Shown here: one piece after another, positions 1-64,000 of the stretch | Numbering within the stretch: position 1 is the first letter of the stretch | Layout of the letters: the number at the start of each line of letters is the position of its first letter | Assembly: GCA_947630175.1 (NCBI GenBank) | Contig: CANRGJ010000011.1 | Location: 1-64,000, forward strand | DNA length: 64,000 nt | Direction of reading: 5' to 3' | Source of the DNA: an uncultured Ruminiclostridium sp. | GTDB lineage: Bacteria > Bacillota > Clostridia > Oscillospirales > Ruminococcaceae | Notes under the pieces: model-generated | Told to the model about the DNA's origin: nothing | Database searches by the model: none | What the model saw: only the letters and a program-made list of their open reading frames with translations | Translations under genes and position numbers: made by a program

Positions 1-162
1 GTTGGCTAGTTTTTCTACTACTTTTTACCTTTCTGTGCTTTTTTGTTCTGTTTGTATAATTTGGGGCGGTTCATTTTTCGTCTGCTTTTCTGTTTGTGGT
101 GGGGATTTGAAAGCTTTGGTGTGGTGATAAAAGGAAGGCGGTGCTGTTTTACGGTGTTGTGC

Positions 163-252
163 GCGGCGAAGCCGCCGACGCCGAAGGCGTCGGGAAGCCT
201 GCAAAGCAGGCTTCCGCTTGCCCGCAGATCGGGCAAGCGCGGCTTCGCCGCC
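163..252. repeat. Five-hairpin modular element E1
   Basis: Constant GCGGCGAAGCCGC; CGACGCC-gaa-GGCGTCG; GGAAGCCTGC-aaa-GCAGGCTTCC; GCTTGCCCG-cagat-CGGGCAAGC; constant GCGGCTTCGCCGC. Confidence 0.85.
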
Positions 253-422
253 CCGCTGATGGGCAGTTCTCCCTGATGTGCAGGACATTTTCCGTTGAGG
301 CGGTATGCTGTGCTTACGGAAAGCATTATAAAAGGAGTACCGTTTCTCTTTTTGTAGTGAAAGCTGTTAGGGTTATGATGTGGTGACAAAAGGAAGGTAG
401 TGCGTATTTTACGGTGTTGTGC

Positions 423-520
423 GCGGCGAAGCCGCCGACGCCGAAGGCGTCGGGCAAGGGCTTGCGGAGCAAGCCCTTGCCATTTGGAGCGCTTTGCGCT
501 CCAAATGCGGCTTCGCCGCC
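423..520. repeat. Five-hairpin modular element E2
   Basis: Outer constant hairpins; CGACGCC-gaa-GGCGTCG; GGCAAGGGCTTGC-gga-GCAAGCCCTTGCC; ATTTGGAGCGC-ttt-GCGCTCCAAAT. Confidence 0.85.
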
Positions 521-570
521 CTGCTCAGAGGCAGGCGTGAAAGACAAGCACCACACCACGCCCGCACTTA

Positions 571-1257
571 TCATTCGTACAGCTTATCCTCATACTCCCT
601 CAGCAAAAGCTGTACGTTCAGGTTGCCGTTTCTTGCCCTTATTTTGTCCAGCATTTCCTTCTGGTCGCAATCCTTTTTCAGCTCGATACAGTAAGCCGTT
701 TCAAACAGCGCTCCAAAGTCGGCGGTCTTTACCTTTTTCAATTTCCATGAATTTGTGTATTCGTTGAGAATGTCGTCCAGTAAATTCTGATAATTCAGAT
801 TTTCGGGGACGGTGACTTTAAGAAGCATATGTTCGTTTCTTGGAACGGCATAGCGGAAGATCTCCATAAATCCCACCGCCGCCGCAAGAACGACCGTAAA
901 AAGCACCGCATATCCCACATACCCAAGTCCCAAAGCCAGTCCTACCGCTAAAGTGAAAAATATGTAAGTGATGTCCTTTGAATCGGCGGGAGCGCTCCTG
1001 AAACGGATTATCGTGAATGCGCCCGCAAGGCTGAACGCCCTCGCCACGTTGTCGCCTATAAGCAGTATCATCACTGCGATTATTGCGGGGAGCATTACCA
1101 GAGTTACCGCAAATGAGGGCGGATAGCCGCTTTTCCTGTGGGTCAGCATATACACTATGCTTATGGCAAAGCCAAGTACCAGCGAACACGCCAGCAGTAT
1201 CACCATTGACAGCGGGTCAAGGCTGCTGCCCAGAATGGACGAAAACAAGTTTTCCAT
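571..1257 (-). CDS. DUF4956 domain-containing multi-pass membrane protein
   Basis: ORF 571..1335; internal start MENLFSSILGSSLD preferred (upstream gaggaaaatttt). Several TM segments and a 'FTIIRFRSAPADSKDITYIFFTLAVGLALGLG' core typical of DUF4956; adjacent to a VTC-domain gene as is common for this family. Confidence 0.85.
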   Translation of the reverse strand: MENLFSSILGSSLDPLSMVILLACSLVLGFAISIVYMLTHRKSGYPPSFAVTLVMLPAIIAVMILLIGDNVARAFSLAGAFTIIRFRSAPADSKDITYIFFTLAVGLALGLGYVGYAVLFTVVLAAAVGFMEIFRYAVPRNEHMLLKVTVPENLNYQNLLDDILNEYTNSWKLKKVKTADFGALFETAYCIELKKDCDQKEMLDKIRARNGNLNVQLLLREYEDKLYE

Positions 1258-1307
1258 AAAATTTTCCTCTCCTGTAAAAAATAAATCAGGGCGACCGCCC
1301 GAATAAA

Positions 1308-2030
1308 CTAAACCAAAACAAGCTGCTTTTCGCAAAGCATACGCTTGTATTCCGTTCCCGCCTTGCTGAAGCTTCTGCTGAAAATGCCCAGCTCGGACAG
1401 GGTGCGGGCAAGCTCCACAGGCATTGCGCCGGGGATCTTTATTTCCATAAGCCTGATATTTTCGGGAAGAAGCAGCTCCCCGCCCTTTTCAAGGCTCACG
1501 TTCTCCCGCCTTGCCCTCAGGTTCGTATCAAAGGTTATCCTCAGATCGTGATCCTCCATACCGAACATCGCCGTTCTGTCATAGCTTATCGCCACGGCGG
1601 GATATACTTTAAATTCCTCAAGAAAACGGTCGGTCTCACGCAATACCTGAATGTCGGTGTAGCTGAGCTTTTGCGGCTTTTCTCCTGTTTCGAGATAATG
1701 CAGCGCCGCCCCGTAGGAAAGTGACGCTCTACGCTTGCTCACCTCGCCCCCTATCTTCCGCTTTAATTCCAGAAAGACGGTGGAATTTTCGTCTGCGGGA
1801 ACGCCATAGCTCCTCAATCTCAGCTTTTCTTTGAAATAAGGCTTTGACACGGAGCGACGGAGTATCTCGTTGTCCGCCGTGTCAAAATACACGTTGCAGA
1901 TAGAATAGCTCCCGTCAATGCAGAAGCTGTCCAATCGCATATGCGGGGCGAGCCTGGTCATCAGTTTGTCGTACTGCTCCTCGTTCAGCAGGAATTTGTC
2001 CTCGTATCTTTTGAATGTTTGTAAATGCAT
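1308..2030 (-). CDS. VTC-domain protein (polyphosphate polymerase-like)
   Basis: 'FKRYEDKFLLNEEQYDKL...YSICNVYFDTADNEILRRS...KEKLRLRSYG...FLELKRKI' matches the bacterial VTC domain; start MHLQTFKRYE. Confidence 0.85.
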   Translation of the reverse strand: MHLQTFKRYEDKFLLNEEQYDKLMTRLAPHMRLDSFCIDGSYSICNVYFDTADNEILRRSVSKPYFKEKLRLRSYGVPADENSTVFLELKRKIGGEVSKRRASLSYGAALHYLETGEKPQKLSYTDIQVLRETDRFLEEFKVYPAVAISYDRTAMFGMEDHDLRITFDTNLRARRENVSLEKGGELLLPENIRLMEIKIPGAMPVELARTLSELGIFSRSFSKAGTEYKRMLCEKQLVLV

Positions 2031-2204
2031 AGTTTTCTCCTTGAACAAGGATATTTTATTCTCTTTTTTTGTAAACGGGGTAGGGAAATTGTGTGGATTT
2101 TATGTAAAAAGAATAAAAAAGGGATAAACGTACTTCTGGGGGAAAGGTGTACCAAAGCGGCAGAGAGGGTGCTGCGAAAGAGGGAAGATGTGCTTGTCGG
2201 GGGG

Positions 2205-2302
2205 GCGGCGAAGCCGCATTCGGAGCGCAAAGCGCTCCGAATGGCAAGGGCTTGCTTTGCAAGCCCTTGCCCGACGCCTTCGGCGTCGGCGGCTTCGCCG
2301 CC
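2205..2302. repeat. Five-hairpin modular element E3 (inverted order relative to E2)
   Basis: ATTCGGAGCGC-aaa-GCGCTCCGAAT; GGCAAGGGCTTGC-ttt-GCAAGCCCTTGCC; CGACGCC-ttc-GGCGTCG between constant hairpins. Confidence 0.85.
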
Positions 2303-2474
2303 CCGCTGATGGGCAGTTCTTCCCTGATGTGCAGGGCATTTTCCGCTGAAGCGGTACGCTGTGCTTACGGAAAGCATTATAAAAGGAGTACCGTTTCTTT
2401 TTTTTGCAGTGAAAGCTGTCAGGGTTATGATGTGGTGATAAAAGGAGGGCAGTACGTGTTTTACGGTGTTGTGC

Positions 2475-2579
2475 GCGGCGAAGCCGCCGACGCCGAAGCC
2501 GCCGACGCCGAAGGCGTCGGGAAGCCTGCTTCGCAGGCTTCCGCTTGCCCGCGAAGCGGGCAAGCGCGGCTTCGCCGCC
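2475..2579. repeat. Five-hairpin modular element E4 (same modules as E1)
   Basis: CGACGCCGAAGC-CGCCGACGCC-gaa-GGCGTCG (partial duplication); GGAAGCCTGC-ttc-GCAGGCTTCC; GCTTGCCCGC-gaa-GCGGGCAAGC. Confidence 0.85.
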
Positions 2580-2746
2580 CCTCTCCCCGCACATCTTCCC
2601 TTTTCTCGCACCTCATACTTTTCCGCCTGTCCCCCACCGCATAAAAATAAAACCCGCCCCTCTCCGTTCCCCTCTCAAACATCAAAACCCTTCCAATTTC
2701 CAATTTCTATTGACTACATATTATATATAATTTTTATAAGTTTTTG

Positions 2747-2775
2747 TTGACACTGCCTTTTTTAAATGGTATAAT
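2747..2775 (+). promoter_or_regulatory. Sigma-70-type promoter for the BTAD regulator
   Basis: TTGACA (2747-2752), 17 bp spacer, TATAAT (2770-2775). Confidence 0.8.
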
Positions 2776-2838
2776 ATATAGGGCATTGTGCTATGAATAA
2801 ACATGTCCCCTCATTGAAAAAGGGTGGAGGATTTCTCA

Positions 2839-4026
2839 ATGAATAAGCTGAAAGTTACTATGTTCGGCGAGTTTTCCATTTCGTACGGAGAAAATACGAT
2901 AAGCGAACATTCCAAAAGGTCGAAAAAGCTGTGGCTGCTTTTGCAGTATCTTATAATTCATCACAACCGTGCAATTGCCCAATCCGAGCTTATAGACATT
3001 TTAAGCGGCGACGAGGAGGGAGCAAATCCCGCCAGCGCCCTGAAAACACAGATACATAGATTAAGAGAGATCTTGTCAGAGCTTCAGTGCGGCGATAACG
3101 TTATCGTCTGTACCAACGGCGCATACAGCATAAATCCCGAGATAGAGCTTGTCATAGACGCAGAGGAATTTGAAAATTCCTTTAAAAGCGCGTCGTCCAC
3201 GGAAGATACCGACGAGCGTATGAGATTGATACTCAGCGCAATAAATCTTTATACAGGAGATTTTCTTTCAAAGTCGGCATACGAATCCTGGGTCGTTCCC
3301 CTCACCACCTACTACCGTTCGGTTTACAGCAAGGCAGTGAGAATGGCTCTTGAAATGCTGAACAAGGCGGGCAAGCTGCACGACATTATTTCCATTTGCA
3401 GCAAGGCTTCCGCAATAATCCCCTATGACGAGTTTATCCACTACAACCATATAAAAGCGCTTGCGGAGCTGGGCGAGGTGGACATTGCACATCAGCAGTA
3501 CGAGGCTGTCACGGCGCTTATGATGAACAAGTTCGGCATTGCTCCGTCAAAAGAGCTGGTGGAGCTGCACGACACGGCTTTAAAGGCGCAGAGCAATACT
3601 CAGGCGACCATAGACGGCGTGGTGGACGACCTGCTGGAGCAGCAGCTTGTTCCCGGCGCATTCTTCTGCGACTATCAGATATTCAAGCATTTGTTCCAGC
3701 TGGAATATCGCGACGCCCAGCGCACGGGTATCTGCATAAACATCTGCCTGCTCAGCGTATGCGACACGGACGGCGAGATACCCTCACAAAATCCGCTGAA
3801 CAAGGCTATGCAGAGATTGCAGGACTGCATTTCCCGTTCCCTTAGAGGCAGCGATATTTTCGCCCGTTACAGCGTGAGCCAGTACGTTATTATGCTGTTC
3901 AACACCAACGAACAGACAGGCGAGCTTGTAATGAAGCGTATCGAAAAAGCCTTCAGGCGCGAGAATACCAATCAGGGCATAGAACTGAAATATTCCTTTA
4001 CCTCTCCTAACAGCAGAAAACAATAA
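2839..4026 (+). CDS. SARP/BTAD-type transcriptional regulator with C-terminal degenerate GGDEF-like domain
   Basis: N-terminal 'LKVTMFGEFSISYGENTISEHSKRSKKLWLLLQYLI' winged helix plus BTAD region; ATG at 2839 preceded by GGTGGAGG. Confidence 0.8.
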   Translation: MNKLKVTMFGEFSISYGENTISEHSKRSKKLWLLLQYLIIHHNRAIAQSELIDILSGDEEGANPASALKTQIHRLREILSELQCGDNVIVCTNGAYSINPEIELVIDAEEFENSFKSASSTEDTDERMRLILSAINLYTGDFLSKSAYESWVVPLTTYYRSVYSKAVRMALEMLNKAGKLHDIISICSKASAIIPYDEFIHYNHIKALAELGEVDIAHQQYEAVTALMMNKFGIAPSKELVELHDTALKAQSNTQATIDGVVDDLLEQQLVPGAFFCDYQIFKHLFQLEYRDAQRTGICINICLLSVCDTDGEIPSQNPLNKAMQRLQDCISRSLRGSDIFARYSVSQYVIMLFNTNEQTGELVMKRIEKAFRRENTNQGIELKYSFTSPNSRKQ

Positions 4027-4029
4027 AAA

Positions 4030-4064
4030 ATAAGGGCGGCTTACAAAAAGCCGCCCTTATTTTC
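4030..4064 (+). terminator. Rho-independent terminator
   Basis: taagggcggcttacaaaaagccgcccttatttt directly after the regulator stop codon. Confidence 0.8.
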
Positions 4065-4086
4065 TAAGGAGAGTCCACAGCCAAAA

Positions 4087-4330
4087 TTTTCTAAGGAGAG
4101 TCCACAGCCGCCCTGCCACAGGAAAACACAGCCGCAGGCTCTACCACAAAAACGACATCTACTTCGTCAACACTCCTTGCAATTCATCAAGGATTGCTGC
4201 GGAGCGTTTCCTCGTATCTGCCGCTTTTGTGCGAGCCTGCGGCGCTTCGCGGTTTTCTTCGAAAACCTGTGTTTTCCTATGTCAGCGCGGCTACGAGGAT
4301 TTCTTTTTTCAAAAGAAATCCTCTCAGAGC
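4087..4330. repeat. ~243 bp dispersed structured repeat, copy 1
   Basis: ttttctaaggagagtccacagccgccctgcc...aaaagaaatcctctcagagc; near-identical to 41138-41380; first ~24 nt also duplicated at 4060-4083. Confidence 0.9.
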
Positions 4331-4402
4331 AAACAGCGCCCTGCCCGCAGGGCAACAGCGGGGACTATTACAACATAACGACCTCTCCGCCACATTATAA
4401 TC

Positions 4403-4428
4403 AAAAAAGCCCGACAAAAGTCGGGCTT
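4403..4428 (-). terminator. Terminator of the NrdD-finger-like gene
   Basis: aaaaaagcccgacaaaagtcgggct; T-run on the minus strand. Confidence 0.7.
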
Positions 4429-4449
4429 AAATTACGCTTGCAATAAAAT

Positions 4450-4755
4450 TTACGCTTCCATATACACGTCTTCAAAATCGGAAACGGTAACGCTGTGCTT
4501 AACTCTGTCCATTACCTCAGCCTTCTTGGCGTCGTTGAAACGGTCCAGCGTGCCTACAAGATAACCTGTGATACGGCGGATACGCTGGAAGGGCGTGGTA
4601 TCATAATGATATTCAATGTCAACGTAGTTATCGTCAACAACTGTGATGTTCATTTCATCAATGCGCTTTTCGGGATAAAGCGTTCTTGCTCTCTGAATGT
4701 ATGCTTCCTTTTCTGCGTCGGTCATAACGCCGCCGATAACGTTTACTTTGATCAT
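4450..4755 (-). CDS. Small protein resembling the C-terminal finger region of anaerobic ribonucleotide reductase (NrdD)
   Basis: 'FQRIRRITGYLVGTLDRFNDAKKAEVMDRVKHSV' resembles the NrdD C-terminal 'RITGYLVGT.DRWNDAKKAE..DRVKH' segment; only 101 aa and no cysteines. Confidence 0.65.
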   Translation of the reverse strand: MIKVNVIGGVMTDAEKEAYIQRARTLYPEKRIDEMNITVVDDNYVDIEYHYDTTPFQRIRRITGYLVGTLDRFNDAKKAEVMDRVKHSVTVSDFEDVYMEA

Positions 4756-4872
4756 TTGGGTAATTCCTTTCTCTTCATTTCGTTTTAGTCCTTTATGGCA
4801 ACGCCCTTTTCGGTCAGCCGTCAGGAGCGCTTATTTGCTTTCAACTTCGGGCTATCTTGTTGTCTGTTTTGT

Positions 4873-4901
4873 ATTATACCACTATATACTGTATTTTGCA
4901 A
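4873..4901 (-). promoter_or_regulatory. Sigma-70-type promoter for the 4450-4755 gene
   Basis: Minus strand TTGCAA, 17 bp spacer, TATAAT. Confidence 0.6.
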
Positions 4902-5118
4902 TATCATTTTCAGAAATTTTCACAACATTTTTTTGTGGATTTTGACTATAATTTTTCTGAAACTTTTTCGCCGCTATTGCGGACAACGGTAAATTCCCAC
5001 AAAAATATTATACACGAAAAGCCGATAAACATCAAGAAAACTATTGCAAAAAGATGAAAAATATGTAAAATAGTATAAAGACAGTTACAGATACAATATA
5101 TTGAAAGGAGACGGCGCA

Positions 5119-6471
5119 ATGGTAAAGGAAATGACCCACGGAAAACCCTTGTCACTGATACTGGGCTTTTGCCTGCCTATGCTGCTTGGTAACCTGTTTC
5201 AGCAGCTTTACAGCATGGTTGATACCATAATCGTGGGCAAGTTCATAGACGTGGATTCCCTGGCGGCGGTGGGCTCGACAGGCTCGGTGAGCTTCCTCAT
5301 CATCGGCTTCACAACAGGGATAACAAGCGGCTCCTGCATACTCCCCGCACAGCACTTCGGCGGCGGGAATTATTCCGAAATGCGGAAAATGATAGCAAAC
5401 GCCATTTACCTGTGCGCCATAACCACCGTTATCGTGACGGCGCTGGCGGTGTCACTGTGCTATCCCCTTTTGCAGATAATGCAGACGCCCGCGGACATAA
5501 TCGACCTTGCTTACGATTACATAATTGTCATATTCGGCGGGATATGCGTCACGATGATGTACAATCTTATGGCGGGGATACTCCGCGCTATGGGGGACAG
5601 CAGAACGCCGCTGTACTTTCTCATACTTTCCTCGATAATCAATATAGGGCTCGACCTTTTATTTATAATAGTGTTCCATATGGGCGTGGCGGGAGCAGGC
5701 TGGGCGACGGTCATTTCTCAGGGGATCTCAGGCGTTCTCTGCCTTATTTATATGAGGAGGAGCTACCCTATACTCCGTTTTGAAAAGGGGGAGCTTGCCT
5801 TTTCGGGAAATCGGATATTGGCGCTGACAAGGATAAGCGTTCCTATGGGACTTCAGTTTTCCATCACCGCTATCGGCTCTATCCTGCTGCAAAGCGCAGT
5901 TAACAGTCTGGGCAAGGTGTACGTTGCCGCCGTAACTGCCGCCAGCAAAATGCAGAATATGATGGTGGCGCCTATGGAAACGCTGGGTATCACTATGGCG
6001 ACCTACGGCGGGCAGAATTTAGGCGCAGGCAAGATACCCCGCATAACTCAAGGTATGCACCGTGCGTTCGCCTGCGGGCTTATCTACTCCTTGGCGGCGG
6101 CAACGGTGGTGTGGATATTCAGCGGACCGCTGTGTTTGCTGTTCGTTGACGCTGAGGAAACGGAGGTCATCAGTCAGGCGGTGTACTTTATCGGGATAAA
6201 CGCCATATTCTATCCTGTGCTTTCCATACTGTTCATCACCCGCAACGGCTTGCAGGGACTGGGATTTTCACTGCTCCCTATGATGGCGGGAGCAAGCGAG
6301 CTTATCGCAAGGGCAGTGGTATCGCTGGGGTTCGTGCCTGTGTTCGGATTTGACGCGGCGTGCTTTGCGTCGCCTGTGGCGTGGTCGGCGGCGACGGTGT
6401 TCCTTGTTATCATTTATAATATAAAAATGCATGGAATGAAGAAAAAATACGCTGAGACAGTTGACAGTTGA
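5119..6471 (+). CDS. MATE family efflux transporter
   Basis: ~450 aa, 12 TM; 'GKPLSLILGFCLPMLLGNLFQQLYSMVDTIIVGKFIDVDSLAAVGSTGSV' MATE signature. Confidence 0.95.
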   Translation: MVKEMTHGKPLSLILGFCLPMLLGNLFQQLYSMVDTIIVGKFIDVDSLAAVGSTGSVSFLIIGFTTGITSGSCILPAQHFGGGNYSEMRKMIANAIYLCAITTVIVTALAVSLCYPLLQIMQTPADIIDLAYDYIIVIFGGICVTMMYNLMAGILRAMGDSRTPLYFLILSSIINIGLDLLFIIVFHMGVAGAGWATVISQGISGVLCLIYMRRSYPILRFEKGELAFSGNRILALTRISVPMGLQFSITAIGSILLQSAVNSLGKVYVAAVTAASKMQNMMVAPMETLGITMATYGGQNLGAGKIPRITQGMHRAFACGLIYSLAAATVVWIFSGPLCLLFVDAEETEVISQAVYFIGINAIFYPVLSILFITRNGLQGLGFSLLPMMAGASELIARAVVSLGFVPVFGFDAACFASPVAWSAATVFLVIIYNIKMHGMKKKYAETVDS

Positions 6472-6497
6472 TAGTTGACAGTTGACAGTTATAGTTG
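6457..6497. repeat. Heptad repeat tract H1 (CAGTTGA type)
   Basis: acagttgacagttgatagttgacagttgacagttatagttg. Confidence 0.8.
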
Positions 6498-6607
6498 TAT
6501 AAAAAGCGTTTTGCGTGGAGCAGAACGCTTTTTTATTTTTCTTTTTGTGGTGGGGATTTGGTGAATTACTATGTAGTACTTATGAGGGAAGATGTGCGGG
6601 CGGAGGG

Positions 6608-6702
6608 GCGGCGAAGCCGCGTTTGGAGCGCGGAGCGCTCCAAACGGCAGGACTTGCTTCGCAAGTCCTGCCCGACGCCTTCGGCGTCGGCGGCTTCGCC
6701 GC
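6608..6702. repeat. Five-hairpin modular element E5
   Basis: GTTTGGAGCGC-gga-GCGCTCCAAAC; GGCAGGACTTGC-ttc-GCAAGTCCTGCC; CGACGCC-ttc-GGCGTCG between constant hairpins. Confidence 0.85.
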
Positions 6703-7041
6703 GCGCACCACACCGTAAACAGCGCACTTCTTCCCCTCCGCACCGCGGGAGCAGGCGCTTTTCGAAGAAAAGTGGCACCTCCGCGAACGGGACAGGCGTG
6801 AAAAATTCAATTTTGGTTTGCATATTTGCAAGTTCGCCCCCATCTATCCTGCAAAATTTTCCTTTTTGAAATTATTTCTGTAAATACTTCTCCCACAAAT
6901 CCCACAATTTTCTCCCGACCGTTGTCCCAAAAAGTTCTGTTCACTATGCCTTTTGTAAAAAATCTACAAATGGAACACCGATTTTCTCCAAAATATCTAC
7001 ACACAAAAACGGACAAATTTTGCAAGATTTAAAAATAAATC

Positions 7042-7070
7042 TTGCTTTTTTCTCTGCACAGTGTTATAAT
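7042..7070 (+). promoter_or_regulatory. Promoter of gltBD
   Basis: TTGCTT (7042-7047), 17 bp, TATAAT (7065-7070); the -35 box overlaps palindrome gcaagatttaaaaataaatcttgc (7022-7045). Confidence 0.6.
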
Positions 7071-7106
7071 TATAGCATATCAACCCAAAAAGGAAAGGGG
7101 CGGCTT

Positions 7107-10100
7107 ATGGAAACGCAAAAAAATACCCTGTATTCACCCGAATTTGAACACGACAACTGCGGTATCGGCGCAGTGGTGAACATCAAGGGCAAAAAATCCC
7201 ACAAGGCGGTGGAAAACGCCTTGACCATAGTTGAAACGCTGGAACACAGAGCAGGCAAGGACGCCGAGGGCAAAACAGGCGACGGCGTTGGAATACTGCT
7301 TCAGATCTCCCACAAATTCTTTAAGAAAGCGGCTGCGAAGATCGGCATAGAGCTTGGCGGTGAACGGGATTACGGCGTGGGAATGTTCTTCTTCCCGCAA
7401 AATGAGCTTGCCCGCAATCAGGCGAAAAAGATGTTTGAGATAATCGCCGACAAGGAAGGACTTGAAGTGCTGGGCTGGCGGCAGGTGCCTTCCGTTCCCG
7501 AGGTGTTGGGTCAGCGGGCGGTGGAATGTATGCCCTGCATTATGCAGTGCTTTATCAGGCGTCCCGCCGACGTGCGCAGGGGTCTTGACTTCGACCGCAA
7601 GCTGTATGTGGCAAGGCGCGTTTTCGAGCAGAGCAACGAGGACACCTACGTCGTTTCCCTGTCAAGCCGCACTATCGTATATAAGGGAATGTTCCTTGTG
7701 CAGGACCTGAGAAAGTTCTTCCCCGATCTTCAGGACAAGGACTATGAGACCGCTATCGCTATGGTACATTCCCGCTTCTCCACCAACACAAATCCCAGCT
7801 GGCAGAGAGCCCATCCGTACAGAATGATAGTACATAACGGCGAGATAAACACCATAAAGGGCAACGCCGACAAAATGCTCGCCCGTGAGGAAACTATGAA
7901 GTCCGAGCATTTAAAGGGCGACCTTGACAAGGTGCTTCCCGTTGTGAACACCGAGGGCAGCGACTCCGCAATGCTGGACAATACCCTTGAATTTCTGGTA
8001 ATGAGTGGCATGGAGCTTCCCCTTGCCGTTATGATAACCATACCCGAGCCATGGGACAACAACGAGACTATCAGCAAGACGAAGCGTGATTTCTACCAGT
8101 ATTACGCCACGATGATGGAGCCGTGGGACGGTCCCGCATCAATACTGTTCTGCGACGGCGACATTATGGGCGCCGTTCTGGACAGAAACGGTCTGCGCCC
8201 CTCCCGCTACTACATCACAAAGGACGGTTTTCTCATTCTCTCCTCCGAGGTGGGAGCTTTGGAGATAGACCCACAGTCCATCGTTGAAAAGGAAAGACTT
8301 CGCCCCGGCAAAATGCTCCTTGTGGACACCGTTCAAGGCAGAGTTATCGACGACAACGAGCTGAAAGAGAGCTACGCTTCAAGGCAGCCTTACGGCGAGT
8401 GGCTGGACAGCAATCTGGTGCAGCTTTCCGACCTTAAAATACCCAATATCAAGGTGGACGACCACGAGTACGCCGAGCGCAAGCGTCTGATGAAAGCCTT
8501 TGGCTATACATACGAGGACGTTATGACAAGTATCCTGCCTATGGCAAAGACAGGCTCTGAGAGCATTGCCGCTATGGGTACGGACAGTCCTCTTGCCGCC
8601 CTTTCCGACCAGCCTCAGCCGCTGTTCAACTACTTTAAACAGCTTTTCGCTCAGGTGACCAACCCGCCTATCGACGCTATAAGAGAGGAGATAGTTACCT
8701 CCACCACCGTATATATCGGCGAGGACGGGAACATTCTTGAGGAGCGCCCCGAAAACTGTCAGGTAATTAAAATCAAAAATCCTATTCTCACCAACACCGA
8801 TATGCTGAAGATCAAGAATATGCATATCCCCGGCTTTAAGGTGGCAGTCATTCCCATACTTTATTATAAAAACACTTCGCTGAAAAAGGCGCTGAACAGG
8901 CTGAACCTTGAGGCGGACAAAGCCCACAGCGAGGGGGCAAGCATACTTATCCTGTCCGACAGGGGCGTTGACGAGAACCACGTTGCTATACCCTCACTGC
9001 TTGCGGTCTCCGCTTTGCATCAGCACCTTGTTGTTACCAAAAAGAGGACTTCCCTTGCGGTAATTCTGGAAAGCGGCGAGCCGAGAGAGGTACACCACTT
9101 TGCAACGCTTTTAGGCTACGGTGCAAGCGCGGTAAACCCATACCTTGCCCAGGAGGCGATACAAAGCCTTATTTCAAGGGATCTGCTTGACAAGGACTAT
9201 TACGCCGCTGTAAACGACTACGACAGCGCCGTTCTCCACGGAATCGTCAAGATAGCGTCAAAAATGGGTATCAGCACCATACAGTCCTACCAGGGCTCGC
9301 AGATATTCGAGGCAATCGGTATCAGCAAGGAGGTTATAGATACCTACTTCACAGGCACGGTCAGCCGTGTTCAGGGCGTTACGCTGAAAGACATCGAGCG
9401 CAACGTAGACAGACTTCACACAATGGCGTTCGACCCGCTGGGGCTGGGCGTTGACGAGGCGCTGGACAGCAGGGGCAGTCACAAATTCAGGAGCTGTAAG
9501 GAGGAACACCTGTATAATCCTCAGACCATATACCTGCTCCAGCAGGCGGTGAGAACAGGGGATTATCAGCTTTACAAGCAATATTCAAAGCTGATAAACG
9601 AGGAAATGGCGCCTGTAAATCTCCGCGGGCTGATGGACTTCAATTTCCCCGAAAAGGGCATAAGCATTGACGAGGTGGAAAGCGTTGACAGCATCGTACG
9701 CCGTTTCAAGACGGGAGCGATGAGCTACGGCTCCATTTCTCAGGAGGCGCACGAGACCCTTGCGATAGCTATGAACACCCTCCACGGACGTTCCAATTCG
9801 GGGGAGGGCGGCGAAAGTCTTGACCGCCTTGAAAGCAGGGGAACAAAGGACGACCGCTGTTCCGCAATAAAGCAGGTGGCATCGGGACGTTTCGGCGTTA
9901 CCTCAAAATATCTCACCTGCGCTGAAGAGATACAGATAAAAATGGCGCAGGGAGCAAAGCCGGGCGAGGGCGGACATCTCCCCGGCAAAAAGGTCTACCC
10001 TTGGATAGCAAAGACAAGGCATTCAACTCCCGGCGTGGGACTTATCTCCCCGCCCCCTCATCACGACATTTACTCAATAGAGGACCTGGCTCAGCTTATC

Positions 10101-11651
10101 TATGATTTGAAAAACGCCAACAAAGACGCAAGGATAAGCGTTAAGCTGGTATCTGAATGCGGCGTGGGAACGGTAGCCGCAGGCGTTGCCAAAGCGGGCG
10201 CGGCGGTAATTCTCATAAGCGGCTTTGACGGCGGCACAGGCGCTGCTCCCAGAAACTCCATTTACAATGCGGGACTGCCCTGGGAGCTTGGTCTTGCGGA
10301 GGCGCACCAGACCCTTATTATGAACGGGCTGAGAAACAAGGTAGTCATTGAAACGGACGGCAAGCTGATGACAGGGCGCGACGTGCTTGTGGCGGCTATG
10401 CTTGGCGCGGAGGAATACGGCTTTGCTACCGCACCGCTGGTAACCTTGGGCTGCGTTATGATGAGAGTGTGCAATCTCGATACCTGTCCTTTCGGCGTGG
10501 CTACGCAAAATCCCGAGCTGAGAAAGCGCTTTGCGGGCAAGCCCGAATATGTCATAAACTTTATGAAATTCGTGGCGCAGGAGCTGCGCGAATATATGGC
10601 AAGGCTGGGTATCCGCACCGTTGACGAGCTGGTGGGAAGAAACGACCTGTTAAAGAGAAAAAGCGGGCTTGACAGCCACGGCTCCGAGCTTGACCTGTCA
10701 AAGATAATCAGCCCCGACGAGGAATTTACCTCCGAGGAAGTAAAATATCACGAAAAACAGCTTTTCGATTTCAACCTTGAAAACACGGTGGACGAAAAGA
10801 TACTGTTAAAAGAGTTTTCAGCTTCCCTGAAAAGCGGAAAGCCTAAGACCGTGAATATAAAGATAAAGAACACCGACCGCACGCTGGGCACTATCCTCGG
10901 CAGCGAGATAACGAGGAAATTCGGCGATTCCCTGCCTGACGATACCTTTAAAGTTATCTGTCACGGCGCAGGCGGTCAGAGCTTTGGCGCATTCATTCCA
11001 AACGGTCTGACGCTTGAGCTGGTGGGGGACAGCAACGACTATTTCGGAAAAGGTCTTTCAGGCGGAAAGCTTATCGTCTATCCTCCCGCTGAATGTACGT
11101 TTAAGGCGGAGGACAACATCATCATCGGCAACGTAGCCCTTTACGGCGCTACCAGCGGAAAGGCGTTCATCAACGGCGTTGCGGGCGAGCGCTTCTGCGT
11201 AAGGAACAGCGGCGCCGTGGCGGTAGTCGAGGGCGTTGGCGACCACGGCTGCGAGTATATGACAGGCGGACGGGTAGTCGTTCTGGGCAAGACGGGCAAA
11301 AACTTTGCCGCAGGTATGAGTGGCGGTATCGCTTACGTTCTTGACGAGGACAGAGATCTGTATATGAAGCTGAACAAGGAAATGGTAAGCAGCGGCGAGG
11401 TAAAGGAAAAGTACGACATAATCGAGCTTAAGGAGCTTATCGAACAGCACGTTGCTGCCACCAATTCCCAGAAGGGAAAAATGATACTTGACAATTTCGA
11501 GGAATATCTGCCGAAATTCAAGCGCATTATCCCTCACGACTACAAAAAGATGACCACCGCCATACTCAGCTTTGAGGAAAAGGGCATGACGGAGGAGCAG
11601 GCGCAGATAGAAGCGTTTTACAGCATAGTAAACGGAAAGGGGGCAAACTGA
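7107..11651 (+). CDS. gltB: Glutamate synthase large subunit
   Basis: 1514 aa from METQKNTLYSPEFEHDNCGIGAVV; class II GATase N-terminus, FMN/Fe-S region 'GCVMMRVCNLDTCPFGVATQNPELR', C-terminal GXGXG domain; RBS aaggaaagggg. Confidence 0.97.
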   Translation: METQKNTLYSPEFEHDNCGIGAVVNIKGKKSHKAVENALTIVETLEHRAGKDAEGKTGDGVGILLQISHKFFKKAAAKIGIELGGERDYGVGMFFFPQNELARNQAKKMFEIIADKEGLEVLGWRQVPSVPEVLGQRAVECMPCIMQCFIRRPADVRRGLDFDRKLYVARRVFEQSNEDTYVVSLSSRTIVYKGMFLVQDLRKFFPDLQDKDYETAIAMVHSRFSTNTNPSWQRAHPYRMIVHNGEINTIKGNADKMLAREETMKSEHLKGDLDKVLPVVNTEGSDSAMLDNTLEFLVMSGMELPLAVMITIPEPWDNNETISKTKRDFYQYYATMMEPWDGPASILFCDGDIMGAVLDRNGLRPSRYYITKDGFLILSSEVGALEIDPQSIVEKERLRPGKMLLVDTVQGRVIDDNELKESYASRQPYGEWLDSNLVQLSDLKIPNIKVDDHEYAERKRLMKAFGYTYEDVMTSILPMAKTGSESIAAMGTDSPLAALSDQPQPLFNYFKQLFAQVTNPPIDAIREEIVTSTTVYIGEDGNILEERPENCQVIKIKNPILTNTDMLKIKNMHIPGFKVAVIPILYYKNTSLKKALNRLNLEADKAHSEGASILILSDRGVDENHVAIPSLLAVSALHQHLVVTKKRTSLAVILESGEPREVHHFATLLGYGASAVNPYLAQEAIQSLISRDLLDKDYYAAVNDYDSAVLHGIVKIASKMGISTIQSYQGSQIFEAIGISKEVIDTYFTGTVSRVQGVTLKDIERNVDRLHTMAFDPLGLGVDEALDSRGSHKFRSCKEEHLYNPQTIYLLQQAVRTGDYQLYKQYSKLINEEMAPVNLRGLMDFNFPEKGISIDEVESVDSIVRRFKTGAMSYGSISQEAHETLAIAMNTLHGRSNSGEGGESLDRLESRGTKDDRCSAIKQVASGRFGVTSKYLTCAEEIQIKMAQGAKPGEGGHLPGKKVYPWIAKTRHSTPGVGLISPPPHHDIYSIEDLAQLIYDLKNANKDARISVKLVSECGVGTVAAGVAKAGAAVILISGFDGGTGAAPRNSIYNAGLPWELGLAEAHQTLIMNGLRNKVVIETDGKLMTGRDVLVAAMLGAEEYGFATAPLVTLGCVMMRVCNLDTCPFGVATQNPELRKRFAGKPEYVINFMKFVAQELREYMARLGIRTVDELVGRNDLLKRKSGLDSHGSELDLSKIISPDEEFTSEEVKYHEKQLFDFNLENTVDEKILLKEFSASLKSGKPKTVNIKIKNTDRTLGTILGSEITRKFGDSLPDDTFKVICHGAGGQSFGAFIPNGLTLELVGDSNDYFGKGLSGGKLIVYPPAECTFKAEDNIIIGNVALYGATSGKAFINGVAGERFCVRNSGAVAVVEGVGDHGCEYMTGGRVVVLGKTGKNFAAGMSGGIAYVLDEDRDLYMKLNKEMVSSGEVKEKYDIIELKELIEQHVAATNSQKGKMILDNFEEYLPKFKRIIPHDYKKMTTAILSFEEKGMTEEQAQIEAFYSIVNGKGAN

Positions 11652-11652
11652 T

Positions 11653-13137
11653 ATGGGAAAGCCTACGGGATTTCTTGAATTTCAGCGTGAGAACGCGGAG
11701 GCTGTCGCTCCAAAGGAGCGCATAGAAAATTTTGACGAGTTCCATATCCCCCTGTCCCGTGAAAAACAGCAGGAGCAGGGCGCAAGATGTATGGCGTGCG
11801 GCGTTCCTTTCTGCCAGTCGGGAATGGTGATAGGCGGAATGGTAAGCGGCTGTCCGCTGAACAACCTTATCCCCGAATGGAACGACCTTATTTACACGGG
11901 AAACTGGGAGCAGGCGTACAACCGCCTGAGAAAGACCAACAATTTCCCCGAATTTACAGGGAGAGTATGCCCTGCGCTTTGCGAGGCCGCCTGCACCTGC
12001 GGCGTTCACGGCGACCCCGTAACGGTAAAGCAGAATGAATACGGCATTGTGGAATACGCCTACGAGCAGGGGATAGCAAAGGCTCATATCCCCGCTGTCA
12101 GAACGGGCAAGAAGATAGCCGTCGTCGGCTCGGGCCCGTCGGGACTTGCGGCGGCGGATCAGCTCAATCAGAGGGGACATTCCGTCACCGTCTTTGAGAG
12201 AAGCGACAGAGTCGGCGGTCTGCTGATGTACGGTATACCCAATATGAAGCTGGAAAAGCACATCATAGAACGGCGCATAGAAATAATGAAAGAGGAGGGC
12301 GTCCTCTTTGAAACAGGGAAAAACGTGGGTGAAAACGTTGAGGCGGAAAAACTGCTTAAAGATTTCGACATAGTTATCCTCGCCTGCGGAGCGTCACAGC
12401 CCCGCGATATTTCAGCGGAAGGGCGCGACGCAAAGGGAATTTACTTTGCGGTGGATTTCCTCACCTCCACCACAAAGAGCCTGTTGGACAAAGACCTTGC
12501 GGAGGGAACATTCATCAGCGCAAAAAACAAGCACGTGGTTATAATCGGCGGCGGCGACACGGGCAACGACTGCGTGGGAACTGCCGTGCGCCACGGCGCA
12601 AAAAGCGTTTTGCAGCTTGAGATGATGCCGAAGCTCCCCGATGAAAGAGCCGAAAATAACCCTTGGCCCCAGTGGGCGAGGGTGTGCAAGACCGACTACG
12701 GTCAGGAAGAGGCGGCGGCCGTTTTTGGCGCTGACCCGAGAGTTTATCAGACCACGGTGAAGGAATTTGTGAAAGACAAGCGTGGCAATCTCAAACAGCT
12801 TGTGCTTGTGAAGCTGGAGCCGACTGTTGACAAAAAGACGGGCAGAACGGTGATGAAAGAAATAAAGGACAGCGAGTACACCGTTCCCGCAAATCTTGCG
12901 CTTATAGCGGCGGGATTTCTGGGCAGCGAGAGCTATGTCACAAAGGCTTTCGGCGTTGAAACTGACGGCAGGAGCAACGTCAAGACCGAGGCGGGAAAAT
13001 ATTCCACAAACATTCCCAAGGTCTTTACCTGCGGCGATATGCACAGGGGACAGTCGCTGGTGGTATGGGCGATAAAAGAGGGGCGCGAGTGCGCAAAGGA
13101 AGTTGATAAGGCGCTGTTGGGATATACTAATCTGTAA
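11653..13137 (+). CDS. gltD: Glutamate synthase small subunit (NADPH)
   Basis: 'GKPTGFLEFQRE', Cys clusters, two dinucleotide folds (GSGPSGLAAADQL, IIGGGDTGNDCVGTA). Confidence 0.97.
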   Translation: MGKPTGFLEFQRENAEAVAPKERIENFDEFHIPLSREKQQEQGARCMACGVPFCQSGMVIGGMVSGCPLNNLIPEWNDLIYTGNWEQAYNRLRKTNNFPEFTGRVCPALCEAACTCGVHGDPVTVKQNEYGIVEYAYEQGIAKAHIPAVRTGKKIAVVGSGPSGLAAADQLNQRGHSVTVFERSDRVGGLLMYGIPNMKLEKHIIERRIEIMKEEGVLFETGKNVGENVEAEKLLKDFDIVILACGASQPRDISAEGRDAKGIYFAVDFLTSTTKSLLDKDLAEGTFISAKNKHVVIIGGGDTGNDCVGTAVRHGAKSVLQLEMMPKLPDERAENNPWPQWARVCKTDYGQEEAAAVFGADPRVYQTTVKEFVKDKRGNLKQLVLVKLEPTVDKKTGRTVMKEIKDSEYTVPANLALIAAGFLGSESYVTKAFGVETDGRSNVKTEAGKYSTNIPKVFTCGDMHRGQSLVVWAIKEGRECAKEVDKALLGYTNL

Positions 13138-13157
13138 TATTTTGTAAAATTTTGAAG

Positions 13158-13190
13158 AAAAAGGCTTGAATTAAGTTCAAGCCTTTTTTG
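13158..13190. terminator. Terminator after gltD
   Basis: aaaaaggcttgaattaagttcaagccttttttg. Confidence 0.85.
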
Positions 13191-13256
13191 TTTTTTCGGC
13201 GGTTTAAAGGTATGTGTGGAATTTACACATTTTTTCACTTTTGGTAATTATTTTTG

Positions 13257-13285
13257 TTGACAAAATACAAAATCCAATGTATAAT
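13257..13285 (+). promoter_or_regulatory. Sigma-70-type promoter for the CAP-domain gene
   Basis: TTGACA (13257-13262), 17 bp, TATAAT (13280-13285). Confidence 0.8.
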
Positions 13286-13396
13286 AAATATGAATGAAAA
13301 TCTGTCGGCTTTTGTGAAAAGTCATAATTTTTATGTAAATTTTAAATCATATTACGATATTACATAATACCGTAACCGTTTTTTCAGGGAGAGAGT

Positions 13397-14485
13397 ATGT
13401 TCCGTGAATATGCAGCCGCTGCCGTATGCTTTGTCACTGCGGCGGCACTTGTGCTCACATCGTTCTGTACGTCGGGTATTCTGGAAAAAATACCCGCTGT
13501 TATAGCCGCTGACGAGGAAACCGAAAGCGGCGCTTCAGACAGTTCGTCAAACAAATTTCCGTCCGCCGATACGAGCGCTTCAGGCCTGACGGAAGGCAAT
13601 ATCAACAATAACACCGACGGCAATACAAGCGGTATCATCGGCGGGGATACCGATATTGATACGGGAGAATACAGCGGCTCGCTGACTTTGTCCGATATTT
13701 TCAGCGGAACGGGCGAAAGCGGCGTTACATATGACAGCATAAACACGCTTGACGGCTCAGGCTATGCCGCTTCAAACACGCCGGGAAATATTATGTACGA
13801 TTCGAGGACCCTGCCGCCCGACGAAACTGCGCATAACGGAGGAAGTCAGGCGTCATCGGTCACAACGCCGCACTTCACGTTTACGACCTCAAATACGACC
13901 ACGACGACCCGCGCGCCTGTGGTGACAACAACCTCAAAGCCGCCTGTCACCACGAAGCCCGCTGTTACCACTACAACAACAAAAGATCCGCCTGTGACAA
14001 CCACGACCACCACGACGACCACCACTACTCCTCCGGTTACCACCACGACGACACCTACTGTGACTACTTCTCCCGAAGCTGCAACCTTGTACGATCAGGT
14101 GTTTGATCTGGTAAATCAGATAAGAGCAGAACATGGGCTTCCTCCGTTCAAGCAGCTGAAGGCGGTGGACGACGCCGCCTACACAAGAGCGACGGAAATA
14201 TCCTCGTATTACAGCCACACCCGTCCTGACGGAAGAAAATCTTCCTCCGTGCTGGGGGACTACGGACTGTTTTTCCACTATGCGGGAGAAAATATAGCCG
14301 CAGGGACCTCCTACGGAGATCCTCAGAAGGTAGTGGACGCATGGATGAACAGTACCGCAGGTCACCGTGAAAATATCCTCAGCACCAAATATGAATATAT
14401 GGGAGTGAGATATTACTATAAAATCGACGACCCGCAGGGTTATAACTTCTACTGGGCGCAGGAGTTCTACACGCCGTTCCACTGA
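13397..14485 (+). CDS. Secreted CAP/SCP-like (YkwD-type) protein with Thr-rich linker
   Basis: N-terminal hydrophobic segment; TTTTT/PPVTTT linker; C-terminal 'VFDLVNQIRAEHGLPPFKQLKAVDDAAYTRATEIS..YSHTRPDG...GENIAAG...VVDAWMNSTAGHRENIL' CAP domain. Confidence 0.9.
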   Translation: MFREYAAAAVCFVTAAALVLTSFCTSGILEKIPAVIAADEETESGASDSSSNKFPSADTSASGLTEGNINNNTDGNTSGIIGGDTDIDTGEYSGSLTLSDIFSGTGESGVTYDSINTLDGSGYAASNTPGNIMYDSRTLPPDETAHNGGSQASSVTTPHFTFTTSNTTTTTRAPVVTTTSKPPVTTKPAVTTTTTKDPPVTTTTTTTTTTTPPVTTTTTPTVTTSPEAATLYDQVFDLVNQIRAEHGLPPFKQLKAVDDAAYTRATEISSYYSHTRPDGRKSSSVLGDYGLFFHYAGENIAAGTSYGDPQKVVDAWMNSTAGHRENILSTKYEYMGVRYYYKIDDPQGYNFYWAQEFYTPFH

Positions 14486-14504
14486 TACTTTTTACTTTCA
14501 ACAT

Positions 14505-14537
14505 AAAAAGTCACCTTTGTATGAAGGTGACTTTTTT
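14505..14537 (+). terminator. Rho-independent terminator
   Basis: aaaaagtcacctttgtatgaaggtgactttttt. Confidence 0.85.
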
Positions 14538-14590
14538 GCGGCCGGCAGTATCGTGAATAAAAATTTCATTTTCCAACCGTCTATTACCAT

Positions 14591-14619
14591 TTGATTTTTC
14601 TGAAGAAATGGTGTATAAT
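14591..14619 (+). promoter_or_regulatory. Promoter for the acyl-CoA dehydratase activase gene
   Basis: TTGATT, 17 bp, TATAAT. Confidence 0.65.
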
Positions 14620-14670
14620 AAATACGTATGCAAAAAATACAGTAAAATTTCAGGTGAAAGGACTTTGTCT

Positions 14671-17600
14671 ATGTTCCATATCGGACTTGACGTAGGCTCT
14701 ACCACCGTCAAGATAGTTATTCTTGACGAAGAGGGCAGAACGGTACATAAAAAATATCAGCGGCACTATTCCGACATCAAGAAAACTCTGGCGGAGGTAC
14801 TGCTGGAGGGCATAGAAAAAATAAAGGGCGAAAACGCTACCGCCGCAGTTACGGGAAGCGGCGGCATAAACGCCGCAAAATGGCTGGATATTCCATTCGT
14901 TCAGGAGGTAACTGCGGGAACGGCGGCTATTGAAAAGCTGATACCCGAAACTGACGTTGCTATCGAGCTTGGCGGCGAGGACGCAAAGATAACCTATTTA
15001 AAGGGCGGCATAGAACAGCGTATGAACGGCACCTGCGCAGGCGGCACAGGGGCGTTCATCGACCAGATGGCGGCGCTGCTTAACACGGATATAACAGGGC
15101 TGAACGAGCTTGCCAAGGACGCAGAAACTATCTATCCCATAGCGTCACGCTGCGGCGTTTTTGCAAAATCCGACATACAGCCGCTGCTGAACGACGGCGC
15201 AAAGCGCAGCGACGTTGCCGCTTCGGTCTTTCAGTCGGTAGTCAATCAGACTATCAGCGGGCTTGCCTGCGGAAAGCCTATAAGGGGCAAGGTGGCGTTC
15301 TTAGGCGGACCTCTCCACTACCTTTCCGAGCTGAGAAAAAGATTTATCGTCACCTTGAATTTACAGCCTGAGGACATTATTTTCCCTGAGGACGCAAATC
15401 TGTTCGTGGCTATGGGCGCGGCGCTGTCCGACAGCAGAGGGGAAATATCCCTTGAGGAGCTGAAAGGCAGGATCGATAACCTTTCCAGCGTTGAAACTCA
15501 CGAGGTGGAAAGACTTGCTCCCCTGTTCAAGGACGAGGCGGATAAGGCGGCGTTTATGGAAAGACACGCAAAAGCCGTTATCCCCACCGCCGACCTTTCT
15601 TCCCACAAGGGAAAATGCTATCTCGGCATAGACGCAGGCTCCACCACCACAAAGGCGGCGCTGATAAACGAAAAGGGAGAGATACTTTACTCCCACTACA
15701 ACAACAATATGGGCGACCCGCTGAAATCCGTAATTGGGATATTGCAGGAAATTTACAGCCTTATGCCTGAGGGCGCTTACATAGCAAAAGCCACCGCCAC
15801 AGGCTACGGCGAGCATCTGATAAAGGCGGCGCTGAAAACCGACTTCGGCGAAATTGAGACTATGGCGCACTACAAGGCGGCGGAAAGAATGTTACCGGGC
15901 GTCGAGTTTATCCTTGACATCGGCGGGCAGGATATGAAGTGTATACGCGTCAAGAACGGGGAAATTCAGAGTATTTTGCTGAACGAGGCTTGCTCCAGCG
16001 GCTGCGGCAGCTTTATTGAGAATTTCGCCTCCGCTTTGGGAATGACCAGCGCTGAATTTGCACAGCTTGGACTTACCGCTGAGCACCCTGTTGATCTGGG
16101 CTCCCGCTGCACGGTATTTATGAACAGCCGTGTAAAGCAGGCGCAGAAAGAGGGCGCAAGCGTTGCGGACATTTCGGCAGGGTTAAGCTATTCCGTTGTT
16201 AAAAATGCGCTGTTCAAGGTAATCAAAATTCGTGACCCCAGGGATATGGGGGAGAAGATAATCGTTCAGGGCGGAACGTTTATGAACAACTCCGTTCTGA
16301 GAGCGTTCGAGCTTACCTGCGGAAGTGAGGCGGTGCGCCCCGACAAGGCGGGACTTATGGGAGCCTACGGCAGCGCTCTTATCGCTATGAACAGGGACGA
16401 CGGCGAGGGCTCGACGATAGCTACCGCCGACAAGCTGGAGAATTTCTCAATCACAAAATCCACCGCAAGGTGCGGGCGGTGCAGTAACAACTGTCTGCTC
16501 ACCATCAGCAAATTCGGGGACGGCACAAGATTCATCACCAACAACCGCTGTGAGCGAGGCGCAGGGCTTGGCACGAAGAAATCCGACCTGCCCAACCTGT
16601 TTGATTATAAGTACAAGAGATTGTTTGAATATACCCCCACTCCAAAAGAGGAGGCAAAGCGGGGCGTTGTGGGACTGCCGAGAGTTCTGGGTATGTATGA
16701 GAATTACCCGTTCTGGTTCACGCTGTTCACAAAGTTAGGTTACAGCGTTCTGCTGTCCCCCGATTCCTCCCGTGAAATTTACGAGCTGGGAATTGAAACT
16801 ATGCCCAGCGAATCGGTGTGCTATCCCGCAAAGCTGTCCCACGGCCATGTGGTATGGCTCATCGAAAACGGAGCAGATATGATATTCTTCCCCGCCCTGC
16901 CGTATGAAATGGACTGCGGCGGCAAGGGGGACAATCACTACAACTGCCCTGTCGTGGCGACTTACAGCGAGGTCATCAAAAACTCTATCCCTCAGCTGAG
17001 AGATAAAGAGATCAGCTTTATGAACCCGTTCCTCCCCATTTACGACAAGGAGAGAATGGCGGAAAGGCTGACGGAGGAATTTCTGCCCCTGGGCATACAC
17101 GGCGAGGAGATAGGACTTGCCCTTGCCGCCGCCTATGAGGAGGACGCAAGGTTCAAGGCGGACATTCGCGCAAAGGGCGAGGAAGTTCTGAAAATGCTGG
17201 AGGAAACGGGACAAAGAGGTATCGTTCTGGCAGGCAGACCCTATCACCTTGACCCTGAGATAAATCACGGAATACCCGAAATGATAAACGGCTACGGTTT
17301 TGCGGTGCTGACTGAGGACAGCGTGGCGCACCTTGGCGTAGACAAGCTGGCAAGACCTATCCGTGTGGTCGACCAGTGGATGTATCACAACAGGCTGTAC
17401 AACTCCGCCGCCGTTGTGGGCGAGCGTGAATATCTTGAGCTTGTGCAGCTGAACAGCTTCGGCTGCGGTCTTGACGCCATCACCACCGATCAGGTGCAGG
17501 AGATAATGCAGGGCTACGGGCGGCTTTACACCGTGCTGAAGATAGACGAGGTGAACAATCTGGGGGCGGCGAGAATACGCCTGCGTTCCCTTATCTCGGT

Positions 17601-18948
17601 TTCCGAGGAGCGCCGCCGCGACGGCTATCACAGCGAGGAAAAATACGACGGCTATCACCGTCAGCCTTATTTCACAAAGGAGAGCAAAAAGACTCACACT
17701 ATACTTGCTCCCCAGATGTCGCCAATACATTTTGAGCTTTTGGAGCAGGCGTTCAGATATTCTGGATATAACGTCGTTATTCTGAAAGACTATACTAAGG
17801 AGATAGTGGACGAGGGACTGAAATACGTCAACAACGACGCCTGCTATCCCACTATACTCACAGTCGGCTCCCTTATGGCGGCGCTGAACAGCGGAAAATA
17901 CGACGTGAACAACACTTCCGTTATGATAACCCAGACAGGCGGCGCCTGCCGTGCTACGAACTACGTGGGAATGATAAAGAAAGCGCTTAAAGAGGGCGGA
18001 TATCCCCAGGTCCCAATTATTTCAATAAATCTGGTGGGAATGGAGAAAAACCCCGGCTTTAAGTACACCCCTGCTCTGGTAGTGAGAGCGCTTATGGCGG
18101 TGGTTTACGGCGACGTACTCAGCCGCTGTCTGTACAGGGTAAGACCGTACGAGGTGGAAAAGGGCAGCGCCGACAGACTGTATAAAGAATGGAACGAAAA
18201 GCTGAAAGCGTCCCTCAAAAAGCTGAGCTTCAAGGAATACGGCAGGAACATCGCCGCTATCGTAAAGGATTTTGACGCTCTGCCCGTTCTGGACGTACAA
18301 AAACCCAGAGTCGGTATCGTAGGGGAAATCCTGGTAAAATACCACCCTGTTGCAAACAACTTTGTCGTTGACCTTGTGGAATCCGAAGGTGCGGAAGCGG
18401 TAGTTCCCGACCTTATGGGATTTATTTACTTCATTCTTGACCACGCCAACACAAGGCGCGAGCTGCTCACCGTTTCGGGAACGAGATATTTCCTGCAAAA
18501 CAAGCTGATATCAATGCTTGAATGGCTTGAAAAGCCGTATCTTGAGGCGGTAAAGGGAACGAAATTCGGCAGCTTTATGAAGGTGTCCGAAATGCGGAAG
18601 CTGGTGGACGGCATTGTTTCCACAGGCAATATTGCGGGAGAGGGCTGGTTCCTCACCGCTGAAATGGTGGAGCTTATGCACAGCGGAGTAAACAACATTA
18701 TTTGTATGCAGCCTTTCGCCTGCCTGCCAAATCACGTTACAGGCAAGGGCGTTATAGGCGAGCTTCGTCGCAGAAATCCGCTGTCTAATATAATCGCAGT
18801 GGACTACGACCCCGGCGCGTCGGAGGTAAATCAGATAAACCGTATCAAGCTTATGCTGTCCCACGCTGTGAGAAACGCAGAAAACGAACTGCAAAGCGTT
18901 TCAGTTGAGGTAAAGGACGAGTATTCGGAGCTTTTGAACGTAAAATAA
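14671..18948 (+). CDS. 2-hydroxyacyl-CoA dehydratase activase family protein (BadF/BcrA ATPase domains + DUF2229-type dehydratase-like region)
   Basis: Two ASKHA ATPase segments ([35 protein letters not shown]), 'GGQDMKCI', '[16 protein letters not shown]', C-terminal dehydratase-subunit-like region. Confidence 0.93.
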
Positions 18949-18975
18949 CGCTGTAAAACGAAAGGAGAAAACAAA

Positions 18976-19881
18976 ATGGCGGAAGTAAAATTCAGCACAG
19001 GCGACGCAAAGCCCGTAAATGGCAAACACGTGGGAAAATGGGTGCTTGTGATAATCATTCTGGTATTTGTAGCAATACTGCTGGGCAGTTCATTTACGAT
19101 AGTGAACGAGGGCTACGTAGGGGTAAAATACCGTTTCGGAAAGATAGAGCAGGACAACCTGACGGCAGGACTTAACATTCACATTCCCTTTATCGAGGAG
19201 ATAGTGCAGGTGGATACGAGGGAACAGGTGTACGCTGTCACCACCGACGCTTATACCAGCGACACGCAGTCGGTGAACGAGTTGCAGCTTAAGGTGAACT
19301 ATTGCTACGACAGCTCAATGCTCAGCAATATAATCAGGAATATCGGCGTTTCCAATGTGGAAACGAAGCTGCTCGTGCCCAACGTGCAGAAGATAGCAAA
19401 GGACGCAATAGGCAAGGTAAAGGCTGAACAGCTGGTACAGTCAAGGGCGGACGTTACCACGGAGATACAAAATTCCCTCACCGAAATTCTTGACGATTAC
19501 GGCATTGTGGTAACTGCGTTTGCAATAGAGAACCTGAGCTTTGACTCCGCATTTGAGGAATCCATTCAGGCAAAGGTCATCGCCGAGCAGGACGCTTTGA
19601 AAATGGAAAACAAGACCAAGGAAAAGCAGGAGGAGGCAAAGCAGGTGGTAATCGCCGCACAGGCGGACGCCGACTCAAAGCGCATAGCCGCCGAAGCGGA
19701 GGCTGACGCTATCAAGGTGATACAGGAGCAATTGCAAAGCTCCCCCAACTATATAGAATATCTCAAGGTAGACAGGTGGAACGGACAACTGCCGCAGGTG
19801 GTGTCCGACGGCGTAAATCCTTTTGTGGCGCTTGATTCCAACACAGCGGGGAACACGGCGGCAGGAAACGGCGGAAACTGA
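18976..19881 (+). CDS. SPFH/prohibitin family membrane protein
   Basis: N-terminal TM, 'IVNEGYVGVKYRFGKIEQDNLTAGLNIHIPFIEEIVQVDTREQ', Ala/Glu-rich coiled coil. Confidence 0.9.
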   Translation: MAEVKFSTGDAKPVNGKHVGKWVLVIIILVFVAILLGSSFTIVNEGYVGVKYRFGKIEQDNLTAGLNIHIPFIEEIVQVDTREQVYAVTTDAYTSDTQSVNELQLKVNYCYDSSMLSNIIRNIGVSNVETKLLVPNVQKIAKDAIGKVKAEQLVQSRADVTTEIQNSLTEILDDYGIVVTAFAIENLSFDSAFEESIQAKVIAEQDALKMENKTKEKQEEAKQVVIAAQADADSKRIAAEAEADAIKVIQEQLQSSPNYIEYLKVDRWNGQLPQVVSDGVNPFVALDSNTAGNTAAGNGGN

Positions 19882-19888
19882 TAGCTTG

Positions 19889-19912
19889 AGGGGCGGTCTA
19901 CCGCCCCTTTTG
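19889..19912 (+). terminator. Hairpin/terminator
   Basis: aggggcggtctaccgcccctttt. Confidence 0.65.
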
Positions 19913-19937
19913 AATGAAAGATAAGGGAAATGACAAA

Positions 19938-22319
19938 ATGAAGGACTTAAACGGGATAAAAAGACAGTGCCTGGACAGATTTTTCAGCAGGACAAACGAA
20001 AGACAGCGCGAGGCGATATATCAGACTGAGGGCGCTTTGCTCATAATCGCGGGAGCAGGAAGCGGAAAAACGACGGTTTTGTGCAACAGGATAGCAAATC
20101 TCCTGCTGTTCGGAAAAAGCTACAACTCCACGCTGAAACGGCAGCTTTCCGAGGAGGACGAAAAATTCCTCACGGATTATGCAAAGGGAAAAATTGAGAT
20201 AAACGAGCAGTCCACCCTCAGGCTCTCCACCCTGCTTGGGGTGGAAAGAGCCGCCCCCTGGCGTATTCTGGCGGTGACCTTTACCAACAAGGCGGCAGGG
20301 GAGCTGAAAGAGCGTTTGCAGAATATGAACGCCCCGGGCGGCGGAGAGGTGTTCGCAGGGACGTTCCACTCCACCTGCGTCAAGATACTGCGCCGCGGGA
20401 TAGACGCTCTTGGATACAAAAATTCCTTTACCATTTACGACACTGACGACAGCCTGAGAGTGATAAAGGACGTGATGAAGGAGCTTAACGTTTCCGACAA
20501 GGCGTTCAGCCCCAAAGAATTTCAAAGCAAGATAAGCAGGGCGAAGGACCAGCTTTTGTACCCTGCGGATTTTCCCGTCAGCACCGACAGCGGGCGGGCG
20601 GATTTCAAGCTGGAAAGGGCGAGAGAGGTTTACAGGCGGTATCAGCAGAAGCTGAAAAACGCCAACGCCCTTGACTTCGACGATCTGATAATGAAAACGG
20701 TGGAGCTGTTCCAGACCTGCCCCGAAGCATTGGAACGGTGGCAGCGCAGCTTTGACTACATAATGGTGGACGAGTATCAGGACACCAACACCGCCCAGTA
20801 CAAGCTGATCTCCCTGCTGGCAAAGGGCAGCGGAAATCTTTGCGTCGTTGGGGACGAGGATCAGAGCATTTACCGTTTCAGAGGGGCGACTATTGAAAAT
20901 ATCCTCAGCTTTGAAAAGGAATTTGGCGCAAAGGTGGTAAAGCTGGAGCAAAACTATCGTTCCACCGAGACCATTCTGGACGCCGCAAACGCAGTTATCA
21001 AAAACAATACTCAGCGCAAGGGGAAAAATCTCTGGAGCGACAAGGGCAAGGGTGAGAAGATAAAGCTGGACCTTTACCAGTCCGAGACTGACGAGGCGGA
21101 CAGCATTGCCCGCACCGTCCTCGACCTGAAGGAGCAGGGCGGCGGCTTTAACGACAGCGCCGTGCTTTACCGCACAAACGCACAGTCCCGCACGATAGAG
21201 CTTTCTATGGCGAAAATGGGCATTCCTTACCGTATGGTGGGCGGAACCAAGTTCTACGACCGCAAGGAAATAAAGGATATGCTGGCGTATCTCAGCGTTA
21301 TCAACAATCATTCCGACACTGTAAGGCTGAGCCGTATCATAAACGAGCCGAAGAGAGGGATAGGCGACGCGACCCAGGCGGAGATATTCCGCATAGCGGA
21401 CGGAACGGGAATGACCCCTGTGGAGGTAATGGAGCACGCTGATGAATTTGACGGGCTTTCCAAAAAGTCAAAGATACTTGAGGAGCTTGGAAGAATGTTC
21501 CGTGAGCTTGGGCAGGGTGAGGACAGACCCCTTGACCATCTGGTGGACGATATCCTTGCCGCTACGGGATATGAGAATATGCTGGATAAGCAGGGGGACG
21601 AGGGCGCCGCAAGAATGGAGAACATTCAGGAGCTTAAATCGGGTATGATAAAGTTCTGCGAGGAAAACGAGGAACATTCCCTCTCCGACTATCTGGAAAA
21701 CATCGCCCTTATCACCGACCTTGACAGCTACGACCAGAGCGAGGACAGGGTGACCCTTATGACTATGCACGGAGCAAAGGGGCTTGAATTTGACAACGTG
21801 TTCATCGTGGGGGCGGAGGAGAATATTTTCCCCTCCTATCGCTCTCAGCTTGATATGAACGAGATAGAGGAGGAGCGCAGGCTTGCCTACGTTGCGATAA
21901 CGAGAGCGAGGAAAAAGCTGTTTATCAGCCACGCAAGGCAAAGACTGCTGTACGGCAATACCCAGCGCAACAGAGTTTCACGCTTTGTGGAGGAGATACC
22001 CGAGGAATATCTGGAATTTACCGACCACACTATGCGCACCTCGTTCCAGCCCGTTCAGAAAAGCGTCAAGCCTGGGTATTTACAGCAGGAAACGAGGCAC
22101 GCTCAGGTGGAAAAGATGGCGGCGAGGATCTCCGCCTCCCACTCTTCTCCCCTCTCCTTTGAAAGCGGCGAGAGGATAAAGCACCGTGTTTTCGGCGAGG
22201 GAACGGTGCTGAACGTGACGCCGATGGGCAACGACAATCTGCTGGAGATAGCCTTTGACAAGGCGGGGACGAAAAAGATAATGGCGAATTTCGCAAAAGT
22301 GGAAAAAGCGGATAGTTAA
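19938..22319 (+). CDS. pcrA: UvrD/PcrA/Rep-type ATP-dependent DNA helicase
   Basis: 'TNERQREAIYQTEGALLIIAGAGSGKTTVL', 'AVTFTNKAAGEL', 'VDEYQDTN', 'GDEDQSIYRFRGA', 'TMHGAKGLEFDNVFI', C-terminal PcrA-like tail. Confidence 0.95.
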   Translation: MKDLNGIKRQCLDRFFSRTNERQREAIYQTEGALLIIAGAGSGKTTVLCNRIANLLLFGKSYNSTLKRQLSEEDEKFLTDYAKGKIEINEQSTLRLSTLLGVERAAPWRILAVTFTNKAAGELKERLQNMNAPGGGEVFAGTFHSTCVKILRRGIDALGYKNSFTIYDTDDSLRVIKDVMKELNVSDKAFSPKEFQSKISRAKDQLLYPADFPVSTDSGRADFKLERAREVYRRYQQKLKNANALDFDDLIMKTVELFQTCPEALERWQRSFDYIMVDEYQDTNTAQYKLISLLAKGSGNLCVVGDEDQSIYRFRGATIENILSFEKEFGAKVVKLEQNYRSTETILDAANAVIKNNTQRKGKNLWSDKGKGEKIKLDLYQSETDEADSIARTVLDLKEQGGGFNDSAVLYRTNAQSRTIELSMAKMGIPYRMVGGTKFYDRKEIKDMLAYLSVINNHSDTVRLSRIINEPKRGIGDATQAEIFRIADGTGMTPVEVMEHADEFDGLSKKSKILEELGRMFRELGQGEDRPLDHLVDDILAATGYENMLDKQGDEGAARMENIQELKSGMIKFCEENEEHSLSDYLENIALITDLDSYDQSEDRVTLMTMHGAKGLEFDNVFIVGAEENIFPSYRSQLDMNEIEEERRLAYVAITRARKKLFISHARQRLLYGNTQRNRVSRFVEEIPEEYLEFTDHTMRTSFQPVQKSVKPGYLQQETRHAQVEKMAARISASHSSPLSFESGERIKHRVFGEGTVLNVTPMGNDNLLEIAFDKAGTKKIMANFAKVEKADS

Positions 22320-22340
22320 AAGCGAAAATTATCAAAAAAT

Positions 22341-22387
22341 AAGCGCTGATTCGGAGGTCGCTCTGAATCGGCGCTTTGCTTTTTTAT
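22341..22387 (+). terminator. Terminator after pcrA
   Basis: aagcgctgattcgga...tgaatcggcgctttgctttttt. Confidence 0.65.
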
Positions 22388-22416
22388 CGTCTGCTTATTT
22401 ACTCAGCTCTTCACTT

Positions 22417-22959
22417 TTACTCATCAAGTATAACGTCCGCGTCGGCGCTTCCCGTAACGGTGAAGCTGGTTATTTCAGCGGAAATTTTCTGATTGGGAAG
22501 TTCCATATGCTTGGGTGAAGAACTGCCCTTGCCGTACAGCATAAGACATTCCCCTGTCTGCACTAAAGAGCCGTCGTCGGTGACGGTGACTTTTCCGTTT
22601 CCGCCCGCCGCTTCCTCCATAGCGGAAATTATTGCGGAAATGGGAGAATAGGCGAAATCATCGGTGAGATTTTCAGCGGAAAAGTCACCCATTGATGCGG
22701 AAGCGGCGCCGCTTTTGTAGTTAATCACAAGTCCCTGCGCCTCGTACGGCTCGGTGAGAGTTATCGTCCATATCCCCGTTCCCTTTCGGTTGAAATCGGC
22801 GGTAAATCCGCTTTCTCCCGCCGTCACCTGCGCCGTCATCTTATAGCTTTTGTCCATATCGGGCGCTTTGGGCGCAAGTATCCCGCCGTCAGCGCAGGAG
22901 GTCAGCAGTAATGCGGCGGCAGCGACAGCTATCAGCCTTCTGAATTTTAAAGTACCCAT
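22417..22959 (-). CDS. Predicted lipoprotein of unknown function
   Basis: Signal peptide and lipobox 'RLIAVAAAALLLTSCADGG'; stop close to the nnrDE start. Confidence 0.75.
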   Translation of the reverse strand: MGTLKFRRLIAVAAAALLLTSCADGGILAPKAPDMDKSYKMTAQVTAGESGFTADFNRKGTGIWTITLTEPYEAQGLVINYKSGAASASMGDFSAENLTDDFAYSPISAIISAMEEAAGGNGKVTVTDDGSLVQTGECLMLYGKGSSSPKHMELPNQKISAEITSFTVTGSADADVILDE

Positions 22960-22993
22960 AAATATCCTTTCGCGAAGGACGTTTATTTGACCG

Positions 22994-24505
22994 TCAGAGC
23001 ATTGCTCTCCCCAGAGTGTCCGCCACGTCGCCTGCCGTTACAGAGGCGGGGGCGGCGCTTTTCACCAGGATATCCGCCGACAGACCGTGAAGATACGCTC
23101 CAAGAACGGCGGCGTCAAAGGGGTCTGTTCCCTGCGCCAGAAGCCCGCCGATAAGTCCTGTGAGCACGTCGCCCGTTCCCGCCTTGGCAAGGGCGGTGTT
23201 TCCCGTAGGATTGACAAAAATTCTGCCCTCAGGCGAGGCTATGACGGTATTCACGCCTTTCAGCAGTATAACTGCTCCCGTTTTTGCGGCAAAGCGGCGG
23301 ACGATATTGATACGGTCCTTCTGCACCTGCTCCGCTGTAAGACCCAGCAGGCGGGCAAGCTCGCCGGGGTGGGGAGTTAAGATAAGGGGACGGTCCTTGT
23401 CCTCCAGTTCATATATATTATCTTTCAGACAGTTTATTCCGTCCGCGTCGATAACAACGGGGCATTTTCTTTTTCGGAGGACTTTTTTCAGCATTTTCAG
23501 GGTAGAAGCGCCGTTTCCCATACCACAGCCTATCGTGACGGCGGTGGCTTTTTCCAGCGCCTCGTCAAAGTCCCTTTCCTCCCTTGAAACAAAAATACAT
23601 TCGGGAACGGCGGCGGGCGCAACGTTCAAAACCTTGGACACTGAGGAAAGAGTCACAAACCCTGCTCCGCTTCTCAATGCACCCTTGCAGGAAAGAATGG
23701 CGGCGCCGATATATTTTTCGCTTCCCGCAATATTCAGCAGTCTGCCGAAATTGCCCTTGTTTGCGCTTTTGGGTCGGGCGGGGAGCTTTTCCTTTATTGA
23801 GGGAGGAGTAAAAATTCCGTCATATTCGGCATAGCATTTTTCCGTTATGCCGATATCAAGGATTTTTACTTCCCCGCACATATCGTATGCGGGGTGGTTC
23901 AGCAGTCCCGTTTTCATTGCGGCGAGGACGTACGTCACGTCGGGGAGGAAAGCATTTTCACAAATCTCGCCGCTGTCGCCGTTTATTCCGCTGGGAATGT
24001 CCACGGAAATTTTCAGCGGTCTGCGGCGGCGGTTTGATACTGCGAAAAGCTGTGCCACGTCTTGGGGCAATCGTCCGTGAAAGCCCGTTCCGAACACGCA
24101 GTCTACTATCACGTCCACCGATTTGACGCAGTTTATTGCCGCTTCGGGGGAATTTTTAAGGGAAATGCGGGGCGGCTGAGGCTTGCCCTCCCGTGAACGG
24201 GCGCAGGCTTTTGCGGTATCGGTGTCAGGCTCGTTTTTCGTCAGCAGGACGGTAACGTTCCCGCCCCCTTCTTTCAGCAAAAAGGCAAGCTGAACGCCGT
24301 CGCCGCCGTTGTTCCCGCCGCCGCAGAGAACGGCAAAGCGTTTGTTTTTTATTTCGGTCAGCGCTGTTATCCCGCCGTATACCGCAAGGGCGGCGTTTTT
24401 CATCAGGGTGTCAAGAAATACGCCGTTTCCTGCGGAATTTTCCTCCGCCGCTTTCATTTGGGCGGAATTTACGATATATGTCATTTCTTTCTCCTGTAAG
24501 GTCAA
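22994..24505 (-). CDS. nnr: Bifunctional ADP-dependent NAD(P)H-hydrate dehydratase / NAD(P)H-hydrate epimerase
   Basis: N-terminal epimerase 'CGGGNNGGDGVQLAFLL'; C-terminal kinase-like 'LTPHPGELARLLG', 'NPTGNTALAKAGTGDVLTGLIGGLLAQG'. Confidence 0.93.
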   Translation of the reverse strand: MTLQEKEMTYIVNSAQMKAAEENSAGNGVFLDTLMKNAALAVYGGITALTEIKNKRFAVLCGGGNNGGDGVQLAFLLKEGGGNVTVLLTKNEPDTDTAKACARSREGKPQPPRISLKNSPEAAINCVKSVDVIVDCVFGTGFHGRLPQDVAQLFAVSNRRRRPLKISVDIPSGINGDSGEICENAFLPDVTYVLAAMKTGLLNHPAYDMCGEVKILDIGITEKCYAEYDGIFTPPSIKEKLPARPKSANKGNFGRLLNIAGSEKYIGAAILSCKGALRSGAGFVTLSSVSKVLNVAPAAVPECIFVSREERDFDEALEKATAVTIGCGMGNGASTLKMLKKVLRKRKCPVVIDADGINCLKDNIYELEDKDRPLILTPHPGELARLLGLTAEQVQKDRINIVRRFAAKTGAVILLKGVNTVIASPEGRIFVNPTGNTALAKAGTGDVLTGLIGGLLAQGTDPFDAAVLGAYLHGLSADILVKSAAPASVTAGDVADTLGRAML

Positions 24506-24507
24506 AA

Positions 24508-24535
24508 TAAAAAGGCGGCTACGCCGCCCTTTTTA
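24508..24535. terminator. Bidirectional terminator
   Basis: aaaaaggcggctacgccgccctttttatt. Confidence 0.7.
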
Positions 24536-24724
24536 TTACTCCTCATCGTCCTTATGAGCAGCTTTCTTTCTTCTGTTTCTCTTTTTCTTCTTGGCGCTCT
24601 GAGAGGCGACTATCGCAATTATGACACAAACTACAAGAATTATGCCCGCTATCAGAAACGGCAGGAAGTCCAGAGTTGTACCTGTATTTACGTTTGCTAC
24701 AACATCAGCTACAAGCTCGTTCAT
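24536..24724 (-). CDS. 62-aa single-pass membrane microprotein with Lys-rich tail
   Basis: TM 'FLPFLIAGIILVVCVIIAIVA' then 'SQSAKKKKRNRRKKAAHKDDEE'; own terminator downstream. Confidence 0.6.
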   Translation of the reverse strand: MNELVADVVANVNTGTTLDFLPFLIAGIILVVCVIIAIVASQSAKKKKRNRRKKAAHKDDEE

Positions 24725-24800
24725 TTTATTTTTCGTCCTTTCATCTGTACTTTTTTATTTTTTCTGCATAAATGCAGTCAAATACCGTCGTCAAAAAGTT

Positions 24801-25493
24801 TCACTTATCCACAGGCTCACGCCCTGTCAAAAACCGTATCGCACGCTGTACGGAATTTCTCACGTGCTCCATATCGGCGTTGTGGAGCTTTCCCGCATTG
24901 CGGTAGTCAAAGCTCTGGCAAAATTCCTCCACGTCGGCGGTGAGCTGTTTCATATAGTTGTCGGTAAGCGCCTCAAGATCTTTTCTGAAGGAGGCAAAGT
25001 CCCCCTTGGACATCTGACTTGCTCCCGCCTGCAAAAGCAGCTTGTAATGGGGAAGGCATATGTATTCCTGCTGATTGAACAGGGTCTTGAAGGCGGGGTC
25101 GGTGGAGTACATTTTAAACACCGTTTCCAGCGTGTGATTTATCCCCCAGCTCACCTTGCTGCATACAAAGCAGGTATTTCCCGCCTGCTCCGTCTTTTTC
25201 CCCTTGCCGAAGGGCAGCTTTGAGCCGAAAAGCTCCTTTTCCGCCTCAGCCATATGGGTGCTTAACATAAGGGCGAGGGAAAGGCGGTTATTCTGCTGTA
25301 AAAGCATATTGTAGTGAGTGTGGCAAAAGCCCAGCTTGTTCGTTTCTATCCGCACATCAGGCTCCATCATAGCGGCGCCCATTATGTATTCGCAGATATG
25401 CTCCTCAATGCCGTCACGCAGGCGGCAGATTGGGCAGCCGTCCTTTGGTCCGAACACGTCGTTTACGGGTATTGTCAGTATGCTTTCACGCAT
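24801..25493 (-). CDS. DUF6062 family protein
   Basis: 230 aa; 'FGPKDGCPICRLRDGIEEHICEYIMGAAMMEPDVRIETNKLGFCHTHYNMLLQQNNRLSLALMLSTH', paired CxxC-type motifs. Confidence 0.75.
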   Translation of the reverse strand: MRESILTIPVNDVFGPKDGCPICRLRDGIEEHICEYIMGAAMMEPDVRIETNKLGFCHTHYNMLLQQNNRLSLALMLSTHMAEAEKELFGSKLPFGKGKKTEQAGNTCFVCSKVSWGINHTLETVFKMYSTDPAFKTLFNQQEYICLPHYKLLLQAGASQMSKGDFASFRKDLEALTDNYMKQLTADVEEFCQSFDYRNAGKLHNADMEHVRNSVQRAIRFLTGREPVDK

Positions 25494-25530
25494 TTTTTAA
25501 TTCCTCCCGCTGAAAATTTTGTGAATTTTC

Positions 25531-25559
25531 TTGCTTATTATCTATTATTGTATTATAAT
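25531..25559 (+). promoter_or_regulatory. Promoter of the DNA glycosylase gene
   Basis: TTGCTT, 17 bp, TATAAT. Confidence 0.6.
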
Positions 25560-25594
25560 ATTCTTAAAATATCAAGTGGAAAGAGAAAATTTTT

Positions 25595-26404
25595 ATGGAT
25601 TTTTTTATCAGGGCGGACTGTCTTGATCTGAAACAGACGCTTTTCTGCGGTCAATGCTTTCGTTTTGTCCAGACGGAAGAAAATATTTTTGAAGGAACGG
25701 CGTGGGACAAATTTGTAAGATTGCGGCAGGAAAAGGACGGTATCACGCTCCTTGACGTGAATGACAGCGATGTGCCGTTCTGGGAGGATTATTTTGACGT
25801 GAGCCTGGACTACGGCGAGCTGATACGCTCATTCAGCGAGGACGAAACGCTGAAAGCCGCCTGCAAGGGGCGCGGGATACGGGTGCTGAGGCAGCAGCCT
25901 TTTGAAACGCTTATCAGCTTTATCATTTCCCAGAACAACAACATCAAAAGGATAACGGGAATAATTGAACGTTTGTGCGAAAATTTCGGAGAAAAGACGG
26001 CGCACGGTCACTCCTTCCCCACTGCGGAAAGGCTGGCGGGGCTGTCGGTTGAGGACTTGGCTCCTCTGCGGGCGGGATTTCGCGCAAAGTACATAATCGA
26101 CGCCGCACAAAAGGTGAACAGCGGCGAGGTGGATCTTGAAAAAATTGCGCTCCTCCCTGACGATGAAGCGAGGGAAGAGCTGAAAAAGATAAAGGGCGTA
26201 GGTGACAAGGTGGCGGACTGCGTTTTGCTGTTCGGTCTGCACCGACTGTCCGCCGTTCCCAAGGACGTGTGGATAAAAAGGGTCATCGCCTGCTGTTATC
26301 CCGACGGATTTCCCGCCTGCGTGGGAGAATATGCGGGTATCGCACAGCAGTATCTGTTTGATTATGCCCGAGTGGAAATGAAGGAAATGTTTACGGTGAA
26401 GTAA
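25595..26404 (+). CDS. DNA-3-methyladenine glycosylase / 8-oxoguanine glycosylase (HhH-GPD)
   Basis: 'QTLFCGQCFRF', 'SFIISQNNNIKRITGIIERLCENFG', HhH-GPD 'LKKIKGVGDKVADCVLLFGLHRLSAVPKDVWIKRV'. Confidence 0.93.
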   Translation: MDFFIRADCLDLKQTLFCGQCFRFVQTEENIFEGTAWDKFVRLRQEKDGITLLDVNDSDVPFWEDYFDVSLDYGELIRSFSEDETLKAACKGRGIRVLRQQPFETLISFIISQNNNIKRITGIIERLCENFGEKTAHGHSFPTAERLAGLSVEDLAPLRAGFRAKYIIDAAQKVNSGEVDLEKIALLPDDEAREELKKIKGVGDKVADCVLLFGLHRLSAVPKDVWIKRVIACCYPDGFPACVGEYAGIAQQYLFDYARVEMKEMFTVK

Positions 26405-26467
26405 GCGTATGTAAAAATAAATGCCCTTTCTCTGTTGGGAAGGTCTGCGAAGACCGCACGCCTGCCA

Positions 26468-26563
26468 CGGCGAAGCCGCATTTGACAGCTTCGCTGTCAA
26501 ATGGCAGGATTTGCGGAGCAAATCCTGCCCTCCGTTCCGCAGGAACGGAGGCGGCTTCGCCGC
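26468..26563. repeat. Five-hairpin modular element E6
   Basis: CATTTGACAGC-ttc-GCTGTCAAATG; GCAGGATTTGC-gga-GCAAATCCTGC; CCTCCGTTCC-gca-GGAACGGAGG between constant hairpins. Confidence 0.85.
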
Positions 26564-26678
26564 GCCTCGCACCACCCTCCCTTAGGAACTGACCCCGCTA
26601 ACCACTTGCGGGAGCTGTGTTCAGCGAAAGGGGCAGACGTGATAAATTTAAAAATAATGCTGAAAGGAAAAAATAAAG

Positions 26679-27215
26679 ATGAAATGCCCTGAATGTGGAA
26701 ACGAAATACTGCAAAGCGACAAATACTGCGGAAGGTGCGGCGCTTTCAACTCCGCTTCGCTTACCGCCGCTATGAATAATATCGACCCTCCCGACCAAAG
26801 CAAGGCTGAAGATATTGCCGAAGAAAAAACCGAAAATGCCGCTGAAACGGTCAGTGAAGCAGCCCAAGAAACTGCTCCTGCCGAAGCCGAAACGGAAAAT
26901 TCTATCCCCAAGGAAGAACCGCCCGCCGAGGAAATAACTCCAAAGGAGGAAACCCCCGTTCCCCCTGTGAGCGAAGCCGCGCCGAACACGGAACAGCAGG
27001 ACAAATATACATACCGCCAAGACGAATACAGCTATCCTAAAGAAAAGGAAAAGAAGGTTTGCTCCCTGTCGGTAGCGGTGTTCTGCGTCGTTATGGTGTT
27101 TATCCTGTCCGTTTTGTGCGGAGTTTTTGCGGGAATGTATTTCACCGAAAGGGCAAAGCACGCTCAGTCGCAAAGGCAGGAAACCGTTTATACTTCAATG
27201 AATACGGAGCTTTGA
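26679..27215 (+). CDS. Zinc-ribbon, single-TM protein of unknown function
   Basis: 'MKCPECGNEILQSDKYCGRCGAFN' zinc ribbon, Glu/Ala/Pro-rich linker, C-terminal TM. Confidence 0.8.
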   Translation: MKCPECGNEILQSDKYCGRCGAFNSASLTAAMNNIDPPDQSKAEDIAEEKTENAAETVSEAAQETAPAEAETENSIPKEEPPAEEITPKEETPVPPVSEAAPNTEQQDKYTYRQDEYSYPKEKEKKVCSLSVAVFCVVMVFILSVLCGVFAGMYFTERAKHAQSQRQETVYTSMNTEL

Positions 27216-27216
27216 T

Positions 27217-27891
27217 ATGGTAAATATAGGAAACAGCTGGGACGATCTGCTGGCGGAGGAATGGGAAAAGCCGTATTACCTTAAGCTGAGGAAATTTCTC
27301 AAGGAGGAATACGGAAAGTACCGTGTATTCCCGCCTATGGACGATATTTTTAATTCCCTGCGCTATGCGGACTACGACAGCGTGCGGGCGGTGATAATCG
27401 GGCAGGACCCGTATCACGAGCCTAATCAGGCTCACGGGCTCGCCTTTTCGGTGAAAAAAGGCTGTCCCATTCCGCCGTCCCTGAAAAATATTTACGCTGA
27501 GATACAGCAGGATCTGGGCTACGCTCCTCCCCTTCACGGCGAGCTGACAAGCTGGGCAAGGCAGGGGGTATTATTGCTGAACACGGTGCTGACGGTGCGA
27601 ATGGGTCAGGCGAACAGCCACCGTGGGCAAGGCTGGGAGCAGTTCACCGACGCTGTGATACAAAAGGTGAATATGAAAAAGACTCCCGTTGTCTACCTGC
27701 TGTGGGGCGCAAACGCACGGGAAAAGGCAAAGCTCATCACCAACCCGAAGCACCTTATCCTCACCGCCGCACACCCCAGTCCCCTTTCCGCCTACAACGG
27801 ATTTTTCGGGTGCAGGCATTTTTCCAAGGCAAACGCTTTCCTGAGAAACAGCGGAGCTGTGGAGATAGACTGGAAAATAGAAAACGATTGA
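27217..27891 (+). CDS. ung: Uracil-DNA glycosylase (family 1)
   Basis: 'VIIGQDPYHEPNQAHGLAFSVKKG', 'LLLNTVLTVR', 'HPSPLSAYNGFFGCRHFSKAN'. Confidence 0.97.
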   Translation: MVNIGNSWDDLLAEEWEKPYYLKLRKFLKEEYGKYRVFPPMDDIFNSLRYADYDSVRAVIIGQDPYHEPNQAHGLAFSVKKGCPIPPSLKNIYAEIQQDLGYAPPLHGELTSWARQGVLLLNTVLTVRMGQANSHRGQGWEQFTDAVIQKVNMKKTPVVYLLWGANAREKAKLITNPKHLILTAAHPSPLSAYNGFFGCRHFSKANAFLRNSGAVEIDWKIEND

Positions 27892-27940
27892 CAATTGATA
27901 ATTGATAATTGACAATTGATAATTGACAGTTGACAGTGGA
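27885..27940. repeat. Heptad repeat tract H2 (ATTGACA/ATTGATA type)
   Basis: cgattgacaattgataattgataattgacaattgataattgacagttgacagtgga. Confidence 0.8.
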
Positions 27941-27956
27941 AAATTATTTTTATCAC

Positions 27957-27994
27957 AAGCGCCGATTCGGAGAAATGCCTCCGTGTCGGCGCTT
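27957..27994 (+). terminator. Terminator after ung
   Basis: aagcgccgattcggagaaatgcctccgtgtcggcgctttcc. Confidence 0.65.
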
Positions 27995-28063
27995 TCCGTT
28001 TTGTTCAAATTTTGCCGCAGAAAAACGCCGTAATTTTTCACTGTAAAATTTTTTATTTTCCTA

Positions 28064-28092
28064 TTGACAAATCACGTTTTTCCTGTTATACT
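28064..28092 (+). promoter_or_regulatory. Promoter of the GntR-ABC operon
   Basis: TTGACA (28064-28069), 17 bp, TATACT (28087-28092). Confidence 0.8.
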
Positions 28093-28142
28093 GTCTGTAA
28101 CAAGTGTACTAATCATAATAATACAGTTAGAAAGGAGCAGGC

Positions 28143-28514
28143 ATGATAAGCGTAGACTACAAGGACAAACGTCCTATTTACGAACAGCTTGCCGTCAACA
28201 TAACGGCGATGGCGCTGTCAGGCGAGCTTAAGCCTGACGAACAGCTCCCCTCTGTGCGGCAGCTTGCGGTGCAGCTCAAGATAAATCCCAACACTATCGC
28301 CAAAGCGTATGCGGAGCTTGAGCGCAGGGGCGTGACCTACACCGTGGCGGGAAAAGGCTCGTTCATAAACAGCGACCTTTCCTCAGCGGCAAAAGCGCAG
28401 CAAAGCGCCGCCGAGAACAATTTCACGGAAGCGGTAATGCAGGCAAGGCTGTGCGGCATTGAAAAGAGCCGCCTGCTGGAAATGATAGGAGAAGCGTATG
28501 ATACAGATAAATGA
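28143..28514 (+). CDS. GntR family (YtrA-like) transcriptional regulator
   Basis: 'DKRPIYEQLAVNITAMALSGELKPDEQLPSVRQLAVQLKINPNTIAKAYAELERRG'. Confidence 0.93.
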   Translation: MISVDYKDKRPIYEQLAVNITAMALSGELKPDEQLPSVRQLAVQLKINPNTIAKAYAELERRGVTYTVAGKGSFINSDLSSAAKAQQSAAENNFTEAVMQARLCGIEKSRLLEMIGEAYDTDK

Positions 28515-29427
28515 ATTAAGCAAATTTTACAGCGAGTCGGGAGTTTTGTCGCTGGATAAGCTGACTCTGGACATTCCCGACGGGAGCATAGTGGGGCTTA
28601 TCGGCACAAATGGCGCAGGAAAATCCACCCTGATGAGGATAACGGCGGGGATATACCGTCAGGACAGCGGCACGGTGCTTATTGACGGAGAGCCTGTTTT
28701 TGAAAACAACAACGCCAAGACCAAGATAGCCTACATCAGCGACGACCCCTACTATCAGGCGGGAATGACTTTGAAAAGAATGGCGATGATATATTCCACG
28801 CTGAAAGATCAGTTCTCAGTCAAGAAATTTTATCAGCTTATAGAAAAGTTCGAGCTTGACCCAAATATGAGAATGTCGGGCTTTTCCAAGGGAATGAGAA
28901 GGCAGAGCGATATTATCGCCGCCCTGTCCTGCAACGCAAAATATCTTCTCTGCGACGAGACCTTTGACGGACTTGACCCCATCACAAGAGAAAAGGTAAA
29001 GCGTATCTTCATTGACGAGATAATGGACAACAACGCAACTATCCTTATGTCGTCACACAATCTCCGCGAGATGGAGGATATATGTGACAGGATAGTGCTG
29101 ATACACAAGGGAAAGCTGGTCATCAGCGCCGACGTGGAGGAAATGCGGGGACAGGTACACAAGTATCAGCTTTTGTTCCACGAAAGCACGGAGGTGCCTC
29201 TCCAGTCGCTGAAGCCATATTCCCTTGAGCAAAGCGGAAGAATGATAACCTTTATCGCCTCGGGCGACCCTGACGACAACAGGCGGCTGGTTTCCTCCAT
29301 AGCTCAGGCGACAAACAATTCCCTTGACTATTTTGAGGCAGTCCCGCTGAATTTAGAGGAAGCGTTCAGCTACAAGCTGAAAAGCAGCGGACTTATCGAC
29401 GACAACGAGGAGGTGAACGTACAATGA
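28498..29427 (+). CDS. ABC transporter ATP-binding protein
   Basis: Walker A 'GLIGTNGAGKSTLMRI', Walker B 'KYLLCDETFDGLDP'; overlaps the GntR gene by 17 bp. Confidence 0.93.
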   Translation: MIQINELSKFYSESGVLSLDKLTLDIPDGSIVGLIGTNGAGKSTLMRITAGIYRQDSGTVLIDGEPVFENNNAKTKIAYISDDPYYQAGMTLKRMAMIYSTLKDQFSVKKFYQLIEKFELDPNMRMSGFSKGMRRQSDIIAALSCNAKYLLCDETFDGLDPITREKVKRIFIDEIMDNNATILMSSHNLREMEDICDRIVLIHKGKLVISADVEEMRGQVHKYQLLFHESTEVPLQSLKPYSLEQSGRMITFIASGDPDDNRRLVSSIAQATNNSLDYFEAVPLNLEEAFSYKLKSSGLIDDNEEVNVQ

Positions 29428-30953
29428 GCGCATATTTGAGAAAAACGTTCAGGACCACATATTTCGCCCTGAGGAACAACCTTACGGCGCTGGGTATGCT
29501 GGCGCTTATCTGCGGCGTTATCCTGCCGCTGTTCTCCGCAAGTGTGATCTCAGGCAAAAACGTTGGGTTTTACGAAACGAACATGATAATGCAGATAATA
29601 TCCTTCTTCTTAGCGCCTGTGTGCGGGCTGACGATACCCAGCGTGCTGTTCTCCTATATCCACAAGCGCAGGGACAGCGATTTCTTCAACTCTATGCCCG
29701 TCAAGCGCAGTCAGTATTTTATAGGCTACACGGTATTTGCCTTTGCCGCTTTCATTCTGGCGTACCTGCTGATGTGCCTGCTGGAATTTTTCGTGTTCCT
29801 GTTAAACGGCGTCAGCTTTAGCGACGCAGGCGTGGCGTTCAGATATTTCCTGCCCTCGCTTGTCAGCTTCTTTATAGTGTTCAGCTCCACTATGCTGGCG
29901 ATAACCTTTACAGGCTCTTCGGTAAGCACGCTTGTGACCCTGCTGCTTCTGAACCTTACCCCTGTGGCGGTAATATACCTGACCATAATGATGGGAACAA
30001 ACCTTTACACCCAGGTTTATTTCAAGTGTTTTGAAAATATCACCCTTATGCTCACCCCTGTTGCAAGCTCATATCTCAGCATTGTCGCCGAGGGAAAGGG
30101 ACTGTTCCTGCTTTTGCAGGCGGGGATAGCCGTGCTGGAGCTTGCGGCGTCGTATCTTATGTTCAGGTTCCGCAGGGGAGAGACCACTATGGCGGTGGCT
30201 TTCCCGAAAACAAGGTATATTTTCCAGTATCTTGTGATGTTCTTATGCTCCTACGTCGCAGTGTACTTTATGGTAAGCAATATGCTGTACTGGATATACA
30301 ATAATCAATATTTCCCCTTCACTGAGATGATAATGACGGGAATAGTCATTCTCGCCTCGTTCATCATAATGAATATGATACTTGAACGGTCCATGAGGGC
30401 GGCGTTCCACAGGATAAGACATCTGTTCATCTTCACAGCGGGCTTTACGGTGCTGGTGTTCGTCATAACACAGACGGTGAACCTGCTGCCCAGATACGTT
30501 GTTCCCGTTCAGACGGACGCGCTCTATATTGAGGTGAACACGCGTACCTTCTCCCCTGTCAAAGATGAAGTAGGCACAACGTATCTGGATCTGACCGAAA
30601 CGCACCAACATTCTTATGCCGTGACTGACAAGGAAAAGGTAAAAGGAATGCTTAACTGGTTCGTAAGCAAAAAGGTCGGACAGGAAGGCGGCTATATCGG
30701 AGAAACGTACATTAAATTCCCCGAAGACTACGATATTAAGACAGACGACGGGTATATAGAATATAACGTTCTGATCACTATGCTGGATATGAAACCCTCG
30801 GGGGAATGGACCAAGGGCATGTTTACGTCGGATACGCTGTACGACACGTATACCGATATGACCACTCTGTACGACGCAGACATGGTGCAAATGCTGGAGG
30901 ACGAATACAAATCGTTTGACATAAAAGACAGTCACCAGACGGTGACCTACTAA
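29424..30953 (+). CDS. ABC transporter permease
   Basis: Multi-TM; overlaps ATPase stop (atga); soluble C-terminal region. Confidence 0.85.
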   Translation: MSAYLRKTFRTTYFALRNNLTALGMLALICGVILPLFSASVISGKNVGFYETNMIMQIISFFLAPVCGLTIPSVLFSYIHKRRDSDFFNSMPVKRSQYFIGYTVFAFAAFILAYLLMCLLEFFVFLLNGVSFSDAGVAFRYFLPSLVSFFIVFSSTMLAITFTGSSVSTLVTLLLLNLTPVAVIYLTIMMGTNLYTQVYFKCFENITLMLTPVASSYLSIVAEGKGLFLLLQAGIAVLELAASYLMFRFRRGETTMAVAFPKTRYIFQYLVMFLCSYVAVYFMVSNMLYWIYNNQYFPFTEMIMTGIVILASFIIMNMILERSMRAAFHRIRHLFIFTAGFTVLVFVITQTVNLLPRYVVPVQTDALYIEVNTRTFSPVKDEVGTTYLDLTETHQHSYAVTDKEKVKGMLNWFVSKKVGQEGGYIGETYIKFPEDYDIKTDDGYIEYNVLITMLDMKPSGEWTKGMFTSDTLYDTYTDMTTLYDADMVQMLEDEYKSFDIKDSHQTVTY

Positions 30954-30962
30954 ACGATAACT

Positions 30963-30998
30963 GCGGCGGGAAAACCAAAATCCCGCCGCTTTTATTTA
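30963..30998 (+). terminator. Rho-independent terminator
   Basis: gcggcgggaaaaccaaaatcccgccgcttttattt. Confidence 0.75.
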
Positions 30999-31023
30999 CA
31001 AACAGGAAAAAATATGGTACAAT
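30995..31023 (+). promoter_or_regulatory. Promoter of the P-type ATPase gene
   Basis: TTTACA, 17 bp, TACAAT. Confidence 0.5.
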
Positions 31024-31061
31024 AAAAACGTTCAAATCGTTGAAGTAAAAAAGAGGCTTTT

Positions 31062-33431
31062 ATGGACAGGGAAACACTGATGAAAAACGGGCTTTCCTCA
31101 GATGAAGTGAAAAGGCTCGTTTCCGAGGGAAAGACCAACGACGGGGGCGACACTCCCACCAAAAGCGTCGGGGAGATAATCAGAAAAAACACCCTCACCT
31201 TTTTTAATCTTATAAACGTGATACTGGGCGTGCTTGTCCTGCTCACAGGGTCGTACAAAAACTGCCTTTTTCTTGGAGTTATCGTCTGCAACACCGTTAT
31301 CGGCATAGTCCAGGAGATAAGGGCGAAAAGGACTATTGACAGGCTTAGCCTTATTTCTGCGCCGAAAGTAACATTGCTCCGTGACGGAAAGGAGATAAGC
31401 GGTCACGCAAAGGATATAGTTTTAGGGGACGTTATGCTGTTGTCCCCGGGGCAGCAGGTATGCTCCGACTGCGTTTTGCTGGGCGGAGAATGTGAGGTGA
31501 ACGAAAGCCTTATAACAGGCGAAAGTGACCCCGTTTTCAAGAAAGAGGGGGAGGAGCTGCTGTCAGGCAGCTTTGTGATAAGCGGTAACGTATACGCTGG
31601 GGTCATTCGTGTGGGGAGCGATAATTTCAGCTCCAAAATGACCGCAGGGGCAAAGTACATCAAGAAAAACAACAGCGTTATGCTCCGTTCTCTTGACAGG
31701 ATAATCAAGGTGATAGCCTTTTGCTTTATCCCTATCGGTATCTGTCTGTTCCTCAACGCCTGGCTGCGCTCGGGACAGGCGTTCGACCGCGCAGTTCTCA
31801 GCACCGTGGCGGCGCTGATAGGAATGATACCCGAGGGGCTTTATCTTCTTGCAAGCGTAGTTATGGCGGTGAGCGTGATACGCCTTGCTTCCCACAGGAC
31901 TTTGGCGCAGGATATGTACTGCTCCGAAACCTTGGCGAGAGTGGACACTCTTTGCCTTGACAAGACGGGGACGATAACCGAGGGGAGAATGAAGGTGGAA
32001 AGCACCCTGCTCCTTGACGAAAATTTCCCGCTTGATAAGGCTATGACCGCATTTGCCGCCTGTATGAACGACCACAATCCCACTATGGACGCAGTAAAAG
32101 CCCACTGGGACGGCGGCGAGGACAAAGCAATAAGCACCTGTCCCTTTTCCTCCGCAAGAAAGTGGAGTGGGGCAAATTTTGAAAAGGGCTGTATCATCTT
32201 CGGTGCACCAGAATTTGTACTGAGGGAGGATTACTCCAAGATAAAGGATACCTGCGAAAAGGCGCAGGACGAGGGCGTGAGAGTTCTCCTTGCCGCCTGG
32301 TCGGAAAATGAGATAAAGGGGCACGACCTGCCAGAAAATATCACCCCCGCCGCGCTTATCTTCATCGGCGACGTTATAAGGGAAGAAGCCCCTGCCACGC
32401 TGAAATATTTTGACGCACAGGGCGTTGACATAAAGATAATTTCGGGGGACAATCCCGTCACCGTTTCAAGGATAGCGGGCAAGGCGGGAGTTAAAAACGC
32501 TGAAAAGGCGGTGGACGCTTCCCTTTTGTCCGATGAAGAAATAAAGGACGCTGTGAACAAATACACCGTTTTCGGCAGAGTTACTCCCGACAAAAAGTTA
32601 GCGCTGGTAAAGGCGCTGAAAGAGCAAGGTCACACCGTGGGAATGACAGGGGACGGCGTGAACGACGTGCTTGCGCTGAAGGAGGCGGACTGCTCCATAG
32701 CTATGCAGACGGGCAGCGACGCCGCAAAGAGCGTTTCCAACCTGGTACTGCTGGACAGTAGCTTTGCCTCAATGCCAAAGATAGTTGCAGAGGGGCGTCG
32801 CTCGGTGAACAATATACAAAGAAGCGGGACCTTGTTCCTCACAAAGACGGTCTATTCCTTCCTGCTGGCGCTTATCTTCATTTTCCTCCCCCTGCCCTAT
32901 CCGTTCCAGCCGATACAGCTGACTCTTATAAGCGTCACAACCATCGGCATACCCAGCTTTTTGCTGGCGCTTGAGCCTAACACGGAGATAATCAAAGGGC
33001 ATTTCATCTGGAACATTATGAAATTTGCGTTCCCTCGGGGCGTTTCTATGGCGTTCTGCGCTATGGCGTCGGTGGTGGTGTCACAGCTTATGGAGCTTTC
33101 CACCGACAAGATGTCCACCCTCACAGTCTACACCGTGGCGGCGGTGGGATTTTTCGTGATACTCAGGATAATCAAGCCTGTAAAGGGCTGGAAGATAGCT
33201 ATGCTGGCGGGGCTTATCGGGATATTCGTTACTGCCGCACTGCTGTTTTCGGGAATATTCTCGTTGGGAACGCTGGAGCTGTTCAATCTCCTTGCGGGGG
33301 CGGGGATATTTGCGGCGGGAGCCGCGCTTATGCTCCTGCTGGAAAAGGCGGCGGAGCCTGTGATACAATTCTTCCTCAGGATAAAGCAAAGGCTTTTCCC
33401 AAAAGCCGAAAAGGAGCAAAGCAATGGCTGA
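31062..33431 (+). CDS. Cation-translocating P-type ATPase
   Basis: '[14 protein letters not shown]', '[29 protein letters not shown]', TGES loop 'LITGESDPV'. Confidence 0.93.
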
Positions 33432-33876
33432 GAAAAAACAGGTCTTTATATTTTCGGACGGCGCCTGCTCGGGAAATCCGGGGCCCGGCGGCTACGGGGT
33501 CATTCTCCGCTGTGAGGGGAAGGAAAAGGAATTGTCAGGCGGGGAAGCCGCCACTACCAACAACCGAATGGAGCTTACAGGGGTAATAGCGGGCTTGTCC
33601 GCGCTGAAATATCCCTGCAGGGTCACCGTGCAGACGGATTCAAAGTACGTCGTTGACGGGATAGAAAAGGGCTGGGCGAAAAGCTGGCGGAAAAACGGCT
33701 GGATAAAGAGCGACAAAAAGCCCGCTTTGAACAGCGATTTGTGGGAGAAGCTGCTGGAGCTACTGGAAAGGCACGAGGTGAGCTTTGTGTGGATAAAGGG
33801 TCATGCAGGTCACGCCGAGAACGAGCGATGCGACAGGCTGGCGGTGGCGCAAAGGGACAAATTTGCGGGGAAATAG
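33424..33876 (+). CDS. rnhA: Ribonuclease HI
   Basis: '[19 protein letters not shown]', '[13 protein letters not shown]', '[24 protein letters not shown]', '[18 protein letters not shown]'. Confidence 0.96.
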
Positions 33877-34186
33877 GACTTTTTGGGGCATAATAGCGGT
33901 GAGTTGGCTCGCCGCTTTTTTGTTTTTTGGAGGGGAGAGGTGTGGGGGTGGGAGGGTGGGCGAAGCCGTGAGGCTGAAGGGCAGGCACAAGAGGAAAAAA
34001 TGGTGTTGGGCGGCGGGAAAAAGCAGAACTGTTCAGCCGTGACCGTGAAAGAAAAAACGCAGAAAAAATTTTTTTCAAAAAAATTGACCTTTCCACCTTC
34101 TTTTTCGTTTTTATATATGAGGGGGTAAATTTGACAATGTCGAAAAAACAAGAAAGAAGGCGAAATAATTTTATTTCTGTAAAATA

Positions 34187-34215
34187 TTGACGTAGCTTTT
34201 ACCTTGGTGTATAAT
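34187..34215 (+). promoter_or_regulatory. Promoter of the DHHW/FkbH/ACP cassette
   Basis: TTGACG (34187-34192), 17 bp, TATAAT (34210-34215). Confidence 0.75.
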
Positions 34216-34282
34216 ATAGAAATATAGAAGTATATAGGTATGTGAAAGCATATACCTGTTATGATCATAAAAGGAGCAGATA

Positions 34283-35725
34283 ATGAGCGAACATCAGAAA
34301 TCAGATGATAAAAATAAAAAGCAGACCGACAAGCAGGAAAACAAGAACGAAAAAAAGTCTTCCTTCTGGGTCAAGGCGAATATCACCGCCACCTTGTCCC
34401 TGTTTGCGGGGATAACCTTGTCACTGCTGATATTCCCGCGCCCCACCGAATCGCATACAGAGCGCAGAGATCTGGCAAAATTCCCGCAGTTTTCCGTTGC
34501 GGATTATTTCAGCGGCGATTTTGCCGACGGAGTAACCGAATGGTTTGACGACACGGTGCCCTGGCGCGACGGATTTAAGAACATTTCCTCGCATATCGTG
34601 AAGTATATGGGCGTATCATTGGGAGGGGCAACCGTCTACGGTCCTATCCAGGAGATAAAGCCCACCTCAACTCAGCCGCCTGAGCCCACTCAGCCCACCG
34701 ACACAAATCAACCTACGCCTCCCGATAACAGCGACAGTCCCTCAACTCAGCCTATTGAAGAAAACACCTCCGCCACCGTTACCACCGAACCAGAATTTCA
34801 CGTCGGCGCAGGTGAAATGTCGGAGAGCAACGGTCTTGTTGTGTACCAGAATACCGATACGGGGCATTACTGGTGCGTACAGCTTTACAGCGGCGGTTAC
34901 AGTCAGGACACTTTTATCGAGTATATCAACACTATCGCCGATCAGATAGGCGACTCAGCGCAGGTATACGTTATGGTAGCGCCTGAATCCAGCGAATACT
35001 ATACTCCCGACCAGTATCTTGACTACACCGTTTCCCAGAAAAAGGTAGTGGACTATATCAACAACGGTTTAAGCGACAAGGTCATCGGCGTTGACTGCGT
35101 TGAACCGCTGAGGCAACACGCCGCCGAAGATATTTTCTGCCGCACCGACCACCACTGGAAGCCGCTGGGCGCATACTATGCGGCAAAGGCGTTTGCCGAC
35201 GCTGCGGGTATAACTATACTTGAGGACCTTTCCCTGTATGAACTAAGAACTATACCAAAATTTATCGGCACGTGGTATGGCAGCACTCAGGACCCAAACC
35301 TGTACAACGACTACGATACCTTTGACTACTATATTCCACCTAATGATTTTGACACGTACTATTATGACACAGCTTATCAGAACGAGTTTAAAGCTCCCTT
35401 CTTCCTGCAATATGACTGTGAGGAAAATCCCGACAGCGCATACTCCACCTTTATGGGAGCGGATAACAAGATAGTGCGTGTGGACACCGATGTTAAAAAC
35501 GGGAAAAAACTGCTCGTGTTCAAGGACAGCTATGGCAACGCTGAGATACCGTTCTATATGAACAGCTATGAGCAGATATACGTCTGTGACATAAGATTTT
35601 TTGACCTTAACGCAATTGACTTCATCAAAGAACAGGGTATAGACGACGTGCTGTTCACCATGTGCATTACCTCCGCAACGGGAGATAACGCTTTCAAAAT
35701 GGAAAAGCTCTTCACCAACCCTTGA
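34283..35725 (+). CDS. DHHW family (AlgJ/AlgX-like SGNH) membrane-anchored protein
   Basis: N-terminal TM; 'RTDHHWKPLGAYYAAKAFADAAG' motif; 'LLVFKDSYGNAEIPFYMNSYEQIYVCDIRFFDLN'; T/P-rich linker. Confidence 0.85.
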   Translation: MSEHQKSDDKNKKQTDKQENKNEKKSSFWVKANITATLSLFAGITLSLLIFPRPTESHTERRDLAKFPQFSVADYFSGDFADGVTEWFDDTVPWRDGFKNISSHIVKYMGVSLGGATVYGPIQEIKPTSTQPPEPTQPTDTNQPTPPDNSDSPSTQPIEENTSATVTTEPEFHVGAGEMSESNGLVVYQNTDTGHYWCVQLYSGGYSQDTFIEYINTIADQIGDSAQVYVMVAPESSEYYTPDQYLDYTVSQKKVVDYINNGLSDKVIGVDCVEPLRQHAAEDIFCRTDHHWKPLGAYYAAKAFADAAGITILEDLSLYELRTIPKFIGTWYGSTQDPNLYNDYDTFDYYIPPNDFDTYYYDTAYQNEFKAPFFLQYDCEENPDSAYSTFMGADNKIVRVDTDVKNGKKLLVFKDSYGNAEIPFYMNSYEQIYVCDIRFFDLNAIDFIKEQGIDDVLFTMCITSATGDNAFKMEKLFTNP

Positions 35726-35742
35726 AAGGAATCAGAATAACA

Positions 35743-36897
35743 ATGAATATCAAAAGAATTACGGCGCTGGGGCTTTGCCTTGCTATGCTCCTCTGCGCCT
35801 GCAACGGCAATAATGCCGACGACAATACCACAACAACTCCCACACCCCAAAGCCAGCAGCAGGGCAGTGAAAGTGAAAGCCAGAGTGAAACCACAACTCC
35901 CACTTCCGAAGAATCGGAAAATACTTCCTCCGATACTTCTTCTTCGGAGGAGGAATCCGTTCCCCCTGTCACCGAGCCTGCGGGAAACGTTCCCGACGAC
36001 TACCGTGAATACGGCGAAAACGGCATACTCGTAGTAGGAAGAAACGGGCATTACGTAGGGCTCAGCGGCTGCTGGGGAACGCTGGAGCTTTGCGACAGCT
36101 ACACCGCTTCCCTCAACAAAGCGGCAGAGCTGCTCCCCGACGTTAATATATACGATATGATAGCTCCCACCGCCGTGGAATTTTATCTTCCCGACGACGT
36201 AACGGGCTTTACAGGCAGTCAGAAGGAAAAGATAGACCACGTTAAAAGCGGGCTGAAAAACGTAACTGAGATAGACGCTTACGGCGTTCTTGAACAACAT
36301 CAGGACGAATACATCTATTCCCGCACCGACCACCACTGGCAGCCTTTGGGCGCATACTACGCCGCAAAGGAATTTGCTCAGCAGTCGGGAACCGGCGACC
36401 TGTTCCCCGCCTTGTCGAAATATGAAGCAGTGACTAAAGATGGGTATGTGGGCTCATACTATAACTACTCAAAATGCGAATGTCTGAAAAACGACCCCGA
36501 GCCTTTCACCCTGTACATTTCCCCCAATGCGGACGCTCTTACCACAACATATTATGACACCTCTTTCCAGAACGGCGAGCAGGGACATCTGTTCCCCTAT
36601 CCTGACGCCAGCGGATATTATCTTTCATTCCTGGGAACGGACATCTGCATAGCAGAGATAGATACCGACTGCAAGAACGGCAGAACTCTCGTCATCTGCA
36701 AGGAAAGCTACGGAAACGCCCTTGTTCCTTTCCTGACAAGCTGCTATGAAAAGATATACGTTACGGATATGAGATATTTTGATATTAACCTTGTGGACTT
36801 CTGCAAGGAGGTTGGAGCGACCGACCTGCTGTTTGCCTGCTGTACCTTTACTCCCGCAGGCGGAAACGGCTCCTATCTTGAAGATATAATAAAATAA
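35743..36897 (+). CDS. DHHW family lipoprotein, paralog of upstream gene
   Basis: Lipobox 'LCLAMLLCACNG'; 'SRTDHHWQPLGAYYAAKEFAQQSG'; 'LVICKESYGNALVPFLTSCYEKIYVTDMRYFDINL'. Confidence 0.85.
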   Translation: MNIKRITALGLCLAMLLCACNGNNADDNTTTTPTPQSQQQGSESESQSETTTPTSEESENTSSDTSSSEEESVPPVTEPAGNVPDDYREYGENGILVVGRNGHYVGLSGCWGTLELCDSYTASLNKAAELLPDVNIYDMIAPTAVEFYLPDDVTGFTGSQKEKIDHVKSGLKNVTEIDAYGVLEQHQDEYIYSRTDHHWQPLGAYYAAKEFAQQSGTGDLFPALSKYEAVTKDGYVGSYYNYSKCECLKNDPEPFTLYISPNADALTTTYYDTSFQNGEQGHLFPYPDASGYYLSFLGTDICIAEIDTDCKNGRTLVICKESYGNALVPFLTSCYEKIYVTDMRYFDINLVDFCKEVGATDLLFACCTFTPAGGNGSYLEDIIK

Positions 36898-36910
36898 CTG
36901 TGAGGAAAAA

Positions 36911-38674
36911 ATGGCGAATTTTTACCCCTTTGACAGTGCGGAGCTTACCAAAAAGCGAAAATCCATAAAGCGCGCCCTGCTCTCAGACGGCAGTAAGCGG
37001 ATAGAAAAGAAGATCGCGGTGCTTGGCGGCTCCACCACCAACGGAATCGTGGATATGCTGGAGCTTTTCCTGCTTTATTACGGGATAAAGGCGGAGTTTT
37101 ACCAGTGCGAATACGCCCAATACTGGCAGGACGCAATGTTCGGCGCTGAGCTGCGTGAGTTTCAGCCTGATTTTGTGTTTATCCATACCACTTCAAGAAA
37201 TATCTCCGCTTTCCCCGAAATGTCAATGAGCAGGGAGGAAGTAGACAGTCTTCTGAAAAATCAGCTTGAGCATTTCACCGTGATGTGGGATAAGCTGAGG
37301 GAGGACCTTTCCTGTCCCGTTATACAAAACAATATGGAAATGCCGTACTGGAGACTGCTTGGCAACAAGGACTGCGCCGACTTTCACGGCAGGGTGAATT
37401 TTGTGACAAGGCTGAACGGCGGTTTTTACGATTACGCCGCAGAACACAGTGATTTTTACATTCACGATATAAACTATCTCAGCGCATCGCTGGGACTGGA
37501 AAAGTTTTCCGACCCGCTGTACTGGAATATGTACAAGTATGCGGTGGCTGTGCCGTTTTTCCCTGATTTTGCCTTTAGTCTGGCGAAAATTTTCGCTTCT
37601 CTACTTGGAAAAAACAAAAAAGTCCTCGCCCTTGACCTGGACAACACCCTTTGGGGCGGCGTTGTGGGGGACGACGGAGTGGAAAATCTTGCTTTGGGGC
37701 AGGAAGTACCATTGGGGCAGGCGTACTGCGAGTTTCAGTCCTATATCAAGGCGCAAAAACAGCTTGGGGTACTTTTGACGGTATGCTCAAAAAACGACCG
37801 TGAAAACGCAATTGCGGGACTTGAACACCCTGACGGCGTTCTTCGCCCCGACGATTTCACCGTGATAAAGGCTAACTGGGACCCTAAAAGCCTGAACATT
37901 CAGCAGACCGCAAAGGAGCTTGACCTGCTCCCCGAAAGCATAGTGTTCGTGGACGATAATCCCGCCGAGCGCGCAATTGTTGGCGATATGGGGATAGAGA
38001 CCCCGCCTATGGACAGAATTGAAAATTACATCAAGACCCTTGACAAGGGCGGATATTTTGAAGTGACGAACTTCTCCGCCGACGACCTGCGCAGAGTTGA
38101 GATGTACAAGCAAAACGCCGAGAGGGCGGCGGCGCAGTCCTCCTTCAAGGATTACGGGGAATATCTGGATTTTCTTGAGATGAAAGCGGTCATTGAGGAC
38201 TTTTCGCCTATCAATCTGGCGAGAGTTACTCAGCTCACCAACAAGAGCAACCAGTTTAATCTCACCACCAAACGCTATTCCCCCGCCGAAATGGAAAAGG
38301 TGTACAAAAGCGAAAATTATATCCGCCTTTGCGGACGGCTTACGGACAAATACGGCGATAACGGCATTGTGAGCGTGATCATCGGTGAAAAGCAGGGAGA
38401 TGTTCTTGATATTCAGCTTTGGCTGATGAGCTGCCGCGTGCTGAAAAGAGAGATGGAATTTGCTATGCTGGACGTGCTTGCTCAAAAGGCAAGGGAGCAG
38501 GGCATAACGAAGCTGGTGGGACATTATTACCCCACTCCGAAAAATTCTATGGTAAAGGACTTGTATATGGACTTCGGTTTCACAAAGACGGAGGAGGACG
38601 GCGAGGGAAATACCCGCTGGGAGCTGTCAATTGATCCTTACGAAAACCGGACTTCACATATTGAAATAAACTGA
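36911..38674 (+). CDS. HAD-IIIC family (FkbH-like) phosphatase/acyl-loading protein
   Basis: HAD motif 'KKVLALDLDNTLWGGVVGDDG', 'VDDNPAERAIV', C-terminal GNAT-like region 'LTNKSNQFNLTTKRYSPAEM'. Confidence 0.92.
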   Translation: MANFYPFDSAELTKKRKSIKRALLSDGSKRIEKKIAVLGGSTTNGIVDMLELFLLYYGIKAEFYQCEYAQYWQDAMFGAELREFQPDFVFIHTTSRNISAFPEMSMSREEVDSLLKNQLEHFTVMWDKLREDLSCPVIQNNMEMPYWRLLGNKDCADFHGRVNFVTRLNGGFYDYAAEHSDFYIHDINYLSASLGLEKFSDPLYWNMYKYAVAVPFFPDFAFSLAKIFASLLGKNKKVLALDLDNTLWGGVVGDDGVENLALGQEVPLGQAYCEFQSYIKAQKQLGVLLTVCSKNDRENAIAGLEHPDGVLRPDDFTVIKANWDPKSLNIQQTAKELDLLPESIVFVDDNPAERAIVGDMGIETPPMDRIENYIKTLDKGGYFEVTNFSADDLRRVEMYKQNAERAAAQSSFKDYGEYLDFLEMKAVIEDFSPINLARVTQLTNKSNQFNLTTKRYSPAEMEKVYKSENYIRLCGRLTDKYGDNGIVSVIIGEKQGDVLDIQLWLMSCRVLKREMEFAMLDVLAQKAREQGITKLVGHYYPTPKNSMVKDLYMDFGFTKTEEDGEGNTRWELSIDPYENRTSHIEIN

Positions 38675-38689
38675 AAGGGAGCTTGAGCT

Positions 38690-38923
38690 ATGGACGAGAT
38701 ATACGAAAGACTGAACAGCGTGTTTAGAGATGTTTTTGACGACGACAGCATTACCGTGAACGAGGACACCACCGCCGACGATATCGAGGACTGGGACAGC
38801 CTGAACCACATCACGCTGATAGACGCTGTGGAAAGCGAATTCGGCGTGCGCTTCACTATGGGTGAGGTAAGCGGTATGAAAAACGTGGGGGAAATGGCGA
38901 ATATAATTAAGGAACGTATGTAA
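38690..38923 (+). CDS. Acyl carrier protein
   Basis: 77 aa; 'TTADDIEDWDSLNHITLIDAVESEFGVRF' with phosphopantetheine Ser in DSL. Confidence 0.92.
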   Translation: MDEIYERLNSVFRDVFDDDSITVNEDTTADDIEDWDSLNHITLIDAVESEFGVRFTMGEVSGMKNVGEMANIIKERM

Positions 38924-38935
38924 AAGGGCAGAATA

Positions 38936-38966
38936 AAACGCCGTGATAAATTTCACGGCGTTTTTT
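38936..38966. terminator. Bidirectional terminator between ACP and rmuC
   Basis: aaaacgccgtgataaatttcacggcgttttttg. Confidence 0.85.
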
Positions 38967-38970
38967 GTTT

Positions 38971-40275
38971 TTATTCTTCCTCAGCAACTTCTATTTCGTC
39001 CGTCCCCTGTATTATCGCTACAAGTCCGTCCAGACCGCCTTCGAGGGTCTCAACGCTTTTGAGGGATTTGTTTATCTGACGGGTGCGAACGCCAACCAGC
39101 TGTTCCAGCTCGTCGTCAAGCTGACGGGAACGCAGCTGCGCCGATTTAAGTACCTTTTCAAATTTAGCAAATTCGCTTTTGACGCCTCCCAGTACGTTCC
39201 ATACGTCGTCGCTGCGCTTTTGTATCGCAAGGGTGCGAAAGCCCATATAAAGAGAGTTCAGCATTGCCGCCATTGTAGAGGGTCCCGCTATGTTCACCTG
39301 GAATTTCTGCTGAAGCTCCTCCACCAGTCCCATATTCACAACCTCGGCGTAAAGTCCCTCAAAGGGCAGGAACATTATTCCGAAGCCTGTGGTGTGAGGG
39401 GGCTGTACGTATTTGTCGTGAATGTCCTTTGCGCTGTTTCGTATGCGTTCGGAAAGGACCTTTTTCGCCGCTTCAACCGCGTCCTTGTCGCCGCTGTCGT
39501 AGGCGTCCCTCAGCGCATGGTACGTATCACCGGGGAATTTTGAGTCTATGGGAAGATAGATAGTTCCGTCGCCGTCGCCGGGGAGCTTTATTGCAAACTC
39601 AACGCGGTTATTGCTGTCGGGAATGGTGGCAACGTCTTTTTCATACTGTTCGGGGGCAAGAATGTCGGACAGGATACCTTCAAGCTGAGTTTCGCCAAGA
39701 ATACCTCTTGTTTTTACGTTGGAGAGTATCTTTTTCAGATCCCCCACTCCCGCCGCAAGGCTCTGCATTTCGCCAAGCCCCTTGTGTACCTCTTCAAGGC
39801 GCTCGCTTACGGTCTTGAAGGACTGGGTCATTCTCTCGTCAAGGGTCTTTTGCAGCTTTTCGTCAACGGTGGTCCTTATCTGGTCAAGGCGCTTGCCGTT
39901 GTCCTCCCTTATCTCAAGCAGCTGTTTGTTTACCGTTTCGTTTACCTTGGAAAGGGCTTCCACGTTGTTTTTCTCTATGCCCTGCAAACGGTGCTCCAGC
40001 AATTCCAGCCGCTGATTCATATTGTCTGCGGACTGACGCTGGCTGTCGCTGAGCATTTGAGACAAGCCCTTTATGTTGTCGGAGACTTCCCGCCTTAACT
40101 CCGTCTGACTTCCCTTCTGGTCGGTGGAAAGGGTGGAAAGCCTGTCCTTTATCACCTCAAGCTCCTTGGAATTGTCCCCGCCGCCTGACGGCTTTCCGTT
40201 TTTTATTACGATTATCAGCAGGATAATGCTGATAACGATTGAAATCGCTGAAAGAATTATTCCTAAAATTTCCAT
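38971..40275 (-). CDS. rmuC: DNA recombination protein RmuC
   Basis: N-terminal TM, coiled coil, 'GILGETQLEGILSDILAPEQYEKD', 'LPIDSKFPGDTYHAL', 'FLPFEGLYAEVV'. Confidence 0.95.
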   Translation of the reverse strand: MEILGIILSAISIVISIILLIIVIKNGKPSGGGDNSKELEVIKDRLSTLSTDQKGSQTELRREVSDNIKGLSQMLSDSQRQSADNMNQRLELLEHRLQGIEKNNVEALSKVNETVNKQLLEIREDNGKRLDQIRTTVDEKLQKTLDERMTQSFKTVSERLEEVHKGLGEMQSLAAGVGDLKKILSNVKTRGILGETQLEGILSDILAPEQYEKDVATIPDSNNRVEFAIKLPGDGDGTIYLPIDSKFPGDTYHALRDAYDSGDKDAVEAAKKVLSERIRNSAKDIHDKYVQPPHTTGFGIMFLPFEGLYAEVVNMGLVEELQQKFQVNIAGPSTMAAMLNSLYMGFRTLAIQKRSDDVWNVLGGVKSEFAKFEKVLKSAQLRSRQLDDELEQLVGVRTRQINKSLKSVETLEGGLDGLVAIIQGTDEIEVAEEE

Positions 40276-40309
40276 TTTTGCTCCTTAATTCTGAAAAATT
40301 ACTGTAATT

Positions 40310-40338
40310 ATTTTAACATAACAAAATACCTTTGTCAA
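40310..40338 (-). promoter_or_regulatory. Promoter of rmuC
   Basis: Minus strand TTGACA, 17 bp, TAAAAT. Confidence 0.75.
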
Positions 40339-40353
40339 TTATGTTGTTTTTTC

Positions 40354-40382
40354 TTGCTTTTTTGCGGAAAATATGTTATAAT
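40354..40382 (+). promoter_or_regulatory. Promoter of the DUF1508 gene
   Basis: TTGCTT, 17 bp, TATAAT. Confidence 0.6.
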
Positions 40383-40456
40383 TTAATAAATAAAATTCGT
40401 ACTTTTCCCGAACAGTCGGGTCAATATTTAATTTTAAAATTCAGGAGGAAAAAACC

Positions 40457-40822
40457 ATGGGCAAATTTGTTATCAAGCACACCGCAACAGGCGTTAAGTT
40501 TGACCTGAAGGCGGGCAACGGCGAGGTTATCGCTACCAGCGAGGTGTACACCTCTGAATCCGCTTGCAAGAACGGTATCGAAAGCGTTCGCAAGTGCTGC
40601 GAGGGCGGCGTTGAGGATCAGACCGTTGAAGGCTACGAAACTCTCAAGCACCCCAAATATGAGGTTTATCAGGACAAGAAGGGCGAATATCGTTTCAGAC
40701 TCAAAGCTCGCAACGGTGAGATAATTGCTACCAGCGAGGGCTACAAGGCTAAGCCCAGCTGCCTTAACGGTATCGAAAGCGTTAAGAAGAACGCTCCTGA
40801 GGCTGAGATCGTTGAGGAATAA
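40457..40822 (+). CDS. YegP family protein, tandem DUF1508 domains
   Basis: Two repeats: 'KFDLKAGNGEVIATSEVYTSESACKNGIESVRK' and 'RFRLKARNGEIIATSEGYKAKPSCLNGIESVKKNAP'. Confidence 0.9.
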   Translation: MGKFVIKHTATGVKFDLKAGNGEVIATSEVYTSESACKNGIESVRKCCEGGVEDQTVEGYETLKHPKYEVYQDKKGEYRFRLKARNGEIIATSEGYKAKPSCLNGIESVKKNAPEAEIVEE

Positions 40823-40835
40823 TTTTGGTGATGAT

Positions 40836-40868
40836 ACGCCGTCTGTTTTACAGGCGGCGTTTTTCTTT
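40836..40868 (+). terminator. Rho-independent terminator
   Basis: acgccgtctgttttacaggcggcgtttttctttttt. Confidence 0.8.
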
Positions 40869-40933
40869 TTGGGGTGGGAGATCAGGCGGTTTATGAGGGG
40901 TGCGGGTTTAAGGGAAGATGTGCGGGGAGTGGG

Positions 40934-41037
40934 GCGGCGAAGCCGCAGTCGGCGCTTTGCGCCGACTTGATGATTTTGCGAAGCAAAATCATCACTTTTG
41001 TTCGGGCTTCGCCCGAACAAAAGGCGGCTTCGCCGCC
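40934..41037. repeat. Five-hairpin modular element E7
   Basis: AGTCGGCGC-ttt-GCGCCGACT; TGATGATTTTGC-gaa-GCAAAATCATCA; CTTTTGTTCGGGC-ttc-GCCCGAACAAAAG between constant hairpins. Confidence 0.85.
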
Positions 41038-41137
41038 CTGCTCCTCGCACTGGTTATCTGGTGTGCAGGCATAAACAAATGAACGATTACCACTACATAA
41101 ACACTTCACGGTAAAGTCATAAAATACACCGTCAAAG

Positions 41138-41380
41138 TTTTCTAAGGAGAGTCCACAGCCGCCCTGCCACAGGAAAACACAGCCGCAGGCTCTACCACAA
41201 AAACGACATCTACTTCGTCAACACTCCTTGCAATACATCAAGGATTGCTGCGGAGCGTTTCCTCGTATCTGCCGCTTTTGTGTGAGCCTGCGGCGCTTTG
41301 CGGTTTTCTTCGAAAACCTGTGTTTTCCTATGTCAGTGCGGCTACGAGGATTTCTTTTCCAAAAGAAATTCTCTCAGAGC
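41138..41380. repeat. ~243 bp dispersed structured repeat, copy 2
   Basis: Near-identical to 4087-4330, same orientation. Confidence 0.9.
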
Positions 41381-41401
41381 CCGTTCTGAAACTCCCAAAA
41401 C

Positions 41402-41430
41402 AAAAAAGGCTTGGAAAAACTCCAAGCCTT
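41402..41430 (-). terminator. Terminator of the large ABC locus
   Basis: aaggcttggaaaaactccaagcctt with T-run on the minus strand, immediately 3' of the last permease. Confidence 0.8.
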
Positions 41431-41447
41431 TTCTTTGAGCCAAAAAA

Positions 41448-42710
41448 TCACATACCCGTGATACCAGATCTCTCAATACCTTCAATAAAGTATTTCTGCA
41501 GGAAGCAGTAAACGAGCAGTATCGGTATCAGCGACAGCAGACAGCCTGCCTCGATCCAAACCATATAGTTCTGAGCGATACCCTGAACTTCACCGTTCAG
41601 ATATACAGAAATCGTGGTGAACAGATTGGACACCTGAAGCGCTATCGTGTTGGAACCGCCATAGAACATTCCCGATACGTAGGAGTCGTTCCAGTACCAT
41701 ACCAGTGAGAATACGAATACTGTCAGGAAAGAAGAACGTGCATTGGGCACCATTATACGGATAAACGTGGAAAAAGGTCCGCAGCCGTCAAGGTGCGCGG
41801 CGTCCTCAAGCTCCTTGGGCAATCCGCGGAAGAACTGTCTGTAAATGAATACGAACAGACCTGCACGGATACCGTTTACAAATATCGCCTGTAAATACAA
41901 GCCCCACGGAGTACCTGTAAGGTTTATTCCCTCGCCGTTGTTAAACAGTGAGATTATACCGAAGACGTCGAAGAATCTGAACTGCTGGAACAGAGGGATA
42001 AGAACTACCTGTGTAGGAACGATTATCTGAAGTATAACAATTACAAACAAAAATCCTCTTGCCTTGAACTTGAATCTTGCAAAGCCGTAGCCTGTGATAG
42101 CGCAGGTGATGACCTGCAATACCGAACAAACCACGTTTACCGCCACGGTTTTCCACAGCAGAGTAGGATAATCGATAGCATTCCACGTATCGATTATGTT
42201 CTGAACCGTAAAGGTCTTGGGTATCCACATTATAGACGGGTCGTTCATTTCAGACTGAGGTCTTATTGCGGAGGATACCATAAACAGTATGGGATACATA
42301 ATTACGAAGCCCAGACCGAACAGTATCAGAAATCTGAATATTGGCCAGACCTTCGACGCAACGCGCCTTCCGAATATGTAGCGGTAATGCTGTTTTTCGG
42401 ATTCGTTGTAGTTGCGGTAATTTTTCAGTATCTCCCAGTTGCTTACGTGATATTTTTTGTGGAGCTCCTTCTGCTCCTTTTCAATGCGCTTTAACTCCTT
42501 CTTGGTGTATACCTTCTGAGTCCTTGCGTCATCGTCTGTCACTCTTACCACCGTATTCTTGAGAGCGTCGGCGGCGTGTTCGGTCTGTTCTTCGGCGGTT
42601 TCTGCCGCCTGCTCAACAGCCTCGCTGACTTCTTCCTTTACTTCGGCAGCGTCGGGAGCATTTTCAGCGTTGTTTATTTCCTTTTCAAAATCTTTCTCAG
42701 CCACTTTCAA
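41448..42710 (-). CDS. Carbohydrate ABC transporter permease (MalG-type) with acidic N-terminal extension
   Basis: EAA loop 'LPKELEDAAHLDGCGPFSTFIRIMVPNARSSFLTVFVF'; ~100 aa E/A-rich N-terminal tail. Confidence 0.88.
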   Translation of the reverse strand: MKVAEKDFEKEINNAENAPDAAEVKEEVSEAVEQAAETAEEQTEHAADALKNTVVRVTDDDARTQKVYTKKELKRIEKEQKELHKKYHVSNWEILKNYRNYNESEKQHYRYIFGRRVASKVWPIFRFLILFGLGFVIMYPILFMVSSAIRPQSEMNDPSIMWIPKTFTVQNIIDTWNAIDYPTLLWKTVAVNVVCSVLQVITCAITGYGFARFKFKARGFLFVIVILQIIVPTQVVLIPLFQQFRFFDVFGIISLFNNGEGINLTGTPWGLYLQAIFVNGIRAGLFVFIYRQFFRGLPKELEDAAHLDGCGPFSTFIRIMVPNARSSFLTVFVFSLVWYWNDSYVSGMFYGGSNTIALQVSNLFTTISVYLNGEVQGIAQNYMVWIEAGCLLSLIPILLVYCFLQKYFIEGIERSGITGM

Positions 42711-42716
42711 CCCTCC

Positions 42717-43886
42717 TTAATCTACCTGATAGAATATGAATCTTGATACGATCGCCGCTATGATACCCAGCGCTACGCCTACGATAGCAAAGTACGTCCA
42801 CGCCATTGCCGTCGCCGCACCGTATTCCCACTGAGTCGTCTTGGTGAGCACCTGGTTCATTACAGGGTTCTCAGAATCTATGAAGCAGTCGATAACTGTG
42901 TATACAAGATTTACAAGGATCATAGGGCTTATGGTGGGGAAGGTTATCTTCCAGAAGAACTCCCAGCCTGTCGCGCCTTCCATCTGCGCCGCTTCCTTGG
43001 CGGAGGTGGATATCTGCTGCAAAGCTGACAGGAAGATTATCGTCTGGATACCGCAGCGCCATATCAGGTTGAACAGTCCGCTGGCTATCTGACCAAGCTG
43101 GTCGGCAAGGGACTGGCTGATGTTGGCAAAGCCCATAAATTCAAGGAATGAGTCTACCATATCCACCTGGAACAGCGAGCTGAACTGTGAGGCGTCGCCA
43201 ACGCCCTGACTTCCCATATCGCCGTTTATTACCGCAAGGACAGGTCCTGTTGCTACCAGAACAGGTATGAAGAATATCGCTCTGGCAAAGCCTCTGCCCT
43301 TGAACTTCTGGCTCAGCAGCAATGCTATGAACAGGCTGAATACCAGTATCATAAAGGTATCGCCTGGCATTGAGCTGATAGAGGAGAGCAGGTTGGGTAT
43401 ATAGTTCTGGTCAGTGGTGAACGCCGCAATGTAGTTGCCGAAGTTGTTCCATTCGCAGTAAACGCCCGGTCCGTTCAGTCCGGGATAAGCGGAGGGGTCT
43501 CTGGCGTAGGTGTTGCTGTCAACTACCGTGGTGGCGGAAAGAGAATATCTCATAGATTCCACCATAGGGATTATGAACAGATATATCGTTCCCAAAAGCC
43601 ACAGCAAAATGAATGCGTAACCATAAAGTCTTTTCTTGCGCTCGTAGGGGATCCTTGTCTTTTTATCGGGATTGGGTCTTTTGCCCCCGCCGCGCTTTGC
43701 GTATCCGTCCGCTGCGGCGGCAACGGCAGGCTGCATTGACTCAGCCGCTTCAACTTCCTGAACGTTCTCAGCCGCTTCGGTCTGCACTTCTTCAGCCGCT
43801 TCTGCAACGGTCTCTTCGGTCTGAACAGCTTCTTCGGCGGTCACCTGAACGTTTTCCTCAGGCAGCTTTTTGTTTTTCTTTGCCAT
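42717..43886 (-). CDS. Sugar ABC transporter permease (MalF-type) with acidic N-terminal extension
   Basis: 'STSAKEAAQMEGATGWEFFWKITFPTISPMILVNLVYTVIDCF' EAA loop; E/A/V-rich N-terminus. Confidence 0.87.
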   Translation of the reverse strand: MAKKNKKLPEENVQVTAEEAVQTEETVAEAAEEVQTEAAENVQEVEAAESMQPAVAAAADGYAKRGGGKRPNPDKKTRIPYERKKRLYGYAFILLWLLGTIYLFIIPMVESMRYSLSATTVVDSNTYARDPSAYPGLNGPGVYCEWNNFGNYIAAFTTDQNYIPNLLSSISSMPGDTFMILVFSLFIALLLSQKFKGRGFARAIFFIPVLVATGPVLAVINGDMGSQGVGDASQFSSLFQVDMVDSFLEFMGFANISQSLADQLGQIASGLFNLIWRCGIQTIIFLSALQQISTSAKEAAQMEGATGWEFFWKITFPTISPMILVNLVYTVIDCFIDSENPVMNQVLTKTTQWEYGAATAMAWTYFAIVGVALGIIAAIVSRFIFYQVD

Positions 43887-46270
43887 CAGTTATCCTCTCC
43901 TTTCCCTGCTTGATCAAGGTCATACTGCTGACCGTTTATCGAATAGGTCATAGCCGACATATCGATCTCTATCTTCGTTCCGTCGGAATATTCCAGTGCG
44001 ATCTGCTTTTCTCCGTATCTGTCAAAGCGGGTTATGGTCTTGTCGCTTATGGAAGAAATTATTCCGTTGAGCAGGTCATAATCCTCGGAGGCTTTCTCCA
44101 GCCAGCCGCTGTAATTGGTGTAAAAATACTTGTCGTATTCGCTGTCGGAAAATTCACCCGGCTCGTTATACATAAGCTCGTAATGAATACCTGCTCCTGA
44201 GAGTATGGACAGCAGTCTCAGCTCGTCTGCATTGGCGCTTGCGTTTACAGGCTTGGAGCTGTAAGGAATATATCCGTGAATGACCATCTGATAGAACGGG
44301 ATATCATAATCGAACAGGTCGTAGTTGGAGCTGTACATAGGCACATTGGTTATCGCCGATACATAAGGCAGAGCGTAAGCGTTGCACTCCTGAGCCATAA
44401 TGGAGATACCCGCATCGTTGAGCTTTTTGTAGCCGTCCGTCAGTATCTTCATGGAATCCTCTCTCAGGAAGTGTTCCTTGCCCTCGAAATTGGTCCTGCC
44501 GAAGTCGCTGTATACTACCGAGGTAGCCTGGCTCAGGGAGATGGTGTTTATCCCCTCGTTGGTGAAGGACTCGGTCAGCTTGCGGAACAGGTCGGGCCAG
44601 TAATAAGGCGAGAGTATCGTCCACGTGGGCTTTATGTCGGTATCGGGCTGACCGTAGGCAAGCTCGAACGCCGTCTGCGTAGCGTAAGCGTGGCTTATTC
44701 TCTTTGCGCTGTTCAGCGTGAAGGAGTAGCCGTGTCCGCTGCGCACATATTCCATAATGTCAACGCTGGGATAAAGCACGAAGTTATTTTCCTTTATGGT
44801 GCCGTAAAGCGCCTCGAAATCATTCTTGCCGCCCAACTTATTAGAATAGTTCACGCCGTCGGATATCTTTCCGGTCATTCCGCTGTCGTTAAAGTCGTTG
44901 TATATGACTACCATTTCGTCAACACCAAGGTCCTTCAGCTTTTCAACTATCTCCTGAGCCTGCTTGTAGGAAGTAGCCACCGTCTGCATATCAACGGGGA
45001 AGCCCAAAACGGAATGCTTGGTTATCGTTCCACCCATAGTGGTGAGGTAAAGGGCGTTGGAGTTTTCCTCAGACTGCTTGGTAAGTCCCTTTTCATTTAT
45101 AAGGTAATTGCGGTAGGTGTCAGCCAGATCCGCCGCGTTCACTTCGTCGCCTGAAAGCAGGTAGTAGCGGACTGCTATGTCCTGCACTCTTATTCCGCCT
45201 GAACGGTAAACGTCCAGAGGAGTTTTCGTACCCATTTTGTAGGTGTCGTTGGACCTGAACTCAAAGCTGAACCACGCACTGTTTATGGAGGTAGCAGACA
45301 GTCCGTTGACCGACGCGTTTATGGTAGCGCATGCGTCGCCTGCTATTGCCACTGCAAGCATTGCGTTGTCGCCGTCCTCGCCGTCCTTGACGATACCGTA
45401 AACGGGCAGATACGCCTGCTCATGCTTGGTGCCCGCCGAGGTCTTGCTTATTGCAAGGTCCTCGCCGTAAACTTCCGCCTGATAAACCTGAGTGGAGGTC
45501 TTGCCGTTGTTGAATTCTATCGCCGCACCGCAGCCGTCGGGAACGAATATGTAGCCGTTCTCGTCAGGCCTGCCTGCGCCGAAGGACTGGAGCAGGTTCA
45601 GAGTGATAAGCTCGTAGGGTCTGTACAGCTCTGCGTCGTCGATGTACCATTCGCTTATCTCGTCGGTGTGTATTCTTGCAAGCACGCTTCCGCCCTTTTC
45701 AAGGGTTATGGAAACGGGAATGTAGAAGTTGTGCGCGTCAATGTTATAGCTGAACTTCACGCCGTTTTCGATTTGCTCCAGCTTGAACTTCTTCTGCCTT
45801 ACTGACGCCTCGTAGGAATAGGTGGTGGTGTTTACAAGGTTGTTGTTTTCCACGTCCAGGGGCTTGTAGGTGAGGGTGGACGCCATCATCTGCTTTTGTA
45901 CGTTGCCCGCTATGGGGTCGCTTTCGTAGTCGTAGGGAGTCGACCACCAGATGTATCCGCTGTCGGTGTTCTCAACTGCGAATATGCAGGTCTCCTCGTT
46001 GACGTACAGCTTCAGATTGTCGACCTCGGCATATACCTTCATCGCCGCCAGCGCCTCGTCCTGTGTGACGGGCTTTACCTCTTCCTCGCCGCCCTCTTCG
46101 GGAGCATCGCCCTCTTCTTCGGGAGCGTCCCCTTCCTGAGGAGCGTCTTCGCTTGCGGTGGTATCGTCAGCGGCAGGCTCGTCTGCGGTCTCAGACCACA
46201 CGACGCCTGAGCTGAGAGCTATCGAAAGAGCAAGCGCCGCTGCCAGCAGCTTTCTTTTGAATTTTAGCAT
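43886..46270 (-). CDS. Secreted DUF5696-type protein (glycosidase-like TIM-barrel candidate)
   Basis: Signal peptide 'KLLAAALALSIALSSGVVWS'; 'YIFVPDGCGAAIEFNNGK', 'KDLGVDEMVVIYNDFNDSG', 'LLSILSGAGIHYELMYNEP'; resembles DUF5696. Confidence 0.72.
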   Translation of the reverse strand: MLKFKRKLLAAALALSIALSSGVVWSETADEPAADDTTASEDAPQEGDAPEEEGDAPEEGGEEEVKPVTQDEALAAMKVYAEVDNLKLYVNEETCIFAVENTDSGYIWWSTPYDYESDPIAGNVQKQMMASTLTYKPLDVENNNLVNTTTYSYEASVRQKKFKLEQIENGVKFSYNIDAHNFYIPVSITLEKGGSVLARIHTDEISEWYIDDAELYRPYELITLNLLQSFGAGRPDENGYIFVPDGCGAAIEFNNGKTSTQVYQAEVYGEDLAISKTSAGTKHEQAYLPVYGIVKDGEDGDNAMLAVAIAGDACATINASVNGLSATSINSAWFSFEFRSNDTYKMGTKTPLDVYRSGGIRVQDIAVRYYLLSGDEVNAADLADTYRNYLINEKGLTKQSEENSNALYLTTMGGTITKHSVLGFPVDMQTVATSYKQAQEIVEKLKDLGVDEMVVIYNDFNDSGMTGKISDGVNYSNKLGGKNDFEALYGTIKENNFVLYPSVDIMEYVRSGHGYSFTLNSAKRISHAYATQTAFELAYGQPDTDIKPTWTILSPYYWPDLFRKLTESFTNEGINTISLSQATSVVYSDFGRTNFEGKEHFLREDSMKILTDGYKKLNDAGISIMAQECNAYALPYVSAITNVPMYSSNYDLFDYDIPFYQMVIHGYIPYSSKPVNASANADELRLLSILSGAGIHYELMYNEPGEFSDSEYDKYFYTNYSGWLEKASEDYDLLNGIISSISDKTITRFDRYGEKQIALEYSDGTKIEIDMSAMTYSINGQQYDLDQAGKGEDN

Positions 46271-46345
46271 CGTTTTGATTATCTCCTTTCGTGAGATTGT
46301 GCAATTCGCCCGACAGTCACGATGTCAACATTCGGGCTTACTATG

Positions 46346-46993
46346 CTACATACTGAATCTGTACATCAGCTCGGTGTATATTGAGTAACCGAACATTACC
46401 ACCTGCTGGAACAGAGATATGAGAAGGATAAGTACCAATACTATGATGACCATTGCGATCAGGGTAAAGACGATTGCGATTATGGTCTTCGGCATTGTGT
46501 ACTGGTGGACCGCTTTCATTGCGGAAATTACCAGCACCGCCGACCACAGTATACCGATATAGGAGATAAAGGTAAGGATAGAACCTTCCTGTCTGGTAAG
46601 TATGTTGCTGGCAAAAATGTAGACTACCTGTGAAATTATGTAGGGTACAAGGGCATAGGCGGTAACGCACATTATCTGCTGCATTTTGCCTTCACCGTTG
46701 AACAACGTACACAGCGACCAGTTGCCCACTACCCAGATGAAGAATATCAGCACTGAGCTTGAGAACAGGGGTACTACGTTGAATACCTTGTCATACATTA
46801 CCTGGAAGGGGAAGCCTGTCATAAGACGTCCCGCAACTGTAACGATGAACAGGCAAAGCACGATTATCAAAGCGACCTTGGTGTGGTATGCCTTTTTCCA
46901 CCTTACGTCCTCAAAGCCCTCGAAGGGGTGCCTTGCAACGTAGAAAGGCCATTTCCAAGCGGGCATATCAAGATCAAACCGCATTGCCGTCAC
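46346..46993 (-). CDS. Yip1 family multi-pass membrane protein
   Basis: ~5 TM; 'FPFQVMYDKVFNVVPLFSSSVLIFFIWVVGNWSLCTLFNGEGKMQQIMCVTAYALVPYIISQVVYIF'. Confidence 0.78.
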   Translation of the reverse strand: MTAMRFDLDMPAWKWPFYVARHPFEGFEDVRWKKAYHTKVALIIVLCLFIVTVAGRLMTGFPFQVMYDKVFNVVPLFSSSVLIFFIWVVGNWSLCTLFNGEGKMQQIMCVTAYALVPYIISQVVYIFASNILTRQEGSILTFISYIGILWSAVLVISAMKAVHQYTMPKTIIAIVFTLIAMVIIVLVLILLISLFQQVVMFGYSIYTELMYRFSM

Positions 46994-48509
46994 CTCCTGT
47001 CGAAGCAGCCTTCAGCTTTTTCTTTTTAATTCGCCTGCGGACAATGGATATTGCCACCGCAATAACTATCAGCACGATGACTACTATCATAAATATGTTG
47101 AAATACGAACGTATCATATCCATTCTGTATTCCTTGAATGCTCTGTTGTAGCCGCCCTTGCTGTGCATATAGAAGTATTTCATCGCCATCTCGTTTTCGC
47201 CCATTGTGTAGTAGGCGTTGCCAAGACCGATGTAGGCGAACCAGTAGTTAGAGTCGCGGAGAAGTATCTCCTCAAAAGGCTCCTTTGCGTCCTGGTATCT
47301 GCCCCTGTTGAACAGCTCTATCGCATCTTGCACCATTCCGCCGAATTCGGTGAGCTTGAATATCGTTATGCTGTTCTTACGTCCGTCGGTGACGTAAACT
47401 CTGTGATTAAGGTTCTCTATTGCGGTGGGGGAGGTGAAAAGTCCCTTCTGATTTCCCTCGCCGCCGAAGATGAACTCAAGGTCAAGCTCCTCCGAATACT
47501 GGAATATTCTTCTCTTGGTGAAGTCCAGCAGGAAGACGTTTCCGTTTTCGTCCACGTCCACGTCGTCGATAGCGGAGGCGAAGTTCTGTCCGTTGTAGTA
47601 AAGGGGCATATCGCCGAACAGCATATTGTCAAAGCCCATATTCAGGTAAATATTTTCGCCTGCGGGGTTCAGCTTTTTGAGTACGTCCTTTTCCGCATTC
47701 TTGGAGGAGGTAACGGTGTAGATGAAGCCTTCCTCGTCGATGTCGCAGTTGGCAATTTCTATCGCGACTGCCTGAACTCTCTTGCGCATCTGCTCACGGC
47801 TCATAAACAAGCTGTAAAATGCGTTCTGGAGAACTTCAGCCGTGGTCTCTACACGGTTGGAGCCGTAGTAGCCGTTGAAACGTCCCTCTGTGCTGAACTG
47901 CACCATACCGTTTGTGATAGACTTGATAACGACGTACACGTTCAAAGCGTTGTCCACTACCACCTTGAGGGGACGGTAGGAAACCTCCGCCTCGTACAGG
48001 TCGCCGGAAGGTCTGGTGTACTCTCTGAAGATGGTCCCGTCCTCATAGCAGCCGATGACTCTTTCGTTCATCGTGTCAGCTATGTAGATGAGGGTCTTGT
48101 CGTTGTTATGCGTAACGAAAACGCCTGAGGGGTCGTTAAGGTCCGTCTTTTTGATAAGGCTCTCAGATTCGGGAAATTCCTCCCCGTATTTAAAGGTGTC
48201 AAGCACTGTGGCCGACTCCATTTTCTCATCTGTGATGACGATCCTCTTGTTTTTGGTGTCCGCCAGATATATTTTTCCGGTAACTTCGTCAACAAAAATG
48301 TCGTTAAGCTCATTGAAAGCGCCTACGCCAAGGTCAACGCCCGTAATGACTTCGTCAACAACGTATCCGTTCTGGGAAGGAACTGCGTCGTTCCACCAGT
48401 CGTAGTTGTAGCCGTTGTAAGGCTCATCAGCAGATACTGCGGACGCCAGCGCACTTACAGCGGTGACCGCCGCCATAGCCGCCGCACCGAATTTTTTGAA
48501 TAACGGCAC
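46974..48509 (-). CDS. NHL-repeat / TPR protein with C-terminal TM
   Basis: Signal peptide; beta-propeller-like repeats ('NDIFVDEVTGKIYLADTKNKRIVITDEKM', 'DVDVDENGNVFLLDFTKRRIFQYSEEL'), TPR-like 'AIELFNRGRYQDAKEPFEEILLRDSNYWFAYIGLGNAYYTMGENEMAMKYF', TM near C-terminus. Confidence 0.8.
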   Translation of the reverse strand: MPLFKKFGAAAMAAVTAVSALASAVSADEPYNGYNYDWWNDAVPSQNGYVVDEVITGVDLGVGAFNELNDIFVDEVTGKIYLADTKNKRIVITDEKMESATVLDTFKYGEEFPESESLIKKTDLNDPSGVFVTHNNDKTLIYIADTMNERVIGCYEDGTIFREYTRPSGDLYEAEVSYRPLKVVVDNALNVYVVIKSITNGMVQFSTEGRFNGYYGSNRVETTAEVLQNAFYSLFMSREQMRKRVQAVAIEIANCDIDEEGFIYTVTSSKNAEKDVLKKLNPAGENIYLNMGFDNMLFGDMPLYYNGQNFASAIDDVDVDENGNVFLLDFTKRRIFQYSEELDLEFIFGGEGNQKGLFTSPTAIENLNHRVYVTDGRKNSITIFKLTEFGGMVQDAIELFNRGRYQDAKEPFEEILLRDSNYWFAYIGLGNAYYTMGENEMAMKYFYMHSKGGYNRAFKEYRMDMIRSYFNIFMIVVIVLIVIAVAISIVRRRIKKKKLKAASTGGDGNAV

Positions 48510-48555
48510 TGATATTCATTCCTTTCTTGACTAAATTTGTAATGCTCCTGCAAGG

Positions 48556-49419
48556 TCAATCCTTCAGACCGCTTTGAGCCATTGTTTCCATTACGTTGCT
48601 CTGGCAGATAAGGAATACCACGATAGGCGGGATCATTGTTATTACAACAGCCGCCGCCGCAACGCCCGCACGGGCAATACCCGCGGCGGATATCTGCTGC
48701 ATTACGGTGGGCAGAGGTTTAAGCTCCTCACTGTATATAAAGGAATAGCCTGTTACCTGCCATGCGCCCTGGAATGCGAATATCATCAGGGTGAGGATAG
48801 CGGGTTTTACGTTGGGCATTACCACCTGCCAGCAGGTCCTGAGGTGTCCTGCGCCGTCAAGCTTGGCGGCTTCGATGATGGCGTCGGGTATCTGACCCAT
48901 GAACTGACGCATAAGGAACAGTCCCATAGGCGTCGCAATGTAAGGGAGGGTTATGGCAAGGTAGGTATCGATAAGACCCATAACTGCCATTACCATATAC
49001 TGCATGATAAACATTACGGAAGAGGTGAACAGCAGGGCAACTTCTATCGCCTTGTTCAGCACCTTTTTTCCGGGAAATTCGCCCTTGGCGAGAACGTACG
49101 CCGCCGAGGAGGAGAACAGCAGCTGCGCTACCGTAACAACAACTGCGACAAGCACTGAGTTGAATATGTATCTGGAGAAAGGCACCCACATATTTGACGC
49201 TGTGTTCAGCAGGTCGGTGAAGTTCTGACCTGTGGGTGACATAACGTAAAGCTTAGGCGGGAACAGGAACAGCTCCTGCGAAGGCTTCAGTGACTGTACC
49301 ACCGACAAATAAATGGGGAACAGCATAAACAGACCTACGAGAAACAGCAGGACAAAGATCGCTATATCGCCTGCTCTTGAGCCGCCGTACTTTTTTCTGG
49401 ATTTTTTTGCTCTTTTCAT
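48556..49419 (-). CDS. Carbohydrate ABC transporter permease (MalG-type)
   Basis: 'IPDAIIEAAKLDGAGHLRTCWQVVMPNVKPAILTLMIFAFQGAWQ' EAA loop. Confidence 0.93.
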   Translation of the reverse strand: MKRAKKSRKKYGGSRAGDIAIFVLLFLVGLFMLFPIYLSVVQSLKPSQELFLFPPKLYVMSPTGQNFTDLLNTASNMWVPFSRYIFNSVLVAVVVTVAQLLFSSSAAYVLAKGEFPGKKVLNKAIEVALLFTSSVMFIMQYMVMAVMGLIDTYLAITLPYIATPMGLFLMRQFMGQIPDAIIEAAKLDGAGHLRTCWQVVMPNVKPAILTLMIFAFQGAWQVTGYSFIYSEELKPLPTVMQQISAAGIARAGVAAAAVVITMIPPIVVFLICQSNVMETMAQSGLKD

Positions 49420-49460
49420 GACTACCGTCCTTTCAGTTTATTTAGTTTGACTCAAGAGGT

Positions 49461-50411
49461 TTAATCAAGGTATCTGCCAAGTATCTTCTTGATGCCCCAG
49501 TTTGCAAGCAGCATTACCGCAAACAGCACGAAGCATATCGCAGAAGCATAGCCCATTTCATATCTGATCGAACCGTAGTCGAATGCGTGAGTCATAATCG
49601 TATGCGCCGCATAGTCGGTGGACGGGAAAGCGGTAAGGAAACGTCCGACGTCGCCTGCGGTGAATGAAGAAACTATCTGCATTACCGCCGCGAACAGCAT
49701 TTGCGGTCCCATTGCGGGAACCGTTACCATCAACAGCTCCTGCATACGGTTTTTAACGCCCTCAACAGCCGCCGCCTCGTAACGGTCTCTGGGAATACCC
49801 TGAAGACCTGCTCTCAAGGCAAGGAAGCCTGCGCCAAGGGACATCCAGAGCTGTACCACGATAACGACGCCGAAGATGTAGTTTGCGTCGGTGAGCCACT
49901 GTCTTGCTCCGTGGAGAATACCCAGATTGATAAGGTAAGCGTTCGCTATACCGTAGGTATCGCCTGAGAAGATCAGCTGCCAGGTGGTGTAGATGTTGCC
50001 CGCCAGGGTGGGGGCGTAGAAGATGAAGGTGAATATCGTTTTTAAAGCACCGGGCATTTCGTTTATCAGCCACGCCAGCAGGAAGCAGAGTATGTAGCTG
50101 ATAGGTCCGGTAACGATAGCGAATACGAGTGTGTTCTGCACCGCCTTGAGGAATACCTCGTCCTCAAGGAACAATGCGTAGAAGTTGTCAAGTCCTACCC
50201 ACTGGGGGAACTGCACCATATTGAAGTTGGTGAAGCCCATAGGGAGCGACAGGATAACGGGAATAAACGTAAATATGGTAAACAGTATGAAGAACGGCGC
50301 CATCAGCAGGTAAAGACCCTTGCTGCGTCCCATCTGATACAACGTATAGCGGAACTTGCTGTCTTCAATATGCAGTCTTGTTTCCGTGGTAGTTGTTGCT
50401 TTTGCTGCCAA
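49461..50411 (-). CDS. Sugar ABC transporter permease (MalF-type)
   Basis: 'IPRDRYEAAAVEGVKNRMQELLMVTVPAMGPQMLFAAVMQIVSSF' EAA loop; 6 TM. Confidence 0.93.
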   Translation of the reverse strand: MAAKATTTTETRLHIEDSKFRYTLYQMGRSKGLYLLMAPFFILFTIFTFIPVILSLPMGFTNFNMVQFPQWVGLDNFYALFLEDEVFLKAVQNTLVFAIVTGPISYILCFLLAWLINEMPGALKTIFTFIFYAPTLAGNIYTTWQLIFSGDTYGIANAYLINLGILHGARQWLTDANYIFGVVIVVQLWMSLGAGFLALRAGLQGIPRDRYEAAAVEGVKNRMQELLMVTVPAMGPQMLFAAVMQIVSSFTAGDVGRFLTAFPSTDYAAHTIMTHAFDYGSIRYEMGYASAICFVLFAVMLLANWGIKKILGRYLD

Positions 50412-50481
50412 TTGAATTCCTCCTCACAATATATTCCCCCGCCGCCGTATGACGGCGGGAAAATTATTATTTTTCGGTATT

Positions 50482-53415
50482 TTAAGAACCGAACGTAGAA
50501 AGCTCCTTATTCTTTCTCTCGATCTCGGCGTTGATGTCACGGTTGTAGCTGGTCAAAGCATAACGCGCGCTTTCGCCGTCGTTTACCACCGCCCTGAATG
50601 CGTTCTTGGTGTGACGGGTGGTAGCGTAGGAGGCGGGAATTATGGGAACTTCGTTGGTCTGAGCCATCTGTGCTGAGATCTTTGCCATTTCAGAGGACGA
50701 CCATGGGAGCTGTTGGATAGCTTCCACGTTTGCGGTGTCAAATCTTCCCATAGGTCCCATAAGAGCCTCTATGGTGCGTCCGTATTCGACCTGTACCTCA
50801 GTGGAGGTGAACCACTTGATAAATTCCCACGCCGCGTTCGCGTTGGGTACCTTGGTGAATATCAGCGCGCCTGCCGAGGAGGAGTTTACGGTGTGATTTA
50901 CCGTGCCGTCCGCCTGAGGCGTTCCGGGTACCAGCGTGAAGTCCCACAGTCCCTTGATCTCGGGAGCTGATACGGAAAGCTGATTGTAGAAGGTATAAGG
51001 CTGTACCACGATGGGCATTTCGCCTGTTCTGAAACGGCTGAATGCGTCATAGGTCTGATCCAGCGCATATACGTTGTAGAATTTCGTCCACATTTCAAAC
51101 GCCTCAAGGCTTGCCTCCTGGTCGTAGGTGGTCTGAGTGAGGTCGTCGTTGTAGATGTTCAGTCCTCTTTGCAGCATAAGCATTACGAAGGTATCGCCTG
51201 CGTCAAATACGGAGCTGGTGGTTACCGCTGCGGGAGTAACAAGTCCTACGTCCAGATATGAACGCTGGAACACGTTGATGAGCTGTATCATGTCGTCCCA
51301 TGTTTCGGGGGGCTCTTCAATGTTAAGCTCTTCAAGAATGTCCGTGCGGTAGAACATCATGGGGAAGGTCTGGGAAACGGGAAGTCCGTAAACTCCGCCG
51401 TTGTAGCTGTAAAGCGTCATTATGTTGGGGCTGAACCTCTTGGCTACTTCATTGTAGTCGTTGAAGGAGGTCAGATCCACCAACAGGTCACGGGCGGCAA
51501 GCTGTATGGGGAAGTCGCCGCCGATAAACAGCGCCACTTCGGGTCCCTTTCCTGCAAGGGTCGCTTCAAGGATACCGCCTACAACAAGGTTTATAGATGC
51601 GGTAACGCCGTCGTGGTTGGGGTTAAAGTCGCTGTCAACCTGCTCCTTTATCGCCATAGCCTGGTCACGGGCAAGACCTACCCAGACGTTCAGGGCGGTG
51701 TCGGAGGCGTTTTCGGAAATGCTGTTGTAATCCTCAAAGAATGAGCCGATAAACGCCTGGAAGCCGAACACAAGATTTTCAAAGAAGTTGCCCGTTGCGG
51801 GAGAAGGCTTTTCGTGAGAGGTCATTACCTCAAGATAGTCTATTTCAAGGGGCTGGTCGCGGTAGTCTCTCATCCATGCGGACAGAGAGGATATGTAGTC
51901 CTTCAGCGTGGAGGCGATCTGAGGAATGTCCTCGGGCTCGTCTATACATCTGTAAAGAATTACCGCCATAGTCTCCAGGGTAGAAGCCTCGGAGCCTGCG
52001 CCCAGCTTTTCTATATTTGCTTTTTCTGCGTAAAGTCTGTTCCTTATCTCCTCAAATTTGGGGAGCAACTCGGGAATAGTTACGTCTACCTGATAGTCGT
52101 TGTACTGGTCGGGCTCGGGACCTGTTATCATCAATATACGTCTGTAATAATAGTTCAGCTCGTATACGATGTCGTCCAGTCTCTGCATTACTTCGCCGAT
52201 GTCGCCGGGGATAGCCTCCATCGTAATGGTGTGCTTTCCTGCGGTAAGGTAAACGTAAATGTTCTCGCCGTTTTCATCGGTTATGCCCTGAGAATACCAG
52301 TTGTTGCTGTAAGGGAACAGAACGTCGTCGTAATACTGATTGGGTACTGCGCCGTCGATATAAACACGGCGGTTTGAGAAGAAGCCTCTCATAATGTTCT
52401 GTCTTACCTTAAAGCTGAAGGTGTAATAGCCGTCAGCGGGAACACTAAATTCCCACGTTACCGACTGAGTGGACTTGTTCCAGGTCGCCTGACCCATCGT
52501 GTTGTAGCGCTGTTTGGTGGGGTGGGAGGGGCTTGTCATACACTCGGTACGGTCGGAGGTGGCATACAGGGTGGAGGCTGTCTTGTACAGGTTGTTCTCG
52601 CCCTGGAGAAGTATGGTGTTTGTGCCTATAACGTTGGTGTCGGTGAGGGCGGGAGTATTGTCTATATCCTGCTGAGAGGGCTTTTCATACTGAGGAACAG
52701 CGGGATAATTCTTAAAGGTCATGGATTTCAGACCGATGTTGCACTTGATACCCGTTATGGACAGGGTGTGCTTGCCTGAATCCAGCCAGAAGAAATACGG
52801 CTCGTTGAAAAGTCCTTCCTTATCCTTTATGGGGTAAGTCACCCACATATCGTACTCGGTCTGTCCGGGACGGATATCGTTGTCTCTGCCGTCCTTGCCG
52901 ATAGCGGATTCGTCCTTCCAGTAGCGGTCGAGAGTGAAGGTCTTTGCCGCGGAGAAGGGATAATCCCCGTCCAGCTTCATCGCCACTTCGATAACAGTAT
53001 TGCTGCCCGCTATGGTGTAATAAAGCATTTCCAGATTATAAAGACCCGCCTGGTCAACGGTAAATTCGTAATTGAGAGTACCGCCGTGATTTGTCCAGAG
53101 CAGTACGTCGCTTTCGTCCTGATAATCGGTGACTTCCACTTCGGGCTCTACGCCTGAGGCGTCAGCCTCTGCGGAAACGTAATCCGCCGCGTTTATCACT
53201 ACCTGCGCATCAGGATGCGCCGCGTCGGCATGGTCGTTGAGATATCCTGCATATGTATCCTCACGGCTCACACCTGCAACCAACGATTCGTTTATGGTAG
53301 AATCCTGCTGCTGTCCGCTTTGGTCGCCGCCGCCTTCGGCAAACACAGGCTGCATGGAAATCGTCATTCCCGCCGCTGTCAGGACAGCCAGCGCTTTTTT
53401 CAACTTGATGTTCAT
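50482..53415 (-). CDS. Very large extracellular solute-binding protein with N-terminal carbohydrate-binding-like modules
   Basis: Signal peptide from MNIKLKKALAVLTAAGMTISM; ~550 aa N-terminal region with two beta-rich segments; C-terminal SBP family 1-like region 'YSYNGGVYGLPVSQTFPMMFYRTDILEELNIEEPPETWDDMIQLINVFQ'. A few codons of start uncertainty. Confidence 0.88.
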   Translation of the reverse strand: MNIKLKKALAVLTAAGMTISMQPVFAEGGGDQSGQQQDSTINESLVAGVSREDTYAGYLNDHADAAHPDAQVVINAADYVSAEADASGVEPEVEVTDYQDESDVLLWTNHGGTLNYEFTVDQAGLYNLEMLYYTIAGSNTVIEVAMKLDGDYPFSAAKTFTLDRYWKDESAIGKDGRDNDIRPGQTEYDMWVTYPIKDKEGLFNEPYFFWLDSGKHTLSITGIKCNIGLKSMTFKNYPAVPQYEKPSQQDIDNTPALTDTNVIGTNTILLQGENNLYKTASTLYATSDRTECMTSPSHPTKQRYNTMGQATWNKSTQSVTWEFSVPADGYYTFSFKVRQNIMRGFFSNRRVYIDGAVPNQYYDDVLFPYSNNWYSQGITDENGENIYVYLTAGKHTITMEAIPGDIGEVMQRLDDIVYELNYYYRRILMITGPEPDQYNDYQVDVTIPELLPKFEEIRNRLYAEKANIEKLGAGSEASTLETMAVILYRCIDEPEDIPQIASTLKDYISSLSAWMRDYRDQPLEIDYLEVMTSHEKPSPATGNFFENLVFGFQAFIGSFFEDYNSISENASDTALNVWVGLARDQAMAIKEQVDSDFNPNHDGVTASINLVVGGILEATLAGKGPEVALFIGGDFPIQLAARDLLVDLTSFNDYNEVAKRFSPNIMTLYSYNGGVYGLPVSQTFPMMFYRTDILEELNIEEPPETWDDMIQLINVFQRSYLDVGLVTPAAVTTSSVFDAGDTFVMLMLQRGLNIYNDDLTQTTYDQEASLEAFEMWTKFYNVYALDQTYDAFSRFRTGEMPIVVQPYTFYNQLSVSAPEIKGLWDFTLVPGTPQADGTVNHTVNSSSAGALIFTKVPNANAAWEFIKWFTSTEVQVEYGRTIEALMGPMGRFDTANVEAIQQLPWSSSEMAKISAQMAQTNEVPIIPASYATTRHTKNAFRAVVNDGESARYALTSYNRDINAEIERKNKELSTFGS

Positions 53416-53549
53416 TCTTGCCAAAATATTTCCACCTTTCTTGATGAAATAAGCTGTTCCCGTAAATAAATGCGGTTTGCGGGAACGCCCCGTTGTATGT
53501 AACGACTCAGTCGTATTTAAGAAGATAAGCGCCTTTCGGCGTGACGTTC

Positions 53550-54506
53550 TCACTGAGGAGAACCGTCGGAGAAATTCCTTGAGGTTATCACTATCCTTCC
53601 CTCTTCCATTTCCACTCTCACCTTGTCGCCGCCCTTAAGTCCAAGCTGAGCAAGGTATTCCTTGGGGAGCTGAAGTCTGCCCGAACGATCCAGTACCACA
53701 AGCTCCTCGCTTGCCGCTTCCTCCGCCGCCGCTTTCTGCTGGGAAAGGTCGTCGAAGGAGGCGATGTCGGAAATAGAGCTTTTGCGTATCATTTCGGTGG
53801 CGGTCTTGCCGTCCCTTATTGAAACGACTCTGTCAATAGAGCGTGAAAGATTTACGTCGTGAGTTACTATTATAATTGTAAGACCCATATCGCGGTTCAG
53901 CCGCTTGAACACGTCAAGCACCATAGCCGCCGTCTTCGTGTCGACTGCGCCTGTGGGTTCGTCCGCAAGCAGCAGGCTGGGGTTGTTGGCAAGGGCGATA
54001 GCGATCGCAACACGCTGCTGCTCGCCGCCTGACATCTGCCCCAAAAGGGAATTTTTTCTCCCTGAAAGTCCTACCGTATCAAGCAGCTCCTCAGCACGTT
54101 TTCGCCGTTCCTGAACGCCCTTGAGCAGCATAGGCACTTCCACGTTCTGCACCGCTGTGAGATACGGGATAAGGTTTCTTGCGTTGTTCTGCCACACGAA
54201 GCCCACCGTGTCCCTCATATAGGAGATAAGCTCCTTGTCGCCGAATTTCAGCAGGTCCTTGCCGTCTACGAAAACAGTTCCCGCCGAGGGCTTGTCAAGT
54301 CCGCCCAGAATATTCAGCAGGGTGGATTTTCCTGAGCCCGAGGCGCCTACGATACCCATAAGCTCCCCACGCTCCACTGTAAGGTCAAGCCCTTGCAGCG
54401 CCATTACCTCTATCTCGTCGGTCTTGTATATCTTAACTAAATTCTCGCACTGCACCATTATGTGCTCGGGCGGAGCGAGCAAAACCTTTTCAGGCATCGG
54501 CTCCAC
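53550..54506 (-). CDS. ABC transporter ATP-binding protein (LolD/MacB-type) with C-terminal AbrB/SpoVT-like domain
   Basis: Walker A 'GIVGASGSGKSTLLNILGGLDKPSAG', signature 'MSGGEQQRVAIAIALANNPSLLLADEPTGAVD'; C-terminus 'VVLDRSGRLQLPKEYLAQLGLKGGDKVRVEMEEGRIVITS'. Confidence 0.9.
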   Translation of the reverse strand: MEPMPEKVLLAPPEHIMVQCENLVKIYKTDEIEVMALQGLDLTVERGELMGIVGASGSGKSTLLNILGGLDKPSAGTVFVDGKDLLKFGDKELISYMRDTVGFVWQNNARNLIPYLTAVQNVEVPMLLKGVQERRKRAEELLDTVGLSGRKNSLLGQMSGGEQQRVAIAIALANNPSLLLADEPTGAVDTKTAAMVLDVFKRLNRDMGLTIIIVTHDVNLSRSIDRVVSIRDGKTATEMIRKSSISDIASFDDLSQQKAAAEEAASEELVVLDRSGRLQLPKEYLAQLGLKGGDKVRVEMEEGRIVITSRNFSDGSPQ

Positions 54507-55206
54507 CTCCCGCTACATCGTTATGTACAGCGGAGGAGATAACGCCGTCCTCCAGTGAGTAGACAACGTCCGCAAGCTCCATCATCGTCTGGTCGTGGGT
54601 GGTCATCACTATCGTGAGATCCTCCTCCCTTACCAGCTCACGGAACAGCTTCAGCACCGCAAGCCCCGTGGGGGTATCAAGCGCCGCCGTAGGCTCGTCT
54701 GCGAAAACTATTTTCGGTCGGTGGCAGACGGCTCTCGCAATTGCAACACGCTGCTGCTCGCCGCCTGAAAGCTCGCCGGGACGGTGATACATTCGCTTTT
54801 CCAGTCCCACTCTTGTAAGACATTCCTTAGCCCTTGCGCTTCGCTCGGAAAGGGGGACCCCCGCCAACCGCAGGGCAAATTCCACGTTCTCGTAAGCGGT
54901 CATTGTGGAGATAAGCGCAACCGACTGGAACACGAACGCCATTTTATGTCTTCTCAGCTTGTCGCACTCGGAGGAGGAAAGCTGAGTTATATCCTGTCCT
55001 TCAAAGTAAACGTTTCCGCCGCTGGGTTTATCCAGTGCTCCCAGTATGTTTATCAGCGTGGTCTTTCCCGAACCCGAACGTCCCCGCAGGCAGACAAGCT
55101 GATTCTGATCCACCTCCAGGTCGATGTCCGTAAGAGCGTTCACCACGCTCCCGTCGCCGATGGTAAACTGCCGTGAAACGCCGTCCGCTTTTAAAATAAC
55201 AGCCAT
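54490..55206 (-). CDS. ABC transporter ATP-binding protein (LolD/MacB-type)
   Basis: 'CLRGRSGSGKTTLINILGALDKPSGG', 'LSGGEQQRVAIARAVCHRPKIVFADEPTAALD'; start MAVILKADGV or 21 bp upstream. Confidence 0.9.
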   Translation of the reverse strand: MAVILKADGVSRQFTIGDGSVVNALTDIDLEVDQNQLVCLRGRSGSGKTTLINILGALDKPSGGNVYFEGQDITQLSSSECDKLRRHKMAFVFQSVALISTMTAYENVEFALRLAGVPLSERSARAKECLTRVGLEKRMYHRPGELSGGEQQRVAIARAVCHRPKIVFADEPTAALDTPTGLAVLKLFRELVREEDLTIVMTTHDQTMMELADVVYSLEDGVISSAVHNDVAGGGADA

Positions 55207-55402
55207 TTCATCACCCGAATTTTTCATTTTTTCGATTTTTGAAAAGCGGGAAAAAGCCCTTGCCGCTTTAAAAAAGAGCGAGGACTTGTGAGGCGGACGG
55301 TGTTCTTCGCCCAGCCCGAAAGAACCGCAAACGGCTTTGCCGTAAGGTCCTTTGCCCATTCAAGACATGCAAAATACACATACTTTTCACAAGGCTGTTT
55401 TT

Positions 55403-55431
55403 ATTATATCAAAGTTTGTGCAATCTGTCAA
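55403..55431 (-). promoter_or_regulatory. Sigma-70-type promoter of the large ABC locus
   Basis: Minus strand TTGACA, 17 bp, TATAAT. Confidence 0.8.
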
Positions 55432-55598
55432 GATTTCATAAAAAATTTTTTCTTTTTTTAGATTTTATTTGCAATATACACAAAAAATTCGGCGGAAGGA
55501 GTAAAAATTGACCCCTTTTTTCGCCGAATTTTGCAAATGTTGAGCAGGAAAAATTTTTCTTGTACAATATATTGTGACAAAATGTAAAGGGACGAAGG

Positions 55599-55763
55599 CA
55601 GTGCACGGTGCACAGTGCACAGTGTAAAGTTGTGGAGTTTTTTGCCTGCGGCAAAAAACGGATTGGGAATTGCCGCCTGTAAATTTATACCTGTCATTTC
55701 AAATCCGTCCGCGCAGCGGACACCTCAACTTTGCACTGTACACTTTACACTTTACACTGTAAA
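55599..55763. repeat. Heptad-bounded palindromic element H3
   Basis: cagtgcacagtgtaaagttgtgg ... attgccgcctgtaaatttatacctgtcatttcaaatccgtccgcg ... cctcaactttgcactgtacactttacactttacactg. Confidence 0.85.
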
Positions 55764-55808
55764 ATCGTTCTTCATTTATCATAACACATTTTCGGGGAAA
55801 TGGGTTGC
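55764..55808 (-). promoter_or_regulatory. ECF-like promoter box, copy B
   Basis: Minus strand TGCAACC-N15-GTGTTATGATAAATGAAGAACGAT; shares ~30 nt with copy A upstream of the sigma gene. Confidence 0.45.
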
Positions 55809-55824
55809 ATTTTTGCAAAAAAAT

Positions 55825-55848
55825 AAAAAGGCTTCACAGCCTTTTTAA
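55825..55848 (-). terminator. Terminator of the sigma/anti-sigma operon
   Basis: aaaaaggcttcacagccttttt with T-rich minus-strand tail. Confidence 0.75.
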
Positions 55849-55866
55849 AATAAGTTATCTAAATTT

Positions 55867-56517
55867 TCAGAATTCGATCATCTGTTCAATGTCCAGTCCC
55901 ACGAGCCTGCCCTCGCTCTGGAGCTGTTTCATACCGTTTACCTCCCAGTCGGGGTGGGTATCGTATAATACAGTGCTCTTTCCGCTGAAAGCCCAGTCCC
56001 CGTCAAAAAGGATAAAGCAGGTGTATCCGTAGGCGTCAGGCGTTCCGCCGACTATGATATAATTTTCGGTGTTGTCAACGTCGGCAGGCTGGTCGTGGCA
56101 TTTGTAGATATAGGGCGTTTTTTCGTCCATAAGGTCGGTTATGTCGGTCTTTCCCCCGTCGTAAATGAAATAGAGCCTGTTGTTTTCCTTTATGACTACC
56201 TGATTTTCTTCTTGACCATAGCATGCGATGTACTTGCCCTCGTGACCGTCCTCGTCAACGATATAGCCCAGTTCAGTGCCGTCAAAGGCGGTGAAAGCGA
56301 TACGCTGTGCCGCCGCGCCCATTATGGCAGTCAAAGCCGCTGTTGCCGCCACCGCAGCTATTATTATCTTTTTAGCAGGCTTGCTGCGCTTTTTCGCCTT
56401 TTTCAGTACAATGTCCTTTATCTCCTCGTTCTGCACTTCGGTTTCTCCCTCTATGCAAAACTCATTGTCGGTGTAATCGTCTAAAAGCTCACTTATTTTC
56501 ACAGTTTTGCTCTCCAT
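55867..56517 (-). CDS. Putative anti-sigma factor (single TM)
   Basis: Cytoplasmic N-terminus, TM 'KKIIIAAVAATAALTAIMGAAAQRI', extracellular C-terminus; overlaps the sigma gene by 29 bp. Confidence 0.65.
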   Translation of the reverse strand: MESKTVKISELLDDYTDNEFCIEGETEVQNEEIKDIVLKKAKKRSKPAKKIIIAAVAATAALTAIMGAAAQRIAFTAFDGTELGYIVDEDGHEGKYIACYGQEENQVVIKENNRLYFIYDGGKTDITDLMDEKTPYIYKCHDQPADVDNTENYIIVGGTPDAYGYTCFILFDGDWAFSGKSTVLYDTHPDWEVNGMKQLQSEGRLVGLDIEQMIEF

Positions 56518-57052
56518 AGTCGTAACCCTCCTTCAGTAAAATTGCTTTCAGAGTCTGCCGCCCTCGGCAAAGCCTTGTTTTTGCGGCGGAAAGGGAAAGT
56601 CCCAAAGCGTCCGCCGCCTCCGCCACGCTTTGCCCGTAATAGTAATGCCGCAGGAAAAGTTCTTTCGTGATCGGCTCAAGGTCATTTACCGCCCTGTTCA
56701 CAAGAAGTGCGGTCTCTTTTCGCTCCACCGCCTCGCAGGGCTGTTCCCCATCGTCGAAAATTATCATATCCTCTTCAAGGGGAAGCTCCTCCCGTTCGTT
56801 TCTCAGCTTGTTGAAAGCCTTGTTGCGGGCGGCGGCGCCGAGATAGCCTTTCAGATTTTCAGCCCTCAGCTTTTCCCTGTTTTCCCAGATGGCAAGGAAA
56901 ACGTCTGCCGAAAGCTCTCTGCAATCCTCGTTCCTGCCTCGGAGTATGCGGGATATGACCGATGAAACGTATTTTCCGTATCTGTCGATAAGCTGTTCAA
57001 GGGCTTTCGTCTTCCCTTTCTTCAGTCCGTTCACTATGTCGCCGTCGGTCAT
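56489..57052 (-). CDS. Sigma-70 family (ECF) RNA polymerase sigma factor
   Basis: 'ALEQLIDRYGKYVSSVISRILRGRNEDCRELSADVFLAIWENREKL...' region 2 and 'QSVAEAADALGLSLSAAKTRLCRGRQTLK' region 4; ATG at 57052 preceded by AAAGGGGGG. Confidence 0.9.
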   Translation of the reverse strand: MTDGDIVNGLKKGKTKALEQLIDRYGKYVSSVISRILRGRNEDCRELSADVFLAIWENREKLRAENLKGYLGAAARNKAFNKLRNEREELPLEEDMIIFDDGEQPCEAVERKETALLVNRAVNDLEPITKELFLRHYYYGQSVAEAADALGLSLSAAKTRLCRGRQTLKAILLKEGYDYGEQNCENK

Positions 57053-57070
57053 TGTTTGCACCCCCCTTTG

Positions 57071-57318
57071 TCAGTTGATAGTGTACAGTGTACAGTGTAC
57101 AGTTGTGGTGTCCAGTACTTTCGGCAAGCCGAAAGTACGATCCAATATTGCTTGAATTTCCTTAATGGAAATTCATTTTGCTCCGCAAAACCGCAATATT
57201 GGAGCTGCGCGGACGGATTTGAAATGACAGGTATAAATTTGCAGGCGGCAATCCTAATCCATCGCCGCAGGCGATACCACAACTGTCAACTGTCAACTGT
57301 ACACTGTACACTGTAAAG
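57071..57318. repeat. Heptad-bounded palindromic element H4 with several internal hairpins
   Basis: cagttgatagtgtacagtgtacagtgtacagttgtgg ... ccacaactgtcaactgtcaactgtacactgtacactgtaaag; same core as H3 in inverted orientation. Confidence 0.85.
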
Positions 57319-57320
57319 TC

Positions 57321-57372
57321 CGGTCGATCGTTCTTCATATATCATAACACATTTTCATAAAAAAGGTTACAT
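57321..57372 (-). promoter_or_regulatory. ECF-like promoter box, copy A (upstream of the sigma gene)
   Basis: Minus strand TGTAACC-N14-GTGTTATGATATATGAAGAACGAT. Confidence 0.5.
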
Positions 57373-57392
57373 TAAAGTTGACATTTTCAAAC

Positions 57393-57474
57393 TCGCAGTC
57401 GACAATCCCAATCCGTTTTTTGCCGCAGGCAAAAAACTCCACAACTGTACACTGTCAACTGTACACTGTACACT
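57393..57474. repeat. Partial heptad element H5
   Basis: gacaatcccaatccgttttttgccgcaggcaaaaaactccacaactgtacactgtcaactgtacactgtacac; inverse of part of H3. Confidence 0.8.
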
Positions 57475-57493
57475 TTTTTTGAGCCCTTGGGCT

Positions 57494-57525
57494 CAAAAAA
57501 ATGACCGCAGCTTAACGCTGCGGTC
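57494..57525 (-). terminator. Terminator of glnN
   Basis: gaccgcagcttaacgctgcggtc preceded on + strand by A-run (T-run on minus). Confidence 0.8.
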
Positions 57526-57606
57526 AAAGGAAAAGGGTGCAGGTATCTTAAAGCATATTTGCTTTAAGGCATATTTTATTTATGTTCTACACATTTCTCC
57601 GCCGTA

Positions 57607-59700
57607 TCAGTTTACGCTGAACAGCAGGTCGGAATAAGTGGGGATAGGCCAGTAATCTGCTCCTACAACAGTTTCAAGCTCGTCTGCCACAGCTCTCAGG
57701 GACTGCATTGAAGCGAACACGGTGTCGTGGAAGAACTTTGCGTTCTCCATAACGTCGGTGATGGCGTGAGCCTTGGCGATAAGCTCCTCAAGCTCCTTGA
57801 TGTGAGCGTTCAGGCTGTCTGCAAGGGAGACGACCTTCTGCGCAAGCTCGGTCTCTGCGCCCGCCTTGAAGCCTGCCGCTTTCTTGGAGGCAACTGCGTC
57901 GCAGATGTCCTTTTCAAACTTCAGAACTGCGGGGAGTATCTGGCGCTTTGCCATATCGACGGTGGTCTGAGCCTCGATGTTCAGCACCTTTTCGTAATTT
58001 TCAAGGAGAGTTTCCGTTCTTGAATGTATCTCTATCTCGCTGAATACCTTATGCTTTGTGAACAGCTTTACGTTTGCCTCGTCCTCGAAGTGAGGAACTG
58101 CGTCCACAGTGGAAACGAGGTTGGGAAGTCCTCTCTTCTTTGCCTCCTCTATCCAGCTTGCGTCATAGCCGTTGCCGTTGAAGATTATCCTCTTATGCTC
58201 GGTAAAGGTCTTGATGAGCAGGGCGTTCAGCGCGGACTTGAAGTCGGGAGCTTTTTCCAGCTCGTCGGCAAATTCGCACAGCGCGTCAGCAACGATGGTG
58301 TTAAGCACGATGTTGGGTCCCGCTATGTTAAGAGTAGAGCCTACGCTCCTGAACTCGAACTTGTTGCCTGTGAAGGCGAAAGGAGAAGTCCTGTTTCTGT
58401 CGGTGGTGTCCTTGGGGAAGGTGGGGAGGGTGGATACGCCGATGTCAAACTGCTTGTGCAGGTCTTTTGTGTGGCTGCCGCTTACCAAAGCTTCAATAAC
58501 GTCGGTCAGCTCTTCGCCCAAGAATACGGAGATTATTGCGGGAGGAGCCTCGTTTGCACCAAGTCTGTGATCGTTGCCTGCGCTGGCTACGGAAAGTCTG
58601 AGCAGGTCAGCGTGTTCGTCCACCGCCTTGATTATCGCCGCAAGGAAGGTGAGGAACTGCGCGTTCTCAATAGGAGAATCGCCGGGGTTCAGCAGGTTCT
58701 GTCCGTCGTTGGTGGACAAAGCCCAGTTGTCGTGCTTGCCTGAGCCGTTAACGCCTGCAAAGGGCTTTTCGTGGAGCAGGCAGGCAAGGCCGTGCTTTTT
58801 CGCTACCTTCTGCATAAGCTCCATTGTGAGCTGATTGTGGTCGGCGGCAAGGTTGGCGTTTTCAAATACGGGAGCACATTCGTGCTGTGCGGGAGCGACC
58901 TCGTTATGCTTGGTCTTGGAGGGAACGCCCAAATTCCACAGCGTTCTGTCAAGGTCCTTCATATAGTCGCTTACTCTCTGCTTTATGGTGCCGAAGTAGT
59001 GATCTTCAAGCTCCTGTCCTTTAGGAGGCGCTGCGCCGAAAAGGGTGCGTCCCGTGAAGATAAGGTCTTTTCTCTTGCTGTAAAGCGCTTCGTCCACAAG
59101 GAAATATTCCTGCTCTGCGCCCACAGTTGCAACTACTCTCTTGGTAGTCGTGTTTCCGAACAGGCGGAGTATACGCAGAGCCTGATTTGAAACTGCGTCC
59201 ATAGAACGGAGCAGAGGGGTCTTTTTGTCCAGCGCTTCGCCTGAGTATGAGCAGAAAGCGGTGGGTATATAAAGGGTGTTATCCTTTACGAAAGCGTATG
59301 AAGTGGGGTCCCATGCGGTATAGCCTCTCGCCTCGAAAGTGGCTCTAAGTCCGCCTGAGGGGAATGAAGACGCGTCAGGCTCGCCCTTTATCAGCTCCTT
59401 ACCTGAAAACTCCATTATAACAGTGCCGCCCTTCTGGGGGCTGATGAAGCTGTCGTGCTTTTCGGCGGTTATTCCCGTCATAGGCTGGAACCAGTGGGTG
59501 TAGTGAGTTGCGCCCTTTTCGATAGCCCAGTCCTTCATAGCGTGAGCTACGACTGCGGCAACGGAGCTGTCAAGCTCGGTGCCCGACTCGATAGTGTCCA
59601 TAAGCGCCTTGTATGTGCCCTTTGGCAGGCGCTCTCTCATTGTTTCGGCGTTAAAGGAATCGCAGCCGAAATTTTCTCTTACGTCATAATTTTCTGACAT
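57607..59700 (-). CDS. glnN: Glutamine synthetase type III
   Basis: 697 aa; '[20 protein letters not shown]', '[37 protein letters not shown]', '[15 protein letters not shown]'. Confidence 0.96.
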
Positions 59701-59719
59701 TTCCCTTTTCCTCCTGAAT

Positions 59720-59761
59720 AAAAAAATGGGCGTTCTGACAGCACGAAACTGTCAAAACGCC
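59720..59761 (-). terminator. Leader terminator hairpin between promoter and RBS of glnN
   Basis: Minus strand ggcgttttgacag-tttcgtg-ctgtcagaacgcc (13-bp stem with one G:U) then C A TTTTTTT, followed by AGGAGG and ATG. Confidence 0.75.
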
Positions 59762-59780
59762 TTTGTTTTGCTTGTGTTTT

Positions 59781-59809
59781 ATTTTACAATATATGCTCTG
59801 TTTTGTCAA
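59781..59809 (-). promoter_or_regulatory. Sigma-70-type promoter of glnN
   Basis: Minus strand TTGACA, 17 bp spacer, TAAAAT. Confidence 0.8.
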
Positions 59810-59898
59810 TTGGTGATATTATAAATTTTTTTCGTTTTTGCAGGATTTTTTTGTGAAACTTGCAAAAATAAGATACCGCAGGAGAGCTTCATTCCCAC

Positions 59899-59927
59899 TT
59901 GATTTTTTCCTCCTGTTCTGCTATACT
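59899..59927 (+). promoter_or_regulatory. Promoter of proBA
   Basis: TTGATT, 17 bp, TATACT. Confidence 0.6.
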
Positions 59928-59959
59928 TTATTTAATAACATCTTTTTGAGGGAACGGTT

Positions 59960-60748
59960 ATGGACGGATTTGATTTTTCCGCAAGAAAGCGGGTAGTTAT
60001 AAAGGTGGGGACCTCCACCCTCGCCTACAAAACGGGGAACATAAACCTGCGCCGCACAAAACGGCTGATAGAAGCGCTCAGCGATTTGAAAAACGCGGGT
60101 CACGACGTTATTCTGGTGACGTCGGGAGCAGTTGGCGTCGGCGCGGGCAGTCTGGGACTTACCCAAAAGCCTAAGGAAATTCCGCTGAAGCAGGCATGCG
60201 CCGCTATCGGGCAAAGCAGGCTGATGAGCTTTTATCGCTCGGAATTTGCAAGATTTAACCACACGGTCGCCCAGATACTTGCCACCCGTGACGTTTTCAG
60301 CAACAAAACTCGGCGTGAAAATATCTACAACACTATGCACACTCTGCTTTCTATGGGAGTTATTCCCATAATCAACGCCAACGACAGCGTTTCGGTGGAG
60401 CAGCTGGACTTTGACGAGAACGACACGCTGTCCGCACTGATAGCCGAGGTGTGCGAGGCGGAGCTTTTAGTGATACTCACCGACGTGGACGGGCTTTACG
60501 ACAAAAATCCCGCCCTGCCTGACGCAAAGTTCATTCCCGTAGTGAACAGGATAACCGACAGTATGATAGCTTCCGCTGGCGAAAAGGGCAGCGAGCTTGC
60601 CAGCGGCGGTATGCTCACAAAGTTAGAGGCGGCGCAGATAGCGGGAGAAGCGAACATTCCCACCGCCATAATCAAAGGGGAAAACCCCGATATTCTGTAC
60701 GATCTGTTTGAGAACAAGGCAAAATGCACCTTGTTCGATCTGAAATGA
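59960..60748 (+). CDS. proB: Glutamate 5-kinase
   Basis: 'RVVIKVGTSTLAYKTGNINL', 'VTSGAVGVGAGSLGL', 'NANDSVSVEQLDFDENDTLSALIA', 'GSELASGGMLTKLEAAQIA'; no PUA domain. Confidence 0.95.
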   Translation: MDGFDFSARKRVVIKVGTSTLAYKTGNINLRRTKRLIEALSDLKNAGHDVILVTSGAVGVGAGSLGLTQKPKEIPLKQACAAIGQSRLMSFYRSEFARFNHTVAQILATRDVFSNKTRRENIYNTMHTLLSMGVIPIINANDSVSVEQLDFDENDTLSALIAEVCEAELLVILTDVDGLYDKNPALPDAKFIPVVNRITDSMIASAGEKGSELASGGMLTKLEAAQIAGEANIPTAIIKGENPDILYDLFENKAKCTLFDLK

Positions 60749-60758
60749 GAGGATAAGT

Positions 60759-62003
60759 ATGAGCTATCTTGAAGAGCTTGGCGTTAACGCCAAAAAAGCG
60801 GAAAAAGCAATGCGGGGAATTTCCTCCGCACAAAAGGACAACGCCCTTGAGGAGATCGCAAAGGCGCTGGAGGAAAATCAATCGCTTATCATAAGCGAAA
60901 ACAAAAAGGACCTGGAAAACGCCGTCAAAAAGGAAATGTCAAAGGCGATGCAGGACAGGCTGAAGCTGGACGAAAAGCGGATAAAGGGTATGGCGGACGG
61001 CGTGCGCAAGCTGATATCCCTCCCTGACCCTGTGGGGCGTGTTCTGGGCGGACACGAGCTGCCAAACGGACTTAAAATAGTCAAAAAAAGCGTTCCTCTC
61101 GGCGTTGTGGGAATTATTTTCGAGTCAAGACCCAACGTCACCGTTGACGCCGCAGCTATCTGCCTTAAATCGGGGAACGTTTCAGTCCTGCGGGGCGGCA
61201 GCGACGCCATAAACAGCAACAAGTGCCTTGTGGAGATAATGAGGAATGCGGTGAAAAAAGCGGGGCTTCACGAGAACGCAGTGAGCCTTGTCACCAACAC
61301 CTCAAGGGAAACGGCTGGGGAATTTATGAAGCTGAACCGCTATATCGACGTGCTGATACCGAGAGGGGGCGGCGGGCTTATCCATACGGTAGTTAACAAC
61401 GCAACGATCCCCGTTATCCAGACGGGAGAGGGAAACTGCTCGGTTTACGTGGACAGCTCGGCGGATATTGAAAAGGCGGTAAACATAGTTGACAACGGCA
61501 AAACTCAGCGCCCCTCGGTGTGCAACGCCATTGAAAATCTGATAGTTCACAGGGATATTGCGGAAAAGTTCCTGAAAGCGCTTTGCGAAAGATGGCATGG
61601 CAAGGTGAAAATCCTTGGAGATGAAACTGCCGCAAAATATATCAAGGTAGACGGAATTGCCGCAAGCGAGGATTACGCCACGGAATTTCTCGATTACACA
61701 ATTGCGGTGAAGACCGTTGAAAACACGGACGAGGCGATAGATTTCATCAACGCCTACGGCACAAAGCACAGCGAGTGCATTGTGACGGAAAGTCTTGCAA
61801 ATGCGGAAAAATTTCAGCGCGAGGTGGACGCCGCCGCGGTATACGTCAACGCGTCCACGCGCTTTACAGACGGCGGAGAGTTCGGAATGGGAGCAGAGAT
61901 AGGAATTTCCACCCAGAAGCTCCACGCAAGAGGTCCTATGGGACTGGAGGAAATGACCACCTACAAGTATCTGATAAACGGAAACGGACAGATACGGGGC
62001 TGA
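60759..62003 (+). CDS. proA: Gamma-glutamyl phosphate reductase
   Basis: 'VPLGVVGIIFESRPNVTVDAAAICLKSGNVSVLRGGSDAINSN', 'GEFGMGAEIGISTQKLHARGPMGLEEMTTYKYLI'. Confidence 0.96.
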   Translation: MSYLEELGVNAKKAEKAMRGISSAQKDNALEEIAKALEENQSLIISENKKDLENAVKKEMSKAMQDRLKLDEKRIKGMADGVRKLISLPDPVGRVLGGHELPNGLKIVKKSVPLGVVGIIFESRPNVTVDAAAICLKSGNVSVLRGGSDAINSNKCLVEIMRNAVKKAGLHENAVSLVTNTSRETAGEFMKLNRYIDVLIPRGGGGLIHTVVNNATIPVIQTGEGNCSVYVDSSADIEKAVNIVDNGKTQRPSVCNAIENLIVHRDIAEKFLKALCERWHGKVKILGDETAAKYIKVDGIAASEDYATEFLDYTIAVKTVENTDEAIDFINAYGTKHSECIVTESLANAEKFQREVDAAAVYVNASTRFTDGGEFGMGAEIGISTQKLHARGPMGLEEMTTYKYLINGNGQIRG

Positions 62004-62019
62004 CAAAGGAAAGGTATAA

Positions 62020-62838
62020 ATGAAAAAGAAAAACGAAAAACGCATAACACCCGAAAATCCAAAAAAGGAAAAAAGAGAAAAACAGCCGAGAGTGCTGGAA
62101 TCCCTGGAGGGGAGCATTGCCGAGGTGGAAAACGAGATAGCCGAGGAGGAGCAGGAGGACAGCTCCTTTGACCCGTACGCTCCCGTGGCGAAAAACCGCA
62201 GGCTGTTCTTTGTCGTAGGACTTATCACCGCCGTTCTTGCGGTGGTGGGACTGGTAACGGTGATAAAAGGCGCAGTGGGAATGGTCGGGGATATGGTAAA
62301 TCAAACCGCCTTGAAGGAGGAATTTGCCGCTTTCCTTTATCCCGTGGTAATAACTGACGCTCCCGCCTTTGAAAATACGGAAAAAGCTCCTCCCTCAGCG
62401 GTGATAAACGCCGCTATCTGGAGGATAATCATGAGTGGGAATACCGACAAATACGAAAACGACGGCTTATACATGACCGTTTCGGAGATAGACGTGGAAA
62501 GTGCGGCAGTTTCCCTGTTCGGTCACGGCGTTCCCATACAGCACCAGACGGTGGGCGTGGGCAGTACGGTATTCAGCTATAACGAGGAAACAAAGTCCTA
62601 TCTCGTCCCCGTAAGACCCAACTATAACTCCTACTGGCCGAGAGTAAGCGAGATAAGCAGCGTAGGTGAGCTTTTCACGGTGACTGTTGAATATATGCCC
62701 CCGTCAATGTACGTGGCGGAGGGGCTGGAATATACCCAGACCCCTGACAAAACTATGATCTACACCGTTTCAAGGACCGCCTCCTCAATGACAGTAAATT
62801 CCATTTCCTACGGAAATGATAACAACTATGACCAGTGA
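62020..62838 (+). CDS. Single-TM protein of unknown function
   Basis: Basic/acidic N-terminus, TM 'LFFVVGLITAVLAVVGLVTVIKGAVGMVG', extracellular domain; overlaps yigZ-like gene by 23 bp. Confidence 0.75.
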   Translation: MKKKNEKRITPENPKKEKREKQPRVLESLEGSIAEVENEIAEEEQEDSSFDPYAPVAKNRRLFFVVGLITAVLAVVGLVTVIKGAVGMVGDMVNQTALKEEFAAFLYPVVITDAPAFENTEKAPPSAVINAAIWRIIMSGNTDKYENDGLYMTVSEIDVESAAVSLFGHGVPIQHQTVGVGSTVFSYNEETKSYLVPVRPNYNSYWPRVSEISSVGELFTVTVEYMPPSMYVAEGLEYTQTPDKTMIYTVSRTASSMTVNSISYGNDNNYDQ

Positions 62839-63454
62839 GTACAGGACGATAGCAGAAGCCGCAAGCGCCTCCTTTATCGAAAGGAAGTCGGAGTTTATCG
62901 GATATATTTCCCCCTGTCAGAATGAACAGCAGGCGCTGGACTTTATAAACGAGATACGCAGACTGCACAGGAAAGCCACTCACAACTGCTATGCCTATAT
63001 CCTGCGGGATAACAACATCAGCCGCCACAGCGACGACGGCGAGCCCTCAGGCACAGCGGGAGCGCCTATTTACGAGGTACTTAAGCGTGAGGGGCTGACC
63101 GACGTGTGCTGTGTGGTGACAAGATATTTCGGCGGTATTTTGCTTGGTGCGGGCGGTCTGGTAAGAGCCTACGCAAACGGCGCAAAAATCGCCGTTGACA
63201 GCGCAGTCATCAAGGAAATGGCTGTGGCAAGGCGTTTAAAGCTTTCAATGGACTATTCCCTTTATGGCAAGACGGGCGCATTGTTCACCGCATTTGCAGT
63301 CAAACTGCAAAATGAGGAATTTTCCTCCTCGGTGGAGCTTGAGCTTTGCGTCAGGGAGGAAAAAAGCGGCGAGTTCAAGTCTCAGCTTGTGGACTTGTGC
63401 TGTGGCAAGGTCGAAATAGAGGATATGGGGACAGAAGAGTTTGATTTCAGTTGA
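62816..63454 (+). CDS. YigZ family (UPF0029/IMPACT-like) protein
   Basis: 'IERKSEFIGYISPCQNEQQALDFINEIRRLHRKATHNCYAYIL', 'HSDDGEPSGTAGAPIYEVL', 'VVTRYFGGILLGAGGLVRAYANGAK'. Confidence 0.94.
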   Translation: MITTMTSEYRTIAEAASASFIERKSEFIGYISPCQNEQQALDFINEIRRLHRKATHNCYAYILRDNNISRHSDDGEPSGTAGAPIYEVLKREGLTDVCCVVTRYFGGILLGAGGLVRAYANGAKIAVDSAVIKEMAVARRLKLSMDYSLYGKTGALFTAFAVKLQNEEFSSSVELELCVREEKSGEFKSQLVDLCCGKVEIEDMGTEEFDFS

Positions 63455-63628
63455 CAGTTGACAGTGTACAAGTACAGTTAACAGTTGACAGTGTACAGTG
63501 TAAAGTTGTGGTATCGCCTGCGGCGATTGATTTAGGATTGCCGCCTGCAAATTTGTGACTGTCATTTCAAATCCGTCCGCGAAGCGGACTCCACAACTGT
63601 CAACTGTCAACTGTACACTGTCAACTAT
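63447..63628. repeat. Heptad-bounded palindromic element H6
   Basis: cagttgacagttgacagtgtac...gttgtggtatcgcctgcggcgat...attgccgcctgcaaatttgtgactgtcatttcaaatccgtccgcg...ccacaactgtcaactgtcaactgtacactgtcaac. Confidence 0.85.
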
Positions 63629-63668
63629 AAAGAAATTCTCCGCAGCTTTCGCTGCGGAGAATTTCTTT
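63629..63668. terminator. Bidirectional terminator
   Basis: aaagaaattctccgcagctttcgctgcggagaatttcttt. Confidence 0.8.
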
Positions 63669-64000
63669 ATTTTATAAGTTCTGCTATCAATGCACCCTTT
63701 GTAAGGTCGCCTCTGTAAATGAAAGCGCCTGACTTTGCGGCAGCGATGTAGTCGTAACCGCCCTTGGTTATCTTCAGCACTTCCTCCGCGGAGGTATCAA
63801 CGATACCGTCTGCAAGGTAATAGTCTGCCTGAATTACCTGCTTGTCGTATTCGGGGTCTGCGTTTACCGCAATGTAGAAGGTGCCGACTTCACGGACGTT
63901 CACCTGAATGGCTATCGCAAAGGGTATGTCCTTGACGTTCTTTTTCTCCAGCTTTTTCCATACCGCTGTGGTGAGCTTGTCAAGCGTTACCTTGGGCTTT
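63667..64000 (-). CDS. Partial CDS continuing past window end; weakly SCP2-like small protein
   Basis: Frame stays open to base 64000: ...KPKVTLDKLTTAVWKKLEKKNVKDIPFAIAIQVNVREVGTFYIAVNADPEYDKQVIQADYYLADGIVDTSAEEVLKITKGGYDYIAAAKSGAFIYRGDLTKGALIAELIK. The listed ORF start at 63903 is an internal GTG. Confidence 0.6.
   Translation of the reverse strand, partial: KPKVTLDKLTTAVWKKLEKKNVKDIPFAIAIQVNVREVGTFYIAVNADPEYDKQVIQADYYLADGIVDTSAEEVLKITKGGYDYIAAAKSGAFIYRGDLTKGALIAELIK

Follow-up and report, generated by a model that had tools for sequence, protein, structure and literature searches.

The window, a stretch of 64,000 nucleotides from an uncultured Ruminiclostridium sp., carries a compact cassette of four genes in the order DHHW1, DHHW2, FkbH and ACP, all on the plus strand and separated in the ORF analysis by gaps of 17, 13 and 15 nt:

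34187-34215, plus strand: sigma-70-type promoter match, TTGACG-17-TATAAT, 11 of 12 consensus positions (a consensus match only)
34283-35725, plus strand: DHHW1, 480 aa (PF14286, E=1.3e-48, 167 bits against a cut-off of 25)
35743-36897, plus strand: DHHW2, 384 aa counted from ATG (PF14286, E=7.6e-49, 167 bits against the same cut-off)
36911-38674, plus strand: FkbH, 587 aa (TIGR01686, 271 bits against a cut-off of 147, and PF21211 FkbH_N)
38690-38923, plus strand: ACP, 77 aa, stand-alone, with the PF00550 phosphopantetheine site
38935-38964, plus strand: intrinsic-terminator-like stem-loop, a 12-pair stem followed by a T run

The promoter match is the top-scoring site of the 7 kb scanned, and together with the stem-loop and its T tail it bounds the four genes as the original prediction had described. 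The families named there were recovered for all four genes by Pfam and NCBIfam, and the operon indeed lacks an MBOAT. One DHHW protein had been read as membrane-anchored and the other as a lipoprotein, which agrees with the single N-terminal hydrophobic segment of DHHW1 and the lipobox LLCAC in the translation of DHHW2; for the latter, an alternative TTG start lies at 35722. The flanking genes, a P-type ATPase and RNase HI upstream and an RmuC-like gene on the opposite strand downstream (named from their sequences), look unrelated to the cassette. Several congeneric genomes have a gene of 442-446 aa immediately upstream of the DHHW genes (L046 12444-13769, minus strand, and L255-L258); the one scanned, in L046, matched DUF308, and in the window species an RNase HI-like gene occupies that place.

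A T-D-H-H-W block, a Ser and a D-x-R motif are conserved in 55 DHHW proteins and present in each of the window paralogues. They correspond to T288-D289-H290-H291-W292, S416 and D436/R438 in DHHW1 and to the intact motifs D203-H204-H205-W206, S329 and D349/R351 in DHHW2, and we propose that DHHW1 is an SGNH-like acyltransferase that would act in the role of DltD or PatB1. DHHW1 matches PDB entry 4NZK with 282 bits and PatB1 of Bacillus cereus (5V8D) with 32 bits. The former is EUBSIR_00411 of [Eubacterium] siraeum (name from PMC9487903), deposited as an uncharacterised protein, and the first DHHW protein of the same operon in another genome of the window's genus (G133) is 100% identical to it over 328 residues; that genome is therefore probably [Eubacterium] siraeum, and the window organism a congener. 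A solved structure without an assigned function thereby gains a likely role from the cassette. Elsewhere in the window genome, two large tandem DHHW/AlgJ-like proteins of 727 and 594 aa, the first with a weak PF14286 match, are found near a glycosyltransferase-like gene (contig C22; L013 172-4022).

The FkbH protein is a predicted glyceryl-loading enzyme of the HAD-IIIC type with an FkbH_N domain. Its HAD motifs I-III are intact, and D242/D244, S293-K294-N295, D348/D349 and C508 are near-invariant among 59 relatives; the active site, on which the original prediction had staked its reading, is thus conserved. Our guess is that C508 holds the acyl group. In polyketide pathways, FkbH proteins produce glyceryl-ACP (PMC7489565, PMC3679948). 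The pantetheinylation site of the window ACP, Ser37 within DWDSL, is conserved in 55 ACPs, and this ACP is the sole close copy in the genome. A second FkbH-domain protein of 1075 aa (G000:C12:63675-66902; L012 8676-11903), encoded downstream of nucleotide-sugar and heptose-type genes, was rejected as part of the system on account of its nucleotide-sugar surroundings and the lack of an adjoining MBOAT or ACP.

The original prediction left two options for the missing MBOAT, encoded elsewhere or replaced, and suggested a search of the genome. The assembly (2.70 Mb, 46 contigs, 100% complete) encodes two MBOATs:

contig C6, 74057-75460, minus strand: orphan MBOAT, no DHHW gene adjoining
contig C1, 351000-352409: MBOAT with its own DHHW gene downstream

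The C6 protein scores 75 bits against PF03062 (cut-off 27), its residues H280/H317 and Y464 are invariant, and its C-terminus ends in FAYWNF, an instance of the FXYXXF acyl-shuttle motif. The C1 MBOAT also carries a fused FXYXXF tail, and so do nearly all MBOATs of the clade described below. As bit-score cut-offs alone failed to split this clade from its sister clade, MBOATs were grouped by a maximum-likelihood tree. The C6 orphan falls in a 33-member clade (support 100/100) that holds all 22 FkbH/ACP-linked members of its type, and the C1 MBOAT groups with 20 MBOATs of which none is ever linked. The DHHW tree displays the same split, with both window DHHW proteins in the cassette clade and apart from the DHHW protein of C1. 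MBOATs of linked loci match the C6 orphan with 514-659 bits compared with 290-402 bits for the C1 MBOAT. Three of the 33 clade members come from genomes without a detected FkbH, one of them 55% complete (G016) and two belonging to a single genus (G194 and G114). The C1 MBOAT was rejected as the cassette's partner given its adjacent DHHW gene and its grouping with FkbH-less pairs. The C6 orphan combines the features of an MBOAT-SGNH acyltransferase, i.e., the catalytic His, the C-terminal FXYXXF and an SGNH partner, the pairing following from clade and co-occurrence. Tree and motif thus settle the question in favour of "elsewhere", and the C6 orphan appears to belong to the cassette as its membrane half, which identifies the partner that the split operon lacked. 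The closest solved structure to this MBOAT is DltB by sequence, and also by fold for a modelled relative (L175), whose monomer model has a DltB-like fold and a low-confidence C-terminal tail.

Gene neighbourhoods labelled by profiles tie the two halves together in relatives. Of the family's 199 genomes, 74 encode FkbH relatives, and the order MBOAT-DHHW-FkbH-ACP is found in about 20 related genomes; loci of the GTDB collection from Ruminococcus, Ruminiclostridium, Oscillospiraceae and other MAGs have the same cassette, and two of them (L231, L244) have two or three DHHW genes with a same-type MBOAT adjacent. Within the window's genus, cassette and MBOAT are unlinked wherever both neighbourhoods were read, and yet they travel together: of 31 congeneric genomes, 21 encode FkbH and 22 the C6-type MBOAT, which is fragmented in two of them; both occur in 21, FkbH by itself in none, the MBOAT by itself in one 80% complete genome and neither in nine (Fisher p = 5e-7, without correction for kinship). 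The anticipated co-conservation of the cassette genes therefore holds both in adjacent and in unlinked form.

One alternative is that MBOAT and DHHW proteins carry out ordinary O-acetylation from acetyl-CoA and that the FkbH-ACP pair, though encoded in the same operon, belongs to an unrelated pathway. DHHW proteins of known function such as PatB1 are O-acetyltransferases, and MBOAT-DHHW pairs without FkbH and ACP are common. However, FkbH-ACP is repeatedly linked to MBOATs of two separate lineages, the unlinked genes co-occur within the genus as described, and two genomes (G109, G190) have MBOAT-DHHW-ACP operons without FkbH. A further argument against this alternative, which we regard as quite improbable, is the loss of the motif GG(N/S)R in the linked MBOATs.

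AlgI and PatA carry this motif. FkbH-less MBOATs typically read FWRRWHI(S/T)LGxWFRDYVYIPLGG(N/S)R, compared with FWQRWHISLGxFFRDYLLYxPIFGKRR in those of the cassette. Among 70 MBOATs that have an ACP no more than 4.5 kb away, 68 are without the GG(N/S)R part, and the other two are second MBOATs of their loci. The part is present in 34 of the 51 that are not ACP-linked; of the remaining 17, 16 by hand count have an FkbH more distantly in the locus or at another place in the genome. Only overall counts are used from this tally, as the MBOAT types it assigned to loci L154-L173 (type B) were wrong. The association (p = 5e-15) is not corrected for shared ancestry, the independent units being lineages and not rows, and it is descriptive only, since the signature was noticed during sequence comparison and not predicted beforehand. 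The cassette-clade MBOATs of G194 and G114, the two genomes of one genus without an FkbH match, read PMGGNR and PLGGNR. At four loci (L061, L084, L202, L230) FkbH lies near an MBOAT with no ACP detected between them, and these MBOATs retain GG(N/S)R. DltB, whose acyl donor is the carrier protein DltC (PMC12148441), is without the motif. From this correlation, GG(N/S)R may mark the use of acyl-CoA, and motif and ACP linkage together point to a carrier protein as donor for the cassette MBOAT. Such a motif would provide a simple sequence test for the donor used by a bacterial MBOAT.

The second MBOAT lineage linked to FkbH-ACP is distant from the first and mostly lacks GG(N/S)R as well; the loci scanned (L054, L060) are set among polysaccharide genes. 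Its partner, which received no name from Pfam, is TM-anchored and shows G-x-S and D-x5-H residue patterns, and a model of it has an SGNH fold with matches that include TesA, DltD and PatB (E of about 1e-3 to 7e-3, probability near 1). These surroundings bear on the idea that FkbH and ACP supply glyceryl to a small secreted metabolite, either a tetronate or a nonribosomal peptide. Streptomyces and other producers are known to use FkbH in this way, but the operon contains no PKS or NRPS gene, and its partners, in relatives too, are an MBOAT and SGNH proteins, joined in the second lineage by polysaccharide genes; we consider a secreted product very improbable indeed.

More plausible, though still unlikely, is that the same machinery exports another cargo: a glyceryl-derived C3 group on the ACP, such as lactyl, pyruvyl or 3-hydroxypropionyl, for which the enzymes would be encoded elsewhere. 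Some of the more distant relatives are suggestive in this respect. Downstream of FkbH-ACP in L086 lie genes for a MaoC dehydratase and an SDR reductase, with like-sized genes in L085, L088 and similar loci, and from L186 6001-9958 onward FkbH, the N and C halves of a transketolase, MaoC and ACP lie in a row with an MBOAT downstream. Judging by these genes, the C3 cargo seems to be altered in some lineages. Against this stand the window cassette and its roughly 20 close relatives, in whose labelled gene order no such enzyme lies between the cassette genes or directly next to them.

Overall, the cassette likely provides loading and delivery in a carrier-protein-fed MBOAT-SGNH system for surface acylation, of which the C6 orphan MBOAT would be the membrane half. 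The gene set, the intact catalytic residues, the link between MBOAT and cassette and the donor-type motif argue for this at the sequence level, and the acyl group, the reaction and the acceptor given here are those we infer. FkbH would load the glyceryl group of D-1,3-bisphosphoglycerate onto the phosphopantetheine of the 77-aa ACP, as judged from its polyketide relatives. On the inner side of the membrane, the MBOAT may then accept the acyl group from the ACP and load it on the Tyr of its C-terminal FAYWNF tail, from which a DHHW protein on the outside would receive it on its Ser. Finally, the TM-anchored and lipoprotein DHHW proteins could place it on a hydroxyl of wall polysaccharide or exopolysaccharide. 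The exported cargo is probably D-glyceryl from 1,3-bisphosphoglycerate, destined for the wall or exopolysaccharide. Transfer of an acyl group from ACP to the surface, as originally predicted, is strongly supported by gene linkage, tree, co-occurrence and conserved active sites, and its glyceryl identity is an extrapolation.

No description of an FkbH-ACP-MBOAT-DHHW set was found in the open-access papers searched, although one may exist elsewhere, and searches on glyceryl-ACP or glyceroyl polysaccharides likewise yielded nothing usable. According to a 2025 paper, MBOAT-SGNH pathways other than Dlt lack a carrier protein (PMC12148441). The cassette set, present in many genomes, breaks the rule that Dlt alone among these pathways uses one. 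On balance we lean towards a widespread Dlt-like family in gut Clostridia and some other bacteria, which would use FkbH and a dedicated ACP to turn 1,3-bisphosphoglycerate into D-glyceryl esters on cell-surface polysaccharide, and in which the MBOAT's donor, CoA or carrier protein, could be read from GG(N/S)R downstream of the conserved RWH. Should the cargo be glyceryl, a central glycolytic intermediate would be tied directly to the surface chemistry of common gut bacteria.

Among known systems, the polyketide glyceryl-ACP modules (e.g., Mad7/Mad8) share FkbH and a small stand-alone ACP with the cassette; their glyceryl-ACP goes into a polyketide or tetronate, whereas here they are partnered by acyltransferases of the membrane and surface. 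PatA/PatB, AlgI/AlgJ/AlgX and B. cereus PatA1/PatB1 resemble the delivery part, in that an MBOAT with a fused C-terminal FXYXXF works with an SGNH partner, which in the case of PatB1 is a DHHW protein like those of the cassette. In PatA, the Tyr of the FXYXXF tail at the C-terminus receives acetyl from CoA, and PatB then takes it over (PMC12148441). These O-acetylation systems have no carrier protein and use acetyl-CoA as donor (PMC12148441), in contrast to the cassette set with its FkbH and ACP, and the cassette MBOAT differs from the PatA/AlgI type in lacking GG(N/S)R. The closest parallel is the Dlt system of teichoic acid D-alanylation (DltA, DltC, DltB, DltX, DltD), in which a loader likewise charges a carrier, an MBOAT passes the acyl group to a Tyr shuttle and an SGNH protein delivers it to a polymer outside; there, DltC is the donor and the FXYXXF tail is a separate protein, DltX (PMC12148441). 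No DltA was found above cut-off in the window genome (best TIGR01734 match 119 bits versus 560), and neither of its two MBOATs is DltB, since each has the tail fused on, unlike DltB. The cassette would thus replace the adenylating DltA with an FkbH HAD protein as loader and DltC with its ACP. The shuttle motif, on DltX in the Dlt system, here forms the C-terminal end of the MBOAT itself, as it does in PatA, which makes a separate DltX unnecessary and would let one protein stand for DltB and DltX together, and the SGNH partner in the place of DltD would be a DHHW protein, a permuted version.
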